DNA from: Candidatus Moranbacteria bacterium RIFOXYB1_FULL_43_19
GTDB lineage: Bacteria; Patescibacteriota; Minisyncoccia; Moranbacterales; UBA11712
DNA: 47,932 bases
Assembly: GCA_001784875.1 (NCBI GenBank)
Contig: MFSH01000015.1
Location: forward strand, 1-47,932
Direction: 5' to 3'
A program made the position numbers and the translations under genes. Under the pieces are notes generated by a model. The model did not search any database and was not told where the DNA came from. It was given only the letters and a program-made list of their open reading frames with translations. Below, piece after piece: positions 1-47,932 of the stretch. Position 1 is the first letter of the stretch; every line of letters begins with the position of its first letter.

Positions 1-57
1 CAGGGCGACCATCAGGAAAAAGTTCAATCAAATCAACTCAGGCTGTTTAAATTTTAA
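1..57 (+). CDS. C-terminal tail of a gene entering from the left
   Basis: Frame 1 is open from the window edge to a TAA at 55-57 and would encode a polar, basic 18-residue tail ending in LRLFKF. It is too short to assign. It could be chance, because 18 open codons are not unusual. Confidence 0.3.
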   Translation, partial: QGDHQEKVQSNQLRLFKF

Positions 58-62
58 CAGGA

Positions 63-89
63 TACCCCGCAGCTTGCTGCGGCTGGGTA
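63..89. repeat. Imperfect hairpin
   Basis: TACCC-CGCAGC-TT-GCTGCG-GCTGGGTA forms a stem of about 11 bp with a 2-base loop. There is no T-tract, so it is not an ordinary intrinsic terminator. It resembles the short palindromic repeats found elsewhere in this window, but no second copy is present here. Confidence 0.4.
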
Positions 90-114
90 ATTCATTGCTT
101 CAAACAAAATCGTC

Positions 115-276
115 TTGGAGCTGGCTAAATTGGAGATCGAGGAGAATCCTCAAATAGCCAGCCTCATTTGGAAGGCGAGACGCTATGTTCTCATGTGCAT
201 GGCTTCCGGAGTCGGTGTTCGAAAAATGGCTCGGGATGAATGGGGAATGGTCCTGATCTCCGGAAAAACGAAGTAG
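115..276 (+). CDS. Small hypothetical protein (about 53 aa), start uncertain
   Basis: The frame is open from just after a TAA at 88-90 to the TAG at 274-276. The product has a Glu-rich helix (LAKLEIEENP), then a mixed segment with VGVRKMARDEWG. No ATG lies upstream of residue LAKLE; TTG at 115 is the first plausible start and there is no clear ribosome-binding site, so this may be the remnant of a longer gene. A good intrinsic terminator follows 23 bases after the stop, which argues that something ending here is transcribed. No family recognised. Confidence 0.35.
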   Translation: MELAKLEIEENPQIASLIWKARRYVLMCMASGVGVRKMARDEWGMVLISGKTK

Positions 277-299
277 GCAGCCGGGAATTCAAAATTCAA

Positions 300-335
300 C
301 CGTCCAGTCGCTAGAAAGTAGCCGGGCGGTTTTTT
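300..335 (+). terminator. Intrinsic terminator
   Basis: CCGTCC (300-305) pairs with GGGCGG (324-329) around an inner GCTA/TAGC stem and is followed by six Ts. It ends the small gene at 115-276. Confidence 0.75.
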
Positions 336-371
336 AAAATATAGATCAATCGTTGCAAAAGTTGCCCTTTC

Positions 372-388
372 CCAATATTCAATGTTGG
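372..388. repeat. Palindrome CCAATATT-C-AATGTTGG, copy 1 of 3
   Basis: This 17-base near-perfect palindrome recurs at 1602-1618 and 3960-3976. Here it is nested in an outer inverted pair, CCCTTTC / GAAAGGG, giving a larger cruciform-capable unit. All three copies are intergenic and within the first 4 kb. Confidence 0.6.
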
Positions 389-439
389 GAGAATACTTTT
401 GAAAGGGGACAAATCCGCGGGTTGTTTTGTTCCAAAAAT

Positions 440-478
440 AAAAAAAGCGACCTAACATCGGAATTCTCCGGAAGGTCG
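440..478 (-). terminator. Intrinsic terminator, probably bidirectional
   Basis: GCGACCT (447-453) pairs with AGGTCG (473-478) with further pairing inside; A/T-tracts on both sides (441-446 and 481-487) allow function on either strand. On the minus strand it closes the small membrane gene at 518-658. Confidence 0.7.
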
Positions 479-517
479 GTATTTTTTGTTCTACGGTTTA
501 TAGGCGTTGAAAGCGGG

Positions 518-658
518 CTATTTCTTGCCCAAAAAGTTCAACAGAACAATTACTCCCACAACGATGGCGGCGCCTTTGCCGACCTTTCCCAAGGTAGTGC
601 TTTCCTTGCGGACAGTTTTTTCCTCGAGCGTGTGGGTCTCGACGATTTTTTTGCTCAT
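518..658 (-). CDS. Small single-pass membrane protein (46 aa)
   Basis: The protein starts MSKKIVETHTLEEKTV, has a charged N-terminal half (about residues 1-27), then one hydrophobic segment (AAIVVGVIVLLNFL, residues 30-43) and ends GKK. This is the topology of a tail-anchored or C-terminally anchored peptide with a cytoplasmic charged head. The ATG at 658 is preferred over the in-frame ATG at 664 because the strong GGAGGAGG ribosome-binding site lies about 8 bases before it. A sigma-70-like promoter (TTGACA-17-CAGTAT) lies just upstream and a terminator follows, so it is a complete stand-alone unit. Function unknown. Confidence 0.7.
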   Translation of the reverse strand: MSKKIVETHTLEEKTVRKESTTLGKVGKGAAIVVGVIVLLNFLGKK

Positions 659-678
659 CGCCATTTCCTCCTCCGGAT

Positions 679-707
679 ATACTGGCATACAGGCGGGCAA
701 TTGTCAA
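679..707 (-). promoter_or_regulatory. Promoter of the small membrane gene
   Basis: On the minus strand TTGACA (707-702), a 17-bp spacer and CAGTAT (684-679). The -35 is consensus and the -10 is weak. It points at the 46-aa gene starting at 658. Confidence 0.55.
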
Positions 708-729
708 GTTCCGCCTGTCCTTTACTAAC

Positions 730-800
730 ATCCAACTTTAGGAATTCTCGAAAAACATCCTGCCGATAACGTGCCGCGGGGTTGTTTTTTTTGAAAAAAA
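730..800. repeat. Palindrome-plus-T-tract repeat, copy A
   Basis: Shared words with 2260-2330 and 3059-3137: CTTTAGGAATTC, then GAAAAACA, a variable GC-rich piece, then GGGTTGTTTTT followed by an A-run. In this copy only the right half of the leading palindrome remains. It ends exactly at the TTGACA of the next promoter. Confidence 0.6.
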
Positions 801-828
801 TTGACAGCAAGTCTTCAGTATGCTAAAA
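801..828 (+). promoter_or_regulatory. Promoter upstream of the 108-aa gene
   Basis: TTGACA (801-806), 16-bp spacer, CTAAAA (823-828). The -35 is consensus, the -10 weak. It directly follows a repeat copy, as in the promoter at 2331. Confidence 0.45.
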
Positions 829-875
829 AGCATGGAAACAAAATACAGCTAATCCTGAATTAGGAGGAGAGACCA

Positions 876-1202
876 TTGGAGCGACAACCAAGCAGGATGT
901 ATAGGTGGTTTGTTTATCCGGAGCCTGGAAATATATTCACCAACAACCTCATTGCGGGAGAGCTGGTACAAAATCCGGAAAATATCTGCCCGGAGGAGCC
1001 CTGCGAAGACGGCGAGAAGAGAGATTTGTTCGAGATAAATCTTCAACTTCTCCGCAAATTGCGCAACGCCCGCAAAGAATTTTCCCGCTTACGTTTTGAA
1101 ATTTATAGCAAGCGGGGAGGCGGCAAAGCCCGCAAAGTCAATTTCTTGTATGACGGTAGACGGTTAAATAGCCGCCGCCGGAAAAATTGCAAGAAAAATT
1201 AA
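876..1202 (+). CDS. Hypothetical protein (108 aa)
   Basis: No family recognised. The TTG at 876 is chosen as start because an AGGAGGAG site ends about 6 bases before it. The N-terminal part contains aromatic and Pro/Asn residues (RWFVYPEPGN) and a Cys pair (residues about 38 and 43, ICPEEPC); the middle is a charged helix (LLRKLRNARKEFSRLR); the last 30 residues are very basic, ending in an Arg/Lys cluster, which suggests nucleic-acid contact. It shares its direction with the zinc-ribbon gene 59 bases downstream and may be co-transcribed with it. Confidence 0.6.
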   Translation: MERQPSRMYRWFVYPEPGNIFTNNLIAGELVQNPENICPEEPCEDGEKRDLFEINLQLLRKLRNARKEFSRLRFEIYSKRGGGKARKVNFLYDGRRLNSRRRKNCKKN

Positions 1203-1261
1203 TACCGGTTTCGAAACGGTACCGCTTCCCAACATTTCGCTGAAGAAAAGGGGGCCAGGAC

Positions 1262-1495
1262 ATGCCGGAAAATCCGATTTGCCACAGATGTAATGAAAAA
1301 ACGGAGGCATTGCCTCAGCTAAGGCCGGATGCCGAGTCTAAGCGCTGGTACGGATGCAAGAATTGCGACGGGGTATATGAATATCGCGCGAATCCTGCAA
1401 CGGGTCAGTTATCGGCCGATTGCGAATTGCTGCTGGTTGGCATAGAGGATTATCTCCGCCAGCAAAAGCACCACTGGGAAAGATATTTTAAATAA
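1262..1495 (+). CDS. Small zinc-ribbon protein (77 aa)
   Basis: Two CxxC knuckles are visible, CHRC (residues 8-11) and CKNC (32-35), separated by about 20 residues, as in treble-clef or zinc-ribbon folds. The rest is a short aromatic strand (GVYEYRAN) and a C-terminal amphipathic helix ending HHWERYFK. Metal binding is inferred from the four cysteines; no partner is known. The start is preceded by a purine-rich AAAAGGGGG site. An intrinsic terminator follows 45 bases after the stop. Confidence 0.7.
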   Translation: MPENPICHRCNEKTEALPQLRPDAESKRWYGCKNCDGVYEYRANPATGQLSADCELLLVGIEDYLRQQKHHWERYFK

Positions 1496-1540
1496 AAATA
1501 CTATCGCTTTCAAATGTCCAGTACATGGGAAGCATTCCAG

Positions 1541-1572
1541 AGCCCCTTCGCTCAAGCGCAAAGGGGCTTTTT
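1541..1572 (+). terminator. Intrinsic terminator
   Basis: AGCCCCTT (1541-1548) pairs with AAGGGGCT, loop CGCTCAAGCGC, followed by TTTTT. It ends the unit carrying the two genes at 876 and 1262. Confidence 0.8.
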
Positions 1573-1601
1573 AAAAGGGTTTCGTCTTGAAGTTTATCCC
1601 C

Positions 1602-1618
1602 CCAACATTCAATGTTGG
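1602..1618. repeat. Palindrome CCAACATT-C-AATGTTGG, copy 2 of 3
   Basis: Perfect 8-bp arms around one C. It is followed by a tandem duplication of TATGAATGTTGG, as if the right half had been copied again. Confidence 0.65.
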
Positions 1619-1732
1619 TATGAATGTTGGTATGAATTTGTGCCGTATTCGCTTCTTTTTTTGTTGGAATTTATAACTCCCATAGGAACTCCTTGAGTCC
1701 GGCTCCAGAAATGCGCATATTTTTCGTTTTTG

Positions 1733-1741
1733 TGGTATAAT
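1733..1741 (+). promoter_or_regulatory. Extended -10 promoter of the DUF456 gene
   Basis: TGG-TATAAT is an extended -10 element with a consensus hexamer, 32 bases before the ATG at 1774. No good -35 is seen. Confidence 0.5.
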
Positions 1742-1773
1742 TTTGTTTAAAGATAAAATAAGATAAAAAACTT

Positions 1774-2250
1774 ATGGACGCGATTACAATCACAGGGGCG
1801 ATCCTCGTGGTCTTGGGGATCGTCGGGAGCCTGATCCCGGCCGTTCCCGGTCCGGCTTTGAGTTTTGCCGGGATAGCTTTGCTGTTTTTTGAAAAAGGCG
1901 CCGGCGAGGTTCCGATTTTTCATCTTGTTATTTTCGGCGCGATTGTTCTTCTTCTCATAGTTGCTGATTATCTGGCGCCGATTTTGGGGGCTAAGCTGGC
2001 CGGATCAACAAAAAAGGGGACCTACGGTGCCATTGCCGGGGCTCTCATCGGAATAATCTTTTTTCCTCCGATGGGAATTTTTGTCGGGGCGTTCATCGGA
2101 GCGGTGGCGGGAGAATATCACAGCGGAAAAAAAGGAAGTGCGGCTCTCAAGGCGGGATTGGGCGTTGTTTTAGGAAGTCTCGCAGTGATTGCCGCTCAAG
2201 TGGCCTATTCGGTGTTTGCTGCAATATATTTTTTCGTGAAATTGAGCTAG
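1774..2250 (+). CDS. DUF456 family membrane protein
   Basis: A 158-aa protein, almost entirely hydrophobic, with about four to five membrane segments. The typical DUF456 start is seen: ITGAILVVLGIVGSLIPAVPGPALSFAG, followed by a second helix, a conserved loop with LGAKLAGSTKKGTYGAIAGALIG, and glycine-zipper-like helices (GIFVGAFIGAVAGEY). The family is widespread but its role is not established. The gene is monocistronic here. Confidence in the family is high, none in function. Confidence 0.88.
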   Translation: MDAITITGAILVVLGIVGSLIPAVPGPALSFAGIALLFFEKGAGEVPIFHLVIFGAIVLLLIVADYLAPILGAKLAGSTKKGTYGAIAGALIGIIFFPPMGIFVGAFIGAVAGEYHSGKKGSAALKAGLGVVLGSLAVIAAQVAYSVFAAIYFFVKLS

Positions 2251-2259
2251 GTTCCAATC

Positions 2260-2330
2260 TTTCCTAAAGTTCAACTTTAGGAATTCAAGAAAAACAGCCT
2301 TGCTGATAACGGGGTTGTTTTTGCGAAAAA
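2260..2330. repeat. Palindrome-plus-T-tract repeat, copy B
   Basis: TTTCCTAAAG/CTTTAGGAA palindrome, then TTCAAGAAAAACAG, a GC-rich piece and GGGGTTGTTTTTGCGAAAAA. The copy ends at the TGGACA of the promoter at 2331, the same junction as in copy A. Confidence 0.65.
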
Positions 2331-2358
2331 TGGACAAGCTAAAAATCTAATGTATAAT
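2331..2358 (+). promoter_or_regulatory. Promoter of the DUF5674 operon
   Basis: TGGACA (2331-2336), 16-bp spacer, TATAAT (2353-2358). The ATG at 2350 overlaps the -10 and so cannot be the translation start; this supports the ATG at 2386. Confidence 0.65.
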
Positions 2359-2385
2359 ATAAATACTGATGTTTTCCCCAAAAAT

Positions 2386-2727
2386 ATGAAGATTATAGAA
2401 AAAAAAATCACCATTAGCGAGCTCGATGAAATGGCCCAAAATATGTTTGGCAATCTTGTGAAAGCGGTAGTTGACGTGGAGCGGGAAATTTTAGCAGTTG
2501 ATGCGGAACTGCATGCCGACCTTGAGGCAATGATGCTAGAAAAGGGATCAAAACAAAAAGATCTCTGGGGAATAAACATTTATCCGGAGCTCACGGGCGA
2601 GGATTTTGTGGAATTCGACTCTATGATAAACTTGCGCCCGTCGCAGGAAAATCGCAGCCGGGGAGTGGAAAATCCGGATTTGCGGAAAAAAATCATCGAA
2701 ATCGTTAATAAGATTGTCGCAAAATGA
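2386..2727 (+). CDS. DUF5674 family protein
   Basis: 113 aa beginning MKIIEKKITISELDEMA. The family pattern is recognisable: an N-terminal Lys-rich strand, a helix with MFGNLVKAVVDVEREILAVDAELHADLE (negative, conserved), the LWGINIYPE motif and a C-terminal NLRPSQENRSRGVENP followed by a basic helix. The function of DUF5674 is not established. The stop codon overlaps the ATG of the next gene (ATGA at 2724-2727), so the two are translationally coupled. A two-gene unit of this size with its own promoter is compatible with a toxin-antitoxin-like pair, but nothing in the sequence proves it. Confidence 0.8.
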   Translation: MKIIEKKITISELDEMAQNMFGNLVKAVVDVEREILAVDAELHADLEAMMLEKGSKQKDLWGINIYPELTGEDFVEFDSMINLRPSQENRSRGVENPDLRKKIIEIVNKIVAK

Positions 2728-3056
2728 ATATGGAGCACAAAAAATTGGCATCCGGAAAATGGAGCCAGCTTTCTTTTGTTGACCAGATGGCAAACGTTGG
2801 CAGTGAGGTCGAACGGACCATCAGGTGGAAAGAAAAAAATAATCCGGATTATAGCCGAAAAGCTTTTGAACGAGCGCTCGAACTTTTGGATTTGTCTTTG
2901 GAGGACGAAAAAAACAGAAAACGCCTCAAAGAAATCACCCGGACGAGAGAGGCGCTGGCTGATTATTTTGCGTTCGAAAATATTTATCGGTCTTCCGATG
3001 AAGAGTGGAAAAAATACTTTTTAGCATTCAACTTTGCGGCGAGAGTCAGCCGTTAA
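2724..3056 (+). CDS. Small protein coupled to DUF5674 (110 aa)
   Basis: Starts MNMEHKKLASGKWSQLSFVDQMANVGSEVERTI, with an ATGA overlap with the DUF5674 gene. The product is helical and charged (about two long helices: residues 20-40, and 45-90 with KAFERALELLDLSL and a KEITRTREALADYF stretch). The motif order, with W13, the DQMANVGSEV segment and the YxxFNFAAR end, suggests a defined small family, which I believe accompanies DUF5674 in other CPR genomes, but I cannot verify this. Stop at 3056 is followed at once by repeat copy C. Confidence 0.75.
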   Translation: MNMEHKKLASGKWSQLSFVDQMANVGSEVERTIRWKEKNNPDYSRKAFERALELLDLSLEDEKNRKRLKEITRTREALADYFAFENIYRSSDEEWKKYFLAFNFAARVSR

Positions 3057-3058
3057 CC

Positions 3059-3137
3059 TTTCCTAAAGGTTTGCTTTAGGAATTCAAGAAAAACAGGCTC
3101 TCGCTCGCGAGCAGGGGGATTGTTTTTTTATACAAAA
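3059..3137. repeat. Palindrome-plus-T-tract repeat, copy C
   Basis: TTCCTAAAG/CTTTAGGAA palindrome followed by TTCAAGAAAAACAG, an inner palindrome GCTCGCGAGC, then a G-run and a T7 tract. The layout matches copies A and B, and with its T-tract this copy could also terminate the DUF5674 operon. Confidence 0.65.
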
Positions 3138-3170
3138 AAAATCTTCATTCTTCATTGCGCACACAACACG

Positions 3171-3252
3171 ACATTCTCACATTCTCAAGAATGTGAGAAT
3201 GTTTGTTTCGGTGAAACTTTTCGGCGGGTTGTTTTTTTGCGAAAAAATCAAA
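3171..3252. repeat. Large palindrome with the same T-tract tail, copy D
   Basis: ACATTCTCACATTCT / AGAATGTGAGAATGT is a 15-bp perfect inverted repeat with a 2-base loop (3171-3202), followed by the same tail GGGTTGTTTTTTTGCGAAAAA as copies A and B. The palindromic head differs between copies while the tail is conserved. Confidence 0.65.
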
Positions 3253-3320
3253 ACAAATCTCCCAAAAAAATAATGTCACCATCTTATGCTATAGCGATTT
3301 ATAGTGACATTTCAGTTAGA

Positions 3321-3346
3321 TAAAAAAGAGGGCGGCAGTGCCGCCC
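3321..3346 (-). terminator. Intrinsic terminator of the lipoprotein operon
   Basis: On the minus strand GGGCGGCACTGCCGCCC is followed by TCTTTTTTA. It lies 30 bases beyond the stop of the gene at 3377-3592. Confidence 0.8.
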
Positions 3347-3376
3347 GTATGGGTGAGAGAGCAATTTTGGCTAATT

Positions 3377-3592
3377 TTAGCATGGGCCGCCCTCGCTGCA
3401 GGGGATAGCAAAATCAACCCGATATTCAGCGCAAAGATCAACGAGGCGATACCAATAGCGTTCGTCGCGCTCGTCAATCCCTTCAATCTTAAGGATCTCG
3501 TTCACTAGATCCATTCCGCTGTATTTCTTTTCCGCCTTGGTGATTTTTTCCTTTGTTGTCAAACCTATGCCGAAAAATTTTAGTAGTTTCAT
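3377..3592 (-). CDS. Hypothetical protein (71 aa)
   Basis: Starts MKLLKFFGIGLTTKEK with a strong GGAGGAGG site 5 bases before the ATG. Helical, charged, with DERDERYWYRLVDLCAEYRVDFAIPCSEGGPC at the C-terminus and three cysteines, one of them the last residue. No family recognised. It lies 12 bases downstream of the lipoprotein gene and shares its promoter and terminator, so both form one minus-strand operon. Confidence 0.65.
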   Translation of the reverse strand: MKLLKFFGIGLTTKEKITKAEKKYSGMDLVNEILKIEGIDERDERYWYRLVDLCAEYRVDFAIPCSEGGPC

Positions 3593-3604
3593 CGCTTCCT
3601 CCTC

Positions 3605-3835
3605 CTATTTATAAGGCATGAAGTCTTTGTCTGGTTGCGTAACGAAAAATTTGTCAGCGATAAAGCCCCCAACAGCTATCGGAGCGAAACCGCTCAAGGC
3701 GTCTGAGGCAAGGCTGTCTCCGAGATGCCTGTCGAAAAAATTTTGGAATCTTGAATCCGGACGGCTGACACGGCTGTCTGCACAACCGGATAACGCGATT
3801 ATCAGAATCAAAAAGAGCAGTGATTTTTTTATCAT
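3605..3835 (-). CDS. Small lipoprotein (76 aa)
   Basis: Starts MIKKSLLFLILIIALSGCADS: a short Lys-rich n-region, a hydrophobic core and a lipobox LSGC with the lipidated Cys at about residue 18. The mature part (about 58 residues) contains FQNFFDRHLGDSLASDALSGFAPIAVGGFIADKFF, possibly a short membrane-associated helix. The ATG at 3835 was chosen over an upstream in-frame start because GGAGGAG precedes it by a few bases and it places the signal sequence at the N-terminus. First gene of a two-gene operon. Function unknown. Confidence 0.75.
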   Translation of the reverse strand: MIKKSLLFLILIIALSGCADSRVSRPDSRFQNFFDRHLGDSLASDALSGFAPIAVGGFIADKFFVTQPDKDFMPYK

Positions 3836-3888
3836 ATCTCCTCCGCGATTTATTTCAGTGCTTCCTCCCGTCAATTGAAGATATTAAA

Positions 3889-3917
3889 CTTATATCACCA
3901 AAATGCCAAATTGTCCA
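3889..3917 (-). promoter_or_regulatory. Promoter of the lipoprotein operon
   Basis: On the minus strand TGGACA (3917-3912), 17-bp spacer, TATAAG (3894-3889). It drives the genes at 3835 and 3592. Confidence 0.65.
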
Positions 3918-3923
3918 TCGTTT

Positions 3924-3976
3924 CAAAATGGACAAGCTGAAAATCTGATATAACCTATTCCAACATTCAATGTTGG
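3924..3976 (+). repeat. Promoter-like repeat joined to palindrome copy 3
   Basis: AAAATGGACAAGCTGAAAATCTGATATAA closely matches the functional promoter at 2327-2357 but lacks 2 bp of spacer. It is followed by the third copy of the palindrome CCAACATT-C-AATGTTGG (3960-3976). It may be a decayed copy of a promoter-carrying repeat. Confidence 0.55.
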
Positions 3977-4196
3977 TCGGGGGGAGATTTTGAATGAGCT
4001 AGCGAATCGCATTCAGTCAGATATTTAGTGAATTAAGTCGGCCGTTTTCCTGGTGCCTTTTTTGTGATATAATAAGACCAATCAAAAATCAACCCATTCG
4101 ATTTCGGGACTTTTCCCGAAGGCTTGGAGAAAAAAATATTCTTTTATGCAACTTTAGAAATCTTTAAATAGTTTAATCAAAATAAAAAATAATAAA

Positions 4197-5201
4197 ATGA
4201 AAAATAATAAGAAGATAGATGACAGGTTGCTGAAAAATCTCTTGATAATTGTTATCATCCTTTCATTTGTTGTCGGAATCGTCTGTTTCTTCAAATCGAG
4301 GGTTTCCGTTGATCTTTCGAAAACTTCGGCCAGGTCTTCAGCGAATTCAACAGCCACTTCGGGGAGCGTCTGGACAGCCTTGAAGCAGAAGGGTTTGCAG
4401 GGTGATCATTTCACATTGAATGTTCACGGCAAGAAATCCAACTTCAACAAGTCGGATTGTACTGCCACGCCCGATCCTGTTACCGGCGAATATGGCAACA
4501 ATGTCTTCATTCCGTCCAACAGCGATCAATCATCGGAAGCAAATCAAATCATTATGTCCAGTGGAAACGCCAAGGGCAAATTCGCGTCAACCAATCCGAT
4601 TTTTGGAGTCAGAGACACCTGTACGGCTGCTTTTGACGGTGATGCGGCCGAAATGGTCATTCCGCCCAATGAAAAAGGATACTACGTAGTTGCTCGTGTC
4701 CTTGGAAAGCCGACCAACAATCCGCAATTACAGCTCCAGGGCGACCTCATGTGGGTGCAAGACGAAAACGGAAATGATCTTCTGGTGCTGGGATTGGTGA
4801 CTGACAACGGGTTCCAGACTCCGACAACGACTTTGACGCGCACCAAAGGCAAAGTGAACGGAGTGGACATCAGCGGGCTTTTCGCCTGGAACGGAAGTGT
4901 CTGCTATTTCAATCCGCAAAATTATTGCTACGATTCCGCAAATCAATTCATCTGCACCAACACGAGTATGTGCTGTCAGGATACTGATCTGAACGGTGTA
5001 TATGACAGCTGTGTGGCGCCGACTCTGGCGGCAGACGGGACACAAACCTGCGCGACCGGTTATCAATTGACCTCGCTGGCTTGCCGTGATTATGAGAACG
5101 AATGGGTGTTCAATATTGGCGACTTTGTCGGATATATGTGGGATACCTATACGGATGGGGATTTCAAGCTGGCCAACGTCCGATTCTATCCTATTAAATA
5201 G
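4197..5201 (+). CDS. Membrane-anchored exported protein, Cys-rich (334 aa)
   Basis: An N-terminal positively charged stretch (MKNNKKIDDR) precedes one hydrophobic segment (residues 16-33, LIIVIILSFVVGIVCFF), leaving about 300 residues outside. The exported part has a Ser/Thr/Ala-rich linker (about 40-56), then mostly polar beta-type sequence, and a C-terminal cysteine cluster (VCYFNPQNYCY, FICTNTSMCCQDTDLNGVYDSC, QTCATGY) likely to form disulfides. The DTDLNGVYDSC segment resembles an Asp-rich calcium loop. No family assigned. Monocistronic, with an intrinsic terminator 24 bases after the stop. Confidence 0.8.
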   Translation: MKNNKKIDDRLLKNLLIIVIILSFVVGIVCFFKSRVSVDLSKTSARSSANSTATSGSVWTALKQKGLQGDHFTLNVHGKKSNFNKSDCTATPDPVTGEYGNNVFIPSNSDQSSEANQIIMSSGNAKGKFASTNPIFGVRDTCTAAFDGDAAEMVIPPNEKGYYVVARVLGKPTNNPQLQLQGDLMWVQDENGNDLLVLGLVTDNGFQTPTTTLTRTKGKVNGVDISGLFAWNGSVCYFNPQNYCYDSANQFICTNTSMCCQDTDLNGVYDSCVAPTLAADGTQTCATGYQLTSLACRDYENEWVFNIGDFVGYMWDTYTDGDFKLANVRFYPIK

Positions 5202-5224
5202 TCAAAACTCCATTCCAAAAAAAG

Positions 5225-5255
5225 CAGCTCTGACGTGAAGTCGGAGCTGTTTTTT
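5225..5255 (+). terminator. Intrinsic terminator
   Basis: CAGCTCTGAC pairs with GTCGGAGCTG around GTGAA and is followed by six Ts. It ends the 334-aa gene. Confidence 0.85.
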
Positions 5256-5267
5256 GAGGGGCTTTTC

Positions 5268-5296
5268 TTGACTGAATGAGATTTGTGCCATATATT
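5268..5296 (+). promoter_or_regulatory. Promoter of the small-gene cluster at 5.3-5.6 kb
   Basis: TTGACT (5268-5273), 17-bp spacer, TATATT (5291-5296); 33 bases before the first ATG. Confidence 0.65.
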
Positions 5297-5328
5297 GTAG
5301 GTATTTCAAATACGAAAGGGGGCGAGCT

Positions 5329-5439
5329 ATGCTGTTTTTTGATCTGCTTTTTTCCAAGAAAACTCCGCTGACGTCCTTTTATGTGTTCAGCGGCCTATTG
5401 GCGGTTTTGTTCGCAGTATTTTGTTTTTTTGACCGATAG
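5329..5439 (+). CDS. Membrane micropeptide (36 aa)
   Basis: ATG at 5329 follows AAAGGGGGCGAGCT and a strong promoter. The peptide begins MLFFDLLFSKKTPLTS and then has a continuous hydrophobic helix (FYVFSGLLAVLFAVFCFF) ending DR at TAG 5437-5439. It is typical of a single-pass membrane micropeptide. Function unknown. A second short frame starts 16 bases later. Confidence 0.5.
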   Translation: MLFFDLLFSKKTPLTSFYVFSGLLAVLFAVFCFFDR

Positions 5440-5455
5440 CGAAGGGAGCGCTGGA

Positions 5456-5563
5456 ATGATCCAAAAATTTTTGTGGGAAACCCATTCAGAGCATAGTTCT
5501 TTATTCAACAATATAGCGCTGAGTATTGTTGTTTTCGGCCGCAAGGTTGCTATTGCTCTTTGA
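5456..5563 (+). CDS. Small peptide (35 aa)
   Basis: ATG at 5456, with AAGGGAG about 8 bases upstream. Sequence MIQKFLWETHSEHSSLF followed by NNIALSIVVFGRKVAIAL, a moderately hydrophobic C-terminal half. Its TGA lies inside the -35 box of the next promoter. Possibly co-transcribed with the 36-aa gene. Could be spurious. Confidence 0.35.
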   Translation: MIQKFLWETHSEHSSLFNNIALSIVVFGRKVAIAL

Positions 5564-5588
5564 TAATTCAAACGATTCCGCCTATACT
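5560..5588 (+). promoter_or_regulatory. Promoter of the 76-aa gene
   Basis: TTGATA (5560-5565), 17-bp spacer, TATACT (5583-5588). Both hexamers are near consensus. Confidence 0.7.
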
Positions 5589-5658
5589 TTGGATAAAACC
5601 ACATTTAGCAGGGAGCTGTCCGCGGCCGGGTACGAGATCACCAGGGGAGGGATGAAGA

Positions 5659-5889
5659 GTGCTGAAACTTGTTGACAGGTATGAATTCAGGCGGGTCAAG
5701 AACAGTACAGGCCTGTGGCACATTGTGCCGAAAAATGGCAATCCGGGCGAATTGCCGCTTTGCGCGAAATCCGGAACGTATTCTTTCAAGTCGGAAAATC
5801 TCCGCTTGAAAAAGGAGATATGCCCCACTTGTTTCAGGGAAGCGCGAAAAAACGGCATTCTTCTGGGTTTCCAGCCCAGGAAGAAATAA
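5659..5889 (+). CDS. Small protein with a possible zinc knuckle (76 aa)
   Basis: GTG at 5659 is preceded by GGGGAGG with 8 bases spacing. The product has a basic N-terminal strand region (LVDRYEFRRVKNSTGLWHIV), a Cys at about residue 35 (PLCAKSGTYSF) and a CPTC motif at about 55-58, so three cysteines plus H21 could bind a metal. The layout (two beta strands, then C...CxxC) recalls small bacterial proteins of unknown role that sit in accessory regions. A promoter lies just upstream and a terminator 47 bases downstream, so it is a self-contained unit. Confidence 0.65.
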   Translation: MLKLVDRYEFRRVKNSTGLWHIVPKNGNPGELPLCAKSGTYSFKSENLRLKKEICPTCFREARKNGILLGFQPRKK

Positions 5890-5935
5890 TTCCTCGAATA
5901 TTGACGAAATCAAAAAAGTGGATCATCCGCAACCC

Positions 5936-5966
5936 AGCCCCGGGGATAACTCCCTTGGGGCTTTTT
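5936..5966 (+). terminator. Intrinsic terminator
   Basis: AGCCCC (5936-5941) pairs with GGGGCT (5957-5962) and runs into TTTTT. It separates the plus-strand small genes from the convergent gene at 5982-6464. Confidence 0.75.
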
Positions 5967-5981
5967 CAATATTCTGAAAAA

Positions 5982-6464
5982 TTATTTTTTTCCGGCTTCT
6001 TCTTTTTTTGGCTGAATAAACTTGATATATCCCAAGACAAGGGCGATCAAAAGCCCGATAGTCACAATGAGGAATCGGAATTTTGTGTCTTCGCTCATGA
6101 GGCCGCGGATGATGCTGTAGATCGTCGTGAAAACTCCGCCAAGGAGGATTCCGTCGGCAAGCATTTTTATTTTGGAAAGCAAGGTGAGGCTCGCGACCAA
6201 AATTATGATGGCGGCGATAATGGATATGACCGAAACATTCCGGCTGTAGGATTTGAAATTTTCCGAGAAATCTCTCGTTGCGCGCTCAAATTCTATGCGC
6301 GTGTTTTTCATCTCTTGTGTTTCTTCGCATCCCGGTTTGTCGACGCTAAGCTCTGCCGGATATTGCGGCTCTTTTGGCCCGAGATAAAAGGCGCTGATTC
6401 CGAGTCCTACAAAAAGGGCGATGAGAAGAGCCAGAAAAATTGTATAGACGAATTTGATTATCAT
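5982..6464 (-). CDS. Membrane protein with four predicted helices (160 aa)
   Basis: Starts MIIKFVYTIFLALLIALFVGLGISAF. Four hydrophobic segments are visible: residues about 4-26, 74-93, 100-118 and 129-148, with a hydrophilic segment (about 30-72) holding GCEETQEMKNTRIEFERATRDFSENFKSYSRN that would lie on one side of the membrane. The basic tail PKKEEAGKK suggests a cytoplasmic C-terminus. This arrangement occurs in many CPR genomes as an unnamed protein. Function unknown. Promoter TTGGCA-16-TATAAT upstream. Confidence 0.75.
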   Translation of the reverse strand: MIIKFVYTIFLALLIALFVGLGISAFYLGPKEPQYPAELSVDKPGCEETQEMKNTRIEFERATRDFSENFKSYSRNVSVISIIAAIIILVASLTLLSKIKMLADGILLGGVFTTIYSIIRGLMSEDTKFRFLIVTIGLLIALVLGYIKFIQPKKEEAGKK

Positions 6465-6496
6465 AGTTTTGTTTTTATAAAAATTAAGCTGACTTC

Positions 6497-6524
6497 ATTA
6501 TACAATATAGGTATTGTTTGCCAA
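6497..6524 (-). promoter_or_regulatory. Promoter of the four-helix membrane gene
   Basis: On the minus strand TTGGCA (6524-6519), 16-bp spacer, TATAAT (6502-6497), 32 bases before the ATG. Confidence 0.65.
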
Positions 6525-6592
6525 ACAGAAAAGATATTCACGCCGATTGGTTGAAGTTTTGGATTTCTCGTGTTAATATATTTTTGCGCTAA

Positions 6593-6660
6593 GCTCCCAT
6601 GCAGCTCCCCGAAGTATAAACGCTTCGCATATAACTACGGGGCAGGCACTCGGTCCCACA
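6593..6660 (+). pseudogene. Degenerate tRNA-Thr-like 5' half with palindrome insert
   Basis: GCTCCCATGCAGCTC resembles the start of the intact tRNA-Thr (GCCCATGTAGTTC at 6748). It is interrupted by a 36-base palindrome at the D-loop and resumes as AGGCACTCGG. No anticodon arm or T-arm can be drawn. I read it as a broken tRNA copy, with moderate confidence only. Confidence 0.4.
6607..6642. repeat. 36-bp palindromic element, copy 1
   Basis: CCCCGAAGTATAAACGCTTC...ATAACTACGGGG: the ends CCCCG and CGGGG pair, and the inside (AAGTATA / TATAACTA, GCTTCGC) pairs imperfectly. The second copy at 6690 differs at only a few positions. Confidence 0.75.
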
Positions 6661-6668
6661 CCTTTTTC

Positions 6669-6745
6669 GCCGACATAGCTCAGCCGGCACCCCGAAGTAT
6701 AAATGCTTCGCATTTAACTACGGGGCAAGGAGCGACTCAATAAAT
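6669..6745 (+). pseudogene. Broken tRNA 5' half with palindrome in the D-loop
   Basis: GCCGACATAGCTCAGCCGGCA is a convincing tRNA acceptor strand plus D-stem. The second 36-bp palindrome is inserted, and the sequence resumes AAGGAGCGACTC, so GCTC/GAGC closes the D-stem across the insert. The anticodon stem and everything 3' of it are missing; the intact tRNA-Thr starts 2 bases after this remnant. Confidence 0.55.
6690..6725. repeat. 36-bp palindromic element, copy 2
   Basis: Same element as 6607-6642, with T for C in AATGCTTCG and compensating changes near the right arm (CATTTAAC versus CATATAAC). It is inserted in the D-loop of a tRNA-like remnant. Confidence 0.75.
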
Positions 6746-6747
6746 GT

Positions 6748-6818
6748 GCCCATGTAGTTCAGTGGCAGAACATTTCCATGGTAAGGAAGAGACGGGAGTT
6801 CGATTCTCCCCTTGGGCT
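6748..6818 (+). tRNA. tRNA-Thr (GGU anticodon)
   Basis: Complete cloverleaf of 71 bases. Acceptor GCCCATG pairs with CTTGGGC (one T-T mismatch), D-arm GTTC/GAAC, anticodon stem TTTCC/GGAAG with loop ATGGTAA (anticodon GGT in DNA), variable AGAC, T-arm GGGAG-TTCGATT-CTCCC, discriminator T. CCA is not encoded. It reads ACC and ACT threonine codons. Confidence 0.92.
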
Positions 6819-6856
6819 CAAGATTGATATCTGGTATTTCATATATGGCATTTTCT

Positions 6857-6885
6857 TTGAAATAATCCTAAAGTTTCTTTATACT
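6857..6885 (+). promoter_or_regulatory. Promoter of the 292-aa gene
   Basis: TTGAAA (6857-6862), 17-bp spacer, TATACT (6880-6885). An AT-rich inverted pair flanks it (GATATCTGGTATTTCATATA at 6825 and CTAAATACTAAATACAAACT at 6898). Confidence 0.6.
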
Positions 6886-6919
6886 GAATACAAGCTACTA
6901 AATACTAAATACAAACTAT

Positions 6920-7798
6920 ATGCATAAATCAAAATTCATTTGGGGAGGGATTGTTGTTTTGGCCCTTATTTTTGCCGGATTTTTGTGGTATCAAAGCTAT
7001 GCCCGGAAGGGAAAAACAATCACCAATCCGGCGGCGACAGAGAACGGCGCTAACGAAGACGGAAGCTTTGACAATATGACCGATGACACCGAAGCGGCTG
7101 ACCAGGCCGCAATGGCACAGGACGAAACCGACTACAATGCTCTTTGCGAAAACGGAGAATGGCTGAAAATCGCCGACCAGTCGGGGGAAGTGTCGTCCGC
7201 TGTTGGAAAGCTCCGGAAGGTATATCCGGATGACGTGCCGTCCGAGTTCAAAAATTATCTCTACTACATCGAAGGGACGGAAAATTTGGGCATCACCGGG
7301 AGCGACCTTTTCAAACTTGACTATTTTGAAGACCGGGAAGTGGAAGTTCAAGGAGTGAAAAACGCGGCTAAAAAAGAAATTTCCGTTTCGCAGGTGAAAT
7401 GCACGGGAATTGAAACAGACAAGAGCGTTCTCGACCGGCGGAAAAGCCTCATGGATTGGCTCGTGAGGAATATCAATTCAGTCGCGCCTCAAAAGGCCAA
7501 ATACCAAAGATGGACAGTAGACATTGTGGACTTTGTTGACGAATCGAACGCATATGTGGAATACTATGATACGGTCGAAGATGATGAAAATTCGGATGTG
7601 GAGGACGATACTTCCCGGCGGATGTTGGTTGAGATAGGACCGTCCGGCGCCGGATACAATGCGAAAGTTCTGGCCTATTGGGAGATGGGGGAGGACGATT
7701 TTGTTCTCAAGACCGGCAAGGACAAATTCGAGGACGCTGACACTATTGCTTCCTACCAATACGACCCGGAGGAAAAAATCTGGGAAAGGATAGACTGA
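6920..7798 (+). CDS. Membrane-anchored exported protein (292 aa)
   Basis: N-terminal MHKSKFIWGGIVVLALIFAGFLWYQSYARK is a signal anchor; the rest is outside the membrane. After it comes an acidic linker (about residues 40-70), then CENGEWLKIADQSG, an alpha/beta region with PSEFKNYLYYIEGTENLGITGSDLFKLDYFEDREVEVQG (a small OB-like or SH3-like beta segment is possible) and an acidic patch (VEDDENSDVEDD). Only two cysteines. No named family. It lies between tRNA-Thr and rpmG and is probably monocistronic. Confidence 0.8.
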   Translation: MHKSKFIWGGIVVLALIFAGFLWYQSYARKGKTITNPAATENGANEDGSFDNMTDDTEAADQAAMAQDETDYNALCENGEWLKIADQSGEVSSAVGKLRKVYPDDVPSEFKNYLYYIEGTENLGITGSDLFKLDYFEDREVEVQGVKNAAKKEISVSQVKCTGIETDKSVLDRRKSLMDWLVRNINSVAPQKAKYQRWTVDIVDFVDESNAYVEYYDTVEDDENSDVEDDTSRRMLVEIGPSGAGYNAKVLAYWEMGEDDFVLKTGKDKFEDADTIASYQYDPEEKIWERID

Positions 7799-7948
7799 TA
7801 GTCAATGTAAAATGAAAACATCAAAATTCAAAATGACAATGACAATGTAAAGTGTAAAATTATTGAATATCAAAATCACTTTATCATTTGCCTATTTTGA
7901 ATTTTCAATTGTTATTTTCCATTTTGATTTTTAAATTTTTGATTTTTT

Positions 7949-8107
7949 ATGTCTCAAGACAATCTCGTGACGCTCAAGTGCGAAGTTTGCAGGAAAGTGA
8001 ACTATCACACCTACCGCAACAAGAAGAAAATCAAGGAAAAACTGGCTCTCAAAAAGTTTTGTTCTACTTGCCGAAAGCACACGCCTCACAAAGAGAGGAA
8101 AATTTGA
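7949..8107 (+). CDS. rpmG: 50S ribosomal protein L33
   Basis: 52 aa: MSQDNLVTLKCEVCRKVNYHTYRNKKK...FCSTCRKHTPHKERKI. The two CxxC pairs (CEVC, CSTC) of the zinc-binding C+ form of bL33, the NYHTYRNKK segment and the KHTPHKE end are diagnostic. The length is normal. No Shine-Dalgarno is seen; the ATG is preceded by an AT-rich spacer. The usual bacterial neighbourhood rpmG - tRNA-Trp is kept, but the secE and nusG genes that often follow are absent here. Confidence 0.93.
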   Translation: MSQDNLVTLKCEVCRKVNYHTYRNKKKIKEKLALKKFCSTCRKHTPHKERKI

Positions 8108-8145
8108 TTTGTATCTTGTATTTGGTATATAGTATTTCGTATAGA
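8108..8145. repeat. AT-rich spacer with GTAT words
   Basis: TTTGTATCTTGTATTTGGTATATAGTATTTCGTAT shares GTATTTGGTATATAGTAT exactly with the rpsM-rpsK spacer at 42964-42981. Confidence 0.5.
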
Positions 8146-8180
8146 GAAGATACGATTGTTTTTGTTTGAATTGTGAATAA

Positions 8181-8249
8181 GCGGGTGTCGGTTAATGGTA
8201 AACCACGGTCTCACCCGTCAGTCGCGACTGACGGGTGTCTCCAAAACCT
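8181..8249 (+). pseudogene. tRNA-Trp 5' fragment interrupted by a palindrome
   Basis: GCGGGTG-TC-GGTTAATGGTAAACC-A-CGGTCTC is a good acceptor strand, D-arm and start of an anticodon arm. A 24-bp perfect palindrome follows, then GTCTCCAAAACC. Removing the palindrome and one copy of the duplicated GTCTC restores CGGTCTCCAAAACC, the typical tRNA-Trp anticodon stem-loop with CCA. The 3' half is absent; the GIY-YIG gene begins at once. Confidence 0.6.
8213..8236. repeat. 24-bp perfect palindrome, copy A, with GTCTC duplication
   Basis: ACCCGTCAGTCG / CGACTGACGGGT, a perfect palindrome with core TCGCGA. It is flanked by GTCTC on both sides (8208-8212 and 8237-8241), which looks like a 5-bp target-site duplication. 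Confidence 0.8.
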
Positions 8250-8255
8250 TATGTT

Positions 8256-8507
8256 ATGTTTTATGTTTATGTTTTAGAATTGCGAGAGGTTGGCGGAAAG
8301 AGATATTATATAGGGTGCACAAGTGATTTAAAGAGGAGACTAAGTGAACATCGGCGAGGAAATGCCCGTTCGACAAAAAACCGAAATCCGAAACTAGTTT
8401 ATTATGAAGCTTATCATGATAAATATTTGGCTCTCAAAAGAGAAAAAGGTTTGAAAAACAGCGGATCGGTTTATATGAGTTTGTTTAAAAGGTTGGGTTT
8501 GAAATAA
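8256..8507 (+). CDS. GIY-YIG nuclease family protein
   Basis: 83 aa from ATG 8256 (MFYVYVLE). The family motifs are present: GIY as YVYVL (residues 3-7), YIG as YYIGCTSD (about 18-25), the catalytic Arg in LKRRLSEH (about 26-33) and the metal-binding Glu in LVYYEAY (about 53). The length fits the single-domain URI/UvrC-N-terminal-like group, which cleaves DNA with one catalytic metal. An upstream GTG at 8235 is rejected because it lies inside the palindrome. The stop codon ends 3 bases before the intact tRNA-Trp and the start abuts a broken tRNA-Trp copy, so the gene is wedged between two tRNA-Trp sequences. Confidence 0.88.
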   Translation: MFYVYVLELREVGGKRYYIGCTSDLKRRLSEHRRGNARSTKNRNPKLVYYEAYHDKYLALKREKGLKNSGSVYMSLFKRLGLK

Positions 8508-8510
8508 TAC

Positions 8511-8581
8511 GCGGGGTTAGTTAAGTGGTATAACTGCGGCCTCCAAATCCGCTATCGGGGGTTCGATTCCCTCACCCCGTG
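8511..8581 (+). tRNA. tRNA-Trp (CCA anticodon)
   Basis: Acceptor GCGGGGT pairs with ACCCCGT (G1-U72 wobble), D-arm GTTA/TAAC, anticodon arm GCGG/CCGC with loop around CTCCAAA (anticodon CCA), T-arm GGGGG-TTCGATT-CCCTC, discriminator G73 as expected for bacterial tRNA-Trp. The pair 31-39 is C-T. CA follows, but a full CCA is not encoded. Confidence 0.88.
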
Positions 8582-8604
8582 CATCATCCATCTTAGGTCG
8601 TCTC

Positions 8605-8628
8605 ACCTGTCATTCGCGAATGACAGGT
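8605..8628. repeat. 24-bp perfect palindrome, copy B
   Basis: ACCTGTCATTCG / CGAATGACAGGT, perfect, core TCGCGA, flanked by GTCTC and GCCTC. Differences from copy A are compensatory on both arms. Confidence 0.8.
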
Positions 8629-8637
8629 GCCTCCAAT

Positions 8638-8659
8638 CCCGTCTATCGCGATTGACGGG
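8638..8659. repeat. 22-bp palindrome, copy C
   Basis: CCCGTCTATCG / CGATTGACGGG, one mismatch pair, core ATCGCGAT. Same family as copies A and B. Confidence 0.7.
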
Positions 8660-8715
8660 ACGATTCCCTCATCCCGTGCGAATATCAATAAATTCTTCTT
8701 GCTTTTTCTTTATAC

Positions 8716-8727
8716 TTCCAGCATAAT
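8716..8727 (+). promoter_or_regulatory. Promoter placed for a leaderless mRNA
   Basis: TTGCTT, 17-bp spacer, CATAAT (8722-8727). The ATG at 8735 lies where transcription should start (7-8 bases after the -10), and no ribosome-binding site is seen. Confidence 0.5.
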
Positions 8728-8734
8728 TATATCA

Positions 8735-9508
8735 ATGAGAAAATTCATTCTTTATTTCCTTTTGGTATTCCTATTTGCCTCCGTGGTGACTTTTTCCTAT
8801 GGGTTTTTGAACGGGGAAAAAATCCGCAGCTTTGCGACCGAGGTTTCTGCGATTCAGGCGAGACATAGTATCTCCCAGAAAATTGAAAAAATCGAAGCCA
8901 GTTTCCGGGATAGCGGCAAAAAGGACATATCCCAGATCCGGGAGGAATCCGTTCAATTTTCAGCCGAGCTTGATGGCATAATCAAAGAAGCGGAGGCGGC
9001 GGAAAAAGAAATCGGAAATCTTGGAGCTCCAGAGTCAGCGGCTGAAACAAAAAAACAGGCGCAGGAATACTATTCCAAGCTATCCCAGGAAGCCAGCGAC
9101 CTCAAAGGCGTTATTGACTATATGAGCCAGATTATTGACGTGGCGGCGGTTTTCGGGGAAATGAAAGAAAATGCTTCGCTTGACGAGCTGAAAAATCTGA
9201 TCGCCCAGGCCAAAGAAAAAGGGAGCGCAGTGGAAACGGATGTTTTGCCGCCGGGCCTTGAATCCAGCGCTCAAAACCTCAAAGATTCTATGAACGTTTT
9301 TTTGGTGAAAATGGAGGATATGGCGATGCTCAAGCTTGAAAACGCGGCGGAACTTGACGCGAGCTACAGCGATTTTTCCCAAAAGGAGGACGAATTTTTC
9401 TCCGGCGCGAAAAAATATATTGATGGAATGGAGGATCTGGGTATTGCAGAAAGCAGAATCAAAATCGATTTGGAAAGATTGAGCAATATAAAATTTAGCC
9501 TAAAATAG
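8735..9508 (+). CDS. Exported coiled-coil protein (257 aa)
   Basis: MRKFILYFLLVFLFASVVTFSYGF is a signal peptide or anchor; the remainder is almost fully helical with heptad-like spacing (ISQKIEKIEASF, REESVQFSAELDGIIKEAEAAEKEIG, SLDELKNLIAQAKEKG and a C-terminal KIDLERLSNIKFSLK). No cysteine and no known domain. It stands directly upstream of the MacA-like gene, separated by an AT-rich inverted repeat of the same kind that separates the other genes of that cluster, so it may be part of the export system, perhaps a periplasmic spacer. That role is inference. Confidence 0.75.
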   Translation: MRKFILYFLLVFLFASVVTFSYGFLNGEKIRSFATEVSAIQARHSISQKIEKIEASFRDSGKKDISQIREESVQFSAELDGIIKEAEAAEKEIGNLGAPESAAETKKQAQEYYSKLSQEASDLKGVIDYMSQIIDVAAVFGEMKENASLDELKNLIAQAKEKGSAVETDVLPPGLESSAQNLKDSMNVFLVKMEDMAMLKLENAAELDASYSDFSQKEDEFFSGAKKYIDGMEDLGIAESRIKIDLERLSNIKFSLK

Positions 9509-9514
9509 AGATTT

Positions 9515-9655
9515 TTTATAAATCCTAAATCCTAAACACTCAACCCTAAATAATATCTAAATCCCAAATCCAATCGATCAAAACATTTTAAATCTTGTTT
9601 TTTTGAAATTTGAATTTATTTAGATATTAGATATTAGGGTTTAGGATTTTCAAAG
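9515..9655. repeat. AT-rich intergenic inverted repeat 1
   Basis: Left arm AAATCCTAAATCCTAAACA and right arm TTTAGATATTAGGGTTTAGG are imperfectly complementary across about 100 bases. This is the most diverged of four related spacers in the macAB-like cluster. Confidence 0.6.
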
Positions 9656-9658
9656 ATT

Positions 9659-10972
9659 GTGCTTCAACGGAAAACCATAATTTGGACTATCTTGGCAGTC
9701 GCTTTTCTTGGCGGGATTGTTTATTTTTCTGTTCTCCGGAAGCCGAAAGTTGAATATATCACGGCCGAAGCGGCGCGCGGGGATCTCAAGGAAACTGTTT
9801 CCGTTTCCGGAACGCTCAAAGCCAACGACACTATCGCCCTCAATTTCGAAACGACAGGCCGGGTCAGCTCGGTTGACGTCAGGGTTGGCCAGAAAGTGGG
9901 GAAAGGCGATATTATTGGATATCTTGACAACGCAGGGCTCCAGCTGGCGGTTGACCAGGCCAGAGCCAATCTTGACAAGGCTCGGGCCGATGCCGGAATG
10001 AACTTCGACAGCATCCACAGCGCCAAAGTTGAAGTCGAGAACGCTGAAAAGTACCTGGATGACACGAAAAGCCTCAACAAGAAAAATATCGCTGCCGCCG
10101 AGCAAAAGGTCTCCGACACGAAAAATTATTACGACGATGCCCAGTCATACTACGACAAGGTGAAAGACGAAAACGGTTCTGACAGCTCAACGACTAAATC
10201 AGCCAAACTCACGCTCGACACGGCCGAATCCAATTGGGAACAGGCTAAAGACGCACTCGATGTGGCTGACCAAACGGCAGATCTTGCCGAAACTTCGGCC
10301 GAGAACAAACAGGACACGGCCAAAGCTGCCCGGGACGCGGCCGAGTCAAACTATTTGAAAGCCGGAAAAGACGCGAATGTGGCGGCTTTTGAAGCGGCCT
10401 ACGAAACCGCCCTTGTGAATCTCGGGAAAGCGGCCCTGCGAGCGCCGGCGAACGGTATCATAAAAGAAGTGAATTATAAAATTGGGGAAGTCATTGGTGC
10501 GACATCAACAGGCTCGTTTGCCAAAATGATTTCGTACGACTTCATAATGGAGGCGAAGGTTCCCGAGTCGGATATTGCCAAGATGAAAGTTGGGAAAAAA
10601 GCCGAGCTCACTTTCGACGCTTTCGAAGCGGATGAAAAATTCAGCGCCACTCTTGTTTCAATTGATCCTTCAGCCACCGTTGTCCAGGATGTGGTTGACT
10701 ATATCGTGAAATTTTCAATGGACAGCGATGATTCCCGATGGAAGGACGGGATGAGCGCCGATCTCGATATTGCCGTAGCCGAAAAAAATGACGTTCTTAT
10801 GATTCCGGAGCGGGCCGTGAAAGACGCGAACGGCAAAAAGCAGGTCCAGGTTCTGGAAAACGGGAAACCGGCCGACCGGGAAGTGAAAACGGGAATGAAG
10901 GGAGATGGAGGGATGATTGAGGTAACAAGCGGATTAAGCGGGGGAGAACAAGTTATAACGTCAACGAAATAG
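9659..10972 (+). CDS. MacA-like membrane fusion protein (RND/HlyD type)
   Basis: 437 aa. One N-terminal membrane helix (TIIWTILAVAFLGGIVYF), then the biotinyl-lipoyl-like half motif VSVSGTLKANDTIALNFETTGRVSSVDVRVGQKVGKGDIIGYLD (about 45-95), a long coiled-coil hairpin (about 95-255; Ala/Asp/Lys-rich, longer than usual), the second lipoyl half ALRAPANGIIKEVNYKIGEVIG (about 260-285) and beta-barrel and membrane-proximal domains (VPESDIAKMKVGKKAELTFDAF, VLMIPERAVKDANGKKQVQVLENGK). Such proteins bridge a MacB-type ATPase/permease to the outside. CPR cells have no known typical outer membrane, so the end partner is unclear. GTG start, no visible Shine-Dalgarno. Confidence 0.88.
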   Translation: MLQRKTIIWTILAVAFLGGIVYFSVLRKPKVEYITAEAARGDLKETVSVSGTLKANDTIALNFETTGRVSSVDVRVGQKVGKGDIIGYLDNAGLQLAVDQARANLDKARADAGMNFDSIHSAKVEVENAEKYLDDTKSLNKKNIAAAEQKVSDTKNYYDDAQSYYDKVKDENGSDSSTTKSAKLTLDTAESNWEQAKDALDVADQTADLAETSAENKQDTAKAARDAAESNYLKAGKDANVAAFEAAYETALVNLGKAALRAPANGIIKEVNYKIGEVIGATSTGSFAKMISYDFIMEAKVPESDIAKMKVGKKAELTFDAFEADEKFSATLVSIDPSATVVQDVVDYIVKFSMDSDDSRWKDGMSADLDIAVAEKNDVLMIPERAVKDANGKKQVQVLENGKPADREVKTGMKGDGGMIEVTSGLSGGEQVITSTK

Positions 10973-10981
10973 AATTTTTCA

Positions 10982-11131
10982 GCATTGAAATCCTAAATCC
11001 GAAATCCTAATTTCTAAACAATATCAAAATTCGAATTACCAAAATCCAAAAAGATAGGGTTTTGAGTATTTGATTTTTAATATTTGGATTTGTTTAGGAT
11101 TTAGAGCTTAGGATTTAGGATTTTTTGCAAC
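10982..11131. repeat. AT-rich intergenic inverted repeat 2
   Basis: Left arm AAATCCTAAATCCGAAATCC, right arm GGATTTAGAGCTTAGGATTT. The middle TTTCTAAACAATATCAAAAT is nearly identical to the spacers at 11867 and 13241. Confidence 0.75.
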
Positions 11132-11134
11132 TTT

Positions 11135-11866
11135 ATGCGAAATTTAATTTCAGTCAAAAATCTTTGCAAAGAGTACAATAACGAAGGGGTGATCACAAAA
11201 GCTCTCTGTGGGGTCTCTTTTGACATCGCTGACGGTGAATTTGTGGCCATCATGGGCCCGAGCGGCAGTGGAAAATCAACGCTCATGCAGCTTTTGGGTT
11301 TTCTCGACCGGCCGACTGACGGTAAATATTTTTTTCAGGGAAAAGACACCCAGAATTTTTCGGACGACGATTTGGCGTATCTTCGCAACCAGAAAATCGG
11401 CTTTGTTTTCCAGTCGTTTAATCTTTTGCCAAGAACAACTGTTTTTGAAAATGTACAGCTGCCGCTTCTTTATGACGAGCGCAAAGAGTCAAGAAGCCTC
11501 ATCGAAAAAAAAGTTCACGAGGCGCTTCGGGCAGTGAATCTTGAGCACCGGATCAACAATTTTTCCAACCAGCTCTCCGGCGGCGAGCAGCAGCGCGTTG
11601 CCATTGCCCGGGCCCTGGTCAACAACCCGGCGCTTATTTTGGCCGATGAGCCGACGGGAAACTTAGATTCCAAAAATGGTCTTCAGATCATGAAGATTCT
11701 GCAGAATCTCAACGACAGCGGCCATACAATCGTCATGGTTACGCACGAAACCTACACGTCCGAACACGCCAAAAGAATCATCCAGATGCTGGACGGGAAA
11801 GTAGAGAATGATTATTTGGTGAAAAAAAGAAGAATTGCGGACGGGGAAGCAGAATTACTAAAATAA
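11135..11866 (+). CDS. MacB-type ABC transporter ATPase (LolD/MacB family)
   Basis: 243 aa. Walker [10 protein letters not shown] (about 42-50), Q-loop [17 protein letters not shown], signature [15 protein letters not shown] (about 145-159), Walker [15 protein letters not shown] and H-loop VTHE are all present and intact. The NLLP...NVQLPL segment is characteristic of the MacB/LolD/FtsE subgroup. It would hydrolyse ATP in the cytoplasm and drive the two FtsX-like permeases encoded downstream, together with the membrane fusion protein upstream. The C-terminal 20 residues ([14 protein letters not shown]) are basic and unusual. Confidence 0.95.
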
Positions 11867-11993
11867 AATCCTAAATCCGAAATTCCAAATTCTAAACAAT
11901 ATCAAAATCCAAATAACCAAAATCCAAAAACTTTTTGAAAATTTGAATTTTGAACTTTGAATTTGTTTAGGATTTAGTGCTTAGGATTTGAAT
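11867..11993. repeat. AT-rich intergenic inverted repeat 3
   Basis: Left arm AAATCCTAAATCCGAAATTC, right arm GAATTTGTTTAGGATTTAGT followed by GCTTAGGATTTG. The inverted pairing covers the whole spacer between the ATPase and the first permease. Confidence 0.75.
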
Positions 11994-11995
11994 TT

Positions 11996-13237
11996 ATGAG
12001 ACTAGCAGATCCTGTCAAAATTGCCCTAAGCAATCTGAAAGCGGCCAAGTTCCGCTCGTTTTTGACTATTCTCGGAATTGTGATTGGAATCGCCTCCGTG
12101 ATTATCATTATGGCCATTGGAACGAGCGCCCAGGAGCTCATACTTGACCAGGTAAAAGGGATTGGCTCCAATCTCATTGGCGTTTTGCCGGGAGCTTCCG
12201 AAGAATCAGGGCCGCCGGCCAGCGCCATGGGAGTGGTCATCACCACCTTGAAGTATGATGATCTCAAGGCAATCTTGCAAAAAAACAACGTTCCCAATGT
12301 GACGGACGGCGCTGGATATATCAGCGGGAACAATACCGTGCAATATGAAGATATAGACAAGAACTATACCTTCCAGGGGACGACAGCCAGTTATATCAAC
12401 GTTGAAAACGCTGAAATAGAAAATGGCCGCTTTTTCACAAAAGAAGAAGAGGCTAGTCTGTCCCGCTTTGCCGTTCTGGGTTCGAAGGTGACGGCGGATC
12501 TTTTCGAGGGGAGCGATCCGATCGGAAAAAAAATAAAAATCGGCGACCAGAACTTTGAAGTGATCGGCACTCTCAAGGAAAGAGGCTCGACGGCTTTTTC
12601 GAACCAGGACACAACAATTTTTATGCCTCTTTTCACGGCCCAAAAAATAATGCTGGGGGTTAATTATCTCAATTTCATCCGTCTCAAGGCTGACAGCGAG
12701 GCAAATATTGACCGTGCCAAGGCCGACGTCATCACGACGCTTCGAGAGCAGCACGACATAAAAAAAGCGGGCGACGATGATTTTTCCGTCCGGGACCAAA
12801 AGGCGGGTCTCGATGCCATCACGAAGGTGACCGGAGCGATCAAGTATTTTCTGACGGCTATCGCGGCAATTTCGCTCATGGTCGGCGGAGTGGGAATCAT
12901 GAATACGATGCTCATCTCGGTCAACCAGCGGATCCAGGAAGTGGGGCTTCGGAAAGCCATTGGCGCGAAAAATTCGGTAATTATGCTCCAGTTTTTAATG
13001 GAGTCGGTCGTCGTCACACTTATTGGCGGAGCGATTGGAATTTTCGGTGGCGTGGCAGTTTCGGCCCTCGCTGCGCTTGTAATCCAAAAACTCGGCTACC
13101 ACTGGCCCTTCGTCGTCACTTTTTCCTCGATTTTTTTAGCAGTCATCATTTCCGGTTTCATCGGAATATTTTTTGGAATATATCCGGCCCGCAAAGCCGC
13201 AGCCCTGCAGATTACGGAAGCGCTGCGTTACGAATAA
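11996..13237 (+). CDS. MacB/FtsX-type ABC transporter permease 1
   Basis: 413 aa. N-terminal helix in FRSFLTILGIVIGIASVIIIMAIGTSA, a large extracytoplasmic MacB_PCD domain (about 45-265; FAVLGSKVTADLFEGSDPIGKKIKIGDQNFEVIGTL is the family hallmark) and three C-terminal helices with SLMVGGVGIMNTMLISVNQRIQEVGLRKAIGAK, the FtsX coupling motif, ending at GIYPARKAAALQITEALRYE. It does not carry its own ATPase domain, unlike E. coli MacB; the ATPase is the gene upstream. Probably heterodimerises with the second permease. Confidence 0.93.
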   Translation: MRLADPVKIALSNLKAAKFRSFLTILGIVIGIASVIIIMAIGTSAQELILDQVKGIGSNLIGVLPGASEESGPPASAMGVVITTLKYDDLKAILQKNNVPNVTDGAGYISGNNTVQYEDIDKNYTFQGTTASYINVENAEIENGRFFTKEEEASLSRFAVLGSKVTADLFEGSDPIGKKIKIGDQNFEVIGTLKERGSTAFSNQDTTIFMPLFTAQKIMLGVNYLNFIRLKADSEANIDRAKADVITTLREQHDIKKAGDDDFSVRDQKAGLDAITKVTGAIKYFLTAIAAISLMVGGVGIMNTMLISVNQRIQEVGLRKAIGAKNSVIMLQFLMESVVVTLIGGAIGIFGGVAVSALAALVIQKLGYHWPFVVTFSSIFLAVIISGFIGIFFGIYPARKAAALQITEALRYE

Positions 13238-13240
13238 CTC

Positions 13241-13380
13241 GAAATCCTAAATCCGAAATCCTAATTTCTAAACAAAATCAAAATTCTAATTACCAAAATC
13301 CAAAATAACGGGATTTTGAACATTTGAAATTTGAAATTTGAATTTATTTAGGATTTAGTGCTTAGGATTTAGAATTTAAA
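13241..13380. repeat. AT-rich intergenic inverted repeat 4
   Basis: Left arm AAATCCTAAATCCGAAATCC, middle TTTCTAAACAAAATCAAAAT, right arm GAATTTATTTAGGATTTAGT then GCTTAGGATTT. Closely related to repeats 2 and 3. Confidence 0.75.
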
Positions 13381-13385
13381 GAAGG

Positions 13386-14702
13386 ATGTCCAAAAACCAC
13401 AAAAGACTAAAAAACATATGTCATTCCCTTCTTCATCTCACCATCCGTTCTCCTCACGAATGGACGGTGGTTTTTTTGCTGGCCCTTCGCAATTTGCGGG
13501 TGAACAAGCTTCGCACGGCGCTCACCGTTCTTGGGATCGTCATCGGGATCACGTCAGTCATCATTGTCATGGCCGGCGGCGCAGGACTCAAAAACTATGT
13601 CATGGGTCAGGTGGAAGTTTTTGGGACGGACTATATCCAGGTCGAAGTGAAGGTGCCTGGTGTTTCGGAAACTTCTTCAGAAAATATTTCCGGGCGGGGA
13701 ACAGGTTTGGCTATCACCACCCTCAAAGTGAAAGATGCGGAAGCGGTGGCAAAAATTCCCAACGTGAAGCTCTGGAGCGCCGGGAATATCGATCAGGAAC
13801 TGGTGAGTTATTCCAGTGTGAATAAGCGCGTCATCCTTTTCGGAGTGAATCCGAGCTATACCGAAATTGACCGCCAAATTGTGCTGGACGAGGGGTCATT
13901 TTTCACCGAAGGGGACGAGTCGGGGGTGGCCCAGGTGGCAGTGATCGGCTCGGGTGTCAAAAAAAGTTTTTTTGGGGAAGGAGAAGCGGTTGGGAAAAAT
14001 ATCAAAATAAAAAGTCAGAGTTATCGGGTCATCGGCGTGGTCCGTGAGCGGGGGGCAGCCGGCTTTTTCAATTTTGACGACGCGATTTATGTTCCTTTGG
14101 AAACGCTTAACAAAAAACTGATGGGAATCGACTATGTCCAGTTCATTACTTTCAAAGTAAAAGATACCGCGCGCATTGAGGAGACAGCCGTTGATATCCG
14201 CGATGTTATGCGCCAGGAGCACGATATCACTGACCCCAGCAAGGATGATTTTGTGGTCATGTCAGCGGCGGAAGGAAAGGCGATGATCGACAAAGTTTTT
14301 GGAACGATAAATTATCTTCTTCTCGCTCTCACCTCAATTTCCCTCATTGTCGGAGGAGTGGGGATTATGAATGTGATGTACGTGGCGGTCACCGAGCGGA
14401 CCCGTGAAATTGGACTGCGCAAGGCGGTCGGAGCCTCGAGCGGGGGGATTCTGCGGCAGTTTCTTTTTGAAGCTATTATTGTCACTTTGCTGGGTGGCGC
14501 GGTAGGAATAGTTTTCGGTGTGGCGGCGACCTATCTTCTCAACAATTTTTTGGTCCGGCTGGGATTTCTTCTTCAGTTTTCCGTTCCGGTGGGCACAATT
14601 TTGGTGGCTGTCGGCTTTTCAGCCGCCATCGGGATTATTTTCGGTATATATCCGGCCTGGAAAGCGTCCCAGCTTTCTCCTATTGAGGCGCTGCGGAAAT
14701 AG
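13386..14702 (+). CDS. MacB/FtsX-type ABC transporter permease 2
   Basis: 438 aa with the same architecture as the preceding gene: LRTALTVLGIVIGITSVIIVMAGG helix, MacB_PCD domain (VAVIGSGVKKSFFGEGEAVGKNIKIKSQSYRVIGVVRERG), three C-terminal helices with TERTREIGLRKAVGASSGGILRQFLFEA and the end GIYPAWKASQLSPIEALRK. The first 27 residues are unlike the family and are encoded around a hairpin at 13440-13472 followed by a T7 tract; GTG at 13467 (VVFLLALRNLRVNK) is an alternative, more conventional start. AAGGATG at 13381 gives weak Shine-Dalgarno support to the upstream start. Confidence 0.92.
   Translation: MSKNHKRLKNICHSLLHLTIRSPHEWTVVFLLALRNLRVNKLRTALTVLGIVIGITSVIIVMAGGAGLKNYVMGQVEVFGTDYIQVEVKVPGVSETSSENISGRGTGLAITTLKVKDAEAVAKIPNVKLWSAGNIDQELVSYSSVNKRVILFGVNPSYTEIDRQIVLDEGSFFTEGDESGVAQVAVIGSGVKKSFFGEGEAVGKNIKIKSQSYRVIGVVRERGAAGFFNFDDAIYVPLETLNKKLMGIDYVQFITFKVKDTARIEETAVDIRDVMRQEHDITDPSKDDFVVMSAAEGKAMIDKVFGTINYLLLALTSISLIVGGVGIMNVMYVAVTERTREIGLRKAVGASSGGILRQFLFEAIIVTLLGGAVGIVFGVAATYLLNNFLVRLGFLLQFSVPVGTILVAVGFSAAIGIIFGIYPAWKASQLSPIEALRK
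13440..13472. repeat. Hairpin with T-tract at the start of permease 2
   Basis: TCCGTTC pairs perfectly with GAATGGA, and the flanking ACCA/TGGT extends it across a 3-base bulge; TTTTTTT follows. The right half CGAATGGACGGT resembles the right half of palindrome copy B (CGAATGACAGGT). It may be a decayed palindrome or an attenuator. Confidence 0.45.
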
Positions 14703-15035
14703 ACTGCTATCCAAAGATCCGATCTTAGGATAATTATGCCCAATTAAGGTCTCGAGAAAATAAAAAACACCCATAAATTGGGAATTTTGCGCTTTCCTAC
14801 AAAAAAACCGCCTCATCAAATTATATTTCTATAATTATCTTCAACATCCTTTCTGCTATACCTGCCAATCACTCCTTCCCCCTTAAGAGCAACCGACAGA
14901 CACAAAAATTACATTTATAAACTCCTAGAGGCGGCCCATATAAATGGTTCAGCCATACATTTTTTTTGTTTTTAGCTTCTTCTGCCTATTTCTACGCAAA
15001 AGGAAGAATTTTCATTCAATTTGCGGATTATTTAT
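14703..15035. other. Gene-poor stretch after the transporter
   Basis: No convincing gene. CCCAATT...AATTGGG (14740-14784) can form a hairpin. On the minus strand a short open frame near 14820-14900, preceded by AAGGGGGAAGGA, would encode about 17 residues (VIGRYSRKDVEDNYRNII) and may be a remnant. Otherwise I see nothing in it. Confidence 0.4.
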
Positions 15036-15136
15036 AAAAAAAAACCTTACAAGTTGTAAGGAAGGGGTGGCTGGCGGCCGTTTTAATGGCTAGTTTTGAT
15101 TCTAGAAAATTGATACTGAACGAACGCCAGCCCTGG
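15036..15136 (-). ncRNA. Candidate small RNA of about 95-100 nt
   Basis: On the minus strand a possible promoter (CGGACA-16-TAATAT, about 15145-15172) precedes GGCTGGCG, which pairs perfectly with CGCCAGCC 49 bases later (15132-15125 with 15076-15069). An independent terminator CCTTAC-AACTT-GTAAGG with a T9 tract follows (15061-15036). There is no open frame of any length inside. It does not match SRP RNA, 6S RNA or tmRNA landmarks that I can check by eye. Confidence 0.4.
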
Positions 15137-15211
15137 AATATTATCCGGTTGAGATTTTTTGTCCGAGAATTTTCTCGGGTCTAAGAAAAGAACAGAAGCT
15201 TTTAGAATAAG

Positions 15212-15291
15212 GCGGAATCGCGGACAAGAGAGATTGGGTCGTCATTGAACTGGGAGGTTGGACTTCCAAAGCCCCAATGTCCGCGATCCGC
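15212..15291. repeat. Long stem-loop overlapping a start codon
   Basis: GCGGAATCGCGGACA (15212-15226) pairs with TGTCCGCGATCCGC (15278-15291) with one bulged A; inside, ATTGGG pairs with CCCCAAT and GGAGG with CTTCC. The right arm begins in the ATG at 15277, so folding would hide that start. Confidence 0.55.
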
Positions 15292-15507
15292 AGGCATCAC
15301 ACCAGAGAAAGGGAGTCCTCTAGTAGTTTTGATTATGGCAGGATTTCGACGTTTGTCAAGAAAAATGGAGGGATCGCCACCACATCGGATCCAGCTTCGC
15401 TTGAAAGGCTTTTCTCATACGCCTATGAGAACTGGCTTTTTTATGCGGTCCCGATGAATACTGCCTGTAATAAATATTTTTATTTCAAAAGTTTATTTTT
15501 TAAATAA
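15277..15507 (+). CDS. Hypothetical protein, start uncertain (76 aa or longer)
   Basis: The frame is open from 15211 to the stop at 15505-15507 and looks protein-like throughout: upstream of the ATG it reads DWVVIELGGWTSKAP, after it RHHTRERESSSSFDYGRISTFVKKNGG, DPASLERLFSYAYENWLFYAV. ATG 15277 is the only ATG near the N-terminus but has no Shine-Dalgarno and lies in the arm of a stem-loop, so this could be the tail of a decayed gene. No family recognised. Confidence 0.35.
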   Translation: MSAIRRHHTRERESSSSFDYGRISTFVKKNGGIATTSDPASLERLFSYAYENWLFYAVPMNTACNKYFYFKSLFFK

Positions 15508-15535
15508 AAAAACAGCAGAACCGGATTTCTGCTGC
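15505..15535 (-). terminator. Intrinsic terminator of the GC-rich unit
   Basis: On the minus strand CAGCAGAAATCCGGTTCTGCTG is followed by seven Ts. Confidence 0.8.
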
Positions 15536-16118
15536 GGAAAAACTTGAACTCCCAAAATGTTTAATAGGTTGCCTCGTTATCCGGCGAGGCGAGAAAAAAA
15601 GAACAAAATCACTTTTTGGGAAAGGGGCGGGGCGGCTCCGGGATGGGGGGAGATCCCAGCGGCCGCACCGCCTAACTGCACCTACAACCGCCGCGAGGGT
15701 GAGGGCCTGACCTTCCGCGGAAAGGTCAGGTCGACGGTAGTGGCCGGTATGGAACCGCCGGTGTTGGGGCGTTTTGGACCCACCGATCTCATGGGATCGG
15801 ACGCTGACACCGCGCGCCAAGGCGATTTCCCGGGAAAGATCTTTTTCGGGGATTAGCCTCCGGCCCATTAGCCACCCTGCGGGATACTACGCTCAATCTC
15901 GTCAGCTCCCTCACGCGGGCCGCTGCCGAAGATTGCCTGCGCCTAGCCAGGATCCTCTGTCCTGTGGCACCGGGTGATGGTCATGGGGCACCTCCGTAGC
16001 CACCGCTTTTAGCGGCGGGCCGGTCAGGCGGCCGCAATGGCCGGGGTTAATAAACTCTCCTTTCACGATGTCAGGGCCAGCGGAAAGTCCGCAAGCCCGC
16101 GCCGGGGGCTCACCCGGG

Positions 16119-16292
16119 TCAGGTGGTGGCGGACCCCAGGGCGCCGATGCTGTAAAATAAATCCAGGCTGTGGCAGGTGCCGGTCCCGGGGGCGACAGTC
16201 ATCATTTGTGCCACCCGGCTGGCCGCGGTGATTCTGGTGCCTTCATTCAAATTGCGGCTCTTGCCGCAGGTTCGGAAAAAAACGTTGGGCAT
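16119..16292 (-). CDS. Small hypothetical protein in the GC-rich unit (57 aa)
   Basis: ATG at 16292 is preceded by AAGAAGGAGACTCGCC, an excellent Shine-Dalgarno at 7 bases. Codons strongly prefer G or C in the third position, unlike neighbouring genes. The product starts MPNVFFRTCGKSRNLNEGTR, with two Cys, and ends IGALGSATT. No family recognised. It is the first frame after the promoter. Confidence 0.42.
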   Translation of the reverse strand: MPNVFFRTCGKSRNLNEGTRITAASRVAQMMTVAPGTGTCHSLDLFYSIGALGSATT

Positions 16293-16362
16293 GGCGAGTC
16301 TCCTTCTTCGGGTTGATTGTTAAACTTGCTCCTTTTCTCGCACATTGCTATTTTGTGCACCT

Positions 16363-16391
16363 AGCGTAGCAGAAGGAGAGGTATTTGTCAA
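16363..16391 (-). promoter_or_regulatory. Promoter of the GC-rich unit
   Basis: On the minus strand TTGACA (16391-16386), 17-bp spacer, TACGCT (16368-16363). Confidence 0.7.
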
Positions 16392-16491
16392 GAATTGTTG
16401 AAAATAATAAAGCTTTAATAAGGCTTATAAAAGCCAATATTAGTCTAGAGTATCAAGTATCTTGTATTGCATCTGAAAATCTAACCATAAA

Positions 16492-16519
16492 TTGACAATA
16501 AATATACATCTGCTAAATT
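16492..16519 (+). promoter_or_regulatory. Promoter of the DUF4012 gene
   Basis: TTGACA (16492-16497), 16-bp spacer, TAAATT (16514-16519). It gives a leader of about 45 bases. Confidence 0.6.
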
Positions 16520-16573
16520 AGAGAGTTATGATAAATCGCACAACATATAAAGCGTAACGTATAAAACATAAAG

Positions 16574-17941
16574 ATGACTGGCGCAAAAAAATATTCCCTA
16601 AAATTCTGGCTCACGTTCTGGCTGATGGCAATTCTGGCTCTTTTTGGCTGGTATATTTTCCTTCAAATCCAAAACCGGAATATCGAGAATCTAAAACCGC
16701 TCGCGAATATTCTGCCTGTGAATTCGGAAAGAAAAAATGAGCTTCAGGTTCTGGCGGACATATATGATAAAATGGGCGGCTGGGACAGCGAGAAAACTTT
16801 TCTCATTCTCTTCCAAAATGATATGGAACTTCGCCCGGGAGGTGGCTTCATTGGCTCGTTCGGCATCGTGAAAACAAGAAATGGGAAAATTTCCGACCTC
16901 GAAGTCCACGATACTGCAAATTTTGATGTCCGGATTCCGGACGCGGAAACTCCGCCGGCTCCGATTGCCGAAGCCTTTCGTTTCAAGGGCTGGAAAATGC
17001 GTGACTCAAATTGGTCGCCTGATTTTCGGGTGAACGCGGAGAAAGCGGAATATTTCTATAAGCTTGGCCAAGGCGGAGAAAAATTTGACGGCGTGATTGC
17101 GGTGAACACCGATATCCTCAACTCCATCCTGGCCATCACCGGGCCGGTGAAAATCAACGACTATCCGGGGCAGTATAACGACCAAACCGCCATTCTCCAG
17201 CTCGAATATCAAGTTGAAAAAGGTTTTTTGGAACAGGGGATTGACAAAAAAGAACGGAAAAATATTCTGGCGGAGCTGGCGGAGGTGCTCATTGGAAAAG
17301 TCCACAGCTTCTCATTTTCCGAAAATCTGGAGCTCGGGAAAAAAATCGAAGACCATCTCAAGCGAAAAGACATCCAATTTTTTTTCAAAAATGAAGAGCT
17401 GCAAAAAGAGATAGACGCTTTGAACTGGGGCGGTCGGGTGAAAGATTTCGGCGGGGACTATCTAATGGTTGTGGACGCGAACATGAATTCGCTGAAAAGC
17501 GATATATGCTTGCGGAGATCCGCAGATTATACGGCGGATTTTCGCGAAGAGACGCCGGTGGCGGAATTGAAAATCACATATGAGCATACTTGCCGGACGA
17601 AAGACTGGATGACAGCTGATTATCGCGACTGGCTGCGGGCTTATGTCCCGAAAGATTCGTTTCTTTTGGAAGCATCCGGACAGGAAAGCAATGCCGTCTT
17701 TTCTGACGAACTGGGGAAAAAAGTTTTCGGGATGAAGGTTTTTGTCCCGATTGGAGAAACGAAAACGATTACTTTGAAATATAAATTGCCCGAGAATATA
17801 TCGCGGGAAGATTATAAACTACTTGTTCAAAAACAATCCGGCTCGGGGAAATTACCCGTGAAAATAATTGTCAGAAAAAAAGACGGGAGCGAATTTTCCG
17901 CGGAAGAGGTTTTGACGGGGGACAGGGAATTTAGCTTATAA
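16574..17941 (+). CDS. DUF4012 domain-containing membrane protein
   Basis: 455 aa. One N-terminal membrane helix (WLTFWLMAILALFGWYIFLQI), then the DUF4012 signature: FLILFQNDMELRPGGGFIGSFGIV (about 75-98), DLEVHDTANFD, MRDSNWSPDFRVNAEKAEYFYKLG and GVIAVNTDILNSILAITGPVKI. The C-terminal part (about 330-455) looks like a beta-sandwich (AELKITYEHTC, TKTITLKYKLP). DUF4012 proteins are common in CPR and Actinobacteria and are thought to act at the cell envelope; biochemical role unknown. The gene neighbours the L,D-transpeptidase convergently. Confidence 0.88.
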   Translation: MTGAKKYSLKFWLTFWLMAILALFGWYIFLQIQNRNIENLKPLANILPVNSERKNELQVLADIYDKMGGWDSEKTFLILFQNDMELRPGGGFIGSFGIVKTRNGKISDLEVHDTANFDVRIPDAETPPAPIAEAFRFKGWKMRDSNWSPDFRVNAEKAEYFYKLGQGGEKFDGVIAVNTDILNSILAITGPVKINDYPGQYNDQTAILQLEYQVEKGFLEQGIDKKERKNILAELAEVLIGKVHSFSFSENLELGKKIEDHLKRKDIQFFFKNEELQKEIDALNWGGRVKDFGGDYLMVVDANMNSLKSDICLRRSADYTADFREETPVAELKITYEHTCRTKDWMTADYRDWLRAYVPKDSFLLEASGQESNAVFSDELGKKVFGMKVFVPIGETKTITLKYKLPENISREDYKLLVQKQSGSGKLPVKIIVRKKDGSEFSAEEVLTGDREFSL

Positions 17942-17987
17942 GATATCTTGCGCTAGTAAGTTAGTACACTGCGCCTTTTTTGCAAAA

Positions 17988-18026
17988 AGAAAAGGGGCTG
18001 CCCGGTTTCGGGCGGTCCCTTTTTAA
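17988..18026. terminator. Bidirectional terminator between convergent genes
   Basis: AAGGGGCTGCCCG-GTTT-CGGGCGGTCCCTT with A-rich and T-rich flanks; it serves the DUF4012 gene (+) and the L,D-transpeptidase gene (-). Confidence 0.8.
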
Positions 18027-18505
18027 GTGCGTTCTTCCCAGATGTATACCGGGGTTCCAATTGGTGTCCAGTAAAAGAGCCATTCGGCAACAGGAAAATC
18101 CACGCTTATGCATCCGTGTGATGCATAAGGATGGCCGGGAGCGGGCAATGATTCATCCCGGGACCAGGCATGGATGAAATAGCCTGGGCGGAATTGCATC
18201 GCATAGGGCATTTCAGCATTGTATCTACGGGAATAACCGTTTTTAGTTTTGCTGATAATCCTATGCTTTTCCTTTGGTGTCGGCTTGTAATAAATCCGGC
18301 TACCATCTTGCGATGTAGCTGGCCCATCATATCCCGAAATTATTCGGAAAGAACGAACCAGCTGGCCATTTTCGTAAGCCGCGCCCATTTGCTTGTCCAG
18401 CCAGAAATAAATTTCCTTATCTTCTGGTTGGGCGAAGCATAGGCGCGGGAAGGCCATTTTAAGCGAAAAAAGAGCTAGTGCGCCAATAAATGTGCGCCTT
18501 TTCAT
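18023..18505 (-). CDS. L,D-transpeptidase (YkuD family), exported
   Basis: 160 aa. The N-terminus MKRRTFIGALALFSLKMAFPRLCFA is a signal peptide with a twin-Arg-like RRTFIG start. The YkuD fold is marked by KEIYFWLDKQMGAAYENGQLVRSFRIISG, the conserved His in FIHAW, and the catalytic motif HPYASHGCISVDFPVAEWLF (Cys about 132), ending GTPVYIWEE. It would cross-link peptidoglycan stem peptides (3-3) or attach proteins to them. Start supported by a full AAAGGAGGTGAG site. Monocistronic; promoter and terminator seen. Confidence 0.93.
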   Translation of the reverse strand: MKRRTFIGALALFSLKMAFPRLCFAQPEDKEIYFWLDKQMGAAYENGQLVRSFRIISGYDGPATSQDGSRIYYKPTPKEKHRIISKTKNGYSRRYNAEMPYAMQFRPGYFIHAWSRDESLPAPGHPYASHGCISVDFPVAEWLFYWTPIGTPVYIWEERT

Positions 18506-18553
18506 GATTTTTTCTCACCTCCTTTATTTTTTCTGCCCAATAGGCATCATGGC

Positions 18554-18583
18554 AATATATCATATAAAAGACCAATTTGTCAA
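18554..18583 (-). promoter_or_regulatory. Promoter of the L,D-transpeptidase gene
   Basis: On the minus strand TTGACA (18583-18578), 18-bp spacer, TATATT (18559-18554). Confidence 0.55.
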
Positions 18584-18599
18584 GCCCTTACCGAGGCCC

Positions 18600-18627
18600 T
18601 TGACAATTCCAGCCAATGTGCTATCCT
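18600..18627 (+). promoter_or_regulatory. Promoter of the Pro-rich protein/lipoprotein operon
   Basis: TTGACA (18600-18605), 16-bp spacer, TATCCT (18622-18627). It is divergent from the transpeptidase promoter and leaves an unusually long leader of about 155 bases. Confidence 0.6.
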
Positions 18628-18657
18628 GTGTTGTTCTGAATATATTGCGCTCATTGC

Positions 18658-18742
18658 ATCCCTCACCAGTTCTTGTTACTAAAAACACATGGTTTTTTGG
18701 GATCAAATAAGCCAATATTTAGCCGGAATTGGTGAGGGGTAA
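18658..18742 (+). promoter_or_regulatory. Leader element with ATCCCTCACC long-range hairpin, copy 1
   Basis: CCCTCACCAGTTC (18660-18672) pairs with GAATTGGTGAGGG (18726-18738), one G-U pair. It lies inside the predicted 5' leader. Related elements lie upstream of the Wzz-like gene (22212) and the FtsA-like gene (37385). Confidence 0.55.
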
Positions 18743-18790
18743 AGCACGTTAAAATCTGCATAAACAAGGTCATTAAGGAGGTGACCTATC

Positions 18791-19495
18791 ATGAAGAAAA
18801 TCGCATTGTTGGTCATGGCGGTCGCCTTTGTCATTTTTTCGGGCAAGGCGGCAATTGCCGGAGTCTTCGGCAACGATCTTTTGGAACTCACCGCGGATCA
18901 GGAACTGATTGTTCGGGCGGCTTTAGGCGAGCAAGTAGTGGTGAGGGTCAAGGTGGCGGAGAATATCCCGCTGCCTCAAGCTCAAATTCCCACTGCTGCT
19001 TCAGCTCCGGTTGTGGCACCGGTCGCGCAAGCGCCGGTGAATCATCAACCGCCGCCGATTGTCGCTCCATATCCGGTTCAGACAGTTGCGTCGCCGGTTA
19101 TGCCTTCCGCACAAGTGGCAAGGCCGCCGGCAAATCCGCCAGCGGTTCAGCCCAGGCAACCCGAAACCAAAGTGGCTTCGGTGCCGCCAGCCAAACCAGT
19201 GGCTCCGGTCGCGCCAACTACTCCAGCTAAGCCCGTAAATCCCGTCAAACAAGAGCAGCGTGCGAAAATCGAGCCTGCTCCAAATTCTGGCAAGGAAGCC
19301 AGAAAGGTCTACGCTATGAGAGTGCCCGTTGAGAATATTCCTGCTGAAAAGCGGATAATCAACGGGAAACACTTTAAAGATGGCGAAACGGTCTGGGCGG
19401 TGGTTGAAGAAATCAACGGTGTTGCCGACCAGAAAAAAATCCGCATCATGAACGCGCCTCCTGAAGGCGCAGAAATTGTGCCCTTTAGGGGCTAG
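18791..19495 (+). CDS. Exported Pro/Ala/Val-rich protein (234 aa)
   Basis: MKKIALLVMAVAFVIFSGKAAIAG is a standard signal peptide. Residues about 55-170 are a low-complexity P/A/V/Q linker that would be extended, and the C-terminal 60 residues form a small globular piece (YAMRVPVENIPAEKRIINGKHFKDGETVWAVVEEINGVADQKKIRIMNAPP). The design is that of a wall-spanning or surface-exposed spacer with a C-terminal domain. Start has AAGGAGGTGACC. The stop overlaps the ribosome-binding site of the following lipoprotein gene, so the two are co-transcribed. Confidence 0.75.
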   Translation: MKKIALLVMAVAFVIFSGKAAIAGVFGNDLLELTADQELIVRAALGEQVVVRVKVAENIPLPQAQIPTAASAPVVAPVAQAPVNHQPPPIVAPYPVQTVASPVMPSAQVARPPANPPAVQPRQPETKVASVPPAKPVAPVAPTTPAKPVNPVKQEQRAKIEPAPNSGKEARKVYAMRVPVENIPAEKRIINGKHFKDGETVWAVVEEINGVADQKKIRIMNAPPEGAEIVPFRG

Positions 19496-19505
19496 GAGGT
19501 TTGTT

Positions 19506-20198
19506 ATGAGAAGGTTATTTTTCATTTTTCTCCTGTTTTCGGGAGCTTTGGCAATGGGTTGCGGACCAAAAATGGTCACGGATTTCCGGCAAATTGGCGC
19601 CACGCAGCACAATAACGTCTATGGTGCCATGGTCGCTTCTACGAATGAACGCGGCCCGGCCGGAATGTCGCTGTCCATCATAGCCGAACAAAAGTACCCG
19701 GGATACCAGCAGACTGTCATCAGCCCGGGCACTTCGGCCCAAGCGCCGTCTGCGCCTGCGCAACTGGCGAAGTGGGATCCGCCGAAAAACAGCCCAAGAG
19801 GAAAGAAGGCACTCATTTGTCCGCCTTCTCCTCCGCCTCCTCCGCCCAAACCGGTTCCGGCCCAGCCGACGGTCATTACCACCACAACCTCGCCGCAATT
19901 GCAGGTCGTTGGTGGTGCCGGCGGGACGGGTCCGAGTACCCTACAATCGTGGGGGGATGCACTTTTGAGCAATGCTCCAATGGCTCTAGGTATGTGGGGA
20001 GCGGCGAAAGTATTGAAACCGACTCGTATTAATGTCGGAGGCGGAAACGCATCATCCGGCGCCACTGGGGGAACGGGAATAGGCGGAGCAGGGGGTGCTG
20101 GCGGAGCGGGAGGTTCTGCCTCCAGCAGTTCCAGTTCCGCTTCCAGCGCGAGTGCTGCTGCTGCAGCTGCCGCTGGCAGTGGCGGTGATTGTCATTGA
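19506..20198 (+). CDS. Lipoprotein with Gly/Ser/Ala-rich tail (230 aa)
   Basis: MRRLFFIFLLFSGALAMGC carries a lipobox (ALAMGC; Cys about 19), so the mature protein is lipid-anchored. It has a polyproline stretch (CPPSPPPPPPKPVPAQP, about 105-121), a Thr-rich segment, and a C-terminal repeat of GGAG units that passes into a Ser/Ala run and ends GDCH. ATG 19506 is chosen because AGGAGG lies 6 bases upstream; an earlier in-frame GTG overlaps the previous gene. The low-complexity tail resembles the Ser-rich LPATG protein 250 bases downstream. Confidence 0.75.
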   Translation: MRRLFFIFLLFSGALAMGCGPKMVTDFRQIGATQHNNVYGAMVASTNERGPAGMSLSIIAEQKYPGYQQTVISPGTSAQAPSAPAQLAKWDPPKNSPRGKKALICPPSPPPPPPKPVPAQPTVITTTTSPQLQVVGGAGGTGPSTLQSWGDALLSNAPMALGMWGAAKVLKPTRINVGGGNASSGATGGTGIGGAGGAGGAGGSASSSSSSASSASAAAAAAAGSGGDCH

Positions 20199-20233
20199 TT
20201 TTAATCTGTTATCCCGGAACAACGGGAAGCAGC

Positions 20234-20273
20234 GGACCTTCCAGTCTTGAGGAGATTGGAAGGTTCTTTTTTT
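20234..20273 (+). terminator. Intrinsic terminator
   Basis: GGACCTTCCAGTC pairs with GATTGGAAGGTTC and is followed by T7. It ends the Pro-rich protein/lipoprotein operon. Confidence 0.85.
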
Positions 20274-20363
20274 GCTTTCAAACAGTGTATATAGGATTAA
20301 TATACTATATATAAGCCATTTTTAGACATTAGGCATGCATAGCTTATAAAAAGTATCACGGAC

Positions 20364-20392
20364 TTGACAAAAAACGTATCTTTTGCTAGACT
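20364..20392 (+). promoter_or_regulatory. Promoter of the LPATG protein gene
   Basis: TTGACA (20364-20369), 17-bp spacer, TAGACT (20387-20392). Confidence 0.6.
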
Positions 20393-20447
20393 GGTATATT
20401 CCTGAAATAATCATTTATTTTGCATATTAATCATTAAGCCGATAAAT

Positions 20448-20966
20448 ATGAAGAAGCGAATTTCCATGAAAGTTCTGGCTGTAGCAATTGTGGCTCTTTT
20501 TGCGGTTATTGCCATCGCAATGAAAGCAAAAGCGCAAACAAGTTCAAGCTCCAGTTCTTCTGGCGCGAGCGCCAGTTCTGCGGCTAGTGCAAGCGCTAGT
20601 GTCGGCAAGATAAGCGCAAGCGCAGGAGCCAGCGGAAGCTCCAGCTCGAATTCCGGATCAAGCAATAGTGGAAGCACCAATTCTTCCAGCTCCAGCTCTG
20701 GTTCGAGCTCAAGCGCTGCTTCAAGCGCCAGCTCAAGCGCTGAAGCCGATGCCGATGACGATTGTGATGATTGTGATCACAACGACCACAAAGACAAGCA
20801 CGATCACGACGGGAGCGACCGCAAGCATTATCATGACAAGCGCGAAAAAGTTGTCTATGTGACGACCAAGAGTCTTCCAGCGACTGGTTCCAGCGCTTCG
20901 GGCCTTGGCCTCATCACTCTTGTTTCGGGAATGAGCGCCTACGGTATCAAGAGATTCAGAAAATAA
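20448..20966 (+). CDS. Ser-rich surface protein with LPATG sorting signal and Asp/His cluster
   Basis: 172 aa. Signal peptide MKKRISMKVLAVAIVALFAVIAIAMKAKA; a Ser/Ala/Gly low-complexity region (about 31-98) that would form a flexible stalk; an Asp/His/Cys cluster (about 99-130, DADDDCDDCDHNDHKDKHDH) that could bind divalent metal; then the sortase signal LPATG (about 143-147), a hydrophobic segment and the basic tail KRFRK. It is the natural substrate for the sortase encoded next. Metal binding is inferred from composition only. Confidence 0.85.
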   Translation: MKKRISMKVLAVAIVALFAVIAIAMKAKAQTSSSSSSSGASASSAASASASVGKISASAGASGSSSSNSGSSNSGSTNSSSSSSGSSSSAASSASSSAEADADDDCDDCDHNDHKDKHDHDGSDRKHYHDKREKVVYVTTKSLPATGSSASGLGLITLVSGMSAYGIKRFRK

Positions 20967-20977
20967 TATACAAAATA

Positions 20978-21026
20978 TTCTGTGAGATCTGGCTCCTGCC
21001 GTTTTTGGACGGCGGGAGCAGATCTC
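20978..21026 (+). other. Strong GC-rich hairpin after the LPATG gene
   Basis: GAGATCTGGCTCCTGCCG pairs with CGGCGGGAGCAGATCTC, one of the longest stems in the window, but it lacks an immediate T-tract; the true terminator lies 45 bases further on. It may protect the mRNA 3' end. Confidence 0.5.
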
Positions 21027-21070
21027 CCTAAGCTTTTGCGAATATCGTATATCCGCAAAAATTTGGAAAT

Positions 21071-21120
21071 AAAAAGTGTGTTTAAAAAACCATGCGGTTG
21101 AAACAACACACTTTTTATTT
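21071..21120 (+). terminator. Intrinsic terminator
   Basis: AAAAAGTGTGTT pairs with AACACACTTTTT, loop of about 20 bases, followed by ATTT. Confidence 0.65.
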
Positions 21121-21238
21121 ACCCCGCGCCACAGAATACCTTGCGTCGCTGCTATGTATTTCGTTGGAATTTCGAAAACAAACAAATTAAGTTAATATTA
21201 TTTATTCCGAACTGTAATCAACCCTGAGACTCTTGATT

Positions 21239-22126
21239 ATGTCTGTGGTGCGGGGTTTAGACAAAGCCATGAAAAATATTTTTGAATCTATCCGAAAAAA
21301 CTGGAGAAAAATCATCAGCGCCGCCCTAATATTTTTGGTTATTTTCGCGGTGCTCTTTTGGGCTGTCAATTTGGACTTTGGCTCAAAAACGCCAGCGAAG
21401 ACATATTCGAGCGATTCATTCTCCGGAAAGCTAGGCGAAGATTTCCAAAAAAAAATCGGCGCGACTGATGTCTATCAGTTGGCCTATAATGAGTGGGCGG
21501 ACTATTTCGAGTTGCCCGCGAATTTTGCGAAATACGATGATGATCCGGACGGCGACGGGCTTCCAAACTACCTTGAATACGTTCACGCGACCGACCCAAC
21601 GAAAGCCGATACGGACAAAGACGGCTTCACTGATCGGCAGGAAATCACGAACGGCTATGATCCTGACGCGCCCGGCGATGCGAAGCCCAAGGTTGACATC
21701 GAAATCAAAAAAATGCAGATCCAGGTTCCGATGGTCTGGTCCGAGACCGAGGACGAGAATGCAATGCTTGAAGATCTCAAAAACGGAATTATTCATTTTC
21801 CCAAAACGACTGCTCCGGGACAAAGCGGAAATATGGTTGTTTCCGGCCATTCCAGCAACTATATCTGGGCAAAAGGAAGCTATAACTATATCTTCAAAGA
21901 TCTTGATAATCTGGCCGTTGGCGACACAGTGGACGTAAAAACCGTCCAAAAAAATGGCCGGGCAATTGTCTATCATTACAAAATAAACGGTTTCAAAAAA
22001 ATTGTTTCTCCTGATGATCCGGTGATTTTCGAAAATACCGCCGAACCGACGCTGACTCTTTCCACTTGCTGGCCGCTCGGAACGAACTTCCGCCGGTTAG
22101 TAATAAAGGCCGATTTAGTAAAATAA
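21239..22126 (+). CDS. Sortase with thrombospondin type-3-like calcium loops
   Basis: About 295 aa. N-terminal membrane helix (IISAALIFLVIFAVLFWAV), a segment with Asp-rich calcium loops DDDPDGDGLPNYLEYVHATDPTKADTDKDGFTDRQE (about 100-138), then the sortase domain: the catalytic His in NMVVSGHSSNYIW, the Cys in LTLSTCWPLGTNFRRLVIKA with the Arg 7 residues later. It is a membrane transpeptidase that cleaves the LPXTG-type signal and links the protein to the envelope. The start is uncertain: ATG 21239 or 21269, neither with a good ribosome-binding site. The cognate LPATG protein is the gene before it. Confidence 0.92.
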   Translation: MSVVRGLDKAMKNIFESIRKNWRKIISAALIFLVIFAVLFWAVNLDFGSKTPAKTYSSDSFSGKLGEDFQKKIGATDVYQLAYNEWADYFELPANFAKYDDDPDGDGLPNYLEYVHATDPTKADTDKDGFTDRQEITNGYDPDAPGDAKPKVDIEIKKMQIQVPMVWSETEDENAMLEDLKNGIIHFPKTTAPGQSGNMVVSGHSSNYIWAKGSYNYIFKDLDNLAVGDTVDVKTVQKNGRAIVYHYKINGFKKIVSPDDPVIFENTAEPTLTLSTCWPLGTNFRRLVIKADLVK

Positions 22127-22135
22127 ATTCCAGAT

Positions 22136-22174
22136 AAACTTTTCCAAGACTAAGTCTTGGAAAAGTTTTTGTTT
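22136..22174 (+). terminator. Intrinsic terminator of the sortase gene
   Basis: AAACTTTTCCAAGAC / GTCTTGGAAAAGTTT with a 3-base loop and a following T-rich tract; perfect 15-bp stem. Confidence 0.9.
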
Positions 22175-22180
22175 GGGTAT

Positions 22181-22209
22181 TTGACACCAAAAAAGGCGCG
22201 TGCTAAATT
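22181..22209 (+). promoter_or_regulatory. Promoter of the Wzz-like gene
   Basis: TTGACA (22181-22186), 17-bp spacer, TAAATT (22204-22209). Predicted transcription starts immediately before the ATCCCTCACC element. Confidence 0.65.
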
Positions 22210-22211
22210 GA

Positions 22212-22295
22212 TAAATCCCTCACCAAATTTTCAAACTTCATTTTATAATTATCCTCTTTGATCCCGTATTTTATGGAATTTTGTGAGGGATAAAT
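22212..22295 (+). promoter_or_regulatory. Leader element with ATCCCTCACC long-range hairpin, copy 2
   Basis: AAATCCCTCACCAAATTTTC (22214-22232) faces GGAATTTTGTGAGGGATAAA (22275-22294); the arms are complementary apart from one base. It begins at the predicted 5' end of the mRNA. Confidence 0.6.
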
Positions 22296-22323
22296 CCTTA
22301 TTATATAATTTCTGAATAATATT

Positions 22324-23166
22324 ATGGCCGAACTCAAAAAACTTATTTCCAATATTCTTCTGGCCGGCGCAGCAGTGGCCCTCGCCGCTTTTCTGGTTTC
22401 CCTGTTTTTGCCGAAGTATTGGCAGGTGAGCGGACGGATTGTTGTGTTTCCTTCTGGAAAGCCCATTTCGGCTTCGCAGAATTTATCTGAAGAAGTTGGA
22501 AACACAGCCTGGATCGTGAACAGCGACACTTTTCAAAAAAGGAATTTTGGCGATTTCAGCACGGCTTTTGTCGGTGCGGAAGTGGTCAGAAATTCTTCAA
22601 TGGTGCTGGTGAAATTCCAAAGTGTCGAGGCTGATATTCAATTGGTTGAAGATCTTATTGTGAAGATTCCCTCCCAAGTTGATGAATATGCCCGTGATCT
22701 CTATGACGGGTCTCCTTTCAAATATAAAATGGCAAGCGACCCGGAAATTTCCATCCGTCCCGTCCGGCCGGGCATGATCAAATATTCGTCCTGGGGATTT
22801 GCGGTCGGCGCAGCATTGTTTTCCCTCTACTGGCTTTTTACCGGGTCTTTTGTCGCGGGAAAAAAGGCAATTGAGGATAAAGAAGAAATTTTTCCGGCTC
22901 CTTCGCTTGTTCCGTTCGAGCCTGCTCTATCGGAATCTGTTTCAGAACCGGAGCCTACCCGCGATTCGAAGCCGGAAATTGTTCCGGAACAGAAGATACA
23001 AGAGCAGAAAACTGTTTCCAAAACTAGCCATGCTCCGGCCAATCTACCGATTGCACATGTTTCACCGGCAGACGGGGATGTCTCAACCTCTTCTGACGAA
23101 TATCACGAACCCAGCGACGAAGAAGTGAAGGACCGCTTGAATAAGTTGATGCGGGGGGAACTTTAG
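22324..23166 (+). CDS. Wzz-like (polysaccharide co-polymerase type) membrane protein
   Basis: 280 aa. Two membrane helices (about 8-28, ILLAGAAVALAAFLVSLFLP, and about 158-175, WGFAVGAALFSLYWLF) enclose an extracytoplasmic domain with GRIVVFPSGKPISASQNLSEEVGNTAW and a helix (VEADIQLVEDLIVKIPSQVDEYARDLY). Just before the second helix is the RPVRPGM motif, which resembles the Pro-rich motif of Wzz/chain-length regulators. A long Pro/Glu/Ser-rich cytoplasmic tail follows. Family assignment is by topology and motif, not certain. It precedes the rhamnose genes, which fits a role in glycan export. Confidence 0.65.
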   Translation: MAELKKLISNILLAGAAVALAAFLVSLFLPKYWQVSGRIVVFPSGKPISASQNLSEEVGNTAWIVNSDTFQKRNFGDFSTAFVGAEVVRNSSMVLVKFQSVEADIQLVEDLIVKIPSQVDEYARDLYDGSPFKYKMASDPEISIRPVRPGMIKYSSWGFAVGAALFSLYWLFTGSFVAGKKAIEDKEEIFPAPSLVPFEPALSESVSEPEPTRDSKPEIVPEQKIQEQKTVSKTSHAPANLPIAHVSPADGDVSTSSDEYHEPSDEEVKDRLNKLMRGEL

Positions 23167-23225
23167 AAATCGAAAAGCTTTCAAATATTTTGTCGAGAAA
23201 GAATCTCGAAAATAAGGAGGAATGG

Positions 23226-23696
23226 ATGAAAGATTTACTGAAAACCCTGGATGAAGTGTCGTTCTTTTCAATTATGGGCGGCAATATTTGGGAAATAGAC
23301 TCGGATTATAAAGAAATTCTGATTGAAGCAATGCAGCTGCTCAAGTCGGATATTGAAGACTTGGCATCCAATGGTATTACTTCGTCAGAAGAAATCAACT
23401 TCTTTCTCAAAGGGCTTGTTTGTCGGTTTTATTCCGGGGTCTTTCATCTGATTGTGCAGAATAAATCCGTCGAAGAAATGTTGGATTCCGACGGCAATTT
23501 CAAGTGGGCGCCGGTAAAAAAAAGACTGGCAGCTGTAAAATCCGAGCTCCGTGTGCTTAAGGAATATATGGAAGCTCATGCCCGCAAAGATCCGGGTCTG
23601 CGCTTTTCTCTCGAGAATGGCGCTGAGAATCTGGACCAGGCGTTAAATTGCGTAAATCACGTCTTGGTCACGCATTCAAACATGGCGAAGATGTAA
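23226..23696 (+). CDS. Hypothetical helical protein (156 aa)
   Basis: MKDLLKTLDEVSFFSIMGGNIWEID... ATG 23226 is chosen since AAGGAGG precedes it by 6 bases; the longer frame from 23190 starts before this site. The protein is cytosolic, helical and acidic (DYKEILIEAMQLLKSDIEDLA, KSELRVLKEYMEAHARKDPG) with two cysteines. No family recognised. It is followed by an ATTCGAGG hairpin and by another small gene with the same hairpin after it, suggesting a two-gene operon. Confidence 0.65.
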   Translation: MKDLLKTLDEVSFFSIMGGNIWEIDSDYKEILIEAMQLLKSDIEDLASNGITSSEEINFFLKGLVCRFYSGVFHLIVQNKSVEEMLDSDGNFKWAPVKKRLAAVKSELRVLKEYMEAHARKDPGLRFSLENGAENLDQALNCVNHVLVTHSNMAKM

Positions 23697-23699
23697 CCC

Positions 23700-23720
23700 A
23701 TTCGAGGTTTCGCCTCGAAT
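23700..23720. repeat. ATTCGAGG hairpin, copy 1
   Basis: ATTCGAGG-TTTCG-CCTCGAAT, directly after the stop codon of the 156-aa gene and before the ribosome-binding site of the next. Copy 2 at 23985-24005 sits in the same place relative to the next stop. Confidence 0.65.
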
Positions 23721-23732
23721 AAAGGAGGGACC

Positions 23733-23981
23733 GTGGCAAGAGATAGTATCTTTTTGAAAGCCGATGGCAGCTTGGATAAACAGGGCGTGATGAATTTTTT
23801 GAATCTGGCAGCTGCCAATTTTACTCAGATGATCCCCGCAATGCTGGAAACCCAGGAGAAAATTCTGCGGAGCGGGGTTCGAGAAAACATTCAGCTGGGT
23901 TTGAATGCCATGAATCTTACTGGCATGATAGATATGGATATTGCCAAGTTGAAAGAGGCAGTCCATGCTCTCCCCAGTTAA
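23733..23981 (+). CDS. Hypothetical helical protein (82 aa)
   Basis: GTG start at 23733 with AAAGGAGGGACC upstream. All-helical composition (GVMNFLNLAAANFTQMIPAMLETQEKILRSG, LKEAVHALP), Met/Asn/Leu-rich, no cysteine. Pairing with the preceding gene suggests that they act together. No family recognised. Confidence 0.6.
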   Translation: MARDSIFLKADGSLDKQGVMNFLNLAAANFTQMIPAMLETQEKILRSGVRENIQLGLNAMNLTGMIDMDIAKLKEAVHALPS

Positions 23982-23984
23982 CCC

Positions 23985-24005
23985 ATTCGAGGTCTTACCT
24001 TGAAT
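23985..24005. repeat. ATTCGAGG hairpin, copy 2
   Basis: ATTCGAGG-TCTTA-CCTTGAAT (one G-U pair), preceded by the same TTAACCC context as copy 1. Confidence 0.6.
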
Positions 24006-24012
24006 GACTGCC

Positions 24013-24043
24013 AAAGGGGTTCCGGAGGAGTGGGCCCTTTTTT
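24013..24043 (+). terminator. Intrinsic terminator
   Basis: AAAGGG (24013-24018) pairs with CCCTTT (24035-24040) and runs into a T-tract. Confidence 0.6.
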
Positions 24044-24055
24044 CTTTGCCAGATT

Positions 24056-24084
24056 TTGATTTTTTTGGCAGTTTGGGGTAGGAT
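24056..24084 (+). promoter_or_regulatory. Promoter of rmlC, leaderless spacing
   Basis: TTGATT (24056-24061), 17-bp spacer, TAGGAT (24079-24084). The rmlC ATG at 24091 is 7 bases after the -10, where transcription should begin; no Shine-Dalgarno is seen. Confidence 0.5.
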
Positions 24085-24090
24085 ATTATC

Positions 24091-24636
24091 ATGGAATTTC
24101 TGGAAACTTCACTTAAAGGTGCGTATATTGTGAAGCCCAAAGTCTTTCGGGACGAGCGGGGTTTTTTTCTTGAGTCATACAGTGAAAAAGTTTTCGCCGA
24201 AAACGGAATCGACGCGAAATTTGTACAGGACAACCATTCACTGTCGGTGAAAAAAGGCGTCCTGCGAGGGCTTCATTTTCAGCTTCCTCCGAAGGCGCAG
24301 GCAAAGTTGGTGCGGGTAACGCGGGGGAAAGTATATGATGTGATTGTGGATCTTCGCAAAAATTCTCCGACTTTCGGAAAATGGGAAAGCTTTGAGCTCT
24401 CCGGGGAAAATTTTCAAATGCTTTTCATCCCGCGTGGGTTTGCCCATGCCTATTGCACGCTGGAAGACAACACGGAATTTATGTATAAAGTCGACGGATT
24501 TTACGCGCCCGAATCCGACTCCGGAATCATTTGGAACGATCCGACGCTGAATATCAACTGGCCGATCAAAAACCCGACACTTTCGGAAAAAGATTCTAAG
24601 TTGCAATATTTCAAGGATTTTAATTCACCTTTTTAA
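24091..24636 (+). CDS. rfbC: dTDP-4-dehydrorhamnose 3,5-epimerase
   Basis: 181 aa, the normal length of RmlC. Family marks: VFRDERGFFLESYSEKVF, VQDNHSLSVKKGVLRGLHFQLPPKAQAKLVRVTRGKVYDVIVDLR, with the catalytic His in RGLHFQ (about 63) and MLFIPRGFAHAYCTLEDN. It epimerises C3 and C5 of dTDP-4-keto-6-deoxyglucose in the cytosol, the third step towards dTDP-L-rhamnose. The other three enzymes are encoded downstream, so the pathway is complete. Confidence 0.96.
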   Translation: MEFLETSLKGAYIVKPKVFRDERGFFLESYSEKVFAENGIDAKFVQDNHSLSVKKGVLRGLHFQLPPKAQAKLVRVTRGKVYDVIVDLRKNSPTFGKWESFELSGENFQMLFIPRGFAHAYCTLEDNTEFMYKVDGFYAPESDSGIIWNDPTLNINWPIKNPTLSEKDSKLQYFKDFNSPF

Positions 24637-24668
24637 TCCAGTACAGTAATACAGTATACTGTACTGGA
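24637..24668 (+). promoter_or_regulatory. Operator-like hairpin before rmlB
   Basis: TCCAGTACAGTA / TACTGTACTGGA, perfect 12-bp arms around ATACAGTA. It fills the gap between rmlC and rmlB and contains a TATACT hexamer; it may be a regulator site or an mRNA hairpin. Confidence 0.55.
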
Positions 24669-24676
24669 ATTATATT

Positions 24677-25681
24677 ATGAAACTATTAGTAACCGGCGGT
24701 GCAGGATTTATCGGCTCAAATTTCATCCGCTATATCCTCAAAAAATATCCTAATTACCAAGTCGTCAATCTCGACCTTTTGACCTATGCCGGGAATCTTG
24801 AGAATCTCAAAGACATTGAAAAAAATCCGAATTACCAATTTGTGAAAAGGGATATCGCCGACAAGGATTTGGTGAATGATCTTGTGAAAGACATTGACAT
24901 CATTGTGAATTTTGCGGCTGAATCGCACGTGGATCGTTCCATTCTCGACAGCGCGGCGTTTATCCATACGAACGTTGTCGGGACGCATAATCTCCTGGAG
25001 GCGGCGAAAAATAATGGCGGAAAACGATTCCATCATGTTTCGACGGATGAAGTTTACGGCCACCTTGGACCGGATGACCCGGCGTTCAACGAAAAGACGC
25101 CGTTCGCGCCGCGCAGCCCGTATTCCGCTTCAAAAGCGGCGGCTGATCACCTCGTGATGGCGTATTTTTTCACGCATAATTTGCCAGTGACCATTTCCAA
25201 TTGTTCAAATAACTACGGCCCATTCCAATTCCCGGAAAAACTGCATGGACTTTTCATCACAAATTTACTCGAAGGCAAAAAAGTTCCCGTCTATGGCGAT
25301 GGAATGCAAGTGCGCGACTGGCTATTCGTCGAGGACCATTGCGAAGCGATTGACACAATCATCCACAAAGGAAAAATTGGCGAGACCTATTGCGTCGGCG
25401 GAAACACGGAAAAACCGAATATTGAAATCACCAAAAAGATTCTCGAACTTCTCGGGAAAGGAGAAGAGATGATAGAATACGTGAAGGACCGGCCCGGCCA
25501 CGACCGCCGATACGCCATTGATTTTTCAAAAATCAAAGCGGAATTTGATTGGGAGCCGAAAACGAATTTTGACGAAGGAATGAAGCAAACAGTCGAGTGG
25601 TATAAAAATAACCAGGATTGGTGGAGAGAGATCAAGAGCGGGGAATATCTCAAATATTACGAGAAGCAGTATGCCCGGTAG
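24677..25681 (+). CDS. rfbB: dTDP-glucose 4,6-dehydratase
   Basis: 334 aa. Extended SDR enzyme with NAD-binding GGAGFIGSNFIR (7-18), the DLLTYAGNLENL motif, AAESHVDRSI, HVSTDEVYG with catalytic Thr-Asp-Glu, and YSASKAAADHL with the YxxxK pair. It converts dTDP-glucose to dTDP-4-keto-6-deoxyglucose, second step of the rhamnose pathway. The stop TAG is part of an inverted-repeat arm that spans the gap to the next gene. Confidence 0.97.
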   Translation: MKLLVTGGAGFIGSNFIRYILKKYPNYQVVNLDLLTYAGNLENLKDIEKNPNYQFVKRDIADKDLVNDLVKDIDIIVNFAAESHVDRSILDSAAFIHTNVVGTHNLLEAAKNNGGKRFHHVSTDEVYGHLGPDDPAFNEKTPFAPRSPYSASKAAADHLVMAYFFTHNLPVTISNCSNNYGPFQFPEKLHGLFITNLLEGKKVPVYGDGMQVRDWLFVEDHCEAIDTIIHKGKIGETYCVGGNTEKPNIEITKKILELLGKGEEMIEYVKDRPGHDRRYAIDFSKIKAEFDWEPKTNFDEGMKQTVEWYKNNQDWWREIKSGEYLKYYEKQYAR

Positions 25682-25804
25682 TGAAACTTCGACTGAAAAA
25701 TAGACATGCTGTCGATTCTATAAATATAAATGATAATCACTTCGATATATTAGTAATCAATTTCTGCAAAGTTTATCCAATATGTCGAAGTTCTACTACC
25801 GGGT
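25675..25804. repeat. Long inverted repeat spanning the rmlB end and the next start
   Basis: CCCGGTAGTGAAACTTCGAC (25675-25695) is complementary, with two changes, to GTCGAAGTTCTACTACCGGG (25784-25803). The left arm contains the rmlB stop codon and the right arm ends just before the next ATG. Confidence 0.7.
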
Positions 25805-26524
25805 ATGGGAAATAGAAAAATTCTAGTTTCTTTGACAAGTTTGGCAGCAATATCTGATATGAATTTATCTGGCTGGCGATCGAAAATCGAAGAGATTAAC
25901 AGTCTTGGCCTTACGGAAATTGCTCTTTTTCTCACAGGGCTGGGAAAGGAGGAAAGAAAAGATTTATACGATGTGCTGGAAAATACGCCGATCAGTAGCA
26001 TTCCCCATGTTCACCTAAGAACAGATATGGCTCTTGATGAAATTGACTACTTGTCTGATAAATATAAGGTTGAAGCGTTTAATCTTCATTCATCTACAGA
26101 ATTTCCTTTACAATATGACTACGGCAAGTATGCTTCTAAAATATTTCTTGAAAATTGCTATGTAGTTCCCGGCGAGAGTGAATTACAAAAATTTGGGGGC
26201 TTGTGCATCGATTTTTCACATTGGGAGGAAAAAAAACTTGAAAACGATCAAAATTACTGCGAAAAGATGGAAAGAGCAGTCGCAAATTACATGATAGGAT
26301 GCGCACATGTTTCTGCTATTAAGGACAGGCCTATTCCAGTTGTTATTAATTCAAAAATAAAAGAGTTCAGTTCCCATGTCCTTGAGAGCATGCATGAACT
26401 TGATTATATAAAAAAATACAAGAAATATTTGCCGAATATAATCAGCATCGAGCTTGAAAATCCGATTCAAGAACAGCTAGAAGCCAAAAAATATCTGGAA
26501 AATATAATAAACACTGTGAGCTAA
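25805..26524 (+). CDS. Unknown protein inserted in the rml cluster, TIM-barrel-like (239 aa)
   Basis: Secondary-structure rhythm suggests alternating strands and helices: ILVSLTSLAAISDM, KIEEINSLGLTEIALFLTGL, ISSIPHVHLRTDM, VEAFNLHSS, YVVPGESELQKFGGLCIDFSHWEE, AHVSAIKDRPIPVVINS, ISIELENPIQEQLEAKKYL. His and Asp/Glu residues at strand ends (HVHLR, NLHSS, IDFSH, IELE) are the pattern of a xylose-isomerase-like / sugar-phosphate isomerase barrel. Base composition is more AT-rich than its neighbours, and it is flanked by hairpins that include the stop codons on both sides, so it looks like an insertion between rmlB and rmlD. Confidence 0.6.
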   Translation: MGNRKILVSLTSLAAISDMNLSGWRSKIEEINSLGLTEIALFLTGLGKEERKDLYDVLENTPISSIPHVHLRTDMALDEIDYLSDKYKVEAFNLHSSTEFPLQYDYGKYASKIFLENCYVVPGESELQKFGGLCIDFSHWEEKKLENDQNYCEKMERAVANYMIGCAHVSAIKDRPIPVVINSKIKEFSSHVLESMHELDYIKKYKKYLPNIISIELENPIQEQLEAKKYLENIINTVS

Positions 26525-26541
26525 GCCCGACTTAGCTCACA
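26515..26541. repeat. Hairpin embedding a stop codon
   Basis: TGTGAGCTAA-GCCCGAC-TTAGCTCACA, perfect 10-bp stem. The TAA of the inserted gene is the last triplet of the left arm. There is no T-tract. Confidence 0.65.
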
Positions 26542-26551
26542 ATCAATCATT

Positions 26552-27430
26552 ATGAAAAGAATTCTCATCATCGGTTCTCACGGAATGCTTGGACAGGATC
26601 TGGCCAAGGTTTTTGAAGCCGACCAGAGTTGGCATGTTTTTGCCTTTGACCGGGACAAGGTGGACGTCGCTTCCGAAGAAAGTTTGCTTAAAATCATCGA
26701 TGAAGTTGATCCGCAAGCCGTGGTGAACGCGACCGGATACAACGCAGTTGACAAGTGCGAATCGGATGAAATAGAGTATGAGCTTGCCAAAAAAATCAAC
26801 GGCTTCGGGCCGGGAATCCTTGCCAAAATAGGAAAAGAAAAAGGAATTCCCATCGTCCATTATTCAACCGACTATGTCTTTGACGGTGAAAAAGAAGAAT
26901 ACGACGAAAAAGCGAAACCGTCTCCTATTTCAAACTACGGCCGCTCAAAATTTCTTGGTGAAGAAGAAATTCAAAAAAACACTGACAAATTCTGGCTCGT
27001 CCGGACTTCAAAACTTTTCGGCCGGCCGGGAAAATCGGCTATGTCCAAGAGAAGTTTTTTTGACACGATGATAACCCTCGCCAAAGACAACCGAATTCTC
27101 AAAGTGGTAGACGAAGAGAAAAGCTGTTTTACCTACACCCCCGACCTTGCGCTCAAAACGAAAGAAATAATCGAAGAAGGAATTCCATTCGGAATATACC
27201 ACGTCATCAACGAAGGCCCGTGCACCTGGTTTGAAGCGGCGGCGGAGCTTTTCAAAATCGCGAAAATGGATGTGGAGGTCGTTCCGGTGGCTTCGTCCGA
27301 ATTTCCCCGTCCGGCGAAAAGGCCGAAAGCATCCGTGCTTCTCAACACAAAGCTGAAGCCGCTCCGGCATTATACGAAAGCGCTCAAAGAATATTTGGAA
27401 GAAAATTATGGAATGCTCACGGAAAAATAA
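26552..27430 (+). CDS. rfbD: dTDP-4-dehydrorhamnose reductase
   Basis: 292 aa. SDR fold with GSHGMLGQDLAK (N-terminal nucleotide-binding loop), AVVNATGYNAVDKCE, the active-site VHYSTDYVFDGEKEEYDE and YGRSKFLGEEEI (YxxxK). C-terminal ASVLLNTKLKPLRHYTKALKEYLEE is typical of RmlD. It reduces the 4-keto group to give dTDP-L-rhamnose. Confidence 0.93.
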   Translation: MKRILIIGSHGMLGQDLAKVFEADQSWHVFAFDRDKVDVASEESLLKIIDEVDPQAVVNATGYNAVDKCESDEIEYELAKKINGFGPGILAKIGKEKGIPIVHYSTDYVFDGEKEEYDEKAKPSPISNYGRSKFLGEEEIQKNTDKFWLVRTSKLFGRPGKSAMSKRSFFDTMITLAKDNRILKVVDEEKSCFTYTPDLALKTKEIIEEGIPFGIYHVINEGPCTWFEAAAELFKIAKMDVEVVPVASSEFPRPAKRPKASVLLNTKLKPLRHYTKALKEYLEENYGMLTEK

Positions 27431-27500
27431 TTTCTCGAGTAGGCTACTCGCCGGCAAAGCCGGACGAGCTCACGCAATACTCTCGAAATTTATTTTTCCA
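27431..27500. other. Structured gap between rmlD and rmlA
   Basis: GAGTAG-G-CTACTC and CCGGC-AAA-GCCGG are two adjacent hairpins, enclosed by ATTTCTCGAG and CTCTCGAAAT, which are partly complementary. No gene is seen. Confidence 0.45.
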
Positions 27501-27546
27501 CTTGCTTATAATTTCGTATTTTATTAACTTAATAGTTTGTAAATTT

Positions 27547-28362
27547 ATGAAAAAAATGAAGGGCATTATTCTTTCCGGAGGAACGGCTACGAGGCTTTTT
27601 CCCTTGACCCACACAACCTCAAAGCAGCTGCTTCCCGTTTATGACAAGCAGATGATTTTTTATCCCCTGAACACATTGGTGAGAGCCGGGATCAAAGATA
27701 TTCTAATCATTGTTGCTCCGCGGGAAGCCGGACAGTACCTGAATCTTCTGGGGCCGATTTTTGACCGCCACGATGTCCGGCTCGAATTCAAAGTGCAAAG
27801 CGCGCCAAGGGGCCTTGCCGAGGCTTTTATCCTGGGCGAGAACTTTATCGATAACGACAATGTGACAATGATTCTCGGCGACAATATTTTTGAAGATGAC
27901 CTCTCAAGTTCAATCAAAAATTTTCGCTTCGGCGGCGAAGTGTTCGCCAAAGCTGTTCCGGATCCGGAGCGGTTCGGGATTGTTGAATTCGACGCCAAGG
28001 GGAAAGCTATTTCGATTGAGGAAAAACCAAAAAAGCCGAAGAGCAATTATTGCGTGACCGGCGCATATATATATGACAATCGGGTGGTCAAAATCGCCAA
28101 AAATCTCAAGCCGTCCGCGCGCGGCGAGATCGAAATAACTTCAGTCAACCAAAAATATCTCGAAATGGGGGAGCTCAAGGTGAATATTCTCAAAGGAGAC
28201 TGGCTCGACGCCGGAACTTTTGACGCTCTTCTCGAAGCGAGCCGGATTGTGAAAGAAAAAAATATATCCAAGAATTTTGACCCGAAAATTGAGAAAGCCA
28301 TAGCGGAGTTCAACGAAGAGATGAAGGATTTCTCCAAAAAGATGCTTATTAAAAGCAAATAA
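27547..28362 (+). CDS. rfbA: Glucose-1-phosphate thymidylyltransferase
   Basis: 271 aa from ATG 27547 (or 27556), with TATAAT at 27508 as probable promoter. Signature motifs: MKGIILSGGTATRLFPLTHTTSKQLLPVYDKQMIFYPL, PRGLAEAFILGENFI, MILGDNIFEDD, FGIVEFDAKGKAISIEEKP, and GDWLDAGTFDALLEAS. It makes dTDP-glucose, the first step of the rhamnose pathway. The common ATG/GTG variant RLxP loop is intact. Slightly shorter than E. coli RmlA (293) but complete. Confidence 0.96.
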   Translation: MKKMKGIILSGGTATRLFPLTHTTSKQLLPVYDKQMIFYPLNTLVRAGIKDILIIVAPREAGQYLNLLGPIFDRHDVRLEFKVQSAPRGLAEAFILGENFIDNDNVTMILGDNIFEDDLSSSIKNFRFGGEVFAKAVPDPERFGIVEFDAKGKAISIEEKPKKPKSNYCVTGAYIYDNRVVKIAKNLKPSARGEIEITSVNQKYLEMGELKVNILKGDWLDAGTFDALLEASRIVKEKNISKNFDPKIEKAIAEFNEEMKDFSKKMLIKSK

Positions 28363-28405
28363 GCTTTAATCAGGAGCTTAGCTCTTGGTTAAATTGAAAG
28401 CAGCT
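28363..28405. repeat. Hairpin after rmlA
   Basis: GCTTTAATC-AGGAGC-TTA-GCTCTT-GGTTAAA..GC is an imperfect stem that overlaps the rmlA stop codon. It lacks a T-tract. Confidence 0.45.
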
Positions 28406-28426
28406 AAACTATAAAAAATTTGGGAC

Positions 28427-29917
28427 ATGCCAAACAGGCCAAAAATTCATATTGATTCTTTCGAGGAATACCGAATTTCCGTTTTGAGGCGCATTGAATG
28501 GATGCTCAACCGCCATTTCAGGGACGTGAAAAGAATCACTATGCGGGATATCAAAAAAGCGCAGCTCGAACTGAACGCATATGAAAACTTCAAACACCTC
28601 GTACCTGCCAAAGAAAAGCAGATTCTTGTTCTTGATGATGACAAAATCGGGACTTCGAGAGCCGAAAAAGCGATTCTTGAAGGAAAATTTTTTTGGGAAC
28701 ACGCGGCGGCGGGAGAGGCGACGCGGCTGGGGCTGGGGACGAAATACCTTCTCAATCTGAACCAATTTTCGCCAGAGGATATTGCAGGCCATATCCGCAA
28801 CGAATCCCTGCAGGAGCTTGAAAAAGCGGGAGTGAAAGGCGCGAAACTCGCTAAAGAGAAAAAAAGGATAGCCGAAGAAATTTCCAAAACGAAAATTTTG
28901 GAAATGTCCGGAGGGGATCCGCGCAAACTTCTCAATGTTTCGCTTGGGAATCGGCATATGCTCCAGATGGCGTATGACGTTTGCCGCATCGCAAAGGAAA
29001 ATAAAAAAAATCCGGCGCGTATTTTGGCGAAACAGACCGCCCTTGTCATTCTAAACGAACAGACGGCAGAAGAAATTATTGAAGAATTCCGGCGATTCAA
29101 TTTTTTTGGCCTTGCTCCCCGAAAAGTTTTATTCATGGTCCAGCGCAGTTTCCACGGGATGTATATCAAACAAGGTTGCCTCTTTTACGACCAGACGACG
29201 GAAAAAAACAAACGCCTTCACAATCACGGGCAAATGGTGATGCAAAAAGGCCATGACAACGTCATTTTCCGGGTTGACCCGAAAAACATCGGCCGAAAGA
29301 CATATCTTCGAAGCGAAGAATTTGAAAAAATACTTGCCGAACATGATGATCTGCTGTCCTACAATGTCGAGGACTTGGGATATCTTACTTGCTCGGTGGA
29401 TCTTCCGAGTCTCGCGCTCGCGCTTGATCTTGGAAAAAAAGGATACAATATGGTGATGGAAATCGTCGCCCAAAATCCGCTGAAGCCCCAGAAAGGCGGT
29501 GCCTGTTTTTTCGACCGGAAACTCAAACGCCTCGTCATGGTGGAAACCAACCAGCTGAAAAAAATCAAAAACGAAGAGATCAAACACCTCAACAAAAATT
29601 TCAACCATTATCCGAACCCGGTCCAGGTCTGGCGGGCGATAAAGAAGCGGGGACTGCCAATTTCTTTTGAAGTGAAAGGAGGATTCAACCAAAGCGGGGA
29701 TCCGGAAGACTACATCTATGCCTGCCCGGTTCAGGGAGACGCCAATTTCAGGGCGAAAACCGCCTACATCATGCGAAAAAATCTCAAACCTATTTACAAC
29801 TGGAAATCTCCTGCCACGACGCCTCTCGCCGTGAAAGCCATGTTTGAACAAGAAGCGCAGGAGGGGTTCAGCGAATTTGTGCGGGACGTGAAAAAGGGAA
29901 AATTCAAAAATTATTAG
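28427..29917 (+). CDS. UDPGP-family nucleotidyltransferase (496 aa)
   Basis: The central GT-A-like motif EHAAAGEATRLGLGTKYLLNL (about 90-110) matches the GGxGTRLG...K loop of the UDP-glucose/UDP-GlcNAc pyrophosphorylase family, with AGEATRLG instead of GG-GTRLG. Other segments fit: FMVQRSFHGMYI, LHNHGQMVMQKGHDNVIF (nucleotide/sugar site), NVEDLGYLTCSVDLPSLALALDLG (metal ligand region) and KGGACFFDRKLKRLVMVETNQL. It would activate a sugar-1-phosphate with UTP; the sugar is unknown. It lies between rmlA and a glycosyltransferase, which fits envelope glycan synthesis. The N-terminal 90 residues are a helical extension. Confidence 0.75.
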   Translation: MPNRPKIHIDSFEEYRISVLRRIEWMLNRHFRDVKRITMRDIKKAQLELNAYENFKHLVPAKEKQILVLDDDKIGTSRAEKAILEGKFFWEHAAAGEATRLGLGTKYLLNLNQFSPEDIAGHIRNESLQELEKAGVKGAKLAKEKKRIAEEISKTKILEMSGGDPRKLLNVSLGNRHMLQMAYDVCRIAKENKKNPARILAKQTALVILNEQTAEEIIEEFRRFNFFGLAPRKVLFMVQRSFHGMYIKQGCLFYDQTTEKNKRLHNHGQMVMQKGHDNVIFRVDPKNIGRKTYLRSEEFEKILAEHDDLLSYNVEDLGYLTCSVDLPSLALALDLGKKGYNMVMEIVAQNPLKPQKGGACFFDRKLKRLVMVETNQLKKIKNEEIKHLNKNFNHYPNPVQVWRAIKKRGLPISFEVKGGFNQSGDPEDYIYACPVQGDANFRAKTAYIMRKNLKPIYNWKSPATTPLAVKAMFEQEAQEGFSEFVRDVKKGKFKNY

Positions 29918-29920
29918 CTT

Positions 29921-29939
29921 GTAGACTTCCGACGTCTAC
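29921..29939. repeat. Short hairpin after the nucleotidyltransferase gene
   Basis: GTAGAC-TTCCGAC-GTCTAC, 6-bp perfect stem, 3 bases after the stop. Confidence 0.5.
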
Positions 29940-29962
29940 GGGAACGTTTACAAGGCAATAAA

Positions 29963-29989
29963 TAAAAAAAGGCCCTGCAGAGCAGAGCC
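29963..29989 (-). terminator. Intrinsic terminator of the broken small gene
   Basis: On the minus strand GGCTCTGC-TCT-GCAGGGCC followed by T7. Confidence 0.8.
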
Positions 29990-30029
29990 GGTGGGCGATA
30001 GCGCTACCGCGCAAATACTGGGGTGACAC

Positions 30030-30197
30030 CTAGAGCTTCGCCACATCGGTCAAATTATTTGTTGCTTTGAAGACCGCAGCCTTAGCTTCTAGTCCGGGCT
30101 TTTACCCTCTCGTCCCTTTGTTGATTACCTCAAGAGCTTGTTTCCTTTCTCCCCCCTCAGAGAAAGCTGTCTTGGATAAAAGAGACTTTCGCGCCAT
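30030..30197 (-). pseudogene. Small gene (about 55 codons) with an in-frame TAA, or a recoded/RNA gene
   Basis: From ATG 30197 the frame reads MARKSLLSKTAFSEGGERKQALEVINKGTRG, then TAA (30102-30104), then in the same frame KPGLEAKAAVFKATNNLTDVAKL to a TAG at 30030. Both halves look like one continuous basic helical protein. The unit has a strong promoter (TTGACA-16-TATACT) and an intrinsic terminator. A single nonsense change is the simplest reading; a 31-aa protein with a long 3' UTR or a structured RNA of about 235 nt cannot be excluded. Confidence 0.45.
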
Positions 30198-30209
30198 CAC
30201 TTAATAAAA

Positions 30210-30237
30210 AGTATATAACAATGAAAATAGCTGTCAA
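30210..30237 (-). promoter_or_regulatory. Promoter of the broken small gene
   Basis: On the minus strand TTGACA (30237-30232), 16-bp spacer, TATACT (30215-30210). The -35 lies inside the start of the glycosyltransferase gene on the other strand. The ATG at 30197 is only 12 bases from the -10, so the leader would be about 6 bases. Confidence 0.7.
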
Positions 30238-31333
30238 TGTTGCCGATTTGGACCACCAGCGGATCGACGGCACGCGGATATATATCCAGAATATGCTGAA
30301 AAATTTTGGTTCCGTCGGTCGCGACCGACAGGATCAATTTTTGATTTATCATAAATCGGAATTCAATCCCGAGCTGGCATTCCCGATATTTGAAAATTAT
30401 AAAATTAAAAAATTGCCCTTTCCCTTTTGGTGGACGCAGACGCGTTTCGCCTGGGAAATATTTCGCGAAAAACCGGATGTGCTCTGGATGCCGATGCACT
30501 CGTTGCCGTATCTTCGCTCAAAGAAAACAAAAACTGTTGTAACGATCCATGACCTCGCTTTCAAATTTTATCCCGGACATTTTCCAAAAAAAGATCTGCG
30601 CCGGCTGAACTGGTTCACGGACTACGCCGTCCGGCACGCCGACAAGCTGATTGCCGTTTCAAATTCAACAAAAAATGATTTGTTGAAAGTTTATCCCGGT
30701 CTTCGCGAAGAAAAAATAAAAGTCATTTATCACGGCTACGACAAAGATTTATTCAACGAAAATATCTCCAAAGAAGAAATAAACAAAATCAGATTGCGTT
30801 ATGGGTTACGTGTTTCGCGTTACGTGATATACGTCGGCGCCATCCAGCCCCGGAAAAATATTGAAACATTGGTTGGCGCCTACAAAATGGTGAAAGAAAA
30901 TTTTCCCGATCTGAAGCTGATAATCGCAGGCGACCTCGGCTGGCACTACGAGCCGATTCTCGAGAAAATGAAAGCCACTGACGGCGTAATATACTTGGGG
31001 AAGTTTAAGACGAGAAACCTTCCGGCTCTTTTTTGGGGAGCGGAAGCATTCGTTTTGCCTTCACTCTATGAGGGATTCGGTCTTCCGGCGCTCGAAGCCA
31101 TGGCCTGCGGAACACCCGTTATTGCGGCGGATAACTCAAGTTTGGGCGAAATCTTGGGCAGAGCTGGGCTTTCATACAAGCCAAATAATGCCAAAGAGCT
31201 CACCAAATCCTTGCGGGAAGTTTTGGGGGAAGGCACACTCAAAAATCAGCTGAAGGAGAAGGGACTCAAAAGAGCAAAGGATTTTTCCTGGGAAAAATGC
31301 ACCCGCGAAACGCTCGATTGGCTAAAATCGTAG
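30221..31333 (+). CDS. Glycosyltransferase family 4 (GT-B fold)
   Basis: 370 aa. N-terminal domain MKIAVNVADLDHQRIDGTRIYIQNML (donor/acceptor loop), VVTIHDLAFKFYP, RHADKLIAVSNSTKNDLLKVYPGL; C-terminal domain VIYVGAIQPRKNIETLVGAY, KLIIAGDLGWHY, GVIYLGKF and the nucleotide-sugar motif LPSLYEGFGLPALEAMACGTPVIAADNSSLGEILG with the E-x7-E pair. It likely transfers a sugar (possibly rhamnose from dTDP-rhamnose) to a glycan or lipid carrier. A 23-bp palindrome at 30311-30333 is inserted in frame, coding SVGRDRQD in a surface loop. Confidence 0.93.
   Translation: MKIAVNVADLDHQRIDGTRIYIQNMLKNFGSVGRDRQDQFLIYHKSEFNPELAFPIFENYKIKKLPFPFWWTQTRFAWEIFREKPDVLWMPMHSLPYLRSKKTKTVVTIHDLAFKFYPGHFPKKDLRRLNWFTDYAVRHADKLIAVSNSTKNDLLKVYPGLREEKIKVIYHGYDKDLFNENISKEEINKIRLRYGLRVSRYVIYVGAIQPRKNIETLVGAYKMVKENFPDLKLIIAGDLGWHYEPILEKMKATDGVIYLGKFKTRNLPALFWGAEAFVLPSLYEGFGLPALEAMACGTPVIAADNSSLGEILGRAGLSYKPNNAKELTKSLREVLGEGTLKNQLKEKGLKRAKDFSWEKCTRETLDWLKS
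30311..30333. repeat. Palindrome copy D, inserted in frame in a gene
   Basis: TCCGTCGGTCG / CGACCGACAGGA, core TCGCGA with GTC..GAC flanks, as in copies A-C at the tRNA-Trp locus. Here it is translated. Confidence 0.7.
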
Positions 31334-31356
31334 GAACCGGATCCCTGCGCAGGGTT

Positions 31357-31413
31357 ATGGACGAAAGCGACGAAAAAATAATCAAAGAATATTTGAGCGG
31401 AAAAAACACTTAA
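31357..31413 (+). pseudogene. 18-codon frame resembling a sigma-factor N-terminus
   Basis: ATG 31357 encodes MDESDEKIIKEYLSGKNT and then stops. This is similar to the first residues of ECF sigma factors (D-E-x-I-I-x-x-Y-L-x-G). It may be a truncated remnant or chance. A palindrome CCCTGCGCAGGG precedes it. Confidence 0.25.
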
Positions 31414-31435
31414 AATATCCAAATAAATCAGTAAA

Positions 31436-31464
31436 TTGCACAAATTTCGGAAAAAAGGTATAAT
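31436..31464 (+). promoter_or_regulatory. Promoter of the double-psi-barrel/amidase genes
   Basis: TTGCAC (31436-31441), 17-bp spacer, TATAAT (31459-31464). Confidence 0.65.
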
Positions 31465-31511
31465 GGGTTTAAGCTTTATTTGTAACTTTTAAAATACCAA
31501 TAAACCGGGAA

Positions 31512-32516
31512 ATGCTTTTTAGTTTGCTATTTTCAAACAAGAACAAAATAAGAGACCTAAAAAAAATATTTTTAGCAGCAATTATTCTTTTTTTGATGGC
31601 TGTGCCAAACGGTTCTTTGGCGAAAACAAAGTGGCAGTCTCTTCTCGAAAGAAACAGCGTACCGGAAAATTATTGGCAGAGATATCTTCCTAAGGTGAGC
31701 AGGAGCGAATATCGGAAAGCGGTGAAAAATTATCAAAGCAGCCAGGTAGAGGAAGGTAGCAGCTCAAGCTCAAGCTCAAGCAGTGATGTTGACACTATTG
31801 AAGGCAAATACCCGCTTCCTTCCACTTCCGGAAAAATTGCCCGCGAGCAGCATCTTTGGCTCAAAAACAAACAGTCAGCTTCAAGCCATTATTCGATGGC
31901 TGACACTCCTTCTTCCTGCCGGAATGGAATGGCGGGAGGTTATGGCGCCTTTGGCCCGCTCGGGAAAAGCGATAAGAGCGCCGAAAAATACTACCTGACT
32001 ATGCGTTGGGGATACGTTGACTGGGTGGAGCCGGAGTCAGAACTCAATGCTGATTTGAGCAAAGACGCCAATTCGCTCACTCTTGATGACGCAAGTGATT
32101 TTGGCAAATCCGGATATTTGAAAATCGGAAGCGAGTATATCCGCTATTCTTCGAAAAGCAAAAACAAACTGAAAGGTCTCAAGCGCGGATACAAAAGTTC
32201 GCCTTCTTCGCATGGCAAAAACGAACGCGTGAGGCAAATGTACCGCTACAAGGGCGGGCAATGGGAACGGCTGACAAGGACAACAAATGCCAACACGACC
32301 AAAAAGAAGTGGTACAAAAAGAAAAAAGTGCTTGTGACGAACGAGAGAAACGGCAAGAAAGTGGTAGTGGCAATTTTGGAGTCCGGACCGGCAATTTGGA
32401 CAAACCGTGTCGGCGGCCTCTCGCCGGAGGCCTTTGAGGCGATTGACGCGAAAAACAATGAAAATTGCACGTTTGAATATGTTTCAGACAGTACAAACTT
32501 GGGCAAAGTAGACTGA
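31512..32516 (+). CDS. Exported protein with a double-psi beta-barrel-like C-terminus
   Basis: 334 aa. Signal peptide (KKIFLAAIILFLMAVPNGSLA) after an unusually long n-region, then SERs with a run of nine serines (EEGSSSSSSSSSDV, about 78-92). The C-terminal segment VLVTNERNGKKVVVAILESGPAIWTNRVGGLSPEAFEAI strongly resembles the RlpA/expansin-like double-psi barrel with its conserved DxGP-like site (here ESGP) and LSPxAFxAI helix. A middle part (SLTLDDASDFGKSGYLKIGSEYIRYSSKSKNKLKGLKRGY) looks like a phage-tail-like receptor or sugar-binding loop. It could act on peptidoglycan glycan chains. Only 22 bases separate it from the amidase gene. Confidence 0.72.
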   Translation: MLFSLLFSNKNKIRDLKKIFLAAIILFLMAVPNGSLAKTKWQSLLERNSVPENYWQRYLPKVSRSEYRKAVKNYQSSQVEEGSSSSSSSSSDVDTIEGKYPLPSTSGKIAREQHLWLKNKQSASSHYSMADTPSSCRNGMAGGYGAFGPLGKSDKSAEKYYLTMRWGYVDWVEPESELNADLSKDANSLTLDDASDFGKSGYLKIGSEYIRYSSKSKNKLKGLKRGYKSSPSSHGKNERVRQMYRYKGGQWERLTRTTNANTTKKKWYKKKKVLVTNERNGKKVVVAILESGPAIWTNRVGGLSPEAFEAIDAKNNENCTFEYVSDSTNLGKVD

Positions 32517-32538
32517 GAATAATCAACTTCTAGGCAGT

Positions 32539-34116
32539 ATGCAAAGAAAAAAGAAAAAACAAAATTTTATATTCTCTGCTCTTATTGTTTTTTTGGTATT
32601 TTCTTTTGGCTGTTCTTTTTCTGGGGCGGATATGTCTCGAGCCGAGGCTGCTTTTGTGAAGAAAAAACAAGCCGAGACCGAAGTTCCGAAAATATATCCC
32701 CGCTCCAGCTGGTCAAACGCGAAATACGACAAGAGATCGAAAAAAGTCTGGCCGGCAAAATATGAAGATCCAAAAATCATCATTGTCCACCATACAGCCA
32801 CGAATTATAAAAACTCAACCTCAAAGCAGATAAAAAAAATATACAAATACCATTCCTATACGCGCAAGTGGGGCGACATTGGCTACAACTATATCATTGG
32901 GAAAGACGGGTCAATTTTTGAAGGGCGCTACGGAGGAAACGGGGTGGTTGGCGGACATTCCTATTTCAATGGTACAAATTATAACGAAGGCTCAATAGGA
33001 ATTGCGATTTTGGGAAACTATGAAAATGAAAATTTGTCTTCAGCAGCCCAGAGTTCTCTCGAAAAGTTAATCGGCTGGCTGGCTGCGAACAACGGTATCT
33101 CTATCAAGTCGAGTATCAAATTCCATAGCAAGTCGCTTGATAACGCTGTCGTCGGGCATCGGAATGTGGCTGGCACGGCCTGCCCCGGAAAAAACATATA
33201 CAACTTGATGTCCGAAATTCGGATCAGCGCCGAAAACTTGGCTGGCGTTTTCGGAAGCTATGCTTATCAAATTCCAGGCGACGGCGAGGTTTATGAAATG
33301 ACCGGCGGAAAAAGGTACTCCGCAAGCGCCAAAAGCCCCATTGTCAAAATTTCCGAAAAGCAGCTCCAGCTTTTCTCATTGGGCGGAGCGGCGGCGGTCA
33401 GCCGGGAATACTCTTATCCTTCAGGAACCCTTTTTCTTTCAGCGGGGCGAAGAGCTTTGCTCGAGAACGGCGCATTGCGGCTTATCAGCGGGAATGCGCT
33501 CCTGAATTCGAGCTATAATCCGTCAAGCTTTGTTGAGATCGCGGATGAAAAATGGACGGGTTATGCAACAGGGACGGCGGCTGGATTCCGGAGCGGCGCT
33601 TTCGTCAAAGATTCAGGCGGGAACTATTTTATCATTTCCGGAAATCAAAAAAGAAAAATTGTTCTTTCCAGTGAAGAACTGAAATTGATTGAACTCGGAT
33701 CGGCCCATGAAATTTCGCCATCGGAAAGCGCGCTTTACGCGGAAGGCGAAAACATTGCCAGCGCAGCGGCTTTCTCGGAAGGAACTCTCATGACGAAAAA
33801 CAATAAAAATTATTATTACATTACAGCTGACGGGAAAAAGAAGATAGTCACAAAAAATGTTTTCCGGGCCACATTTTCGCAAGAGATGGCCGTGAAAGTT
33901 TCCATAAAACTTCTCAAAAAATATAAAACAGGCAAAAAATTGTCTTTCCAAAACGGAGCAGCGGTAAAATATGGAAAAAAATATTATTTCATTGAAAATG
34001 GAAAACGGCGCCAGTTCGCGTCGAAAAATATAGCCGCTTCGATGGGGTACCAAAACTTCCAAAAAGCCAAAAAATCAGAAATGTCTGGAATTGGAAACGG
34101 AGAAAAAATTGAATAG
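32539..34116 (+). CDS. N-acetylmuramoyl-L-alanine amidase (Amidase_2/PGRP type)
   Basis: 525 aa. Signal peptide or lipoprotein-like N-terminus (LIVFLVFSFGCSFSG), then the zinc amidase domain: IIIVHHTAT (first zinc His), GDIGYNYIIGKDGSIFEGRYGGNGVVGGHS, and the second site VVGHRNVAGTACPGKNIY with the zinc His and Cys. The C-terminal half (about 270-525) contains repeats of a short beta unit built around GNYFIISGNQKRKI, KNYYYITADGKKKIV and KYYFIENGKRRQF, a motif common in CPR surface proteins. It would cut the stem peptide from peptidoglycan in the extracytoplasmic space. Confidence 0.92.
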   Translation: MQRKKKKQNFIFSALIVFLVFSFGCSFSGADMSRAEAAFVKKKQAETEVPKIYPRSSWSNAKYDKRSKKVWPAKYEDPKIIIVHHTATNYKNSTSKQIKKIYKYHSYTRKWGDIGYNYIIGKDGSIFEGRYGGNGVVGGHSYFNGTNYNEGSIGIAILGNYENENLSSAAQSSLEKLIGWLAANNGISIKSSIKFHSKSLDNAVVGHRNVAGTACPGKNIYNLMSEIRISAENLAGVFGSYAYQIPGDGEVYEMTGGKRYSASAKSPIVKISEKQLQLFSLGGAAAVSREYSYPSGTLFLSAGRRALLENGALRLISGNALLNSSYNPSSFVEIADEKWTGYATGTAAGFRSGAFVKDSGGNYFIISGNQKRKIVLSSEELKLIELGSAHEISPSESALYAEGENIASAAAFSEGTLMTKNNKNYYYITADGKKKIVTKNVFRATFSQEMAVKVSIKLLKKYKTGKKLSFQNGAAVKYGKKYYFIENGKRRQFASKNIAASMGYQNFQKAKKSEMSGIGNGEKIE

Positions 34117-34131
34117 TCTGGCAAAAAACAG

Positions 34132-34168
34132 AGCCCCATGACCTGCAACCGCCAGAAGGGCTTTTTTA
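34132..34168 (+). terminator. Intrinsic terminator
   Basis: AGCCC...GGGCT with a loop of about 20 bases followed by TTTTTTA. Confidence 0.6.
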
Positions 34169-34307
34169 TTCGAAAAATAGGGTAATTTGGATTAGGATGA
34201 AAACAGGGAAATGCTAAAACGAAATTATAAAAATTTTGAACAGAAGCCAAAGAAAGAATGAGTCCAGCAGGGTCTTTTCAAAGTTAAATTGTGTAAAAAG
34301 AAGAATT

Positions 34308-35060
34308 ATGCAAAATGATGAAATAAAAAAAATCGTGCGCGAGAGTTATTCAGAAATTGCCAAATCTTCCGGATGCGGTTGCTGCGGAGCTGGTATCGGA
34401 CCGGAAAAGACACATGAAAAAATTGCCGAAGAGATCGGATATTCAAAAGAGGAAATCGCAAAATTTTCCGAAGCCAATCTGGGTCTTGGCTGTGGCAATC
34501 CGACAGCCATGGCTGAAATCAAGGAGGGCGACGCGGTTCTGGATCTCGGATCGGGAGCGGGCTTTGACTGTTTTTTGGCTGTTTCCCGCACGGGTGCGAA
34601 CGGAAAAGTGGTCGGGGTCGACATGACGGCTGAAATGGTGGAGAAAGCGCGGGAAAACGCCGAAAAATACGGATATAAAAATATTGAGTTCAAATTGGGG
34701 GATATTGAAGATCTTCCTGTGGCGGAAAATTCTTTTGATGTTGTGATAAGCAACTGTGTTATCAATCTGGCGCCGGACAAAGAAAAAGTTTTCCGGGAAG
34801 CATATCGCGCATTAAAGCCCGGAGGGAAAATGTTTGTGTCGGACATTGTGCTTCTTGAGCAATTGCCTGATGAGCTGAAAAAAAACAAGGCTCTTCTTTC
34901 CGGATGTGTGGCGGGAGCGCTATTGAAAGATGATTATATCAAAAAAATAAGAAAAACAGGTTTTGAAGTCGAGATTCTGTCAGAAGACAAAAGCATCAGC
35001 AAAAAACAGTATCAAGGCATGCCGCTTGAGAGCCTCAAGCTGAAAGCTATCAAGAGGTAG
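34308..35060 (+). CDS. arsM: Arsenite methyltransferase-like SAM enzyme
   Basis: 250 aa from ATG 34308. N-terminal GCGCCGAGIG (Cys cluster), LGLGCGNPTAMAEIKEGDAVLDLGSGAGFDCFLA (Cys before SAM motif I), ISNCVINLAPDKEKVFREAYRALKPGGKMFVSDIV, and a later Cys (LLSGCVAGAL). This series of cysteines (about 22-25, 61, 146, 196) is diagnostic for ArsM, which methylates As(III) with S-adenosylmethionine and thiols. No arsR or arsenic transporter gene lies in the window. Recruitment to another substrate cannot be excluded. Confidence 0.88.
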   Translation: MQNDEIKKIVRESYSEIAKSSGCGCCGAGIGPEKTHEKIAEEIGYSKEEIAKFSEANLGLGCGNPTAMAEIKEGDAVLDLGSGAGFDCFLAVSRTGANGKVVGVDMTAEMVEKARENAEKYGYKNIEFKLGDIEDLPVAENSFDVVISNCVINLAPDKEKVFREAYRALKPGGKMFVSDIVLLEQLPDELKKNKALLSGCVAGALLKDDYIKKIRKTGFEVEILSEDKSISKKQYQGMPLESLKLKAIKR

Positions 35061-35128
35061 GGGAAAAATGGAAAAAGCGCCGGAAATAAATTTAGCCTTT
35101 TTGGTTTTTTAATAAATAAGCCAGAGCT

Positions 35129-35851
35129 ATGAAAAAAACAAATCTAGCGATAATCATTTTATCGGCGGCGTTAATTTTGCTGCTTATCACTTTGGGAGCA
35201 GTCCTTTTTTTGCGCGGGGATGAAGACACGTGGCTTTGCGCGGGAGGAAAATGGGTGAAACACGGAAACCCATCCGGACAAATGCCAGGTGAACCTTGCG
35301 GCGCGGAAAAAAGCGAGAGCGCCAGCCAGACCGAAGCTCTCCCGGCCGAAAACAGCGAGCCGGGACTGATCGGGGGCCAAAAAGACGAACAAGGATGCCT
35401 AATCGGCGCCGGATACAGCTGGTGCGAGGCAAAACAAAAATGCCTGCGCGTCTGGGAGGAAGCTTGCCCAGCGAGCGCCCAGGAAAAAAAAGGAACTATT
35501 GAGGGGTCGCTTAGCTATCCGAGCGAATTTATCCCTGAAATGAAAATTTGTGCGGAGGATACCAAGACAAAAAAAATTGTTTGCACGACGGAGCAGATAA
35601 AAAACAACAAATATACATACGGAGCGGGCTACCAAATCGAAGTGCCGGCCGGGACATATCAGGTTTACGCGACTCTTTTGGACGCTCAAGGTCTCGGAGC
35701 CGGTTCTTTCGAGGGTTACCGGGCTTACTATTCTGAATTTGTCACTTGCGGTCTTTCCAATGGCTGTCCGTCCCATGAGCCTGTCGATGTGACAGTAAAG
35801 GCTGGCCAGACTGCTTCCAAAACAGACCCGATGGACTGGTATAACAATTGA
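35129..35851 (+). CDS. Membrane-anchored Cys-rich protein (240 aa)
   Basis: N-terminal signal anchor (LAIIILSAALILLLITLGAVLFL), then the motif DTWLCAGGKWVKHGNPSGQMPGEPC, seen in many CPR exported proteins, and EQGCLIGAGYSWCEAKQKCLRVWEEAC with four Cys likely paired in disulfides. The C-terminal half is a beta domain (TIEGSLSYPSEFIPEMKICAED, YQIEVPAGTYQVYATL, VDVTVKAGQTASKTD) resembling a carboxypeptidase-regulatory-like or prealbumin-like fold. No enzyme motif. Function unknown. Confidence 0.75.
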   Translation: MKKTNLAIIILSAALILLLITLGAVLFLRGDEDTWLCAGGKWVKHGNPSGQMPGEPCGAEKSESASQTEALPAENSEPGLIGGQKDEQGCLIGAGYSWCEAKQKCLRVWEEACPASAQEKKGTIEGSLSYPSEFIPEMKICAEDTKTKKIVCTTEQIKNNKYTYGAGYQIEVPAGTYQVYATLLDAQGLGAGSFEGYRAYYSEFVTCGLSNGCPSHEPVDVTVKAGQTASKTDPMDWYNN

Positions 35852-35928
35852 AATATTGCGAAAAATAAAAAAACAGCCTTCCCAGGGGCGCTTGCAGCCG
35901 AAGTATAATCTTTCGGAAACTCCTTTTT

Positions 35929-36309
35929 TTATTTCTCTTCTTTGAGCAGCATATTTTCTGTCGCGATCATCAGTCCCAGCGAAAATGCCACTGTCACGGC
36001 TATTTCCCAGACATTCATCTTGTAAAGGCTCAAGATGAGCATTGCGGCCACAACGAATAGCATGGCGTTGAGAAGATTTCTTGATATGGCCCGGAAGCGG
36101 ATATTTTCCCCGGGAGCCGGATTCTTTCTTCCCAGCCAGACTTTAAGCCAGGTCAAAGCCAGAATAAGCACCAAAAAATATTTCGGGCTGAAGAGTGAGC
36201 TGACGATGCCCGGCAGGATAATTTCCGGAATAAGCAGGAAAAAATAGGTAATAAGCAAAGAAACAAGAAGATCTTTGGTGATTTTTTGAAAAAAAATGTT
36301 CCAGGTCAT
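35929..36309 (-). CDS. Small membrane protein (126 aa)
   Basis: Three to four helices: about 15-35 (SLLITYFFLLIPEIILPGIV), 41-58 (YFLVLILALTWLKVWLG), 80-95 and 100-118. Overlaps the end of the upstream gene by 4 bases (ATGA), so translation is coupled. No family recognised. Confidence 0.7.
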   Translation of the reverse strand: MTWNIFFQKITKDLLVSLLITYFFLLIPEIILPGIVSSLFSPKYFLVLILALTWLKVWLGRKNPAPGENIRFRAISRNLLNAMLFVVAAMLILSLYKMNVWEIAVTVAFSLGLMIATENMLLKEEK

Positions 36310-37301
36310 TGCTTTAGGAAATAACGGTTTACGACTGAAGCAAAAATTTTCCGGAATGAATCTTTGACGGTCGCGAATGATTTCTCCGAAATCAGCAGAA
36401 TACCGGCTTTCTCAAAATTGACGCCGGCGACCGGACAGGAAGCCGGATACTTCAGGGTGAAATTATAATAGCCTCCCAAGCCCGAGGTCAGTTTCTGGCG
36501 GTCGAAAAGGCAAGCTACTTTTCCATTTTCTATCCCTTGGATTCCCGGAGAGCAGGCAAGCTGATTTTTCGGGTCAATATCATCAACAGGAATTGTAAAA
36601 TATTTTGGCCAGAGATCGCTCAAATCATCAGCATTTTCTATCTCGTGCTTTTCTCCATCTGCTACGAGATATAATTTATGGGAGGGATAGGCTTTAAATA
36701 TTGTTCCGTCGGGATGGGGGTAGGTCCAGATAAATATCCGCTTGTCCGCATTGGAAAATTGGTCAAGGGATGATTTTTCCACATCGATGAGGTTGTCAAA
36801 GCTGTAGCCGAAAGCCCGGAAAATTTCCGGTCCAGGAAAAAGAATTTTTCTCCCGTCGCTAAGAAGAAAGACCTCATCCGTCGGCTTGAGGTGAAGAAGG
36901 CTTCCGTTGGGATATTGAGATTTGTTTTCCCGAAAGAGATATTCTCTGAGGCTGTCCTTGTCATTTATCGGTTTTCCTTCCGTATAGAGGAACGCCCGAT
37001 AAGTTTTTTCGAGAGTTATCTCGGGCGGATTTTCCAGGCAATTGTTTTTGGCTTCATCAAGATCAATCTTCAAAGAGACATTCTGATGATTGAGGGTCGG
37101 AAATATCCCGAAAGAGATTTCATTAGAAGGTTCTTTTTTTTCAATTTCGAATTTGGAGATTTCTGGCTGGCTTCTGTAGTATTTGAAATTTTCAATGGGA
37201 AAAAGGATAAGATACATTCCGAGCAAAATTACAAATATCGGAATGGCGAAAACGATAATCCGAAGTATTTTATAAATTTTTTCAAGAGAATCTGGCTTCA
37301 T
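36306..37301 (-). CDS. Membrane-anchored protein with two DGTxxK...VYLV-type repeats (331 aa)
   Basis: N-terminal helix (ILRIIVFAIPIFVILLGMYLILFP), exported remainder. Two copies of a short beta motif are visible: NGSLLHLKPTDEVFLLSDGRKILFP (about 131-155) and DGTIFKAYPSHKLYLVADGEKHEI (about 199-222), each followed by a helix that starts FRAFGYSF or DLWPKYFT; the same type of repeat occurs in the amidase at 32539. Four cysteines near the C-terminus. ATG 37301 coincides with the predicted transcription start (leaderless). The first gene of a two-gene operon divergent from the FtsA-like gene. Confidence 0.75.
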   Translation of the reverse strand: MKPDSLEKIYKILRIIVFAIPIFVILLGMYLILFPIENFKYYRSQPEISKFEIEKKEPSNEISFGIFPTLNHQNVSLKIDLDEAKNNCLENPPEITLEKTYRAFLYTEGKPINDKDSLREYLFRENKSQYPNGSLLHLKPTDEVFLLSDGRKILFPGPEIFRAFGYSFDNLIDVEKSSLDQFSNADKRIFIWTYPHPDGTIFKAYPSHKLYLVADGEKHEIENADDLSDLWPKYFTIPVDDIDPKNQLACSPGIQGIENGKVACLFDRQKLTSGLGGYYNFTLKYPASCPVAGVNFEKAGILLISEKSFATVKDSFRKIFASVVNRYFLKQ

Positions 37302-37307
37302 AAGCTA

Positions 37308-37337
37308 ATCTTAGTTGATGGGGGAGCCGGCTGTCAA
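37308..37337 (-). promoter_or_regulatory. Leaderless promoter of the 331-aa gene
   Basis: On the minus strand TTGACA (37337-37332), 18-bp spacer, TAAGAT (37313-37308); the ATG begins 7 bases after the -10. Confidence 0.5.
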
Positions 37338-37343
37338 AAATTT

Positions 37344-37372
37344 TTGCAACTCTCCGGATATTTTAGTATAAT
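37344..37372 (+). promoter_or_regulatory. Promoter of the FtsA/PilM-like gene
   Basis: TTGCAA (37344-37349), 17-bp spacer, TATAAT (37367-37372). It is back to back with the minus-strand promoter. Confidence 0.65.
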
Positions 37373-37384
37373 AAAGTCGAAAGC

Positions 37385-37462
37385 TAAATCCCTCACCACA
37401 GCTTGTTTATGCAATGTTTTTGCGTGGAAAGTTAAATAACAAAAGCTATCTGTGGCGGAGGA
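37385..37462 (+). promoter_or_regulatory. Leader element with ATCCCTCACC, copy 3
   Basis: AAATCCCTCACCACAGCTT (37387-37405) faces AAAGCTATCTGTGGCGGAGG (37441-37460), complementary with small bulges. It begins about 10 bases into the predicted mRNA and its right arm contains the GGAGG in front of the FtsA-like gene. Confidence 0.5.
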
Positions 37463-37483
37463 AAACCCAGAAAAATTTTTTAT

Positions 37484-38746
37484 ATGGGAATATTTTCCAA
37501 AATATGGAGGCGCCGGGGAGCGGGACACGCGCTGGCTTTGGATATTGGGACGGAGGTCGTAAAAGCCCTTATTTTTCAAATTGACGAAGAATCAGAAAAA
37601 GGGATTGTTACCGGTGTTGGCCGCGCCCGCCAGCGGCTGGGAGACATGCAGTCGGGAGCGGTGAGCGATATTTCCGGAGTGATCCGCTCCTGCGAGGAGG
37701 CGATTGGCCGGGCGGAAGAAATGGCCAATGTCAGGCGGGTGGAACAAACTATCGTTGGAATTGCCGGAGAGCTTGTCAAGGGATCAACGACAACTGTCCA
37801 CTATGAAAGGCTGAAGCCGGAGCTCCGGATTGACCTTCCAGAACTCAAAAACATTGTCCAGAAAGTCCAGTGGAAGGCTTTTGACAAGATCCGACAGCAG
37901 CTGGCTTGGGAAACAGGACACAGCGAAATTGACGTGAAACTCATCAACGCGGCCATTGTCGACGTCCGGATAGACGGCTACCGGGTGACCAATCCTCTTG
38001 GTTTCCAGGGCCGGGACGTTTCGATCGGGATCTTCAATGCCTACGCGCCGATGGTGCATCTCGGGGCGCTCCAAAAAATCGCTGAAGAACTCGACCTTGA
38101 TCTTTTGAGTATTGCAGCCGAGCCGTATGCAGTTGCCCGTTCAATGGGCCTTGAAAACACAGTTGATTTCAGCGCTATCTTTGTTGATGTTGGCGGGGGG
38201 ACAACAGACATTGCTGTTGTCCGCAACGGCGGGCTCGAAGGAACGAAAATGTATGCCTTGGGAGGGCGGGCTTTCACCAAAAGACTGGCCCAGGAACTCA
38301 ATATAAATTTTGCCGAAGCAGAAAATCTGAAAATAAGGTACGGCCGGGGAGAGCTGGGACAAGACGTGACGAAAAGAATTGAGAAGCTTCTTGACGAAGA
38401 TTGCCAGGTTTGGCTGGATGGAGTTGAGCTTTCGCTCCAGGAGTTCTCTGAATCCGATCTTCTTCCGACAAAAATTCTTCTTTGCGGCGGTGGATCGGCT
38501 CTTCCGGGAATAAAAAAGAATCTTTCCGGATCAGGTTGGATCAGAAATTTGCCTTTTTCAAAAAAACCTTCTGTGAATTTCCTTCAGCCGAAGGATGTGG
38601 CGAATATAGTCGACAGGACCGGACTTCTTCGCGATCCGCAGGATGTTACGCCGATGGGATTGGCCAATCTGGCTCTTGATCTTGTCGGCGAGGAAAAAGT
38701 TCTCTCAAGTATGTTGCGCCGTGCCGTAAAAATGATGCAGAACTAA
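37484..38746 (+). CDS. FtsA/PilM-like actin-fold ATPase
   Basis: 420 aa. Phosphate-1 motif ALDIGTEVVKALIFQ (about 18-32), a 1C/SHS2-like domain (about 85-180), phosphate-2 motif IFVDVGGGTTDIAVVR (about 225-240) and adenosine motif LLCGGGSALPGIKKNL (about 328-343). The C-terminal LSSMLRRAVKMM could be a membrane-binding amphipathic helix as in FtsA. It may be a divisome or type IV pilus platform ATPase; pil genes are absent here and the next gene encodes a membrane protein conserved with it in CPR, so a distinct envelope role is possible. Confidence 0.85.
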   Translation: MGIFSKIWRRRGAGHALALDIGTEVVKALIFQIDEESEKGIVTGVGRARQRLGDMQSGAVSDISGVIRSCEEAIGRAEEMANVRRVEQTIVGIAGELVKGSTTTVHYERLKPELRIDLPELKNIVQKVQWKAFDKIRQQLAWETGHSEIDVKLINAAIVDVRIDGYRVTNPLGFQGRDVSIGIFNAYAPMVHLGALQKIAEELDLDLLSIAAEPYAVARSMGLENTVDFSAIFVDVGGGTTDIAVVRNGGLEGTKMYALGGRAFTKRLAQELNINFAEAENLKIRYGRGELGQDVTKRIEKLLDEDCQVWLDGVELSLQEFSESDLLPTKILLCGGGSALPGIKKNLSGSGWIRNLPFSKKPSVNFLQPKDVANIVDRTGLLRDPQDVTPMGLANLALDLVGEEKVLSSMLRRAVKMMQN

Positions 38747-38754
38747 AATCACAT

Positions 38755-38816
38755 AACACATAACACATAATATGGAACAATATTTTGTATGTTCCATGCT
38801 ACGTGCTCCATGATTT
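38755..38816. repeat. AT-rich spacer with ACATAA words and a hairpin
   Basis: CACATAACACATAACACATAA is a short direct repeat; ATGGAAC...GTTCCAT forms a hairpin. It occupies the whole gap before the next gene. Confidence 0.5.
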
Positions 38817-40730
38817 TTGTCTCACAAAACCATCTACATTGACATAGACGAAGAAATCACCTCGATTGTTGACCGGGTGCGCAAAGCCTTGGCTGACGAG
38901 GTTATTGTTGTTGTGCCGAAAAGAGCCATTCTCATTCAAAGCCTTGTCAATTTAAAGCTGCTCAAAAAAGAAGCCAGTCGTCGCAACAAGCGGCTTATGA
39001 TAGTGACGCAGGACCGAATCGGAAAAAAACTCATTGAAAAAGCCGGTATTCTGGTGCAGGGAAAAATAGACGATACTTTGGCTGAAGATGAAATTTTTGA
39101 TGAAAATCCCCGAAAAGTCGAGCCGGAAATTCCCAGAGAACTTTCTGAAGGCGAAGAAGATGTTTTCGGATCCAGCGACTATTTTGACGAACCGCTTCCC
39201 GCCCCCGTTTCGAAAAAGGGGAATAATATTGGAAAAATCAGTTTTGAAAAAAAACAAGCCGAAAGCGCTTCCAAATCGGAACCGCGGGAAATCAAAAAAA
39301 CGGGAAAGATCGCGAAAATCAAAGGGCTGAAAGAAGAAAAAGAAAAACAGGTGAGAATATCGGATATCGTGGCAGGGCCGATGGGCAAAAAAGAAACGAG
39401 GCCAAAACTTGAAAAACCGCTTGCAGAGAAAAAAGGGAAAAAGTCTTCAGGCGGCGGTTATTTTCAGGCAAGGGAGATGGAAAGACAGAAAGGGCTTGAA
39501 GCCGAAAAATTTTTTCAAGCCTCAAATTTCACGCCCCCTTCTTTTTCCCGCAGAGAGGAAAAAATGCTCAAAACGACAAGGGTGAAAGGACGTTCCGGAA
39601 AATATTTCGTTGTTTTTCTTGTCGCTTTTTTTGTCTTTGGGATTGCGGCTGGCGCTTATTTTTTTCTTCCCCGTGCGACAATTGTTCTTCATCTGCGAAC
39701 GGAGGAAAAAAGCGTTTCCCTGGCTATTGAAGCCAGCACTCAAACGAGCGGAATAGACGAAGAAAAGAAAAATATCCCAGCCGCTCTTGAACAAATCACA
39801 AAAGAAAAAAGTGGCGAGTTCGAATCGACAGGAAGCCAGTCTGACGCCGGAAAAGCTGCCGGGAAAGTTGTGATATACAACGAATTTAGTTCCGACAGCC
39901 AGCCGCTGGTGGCTACCACCAGACTTGAAACGGACGACGGCAAGATTTTTCGGATCACAAAAGGCGTTGTGGTTCCCGGTTTCACCGATGTCGGAGGAGA
40001 GATGAAGCCTGGCGCGATCGAAGTGGATGTGGTGGCTGACAAGCCGGGCGAGGAGTATAATATTGGCCCGACCTCTTTCAAGGTTCCTGGTTTCAAGGGT
40101 GGGTCAAAATACGAAAAGTTTCATGCTGAATCCGCCAAGGCCATGGAAGGCGGATCGAAAGGGGAGGGGCTGGCCGTCACTTCCGAAGACATAGCCGGAG
40201 CAAAAGAAAAACTGGTTGCCGAAGCCAAGAAGGAAGCCCTTGCAGATCTCAAGGCAAGACTTGGAGACGGCCGGTTTTTCTTTGAGGATACTGCCTTGTT
40301 TGATGTAGTCAACGCATCGTCATCTGAAAGCATTGGTTCCCAAGCGCAGAAATTTACCTACACAGTAAGCGTCAAGGGACGAGTTCTTTCTTTCCAGCAG
40401 GAGGATGTCAAAGAGCTGGTGAGAAGAGATGAAAAAGCAAAAGGTGCCGGATTGGCCCAGATTGATTTTGGAAAAGGCATAAACTACATTCTTTCCGAAT
40501 CGGACGTAGAAAAGGGATTTTTGAAATTTGAAGCCAAAGCGGATTTTGATTCCGCTGTTCCTGTTGATCTCTCGAATTTCAAAAAAGATGCGCTTGGCAA
40601 AAACAATGGAGAGCTCGAGAGCCTCATCAAGAAATTTCCCGCGGTGAAAAGCGCTGACGTGAATTTTTGGCCCTTTTTTGTGAATCGCGTGCCCATGAGC
40701 GAAAATAGGGTGAAAATCGAGGTGCAGTAA
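38817..40730 (+). CDS. Membrane protein with a baseplate-J-like extracytoplasmic domain (637 aa)
   Basis: The N-terminal 80 residues are an alpha/beta domain (TIYIDIDEEITSIVDRVRKALADEVIVVVPKRAILIQSLVNLKLLKKEASRRNKRLMIVTQD). A long charged Lys/Glu linker follows (about 85-255), one membrane helix (YFVVFLVAFFVFGIAAGAYFFLP, about 262-284), then an outside domain where VATTRLETDDGKIFRITKGVVVPGFT and GAIEVDVVADKPGEEYNIGPTSFKVPGF match the baseplate J/gp47 pattern. No phage genes surround it; the cell has probably adapted this fold for an envelope machine together with the FtsA-like ATPase. Start TTG 38817 is the only plausible one and has no ribosome-binding site. Confidence 0.78.
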   Translation: MSHKTIYIDIDEEITSIVDRVRKALADEVIVVVPKRAILIQSLVNLKLLKKEASRRNKRLMIVTQDRIGKKLIEKAGILVQGKIDDTLAEDEIFDENPRKVEPEIPRELSEGEEDVFGSSDYFDEPLPAPVSKKGNNIGKISFEKKQAESASKSEPREIKKTGKIAKIKGLKEEKEKQVRISDIVAGPMGKKETRPKLEKPLAEKKGKKSSGGGYFQAREMERQKGLEAEKFFQASNFTPPSFSRREEKMLKTTRVKGRSGKYFVVFLVAFFVFGIAAGAYFFLPRATIVLHLRTEEKSVSLAIEASTQTSGIDEEKKNIPAALEQITKEKSGEFESTGSQSDAGKAAGKVVIYNEFSSDSQPLVATTRLETDDGKIFRITKGVVVPGFTDVGGEMKPGAIEVDVVADKPGEEYNIGPTSFKVPGFKGGSKYEKFHAESAKAMEGGSKGEGLAVTSEDIAGAKEKLVAEAKKEALADLKARLGDGRFFFEDTALFDVVNASSSESIGSQAQKFTYTVSVKGRVLSFQQEDVKELVRRDEKAKGAGLAQIDFGKGINYILSESDVEKGFLKFEAKADFDSAVPVDLSNFKKDALGKNNGELESLIKKFPAVKSADVNFWPFFVNRVPMSENRVKIEVQ

Positions 40731-40754
40731 ATTATCATAGAAAAAAACCAAGAA

Positions 40755-40779
40755 AAATGCCTTATTCGAGGCGTTTTTT
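40755..40779 (+). terminator. Intrinsic terminator
   Basis: AATGCCT-TATTCG-AGGCGTT followed by T5; similar in sequence to the terminator after rpsI. Confidence 0.8.
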
Positions 40780-40877
40780 TCGGTTGCTGAAAATTTAGAT
40801 TGGCAATTGTGAATTTTTTAGATAATATTTAGAGTTAAAAATCAAACCAAATATAAAGGAAATTTAGGAGGTGTTCA

Positions 40878-41288
40878 ATGAACATAAGTACCTTGATAAC
40901 AGCATTTTTTATTGCTTCCGTATTTGCTGGATGGCCGATCATTGGCAAATTTTCCGGTCTAAGCGGAGAATATGTTGGAACTCTGGCATGTCTGGGCACT
41001 ACGGTAGCAATGGCAGCGTTATCAGCTAAGCAACTCTTGAGCACCGACAGTCTGACGCCAAAAGCGATCACCATCATGCTAGTAGCCGGGGCAGCAAATG
41101 GTATTGGCGTTTACTTCTACGCTCGTAAAGCGGCGGACAAGTTGATTCCCACAGCTGACTTTGTCGCCACCGTTTGCATTTTTATGGTGATGATAGCGCC
41201 GGTTCAGCATTGGATTTTAAACGGTGTTATTCCTACCGGCGACAAGCCATCGGTTACGGACTGGCCGCACTCGCAGTTTACTTTCTGA
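40878..41288 (+). CDS. Small four-helix membrane protein (136 aa)
   Basis: Starts MNISTLITAFFIASVFAGWPIIGKFSG with an AGGAGGTG site 7 bases upstream. Four hydrophobic segments (about 4-20, 33-50, 64-80, 97-115) and YFYARKAADKLIP between the third and fourth. The size and the W-P-I-x-G-K-F start recall half-size members of the drug/metabolite transporter superfamily, but the match is weak. Monocistronic. Confidence 0.65.
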   Translation: MNISTLITAFFIASVFAGWPIIGKFSGLSGEYVGTLACLGTTVAMAALSAKQLLSTDSLTPKAITIMLVAGAANGIGVYFYARKAADKLIPTADFVATVCIFMVMIAPVQHWILNGVIPTGDKPSVTDWPHSQFTF

Positions 41289-41308
41289 AGTAATTAAAAA
41301 AATCAAAG

Positions 41309-41336
41309 GGAGGTGGTTATCTTGAATGTGAATTAG
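41309..41336 (+). other. Ribosome-binding site with a four-codon mini-frame
   Basis: AAAGGGAGGTGG is followed by TTG AAT GTG AAT TAG (41322-41336). It may be a leader peptide for the gene at 41432, or a decayed gene start. Confidence 0.3.
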
Positions 41337-41359
41337 TGTTTTTTGTTTTCACCGAACAG

Positions 41360-41412
41360 GCCGCACTGATTCAAGCATGTTGTTCTTCTATGGATGTGCG
41401 GCATAACCGCAC
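41360..41412 (+). promoter_or_regulatory. Competing hairpins before the 138-aa gene
   Basis: GTGCGG (41396-41401) can pair with CCGCAC at 41361-41366 or with CCGCAC at 41407-41412. The two stems are mutually exclusive, the layout of an attenuator or riboswitch-type leader, 19 bases before the start codon. Confidence 0.4.
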
Positions 41413-41431
41413 AACCATTCAGGAGGACGAT

Positions 41432-41848
41432 ATGCCCAAAAGAATCGTTGGTTTTGATCAGAAAGAGCGGAACGCAATCTGTCGCTCGGTATATCATTCA
41501 TATTCCCACCGCTCCCGCGAGTTTTGGAAAATCAGGCTGGAAATGCTTGAAAGGCGGGACGCTGACCTCGAAGAGTGCGCAAACCGGCGGCAGGATATCC
41601 GGGATCAGATCCAAGACATCCAGGATATCCTTGAGGGTGAATGCGGGTTTAGTATCCTTGCGTTTTATCACGCTGGGGATCTGTATAAAACTCGCAGAAT
41701 AACCCTTGATGAATACGAAGCCATCTGCAATCTGGCGGAGATTCACAAGCGCCAAGAAGAACAGGAGGAGAGATGGGAAGAATTTCTCGACTCTTATGCT
41801 CATTGGCACATTGAGAATCCGCCAAGAAAACGCAAATGGCGGAGATAG
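41432..41848 (+). CDS. Hypothetical charged helical protein (138 aa)
   Basis: ATG 41432 has AGGAGG at 5 bases; the longer frame upstream is ignored. The protein MPKRIVGFDQKERNAICRSVYHSYSHRSREFWK... is very polar with a long coiled-coil-like middle (LEMLERRDADLEECANRRQDIRDQIQDIQDILEG) and a C-terminal helix rich in Glu/Arg (LAEIHKRQEEQEERWEEFL), ending in a basic RKRKWRR. A strong terminator follows. No family recognised. Confidence 0.65.
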   Translation: MPKRIVGFDQKERNAICRSVYHSYSHRSREFWKIRLEMLERRDADLEECANRRQDIRDQIQDIQDILEGECGFSILAFYHAGDLYKTRRITLDEYEAICNLAEIHKRQEEQEERWEEFLDSYAHWHIENPPRKRKWRR

Positions 41849-41855
41849 ATTTCAG

Positions 41856-41887
41856 CCCCTGACACTTCGGTGTCGGGGGTATTTTTT
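41856..41887 (+). terminator. Intrinsic terminator
   Basis: CCCCTGACAC-TTCG-GTGTCGGGGG followed by TATTTTTT; a UUCG tetraloop caps the stem. Confidence 0.9.
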
Positions 41888-41895
41888 ACAGGCTG

Positions 41896-41924
41896 TTGAC
41901 AAAAAAACAGGGATAAACTAGAAT
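41896..41924 (+). promoter_or_regulatory. Promoter at the head of the ribosomal cluster
   Basis: TTGACA (41896-41901), 17-bp spacer, TAGAAT (41919-41924). Confidence 0.7.
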
Positions 41925-41930
41925 AAATTA

Positions 41931-42023
41931 AGTCAAAAAAACATTTCAGCGCTTCAAGCACTTGGATTGAATTGCCCCTTATATAAAGGCTGAAAAGCTT
42001 GGGGCATTGCCCTTGTTTTTTTA
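41931..42023 (+). ncRNA. Candidate small RNA or attenuated leader upstream of infA
   Basis: From the promoter, about 93 bases run to GGGC-ATT-GCCC and a T7 tract (a terminator). Within it TTGCCCC (41971-41978) can pair with GGGGCA (42001-42006), which excludes the terminator stem, and CAGC pairs with GCTG. It holds no open frame. It could be a stand-alone RNA or a leader that controls read-through into the translation genes. Confidence 0.45.
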
Positions 42024-42028
42024 TCTTT

Positions 42029-42130
42029 ACGAATTACGAATCACTTACGAATAAACGAATGAATAATATTTCCAAGCAATAGCATGAAGCAAAATTGATT
42101 CGTATATTCGTATGAAATTAGCAATTCGTA
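42029..42130. repeat. AT-rich inverted repeat before infA
   Basis: ACGAATTACGAATCACTTAC on the left and GATTCGTATATTCGT...AATTCGT on the right; the same design as the macAB spacers but with other words. Confidence 0.55.
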
Positions 42131-42134
42131 GAGT

Positions 42135-42353
42135 ATGGCAAAAGACAAAGAAATTATAAAAATCAACGGCGTTGTGAAAGAAACTCTTCCCAGCACGACT
42201 TTCAAAGTCGAGCTTGAGAACGGCCATGAAATTCTGGCTCATATTTCAGGAAGGATGAGAGTGAACTATATCCGGCTTTTGCCGGGAGACAAAGTTTTGG
42301 TCGAAATGAGCCCGTATGATTTGACGAAAGGGAGAATAGTGCAAAGAATGTAA
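42135..42353 (+). CDS. infA: Translation initiation factor IF-1
   Basis: 72 aa, exactly the usual length. [72 protein letters not shown]: an S1/OB fold with ISGRMR and [20 protein letters not shown]. It binds the ribosomal A site during initiation. Confidence 0.98.
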
Positions 42354-42359
42354 ATGCTA

Positions 42360-42436
42360 ATAGTCGCGAATTGCAAAACGAATGCATGCGAATAAAATTC
42401 GGGTTCATTCGTTTTAACATTAGCGTTCATTCGTAT
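42360..42436. repeat. Hairpin between infA and rpmJ
   Basis: GCTAAT...AAAACGAATG / CATTCGTTTT...ATTAGC: two nested perfect inverted repeats across most of the 87-base gap. Confidence 0.65.
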
Positions 42437-42440
42437 TCCA

Positions 42441-42554
42441 ATGAAAGTTCGAGCATCAGTCAAAAAAATTTGCCAAAAATGCAAGATCGTCCGGCGGAAA
42501 GGAAAAGTTTTCGTTATTTGTTCTAATCCGAAACATAAGCAGAGGCAAGGATAA
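42441..42554 (+). CDS. rpmJ: 50S ribosomal protein L36
   Basis: 37 aa, [37 protein letters not shown]. The zinc ligands C11, C14, C27 and H32 are all present. The stop overlaps the rpsM start (TAATG). Confidence 0.97.
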
Positions 42555-42943
42555 TGGCGCGAATTGCCGGGGTGAATATACCCGATGACAAAAGAATAGA
42601 AATCGCCCTTACTTATATACATGGAATCGGGCGGCCCAGAAGCAAGCAAATACTTGCCGCTTTGAGCATGAATCCCGACACGCGGACAAAAACGCTTAGC
42701 GAAAATGACATAAACAAACTAAAAGATTATATCGAAAAAAGCTTTACAATCGAGGGAGAACTCAAGCATCAAAAGCAGATGAACATCAGAAGGCTCAAGG
42801 ATATTGCCTGCTACCGGGGAATTCGGCATGCCAAAGGGCTGCCGGTCCGGGGACAGAAAACCAAGACGAATACCCGGACTGTCCGGGGAAATGTCCGGAA
42901 AACAATGGGCAGCGGTCGAAAGCCGGCGGCAGAAAAAACATAA
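42554..42943 (+). CDS. rpsM: 30S ribosomal protein S13
   Basis: 129 aa. ARIAGVNIPDDKRIEIALTYIHGIGRPRSKQIL, RRLKDIACYRGIRHAKGLPVRGQKTKTNTRTVRG and a basic tail are typical of uS13. Overlaps rpmJ by one base. Confidence 0.98.
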   Translation: MARIAGVNIPDDKRIEIALTYIHGIGRPRSKQILAALSMNPDTRTKTLSENDINKLKDYIEKSFTIEGELKHQKQMNIRRLKDIACYRGIRHAKGLPVRGQKTKTNTRTVRGNVRKTMGSGRKPAAEKT

Positions 42944-42944
42944 T

Positions 42945-42990
42945 TTCGTATCTAGTATCTAGTATTTGGTATATAGTATCTTGCATTTTT
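42945..42990. repeat. AT-rich spacer with GTAT words, rpsM-rpsK
   Basis: TATCTAGTATCTAGTATTTGGTATATAGTATCT shares GTATTTGGTATATAGTAT with the spacer after rpmG (8123-8140). Confidence 0.55.
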
Positions 42991-42991
42991 T

Positions 42992-43534
42992 ATGGCAGAA
43001 GAAAAAATTGAGAAAAAAGATATAAAGTCGCAAGAATCTGGCGAGAAGCCGGAGAAGGTCGTTAGCAATGAGAAAAAAGCAGAAAAACCGGAATTAAAAA
43101 AAACCGAAGCAGCGAAAGAAGGCAAAAAGATTGAAAAAAAAGTAGAAAAACAGGCCGTGAAGAAAAAGAAGAAAAAAATCCGCCGTCAGGTTTTGCGCGG
43201 GCAGGCTCACGTCCAATGCACCTATAACAACACCTTGGTCACTTTTTCCGACCTGGGCGGGAAGGTTTTGGCCTGGTCAAGCGCCGGTTCGCTTGGGTTC
43301 AAAGGGGCAAAGAAAGCCACGCCTTATGCAGCGACGCAAATCGTGAATGCCGCAACGGAAAAAGTTTCAAAATACGGCCTCAAGGAAATCGAAGTTTATG
43401 TCAAAGGAGTTGGATCAGGAAGAGAAGCCTCAATCCGGGCTCTGGCGAACAATGATTTTGAAATAATTCTCATAAAGGACATCACACCGATACCGCACAA
43501 CGGCTGCCGTCCGCGAAAACCGAGAAGGGTATAA
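42992..43534 (+). CDS. rpsK: 30S ribosomal protein S11 with a long charged N-terminal extension
   Basis: 180 aa, about 50 more than standard. The core starts near residue 62 (KIRRQVLRGQAHVQCTYNNTLVTFSDLGG) and is complete to the GCRPRKPRRV C-terminus. Residues 1-60 are almost only Lys, Glu and Ala (for example KKIEKKVEKQAVKKKKKK) and probably unstructured. The extension is in frame with no internal start that has a ribosome-binding site, so it is probably translated. Confidence 0.96.
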   Translation: MAEEKIEKKDIKSQESGEKPEKVVSNEKKAEKPELKKTEAAKEGKKIEKKVEKQAVKKKKKKIRRQVLRGQAHVQCTYNNTLVTFSDLGGKVLAWSSAGSLGFKGAKKATPYAATQIVNAATEKVSKYGLKEIEVYVKGVGSGREASIRALANNDFEIILIKDITPIPHNGCRPRKPRRV

Positions 43535-43538
43535 ACTT

Positions 43539-44177
43539 ATGGCACGAGACTTATCAAACAAATGTAAATTATGCCGAAGAGCGACAGAAAAGCTCTTTTT
43601 GAAAGGCGACCGTTGCGGTACGTCCAAGTGTGCCATGGCCAGAAAGCCCTATCCGCCGGGCGTCCACGGAAAAAAAGGTAGAAGGCCTCAAGGCGAGTTT
43701 GGCCAGCAGATGGCAACGAAACAGCGGGTAAAAAGAATATACGGGGTGATGGAAAAGCAGTTCAAGAAATATTTCCGTGAAGTGAAAGACAAGCCGGGCG
43801 TGACAGGTGACCTCCTGATGCAAAAGCTTGAAATGCGCCTTGACAACGTCATTTTCAGGGCGGGTTTTGCTCCCAGCCGCCAGACCGCTCGGCAGCTTGT
43901 GAGGCACTCCCTTTTTCTGATCAACGGGAAAAAAATCAATATTCCTTCCCGCGAAGTGAAGCTGGGAGACGTCATTTCCGTGAAACCCAGCAAGGCGAAG
44001 AAAGAATATTTCACGCGGCTCGCAGCGGCCCTTCAAGAAAAAAAAGGAGGAGCGCCCTCCGGATGGCTTGAAGTGATTCCCGGAGATCTCACCGTGAAGG
44101 TGAAATCAAAGCCAACCAGGGATGATCTTGACCTGCATGTGAACGCTCAGTCGATTGTAGAATTTTATTCGAGATAA
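43539..44177 (+). CDS. rpsD: 30S ribosomal protein S4
   Basis: 212 aa. MARDLSNKCKLCRRATEKLFLKGDRCGTSKCAMARKPYPPG contains the four-Cys zinc form of uS4 (CKLC, C, C); the S4 RNA-binding domain follows (MRLDNVIFRAGFAPSRQTARQLVRHSLFLINGKKINIPS). Complete, starting 4 bases after rpsK. Confidence 0.98.
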   Translation: MARDLSNKCKLCRRATEKLFLKGDRCGTSKCAMARKPYPPGVHGKKGRRPQGEFGQQMATKQRVKRIYGVMEKQFKKYFREVKDKPGVTGDLLMQKLEMRLDNVIFRAGFAPSRQTARQLVRHSLFLINGKKINIPSREVKLGDVISVKPSKAKKEYFTRLAAALQEKKGGAPSGWLEVIPGDLTVKVKSKPTRDDLDLHVNAQSIVEFYSR

Positions 44178-44187
44178 TTTAACTTTA

Positions 44188-44222
44188 ATCGTCTTCCTTT
44201 GCCGAAGAAGGCGCCGGAAGAT
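44188..44222 (+). promoter_or_regulatory. Hairpin between rpsD and rpoA
   Basis: TCTTCC-TTTGCC-GAAGAA-GGCGCC-GGAAGA: a two-part stem with a purine loop, ending 8 bases before the rpoA ATG. It may control translation of rpoA. Confidence 0.5.
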
Positions 44223-44230
44223 ACAAAAAA

Positions 44231-45202
44231 ATGCTCAAAGTAAGCCTGCCCAAAAAACCTAGATATTCAAACCTGGGTCAAAATCTGGGAAAAATTGAAA
44301 TCGAGGCCTGTTATCCGGGATTCGGAACGACAATCGGCAATACGCTTCGAAGGATTCTTTTATCCTCTCTTGCTGGTGCGGCGGTGACGTCTATCAAAAT
44401 AGGGGGAATTTCTCATGAATTCTCGACAATACCGGGCGTCAAAGAAGATCTTATTCAAATTATCCTGAACTTGAAGAAGGTGAGATTCAAAGTCCACAAA
44501 GACGAACCGGTCAAGCTGACTCTCAAGGAAAAAGGCGCTAAAAAAATAACCGCTGCTCAGATTCAGTGTCCGGCCGATGTTGAAGTGGTGAACAAAGATA
44601 TGCCTATTGCCGAAATAACCGACAAGAAAGCTCAAATGGAGATGGAAATCGAAGTCCAAAAAGGCCTTGGCTATGTTCCCGTAGAACAACAGGAAAGAGA
44701 GAAAAAAGAAATCGGTCTTATCGCGATCGATGCAATTTTCACTCCGGTGAGAAGGGTGAATTATGTCATAGAAAATATGCGCGTGGGAAAGAGAACGGAT
44801 TTTGATAAAATCACTTTCGAAATAGAGACGGACGGTTCGATTACGCCGGAAGAAGCTTTCCAGGAAGCAGTGAAGATTGCTATCGATCAGTTCGGGGCAA
44901 CCAAGGAAATGGATACGGGAGAAAAAATAGAAGAAGAGAAAATTTCCGAAGAAGCTGCCCCCGAAGAAAAAAGCAAAGAAGAAGTTCCAGAAAAAGAAGA
45001 AAGCGCTTTGGCAACCGAGGTGACTTCAATTCCATTTTCAACAAGAACTCAAAATGTTCTGGAAAAGAGCAATATCAAAACCATCGCTGATTTGGTGGCT
45101 TTGCGGGAGGAAGAACTGATGAATCTTGAAGGAATGGGGGAAAAAGGAATCAAGGAAATAAGGAAAGCGATTGGCAATTTGGGTCTGACGCTCAAAGCGT
45201 AA
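44231..45202 (+). CDS. rpoA: DNA-directed RNA polymerase subunit alpha
   Basis: 323 aa. N-terminal domain with PGFGTTIGNTLRRILLSSLAGAAVTSIKI and FSTIPGVKEDLIQIILNLK, dimerisation and assembly residues intact. A Glu/Lys-rich linker (about 235-265) leads to a full C-terminal domain (PFSTRTQNVLEKSNIKTIADLVALREEELMNLEGMGEKGIKEIRKAIGNLGL), which contacts UP elements and activators. Confidence 0.98.
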   Translation: MLKVSLPKKPRYSNLGQNLGKIEIEACYPGFGTTIGNTLRRILLSSLAGAAVTSIKIGGISHEFSTIPGVKEDLIQIILNLKKVRFKVHKDEPVKLTLKEKGAKKITAAQIQCPADVEVVNKDMPIAEITDKKAQMEMEIEVQKGLGYVPVEQQEREKKEIGLIAIDAIFTPVRRVNYVIENMRVGKRTDFDKITFEIETDGSITPEEAFQEAVKIAIDQFGATKEMDTGEKIEEEKISEEAAPEEKSKEEVPEKEESALATEVTSIPFSTRTQNVLEKSNIKTIADLVALREEELMNLEGMGEKGIKEIRKAIGNLGLTLKA

Positions 45203-45208
45203 GAACGT

Positions 45209-45610
45209 ATGAAACATCTCAAGAAAGGAAGAAAATTAGGCCGGAAGAAAAAGCCGAGAGAAGCCCTTCTCAAGATATTGGCCGGGGAGCTCATTTCCCG
45301 TGGAAAAATTGAGACAACCGAAGCCAAAGCCAAAGAGCTCAAGATTTTTGCCGAGAGGATTTTGGGAAAAGTAAAGGGCTCTTTCTCAAGCGGAAAAAAA
45401 GACAAATCTGATTTTTTGTCTGCCGCGAGAAACCTCAAGGCGTCTCTTCCCAAAAACATCGGGTCAAAAATGCTTTCAGAAATTGCCCAAAGCTTGCCTC
45501 AAAAGAAAAGCGGATTCGTGCGGATCATAAAAACAAGAAGCCGCCGTTCGGACGGGGCTAAAATGGCACAGATTGAAATAATCAGGAAAGAAGAAGTGAA
45601 AAAACAATGA
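45209..45610 (+). CDS. rplQ: 50S ribosomal protein L17
   Basis: 133 aa. MKHLKKGRKLGRKKKPREALLKILAGELISRGKIETTEAKAKELK is the bL17 N-terminus, and GFVRIIKTRSRRSDGAKMAQIEII its C-terminal part. The stop overlaps rplM by 4 bases (ATGA). Confidence 0.97.
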   Translation: MKHLKKGRKLGRKKKPREALLKILAGELISRGKIETTEAKAKELKIFAERILGKVKGSFSSGKKDKSDFLSAARNLKASLPKNIGSKMLSEIAQSLPQKKSGFVRIIKTRSRRSDGAKMAQIEIIRKEEVKKQ

Positions 45611-46011
45611 AAACCGCAAATTCAGTAAAAAGGAAATACCATCTGTTTGATTGCGAGAAAGAATATCTCGGTCGGATTGCAACCCGGGCCGCCTTTATTC
45701 TTCAGGGAAAGCAGAAGGCTGACTTTGCCTCGCATATCGACGGAGGGGATTTTGCCGTGTTTGTGAATGCTGCCAAGCTGCGCCTTTCAGGGAAAAAGAT
45801 GGAAAACAAGATATACCACTCTTTTTCTGGTTATCCCGGCGGAATAAAATCAAGAAAAGCCGCGGATATCATGAAAATAAATCCGGAAAAGATAATCCGG
45901 GACGCGATCTATGGAATGCTGCCCAAAAACAAGCTGAGGCCAAGAAGAATGAAAAGGATCCTGGTATTTCCCGATGCCGACCACAAGCTTAAAGTTGATT
46001 TTGTAAATTGA
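45607..46011 (+). CDS. rplM: 50S ribosomal protein L13
   Basis: 134 aa. YHLFDCEKEYLGRIATRAAFILQGKQKADF, FVNAAKLRLSGKKMENKIYHSFSGYPGGIKSRKA and IIRDAIYGMLPKNKLRPRRMKRILVFPDADH are family marks. Slightly shorter than E. coli L13 (142). Start overlaps the rplQ stop. Confidence 0.97.
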   Translation: MKTANSVKRKYHLFDCEKEYLGRIATRAAFILQGKQKADFASHIDGGDFAVFVNAAKLRLSGKKMENKIYHSFSGYPGGIKSRKAADIMKINPEKIIRDAIYGMLPKNKLRPRRMKRILVFPDADHKLKVDFVN

Positions 46012-46016
46012 TATTT

Positions 46017-46493
46017 ATGGCTAAAAAAGCTCCAGTGCGAAAAAAGAAACCTCAAGTTGAAAAAAAAGCGGAAAAGCCGGCTGCAAAGCAGAAATATTTT
46101 CATGGCTTGGGACGCAGGAAATCAGCGATTGTCAGTGCGAAAATTTTGGCTTCAAAAACGAAATTCAAGATTCCCGACAGCATCAAAATAAACAGCCGTC
46201 CGCTTGATGATTTTTTTCCCGTGCCTGAACTTCGAAATGTTGTCATTTCTCCTTTCAAGGCCGTCAGCTTTGAGGAAAATTTTGAGGTGAGCGCTTTTGC
46301 GAGAGGTGGCGGACCCCGCGGACAGGCGGAAGCTATGCGCCTCGCCGTTTCAAGGGCTCTGGTGAATTTCAGCGAAGCCAATCGGAAAGCCTTGAAGGAT
46401 CTTGGGTATCTGACCCGCGACGCGCGAAAAGTCGAGCGCAAAAAAGCCGGGCTGAGAAAAGCTAGGCGCGCTCCGCAATTCTCAAAACGGTAG
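46017..46493 (+). CDS. rpsI: 30S ribosomal protein S9
   Basis: 158 aa from ATG 46017. A basic extension of about 25 residues (KKAPVRKKKPQVEKKAEKPAAKQK) precedes the core YFHGLGRRKSAIVSAKIL, and the C-terminus ARKVERKKAGLRKARRAPQFSKR ends in the conserved SKR that reaches the P-site tRNA. Confidence 0.97.
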   Translation: MAKKAPVRKKKPQVEKKAEKPAAKQKYFHGLGRRKSAIVSAKILASKTKFKIPDSIKINSRPLDDFFPVPELRNVVISPFKAVSFEENFEVSAFARGGGPRGQAEAMRLAVSRALVNFSEANRKALKDLGYLTRDARKVERKKAGLRKARRAPQFSKR

Positions 46494-46520
46494 TTTTGAT
46501 TCGATTCTTTTAATGATAAA

Positions 46521-46546
46521 AATGCCTCATTTTGAGGCGTTTTTTT
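46521..46546. terminator. Bidirectional terminator at the end of the ribosomal cluster
   Basis: AATGCCTC-ATTTT-GAGGCGTT with T7 on the plus side and an A/T-rich tract on the other; it also serves the convergent gene at 46565. Confidence 0.85.
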
Positions 46547-46564
46547 GTGCCAAAAAGTTGTTTC

Positions 46565-47932
46565 CTACCCAAAAAAGCCTATTTTTTCCGGAAGAATGAA
46601 ATAAAAGATTTTCTTTTCGCCGTTCGCATTTTGCATGAAATAGTAATAGCCATTCCCACTGTCGTAATAAGCCGGGAATTCATCAAGATTGTTTTCAAAA
46701 ATATCGAGGCATATTCGCTGGTCGCGCGGATCGAGCTCAATGAGCTTGATTTGGTTTTTCACGGAAAAGAAAATATGTTCATAATCGCGGAACCAGAACA
46801 CATTTTCAACGGGCGAGGAAAGCCTTATGACGGTTTGGATTTCATTTTCGTCGCGGTAGGGTTGGACTTCCCACTTGCGCAGGAACATCGCCGATATCTC
46901 GTTGCCGCTCCAAAAAAGAAGCTTTTTCCCGTCATCAGAAAATTGGGCGCCCAAAATGCCGCTGCCTGTTTTCCGGAAGAAATCCTCGGTGCCGCTATTG
47001 TGGACAAAAAGGTCACCGTTTTCAGCAATAAGCAGCTGCCGGTTTTCGTCGTAGGCAATGAGCCGGGCGTTTTCTTCTGCAGCCGAATCAGCAAAGGGGA
47101 TGTCATTCACCTGGACGGCGCTGCTGCCATCCAGGTTGCTCCGGAAAAGGATGCTGTTTTTTTGGAGAAAATAAATCGAATTTTGGGAGAGGTCATACAC
47201 GCCTATTTCCGGTGCAACCATCTCCACAGCGTCGCTGTCGAGGCTTATGGAATATAGGTTATACGCCTTGTCGTCTTCCATAGCGAGAAAAAAGACCGTA
47301 CTCTTATTTTTCGGGCTCCAGCGGGCTTTTTTGATACCTTTCAGTTTTGTTTTTCCAGAAAGATAAAAAGGCTCAATGTTTCCCTCGGCGCTGACAACGA
47401 GATAATCTTTTTGGCCGTTCCTCAAAATCGGAGCAAGCAGTAAATCTTCCTTGAAATTCCATTCCAAATTATCAAATTTGTCTTCCGAAAAAATGATATC
47501 GTTAGCGGAAAAAGCAAGGCGAGCTTCGTTGTTTTTGAAATCCGTAATCCAAAGGCGGATTCCCTCTTCGGTATTTTCAAGAAAAGCCGTTTTTTTGCTG
47601 AATGGCGAAGGGAAAAATTTGACTGCACTGTGGCTCTCAAGTTCTTTCGTCTCGGGATTTTTTGGAGCAAGGACAACATTCCAAAATTCTGTCGAAAGGC
47701 CACTATGAACCTCGACGTTTTTCTCCCAACTGCTGTAGCCGTCCAGACTTGTCTCAATGTGATAGTTTCCGGGTCGGAGGCCTCCCACTGTCACGGAGCT
47801 GTTAATGATGTCAAGATTTTTTGTCGATTGCGGCTTTCCGTCCAAAAATATATTGACGCTCGTGGGCAAAGATTTCAAAGTGATAGCTCCGCTGTGAACG
47901 AAGATCATTTTATTCTGGTCAAAGCGGTATCC
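46565..47932 (-). CDS. PEGA-domain beta-propeller-like protein, N-terminus outside the window
   Basis: At least 455 codons; the frame is still open at the window edge (GYRFDQNK precedes the first Met), so the start, probably with a membrane helix, lies beyond. Residues after the edge: a PEGA domain (GAITLKSLPTSVNIFLDGKPQSTKNLD...VGGLRPGNYHIETSLDGYSSWEKNVEV), then about 370 residues of repeated four-strand blades of the WD40/TolB-like propeller kind (ILGAQFSDDGKKLLFWSG, VENVFWFRDYEHIFFSVKNQIKLIEL). PEGA-propeller proteins occur throughout CPR genomes at the cell surface; function unknown. Confidence 0.85.
   Translation of the reverse strand, partial: GYRFDQNKMIFVHSGAITLKSLPTSVNIFLDGKPQSTKNLDIINSSVTVGGLRPGNYHIETSLDGYSSWEKNVEVHSGLSTEFWNVVLAPKNPETKELESHSAVKFFPSPFSKKTAFLENTEEGIRLWITDFKNNEARLAFSANDIIFSEDKFDNLEWNFKEDLLLAPILRNGQKDYLVVSAEGNIEPFYLSGKTKLKGIKKARWSPKNKSTVFFLAMEDDKAYNLYSISLDSDAVEMVAPEIGVYDLSQNSIYFLQKNSILFRSNLDGSSAVQVNDIPFADSAAEENARLIAYDENRQLLIAENGDLFVHNSGTEDFFRKTGSGILGAQFSDDGKKLLFWSGNEISAMFLRKWEVQPYRDENEIQTVIRLSSPVENVFWFRDYEHIFFSVKNQIKLIELDPRDQRICLDIFENNLDEFPAYYDSGNGYYYFMQNANGEKKIFYFILPEKIGFFG

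Follow-up and report, generated by a model that had tools for sequence, protein, structure and literature searches.

A probable lineage-specific large structured noncoding RNA in an intergenic region of a Candidatus Moranbacteria genome

The locus examined here raises the question of what is specified by a GC-rich stretch that lies between a promoter and a terminator on the minus strand of the window, that is, the whole 47,932-nt stretch of DNA that was analysed. The host, Candidatus Moranbacteria bacterium RIFOXYB1_FULL_43_19 (G000), has a genome of ~1.0 Mb in 23 contigs, and the unit is located on contig C15. A sequence-only reading had proposed a GC-rich minus-strand transcription unit bounded by a strong promoter and a clean terminator. 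The unit itself proved to be real: the -35 element starts at 16391, the terminator ends at 15505, and the GC content is 0.64 (~64%) at 15751-16250 compared with 0.37-0.50 (37-50%) on either side. Long GC-rich intergenic stretches are a recognised hallmark of structured RNAs (DIMPL, PMC8723152). The predicted noncoding transcript of ~850 nt (15505..16356, minus strand) is designated RNA-A.

The RNA-A promoter (16363..16391, minus strand) consists of TTGACA at 16391-16386, a 17-nt spacer, and an extended -10 element, TG-C-TACGCT, at 16371-16363, and the transcription start is expected at ~16356-16354. The arrangement TTGACA-17-TACGCT was thus as described, and it is kept in G001, the genome of a relative described below; the -10 hexamer (16368-16363) is weak by itself (3/6), and the promoter was missed by an automatic scan for this reason. 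The layout in G001 is the same (TTGACA-17-TATGCT with the TG), yet 7 of the 17 spacer bases have changed. The intrinsic terminator (15505..15535, minus strand), with a 9-bp stem at 15535-15512, a T7 tract, and a fold z of -5.0, is present as had been reported; its stem is kept in G001, with the loop inverted (ATCCGG / CCGGAT). When RNA-A was folded as a single strand, z scores of -3.6 in the window and -3.4 in G001 were obtained against dinucleotide shuffles, which is weak evidence when taken alone because the opposite strand also reached -3.0. We infer the transcription of RNA-A from conserved signals only.

The unit is flanked by a MacB-like permease gene on one side and a DUF4012 gene on the other. 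On the minus strand 3' of RNA-A there is no gene; a second unit, RNA-B, comes next, followed by the convergent permease. Because no same-strand gene lies downstream, a cis-acting leader is unlikely and RNA-A would be expected to act in trans. The order permease / RNA-B / RNA-A / DUF4012 is common to G000 and G001, but in G001 two further elements, RNA-C and a Y1-transposase-like gene, separate RNA-B from the permease.

The region from 14.7 to 16.6 kb was scanned with Rfam 15, including the models of RNase P, tmRNA, OLE, GOLLD, ROOL, HEARO, and group I/II introns. There was no match at the gathering threshold and none with a meaningful E-value, and the same was true of G001; a match to a known RNA family, which would have refuted the earlier proposal, was thus not found, and this agrees with the earlier view that the unit is none of the standard RNAs whose landmarks had been sought. 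Lines with low E-values for a microRNA, STnc410, and TD-1 were far under the gathering scores and were regarded as chance. RNA-A is not the RNase P RNA, which the genome has elsewhere (G000:C15:95511-95975, 82 bits, E 8e-26). As for tmRNA, ARAGORN gave no match for RNA-A, and G001, which has RNA-A, also has a normal tmRNA elsewhere. A full tmRNA was not found in G000 (best 33 bits), while seven family members scored >115 bits; an assembly gap is the probable reason. RNA-A does not explain this absence because G001 has both RNAs. CUGACGA and GUGAAA motifs reminiscent of a hammerhead were inspected by eye, and neither a fitting stem arrangement nor an Rfam match was found. A diversity-generating retroelement template and a CRISPR or TIGR guide array were also rejected, as the genome has no second copy of RNA-A and the region no tandem family.

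Relatives of RNA-A were searched for in the genus, the family, and the order, and at class level in 384 genomes drawn evenly. A single one was found, in Candidatus Moranbacteria GW2011_GWC2_40_12 (G001), which belongs to the same genus and carries the unit at the same locus. The class draw did not contain G001, and the window itself was the sole match there. When an exact 22-mer from the core of RNA-A was compared with 84,980 species genomes, G001 was the sole match; similarly, R1, a 187-nt covariance model built on the core, matched only the two known copies among 131 genomes of the order. RNA-A was not found in the rest of the order, where DNA matches of 20-35 nt in other genera were considered to be chance; the four that were examined in full were isolated and had dissimilar flanks. 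DNA searches of phages and plasmids gave no match, and none was found in IMG/VR with core patterns. The literature on CPR noncoding RNA yielded nothing directly relevant. RNA-A is absent from G002, the third genus member (86% complete), in which ~130 nt separates RNA-B from DUF4012. The DUF4012 gene of G002 is closer to that of G000 (79% nucleotide identity) than is that of G001 (75%), and hence RNA-A was probably lost or replaced in G002.

The alignment of RNA-A between G000 and G001 is a mosaic of conserved and diverged stretches. The 5' part is ~50-87% identical, and an 84-nt segment (16153..16236, minus strand) is missing in G001 through insertion or deletion. It is followed by an ultra-conserved core (15905..16123, minus strand), in which 207 of 218 aligned bases (95%) are identical. 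The stretch at 15874-15735 is 43-73% identical, its lowest part being near the silent-site level, and beyond it lie conserved islands at 15730-15706 and 15620-15571 and the terminator. The neighbouring genes are 75-80% identical between the two genomes, with 43-47% identity at fourfold-degenerate sites. Selection on the core is thus much stronger than that on the flanking proteins. The unit had also been suspected to be a peptide-encoding transcript acquired from elsewhere. Such an origin was not borne out: since the variable parts have diverged as much as silent sites, recent transfer of the whole unit is disfavoured, and together with the genomic position shared with G001 this points to vertical inheritance inside the genus as the probable origin of RNA-A.

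Folding of the two-sequence alignment of the whole RNA-A with RNAalifold gave z scores of -5.0 (global shuffle) and -4.3 (local column shuffle), and the 3' part alone gave -4.8. Flanking-gene controls gave +0.1, -1.4, and -3.0; with one coding sequence as low as -3.0, the test does not discriminate cleanly and the excess is suggestive. The clearest single element, helix P1, would close the molecule over 13 bp: its 5' strand, GCGAGAAAAGGAG (16329..16341, minus strand), pairs with its 3' strand, CTTTTTTTCTCGC (15589..15601, minus strand), and all 13 pairs are also formed by the G001 strands, GCGATAGGAAAAG/CTTTTTTTATCGC. Five of the 13 pairs have changed between the genomes, one of them on both sides, and an equal helix (>=10 bp with >=4 changed pairs) was obtained in 1 of 60 local column shuffles. 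When folding was left unconstrained, P1 did not dominate, with a probability of <=0.20 in the window and 0.27-0.30 in G001. The hairpin GCCTCG...CGAGGC (15571..15590, minus strand) comes directly after P1. A further hairpin, CCTGACCTTTCCGCGGAAGGTCAGG (15706..15730, minus strand), forms a conserved island in the variable part; in G001 one of its pairs has become G-U and one is broken. Covariance analysis had been suggested as a check on the unit. P1 has its five changed pairs; the core by itself did not exceed shuffled sequences in fold stability (z -1.5 for the alignment and -0.1 to -1.8 locally). Covariation is not visible in the core because the core is too conserved, and for RNA-A as a whole it is thin, since it comes from two sequences. 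P1 and the overall folding of RNA-A are therefore likely.

RNA-B (15030..15359, minus strand), of ~290 nt, has its own promoter, TTGACA at 15359 and CATAAT ending at 15332, which is strong (11/12 consensus), and its own terminator at 15061-15045. Its fold z is -4.9, it is kept in all three genus members, and its 3' arm, GGCTGGCGTTCGTTCAG...CGGCCGCCAGCC, is almost invariant. RNA-C is a conserved stretch of ~650 nt (L012 4830-5480, plus strand; L024 3600-4210, minus strand) that is present in G001 and G002 and absent from the window. In its consensus fold 12 pairs have changed on both sides, and its covariation support is better than that of RNA-A. The evidence for folding is stronger for both RNA-B and RNA-C than for RNA-A. 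Neither RNA-B nor RNA-C had an Rfam match. Both resemble RNA-A in strand, in their place in the intergenic island, in having own or likely own signals, and in being genus-restricted and Rfam-negative, but they have no sequence similarity to it.

The equivalent intergenic site of the sister genus is taken up by different GC-rich units, likewise on the minus strand, which contain orphan frames of 141 aa and 191 aa (L025 2737-3162; L026 2367-2942). The two frames are weakly alike, show no similarity to RNA-A, and have no family match; a search of the order at E 0.001 gave nothing further that resembled the 141-aa frame, and IMG/VR contained no relative of the 191-aa frame. The site therefore seems to act as an island that gathers GC-rich units bounded by terminators and exchanges them over time. 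A palindrome like CCTAAGATCNGATCTTAGG, possibly a REP-like element, was noted at window 14704-14735, L012 ~6192, L025 ~2530-2560, and L024 3595-3615. In the window and in both G001 and G002 it immediately follows the permease gene; it is present several times in G004 and adjoins a Y1-transposase-like gene in G001 and G004. The second MacB-like permease (window 13386-14702 and orthologues) shows 80-90% amino acid identity among G000, G001, and G004, and G002 and G003 have a different allele (67% amino acid identity). These alleles are discordant with the adjoining DUF4012 gene, which suggests recombination at the site.

RNA-A could instead be a messenger that specifies one or several very short peptides (a 57/28-aa frame at 16292, a 13-aa frame at ~15983), its GC-rich remainder being a structured UTR that controls translation. 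Synonymous and nonsynonymous differences between G000 and G001 were counted in six frames over every gap-free alignment block, and no synonymous excess was found in any frame of either strand. The short frames with ribosome-binding-like sites do exist, as had been stated, and two such sites with ATG, AAGGAG-8-ATG and GGAGG-6-ATG, are conserved in both genomes. The 57-aa open frame (16119..16292, minus strand), with AAGGAG 8 nt upstream, and its 28-aa counterpart in G001 have the same beginning, the same TGA stop, and the same kept ribosome-binding-like site, and the mutually similar orphan frames at the sister-genus site also speak for a peptide product. Conservation as peptides, however, failed. 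Over the first 16 codons of the 57-aa frame, the codon-substitution check that had been proposed gave nine nonsynonymous differences and not one synonymous, and this frame, halved in G001, was judged not to be a conserved peptide. A 51-aa frame is shifted in G001 by a 1-nt deletion inside a core hairpin loop, and a 122-aa frame falls in the fastest-changing part of RNA-A. Moreover, no RNA-A frame had a match in Pfam or NCBIfam, and the sister-genus frames are dissimilar to those of RNA-A. The proposal of a peptide-encoding transcript was accordingly not upheld, and we consider a peptide messenger unlikely.

The high GC content and the several overlapping short frames might also point to a decayed protein gene or a sequencing artefact. 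This is scarcely credible, because an independent assembly has the unit at the same place with a 95% identical core, and decay would not keep the core better than functioning neighbour genes; conservation refutes it. A frameshifted conserved protein gene was looked for and was not found, in line with the first impression that the unit is not an ordinary gene. It is very unlikely that the region is a DNA-level element, such as a recombination or integration hot spot or a mobile remnant, and not an RNA gene. The intergenic content does differ in every genus, the permease allele differs in G002 and G003, and a Y1-transposase-like gene is found at the site in two relatives, but conservation extends to the promoter and terminator in their own right, and there are neither bounding repeats nor other genome copies. 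A base-pairing regulatory RNA of the long small-RNA type, with the core conserved through pairing with target messages, is improbable. A free-standing unit with promoter and terminator would suit it, as would the conserved A/U-rich GUGAAAGGAGAGUUUAUUAACC between core hairpins, which looks accessible. Against it, neither strand of the genome has another site that is notably similar, and near-invariance over 218 nt far exceeds what a seed region needs.

We therefore regard RNA-A, with some reserve, as probably a free-standing, trans-acting, large structured noncoding RNA that is lineage-specific and unlisted in Rfam 15. The suggestion of a large structured RNA class had been among the earlier proposals, and it is favoured by the conserved promoter and terminator, the core without a codon pattern, the changed pairs of P1, the alignment folding, the negative Rfam scan, and the position beside RNA-B and, in the relatives, RNA-C. 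Transcription of RNA-A would start at a promoter of its own and stop at its intrinsic terminator, and the product would act in trans as a stable folded RNA, in which the long-range helix P1 would join both ends and enclose a variable periphery and the near-invariant core. Since the core is held almost invariant, it may bind a specific partner or perform a specific reaction, and RNA-A might belong to a ribonucleoprotein as its RNA component or form an assembly of RNA alone. We infer its stability, its trans action, and the existence of a partner from these features. A wider proposal can be made only tentatively and with low probability, namely that RNA-A, RNA-B, and RNA-C make up an island in a CPR bacterium where new large structured RNAs turn over rapidly, with RNA-A as a new RNA of the ornate type that works as a catalyst, a scaffold, or an RNA-only assembly.

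Bacteria have few large structured noncoding RNAs, and new classes have tended to bring unexpected biochemistry to light. If the preferred interpretation, a large structured noncoding RNA, is true, three such RNAs apparently lie side by side in a genome of ~1 Mb that should have little DNA to spare. Such RNAs would then originate and be replaced within individual genera, and their narrow distribution would be the reason why covariance libraries overlook them. The core sequence is defined well enough to be sought in metagenomes and metatranscriptomes.

RNA-A would be comparable with RNase P RNA and tmRNA as a stable structured RNA of several hundred nucleotides, although their models do not match it. 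Closer counterparts may be GOLLD, ROOL, and OLE, large "ornate" RNAs of bacteria and phages, among which GOLLD members are often >800 nt (PMC12286853). RNA-A differs from these three in that it has no covariance-model match and no shared sequence was found, and in that it lies neither beside tRNAs nor in a phage and is confined to one CPR genus. It is nevertheless like them in its length class, in being free-standing and probably highly structured, in belonging with RNAs of mostly unknown function, and in being composed of one conserved and one less conserved part.
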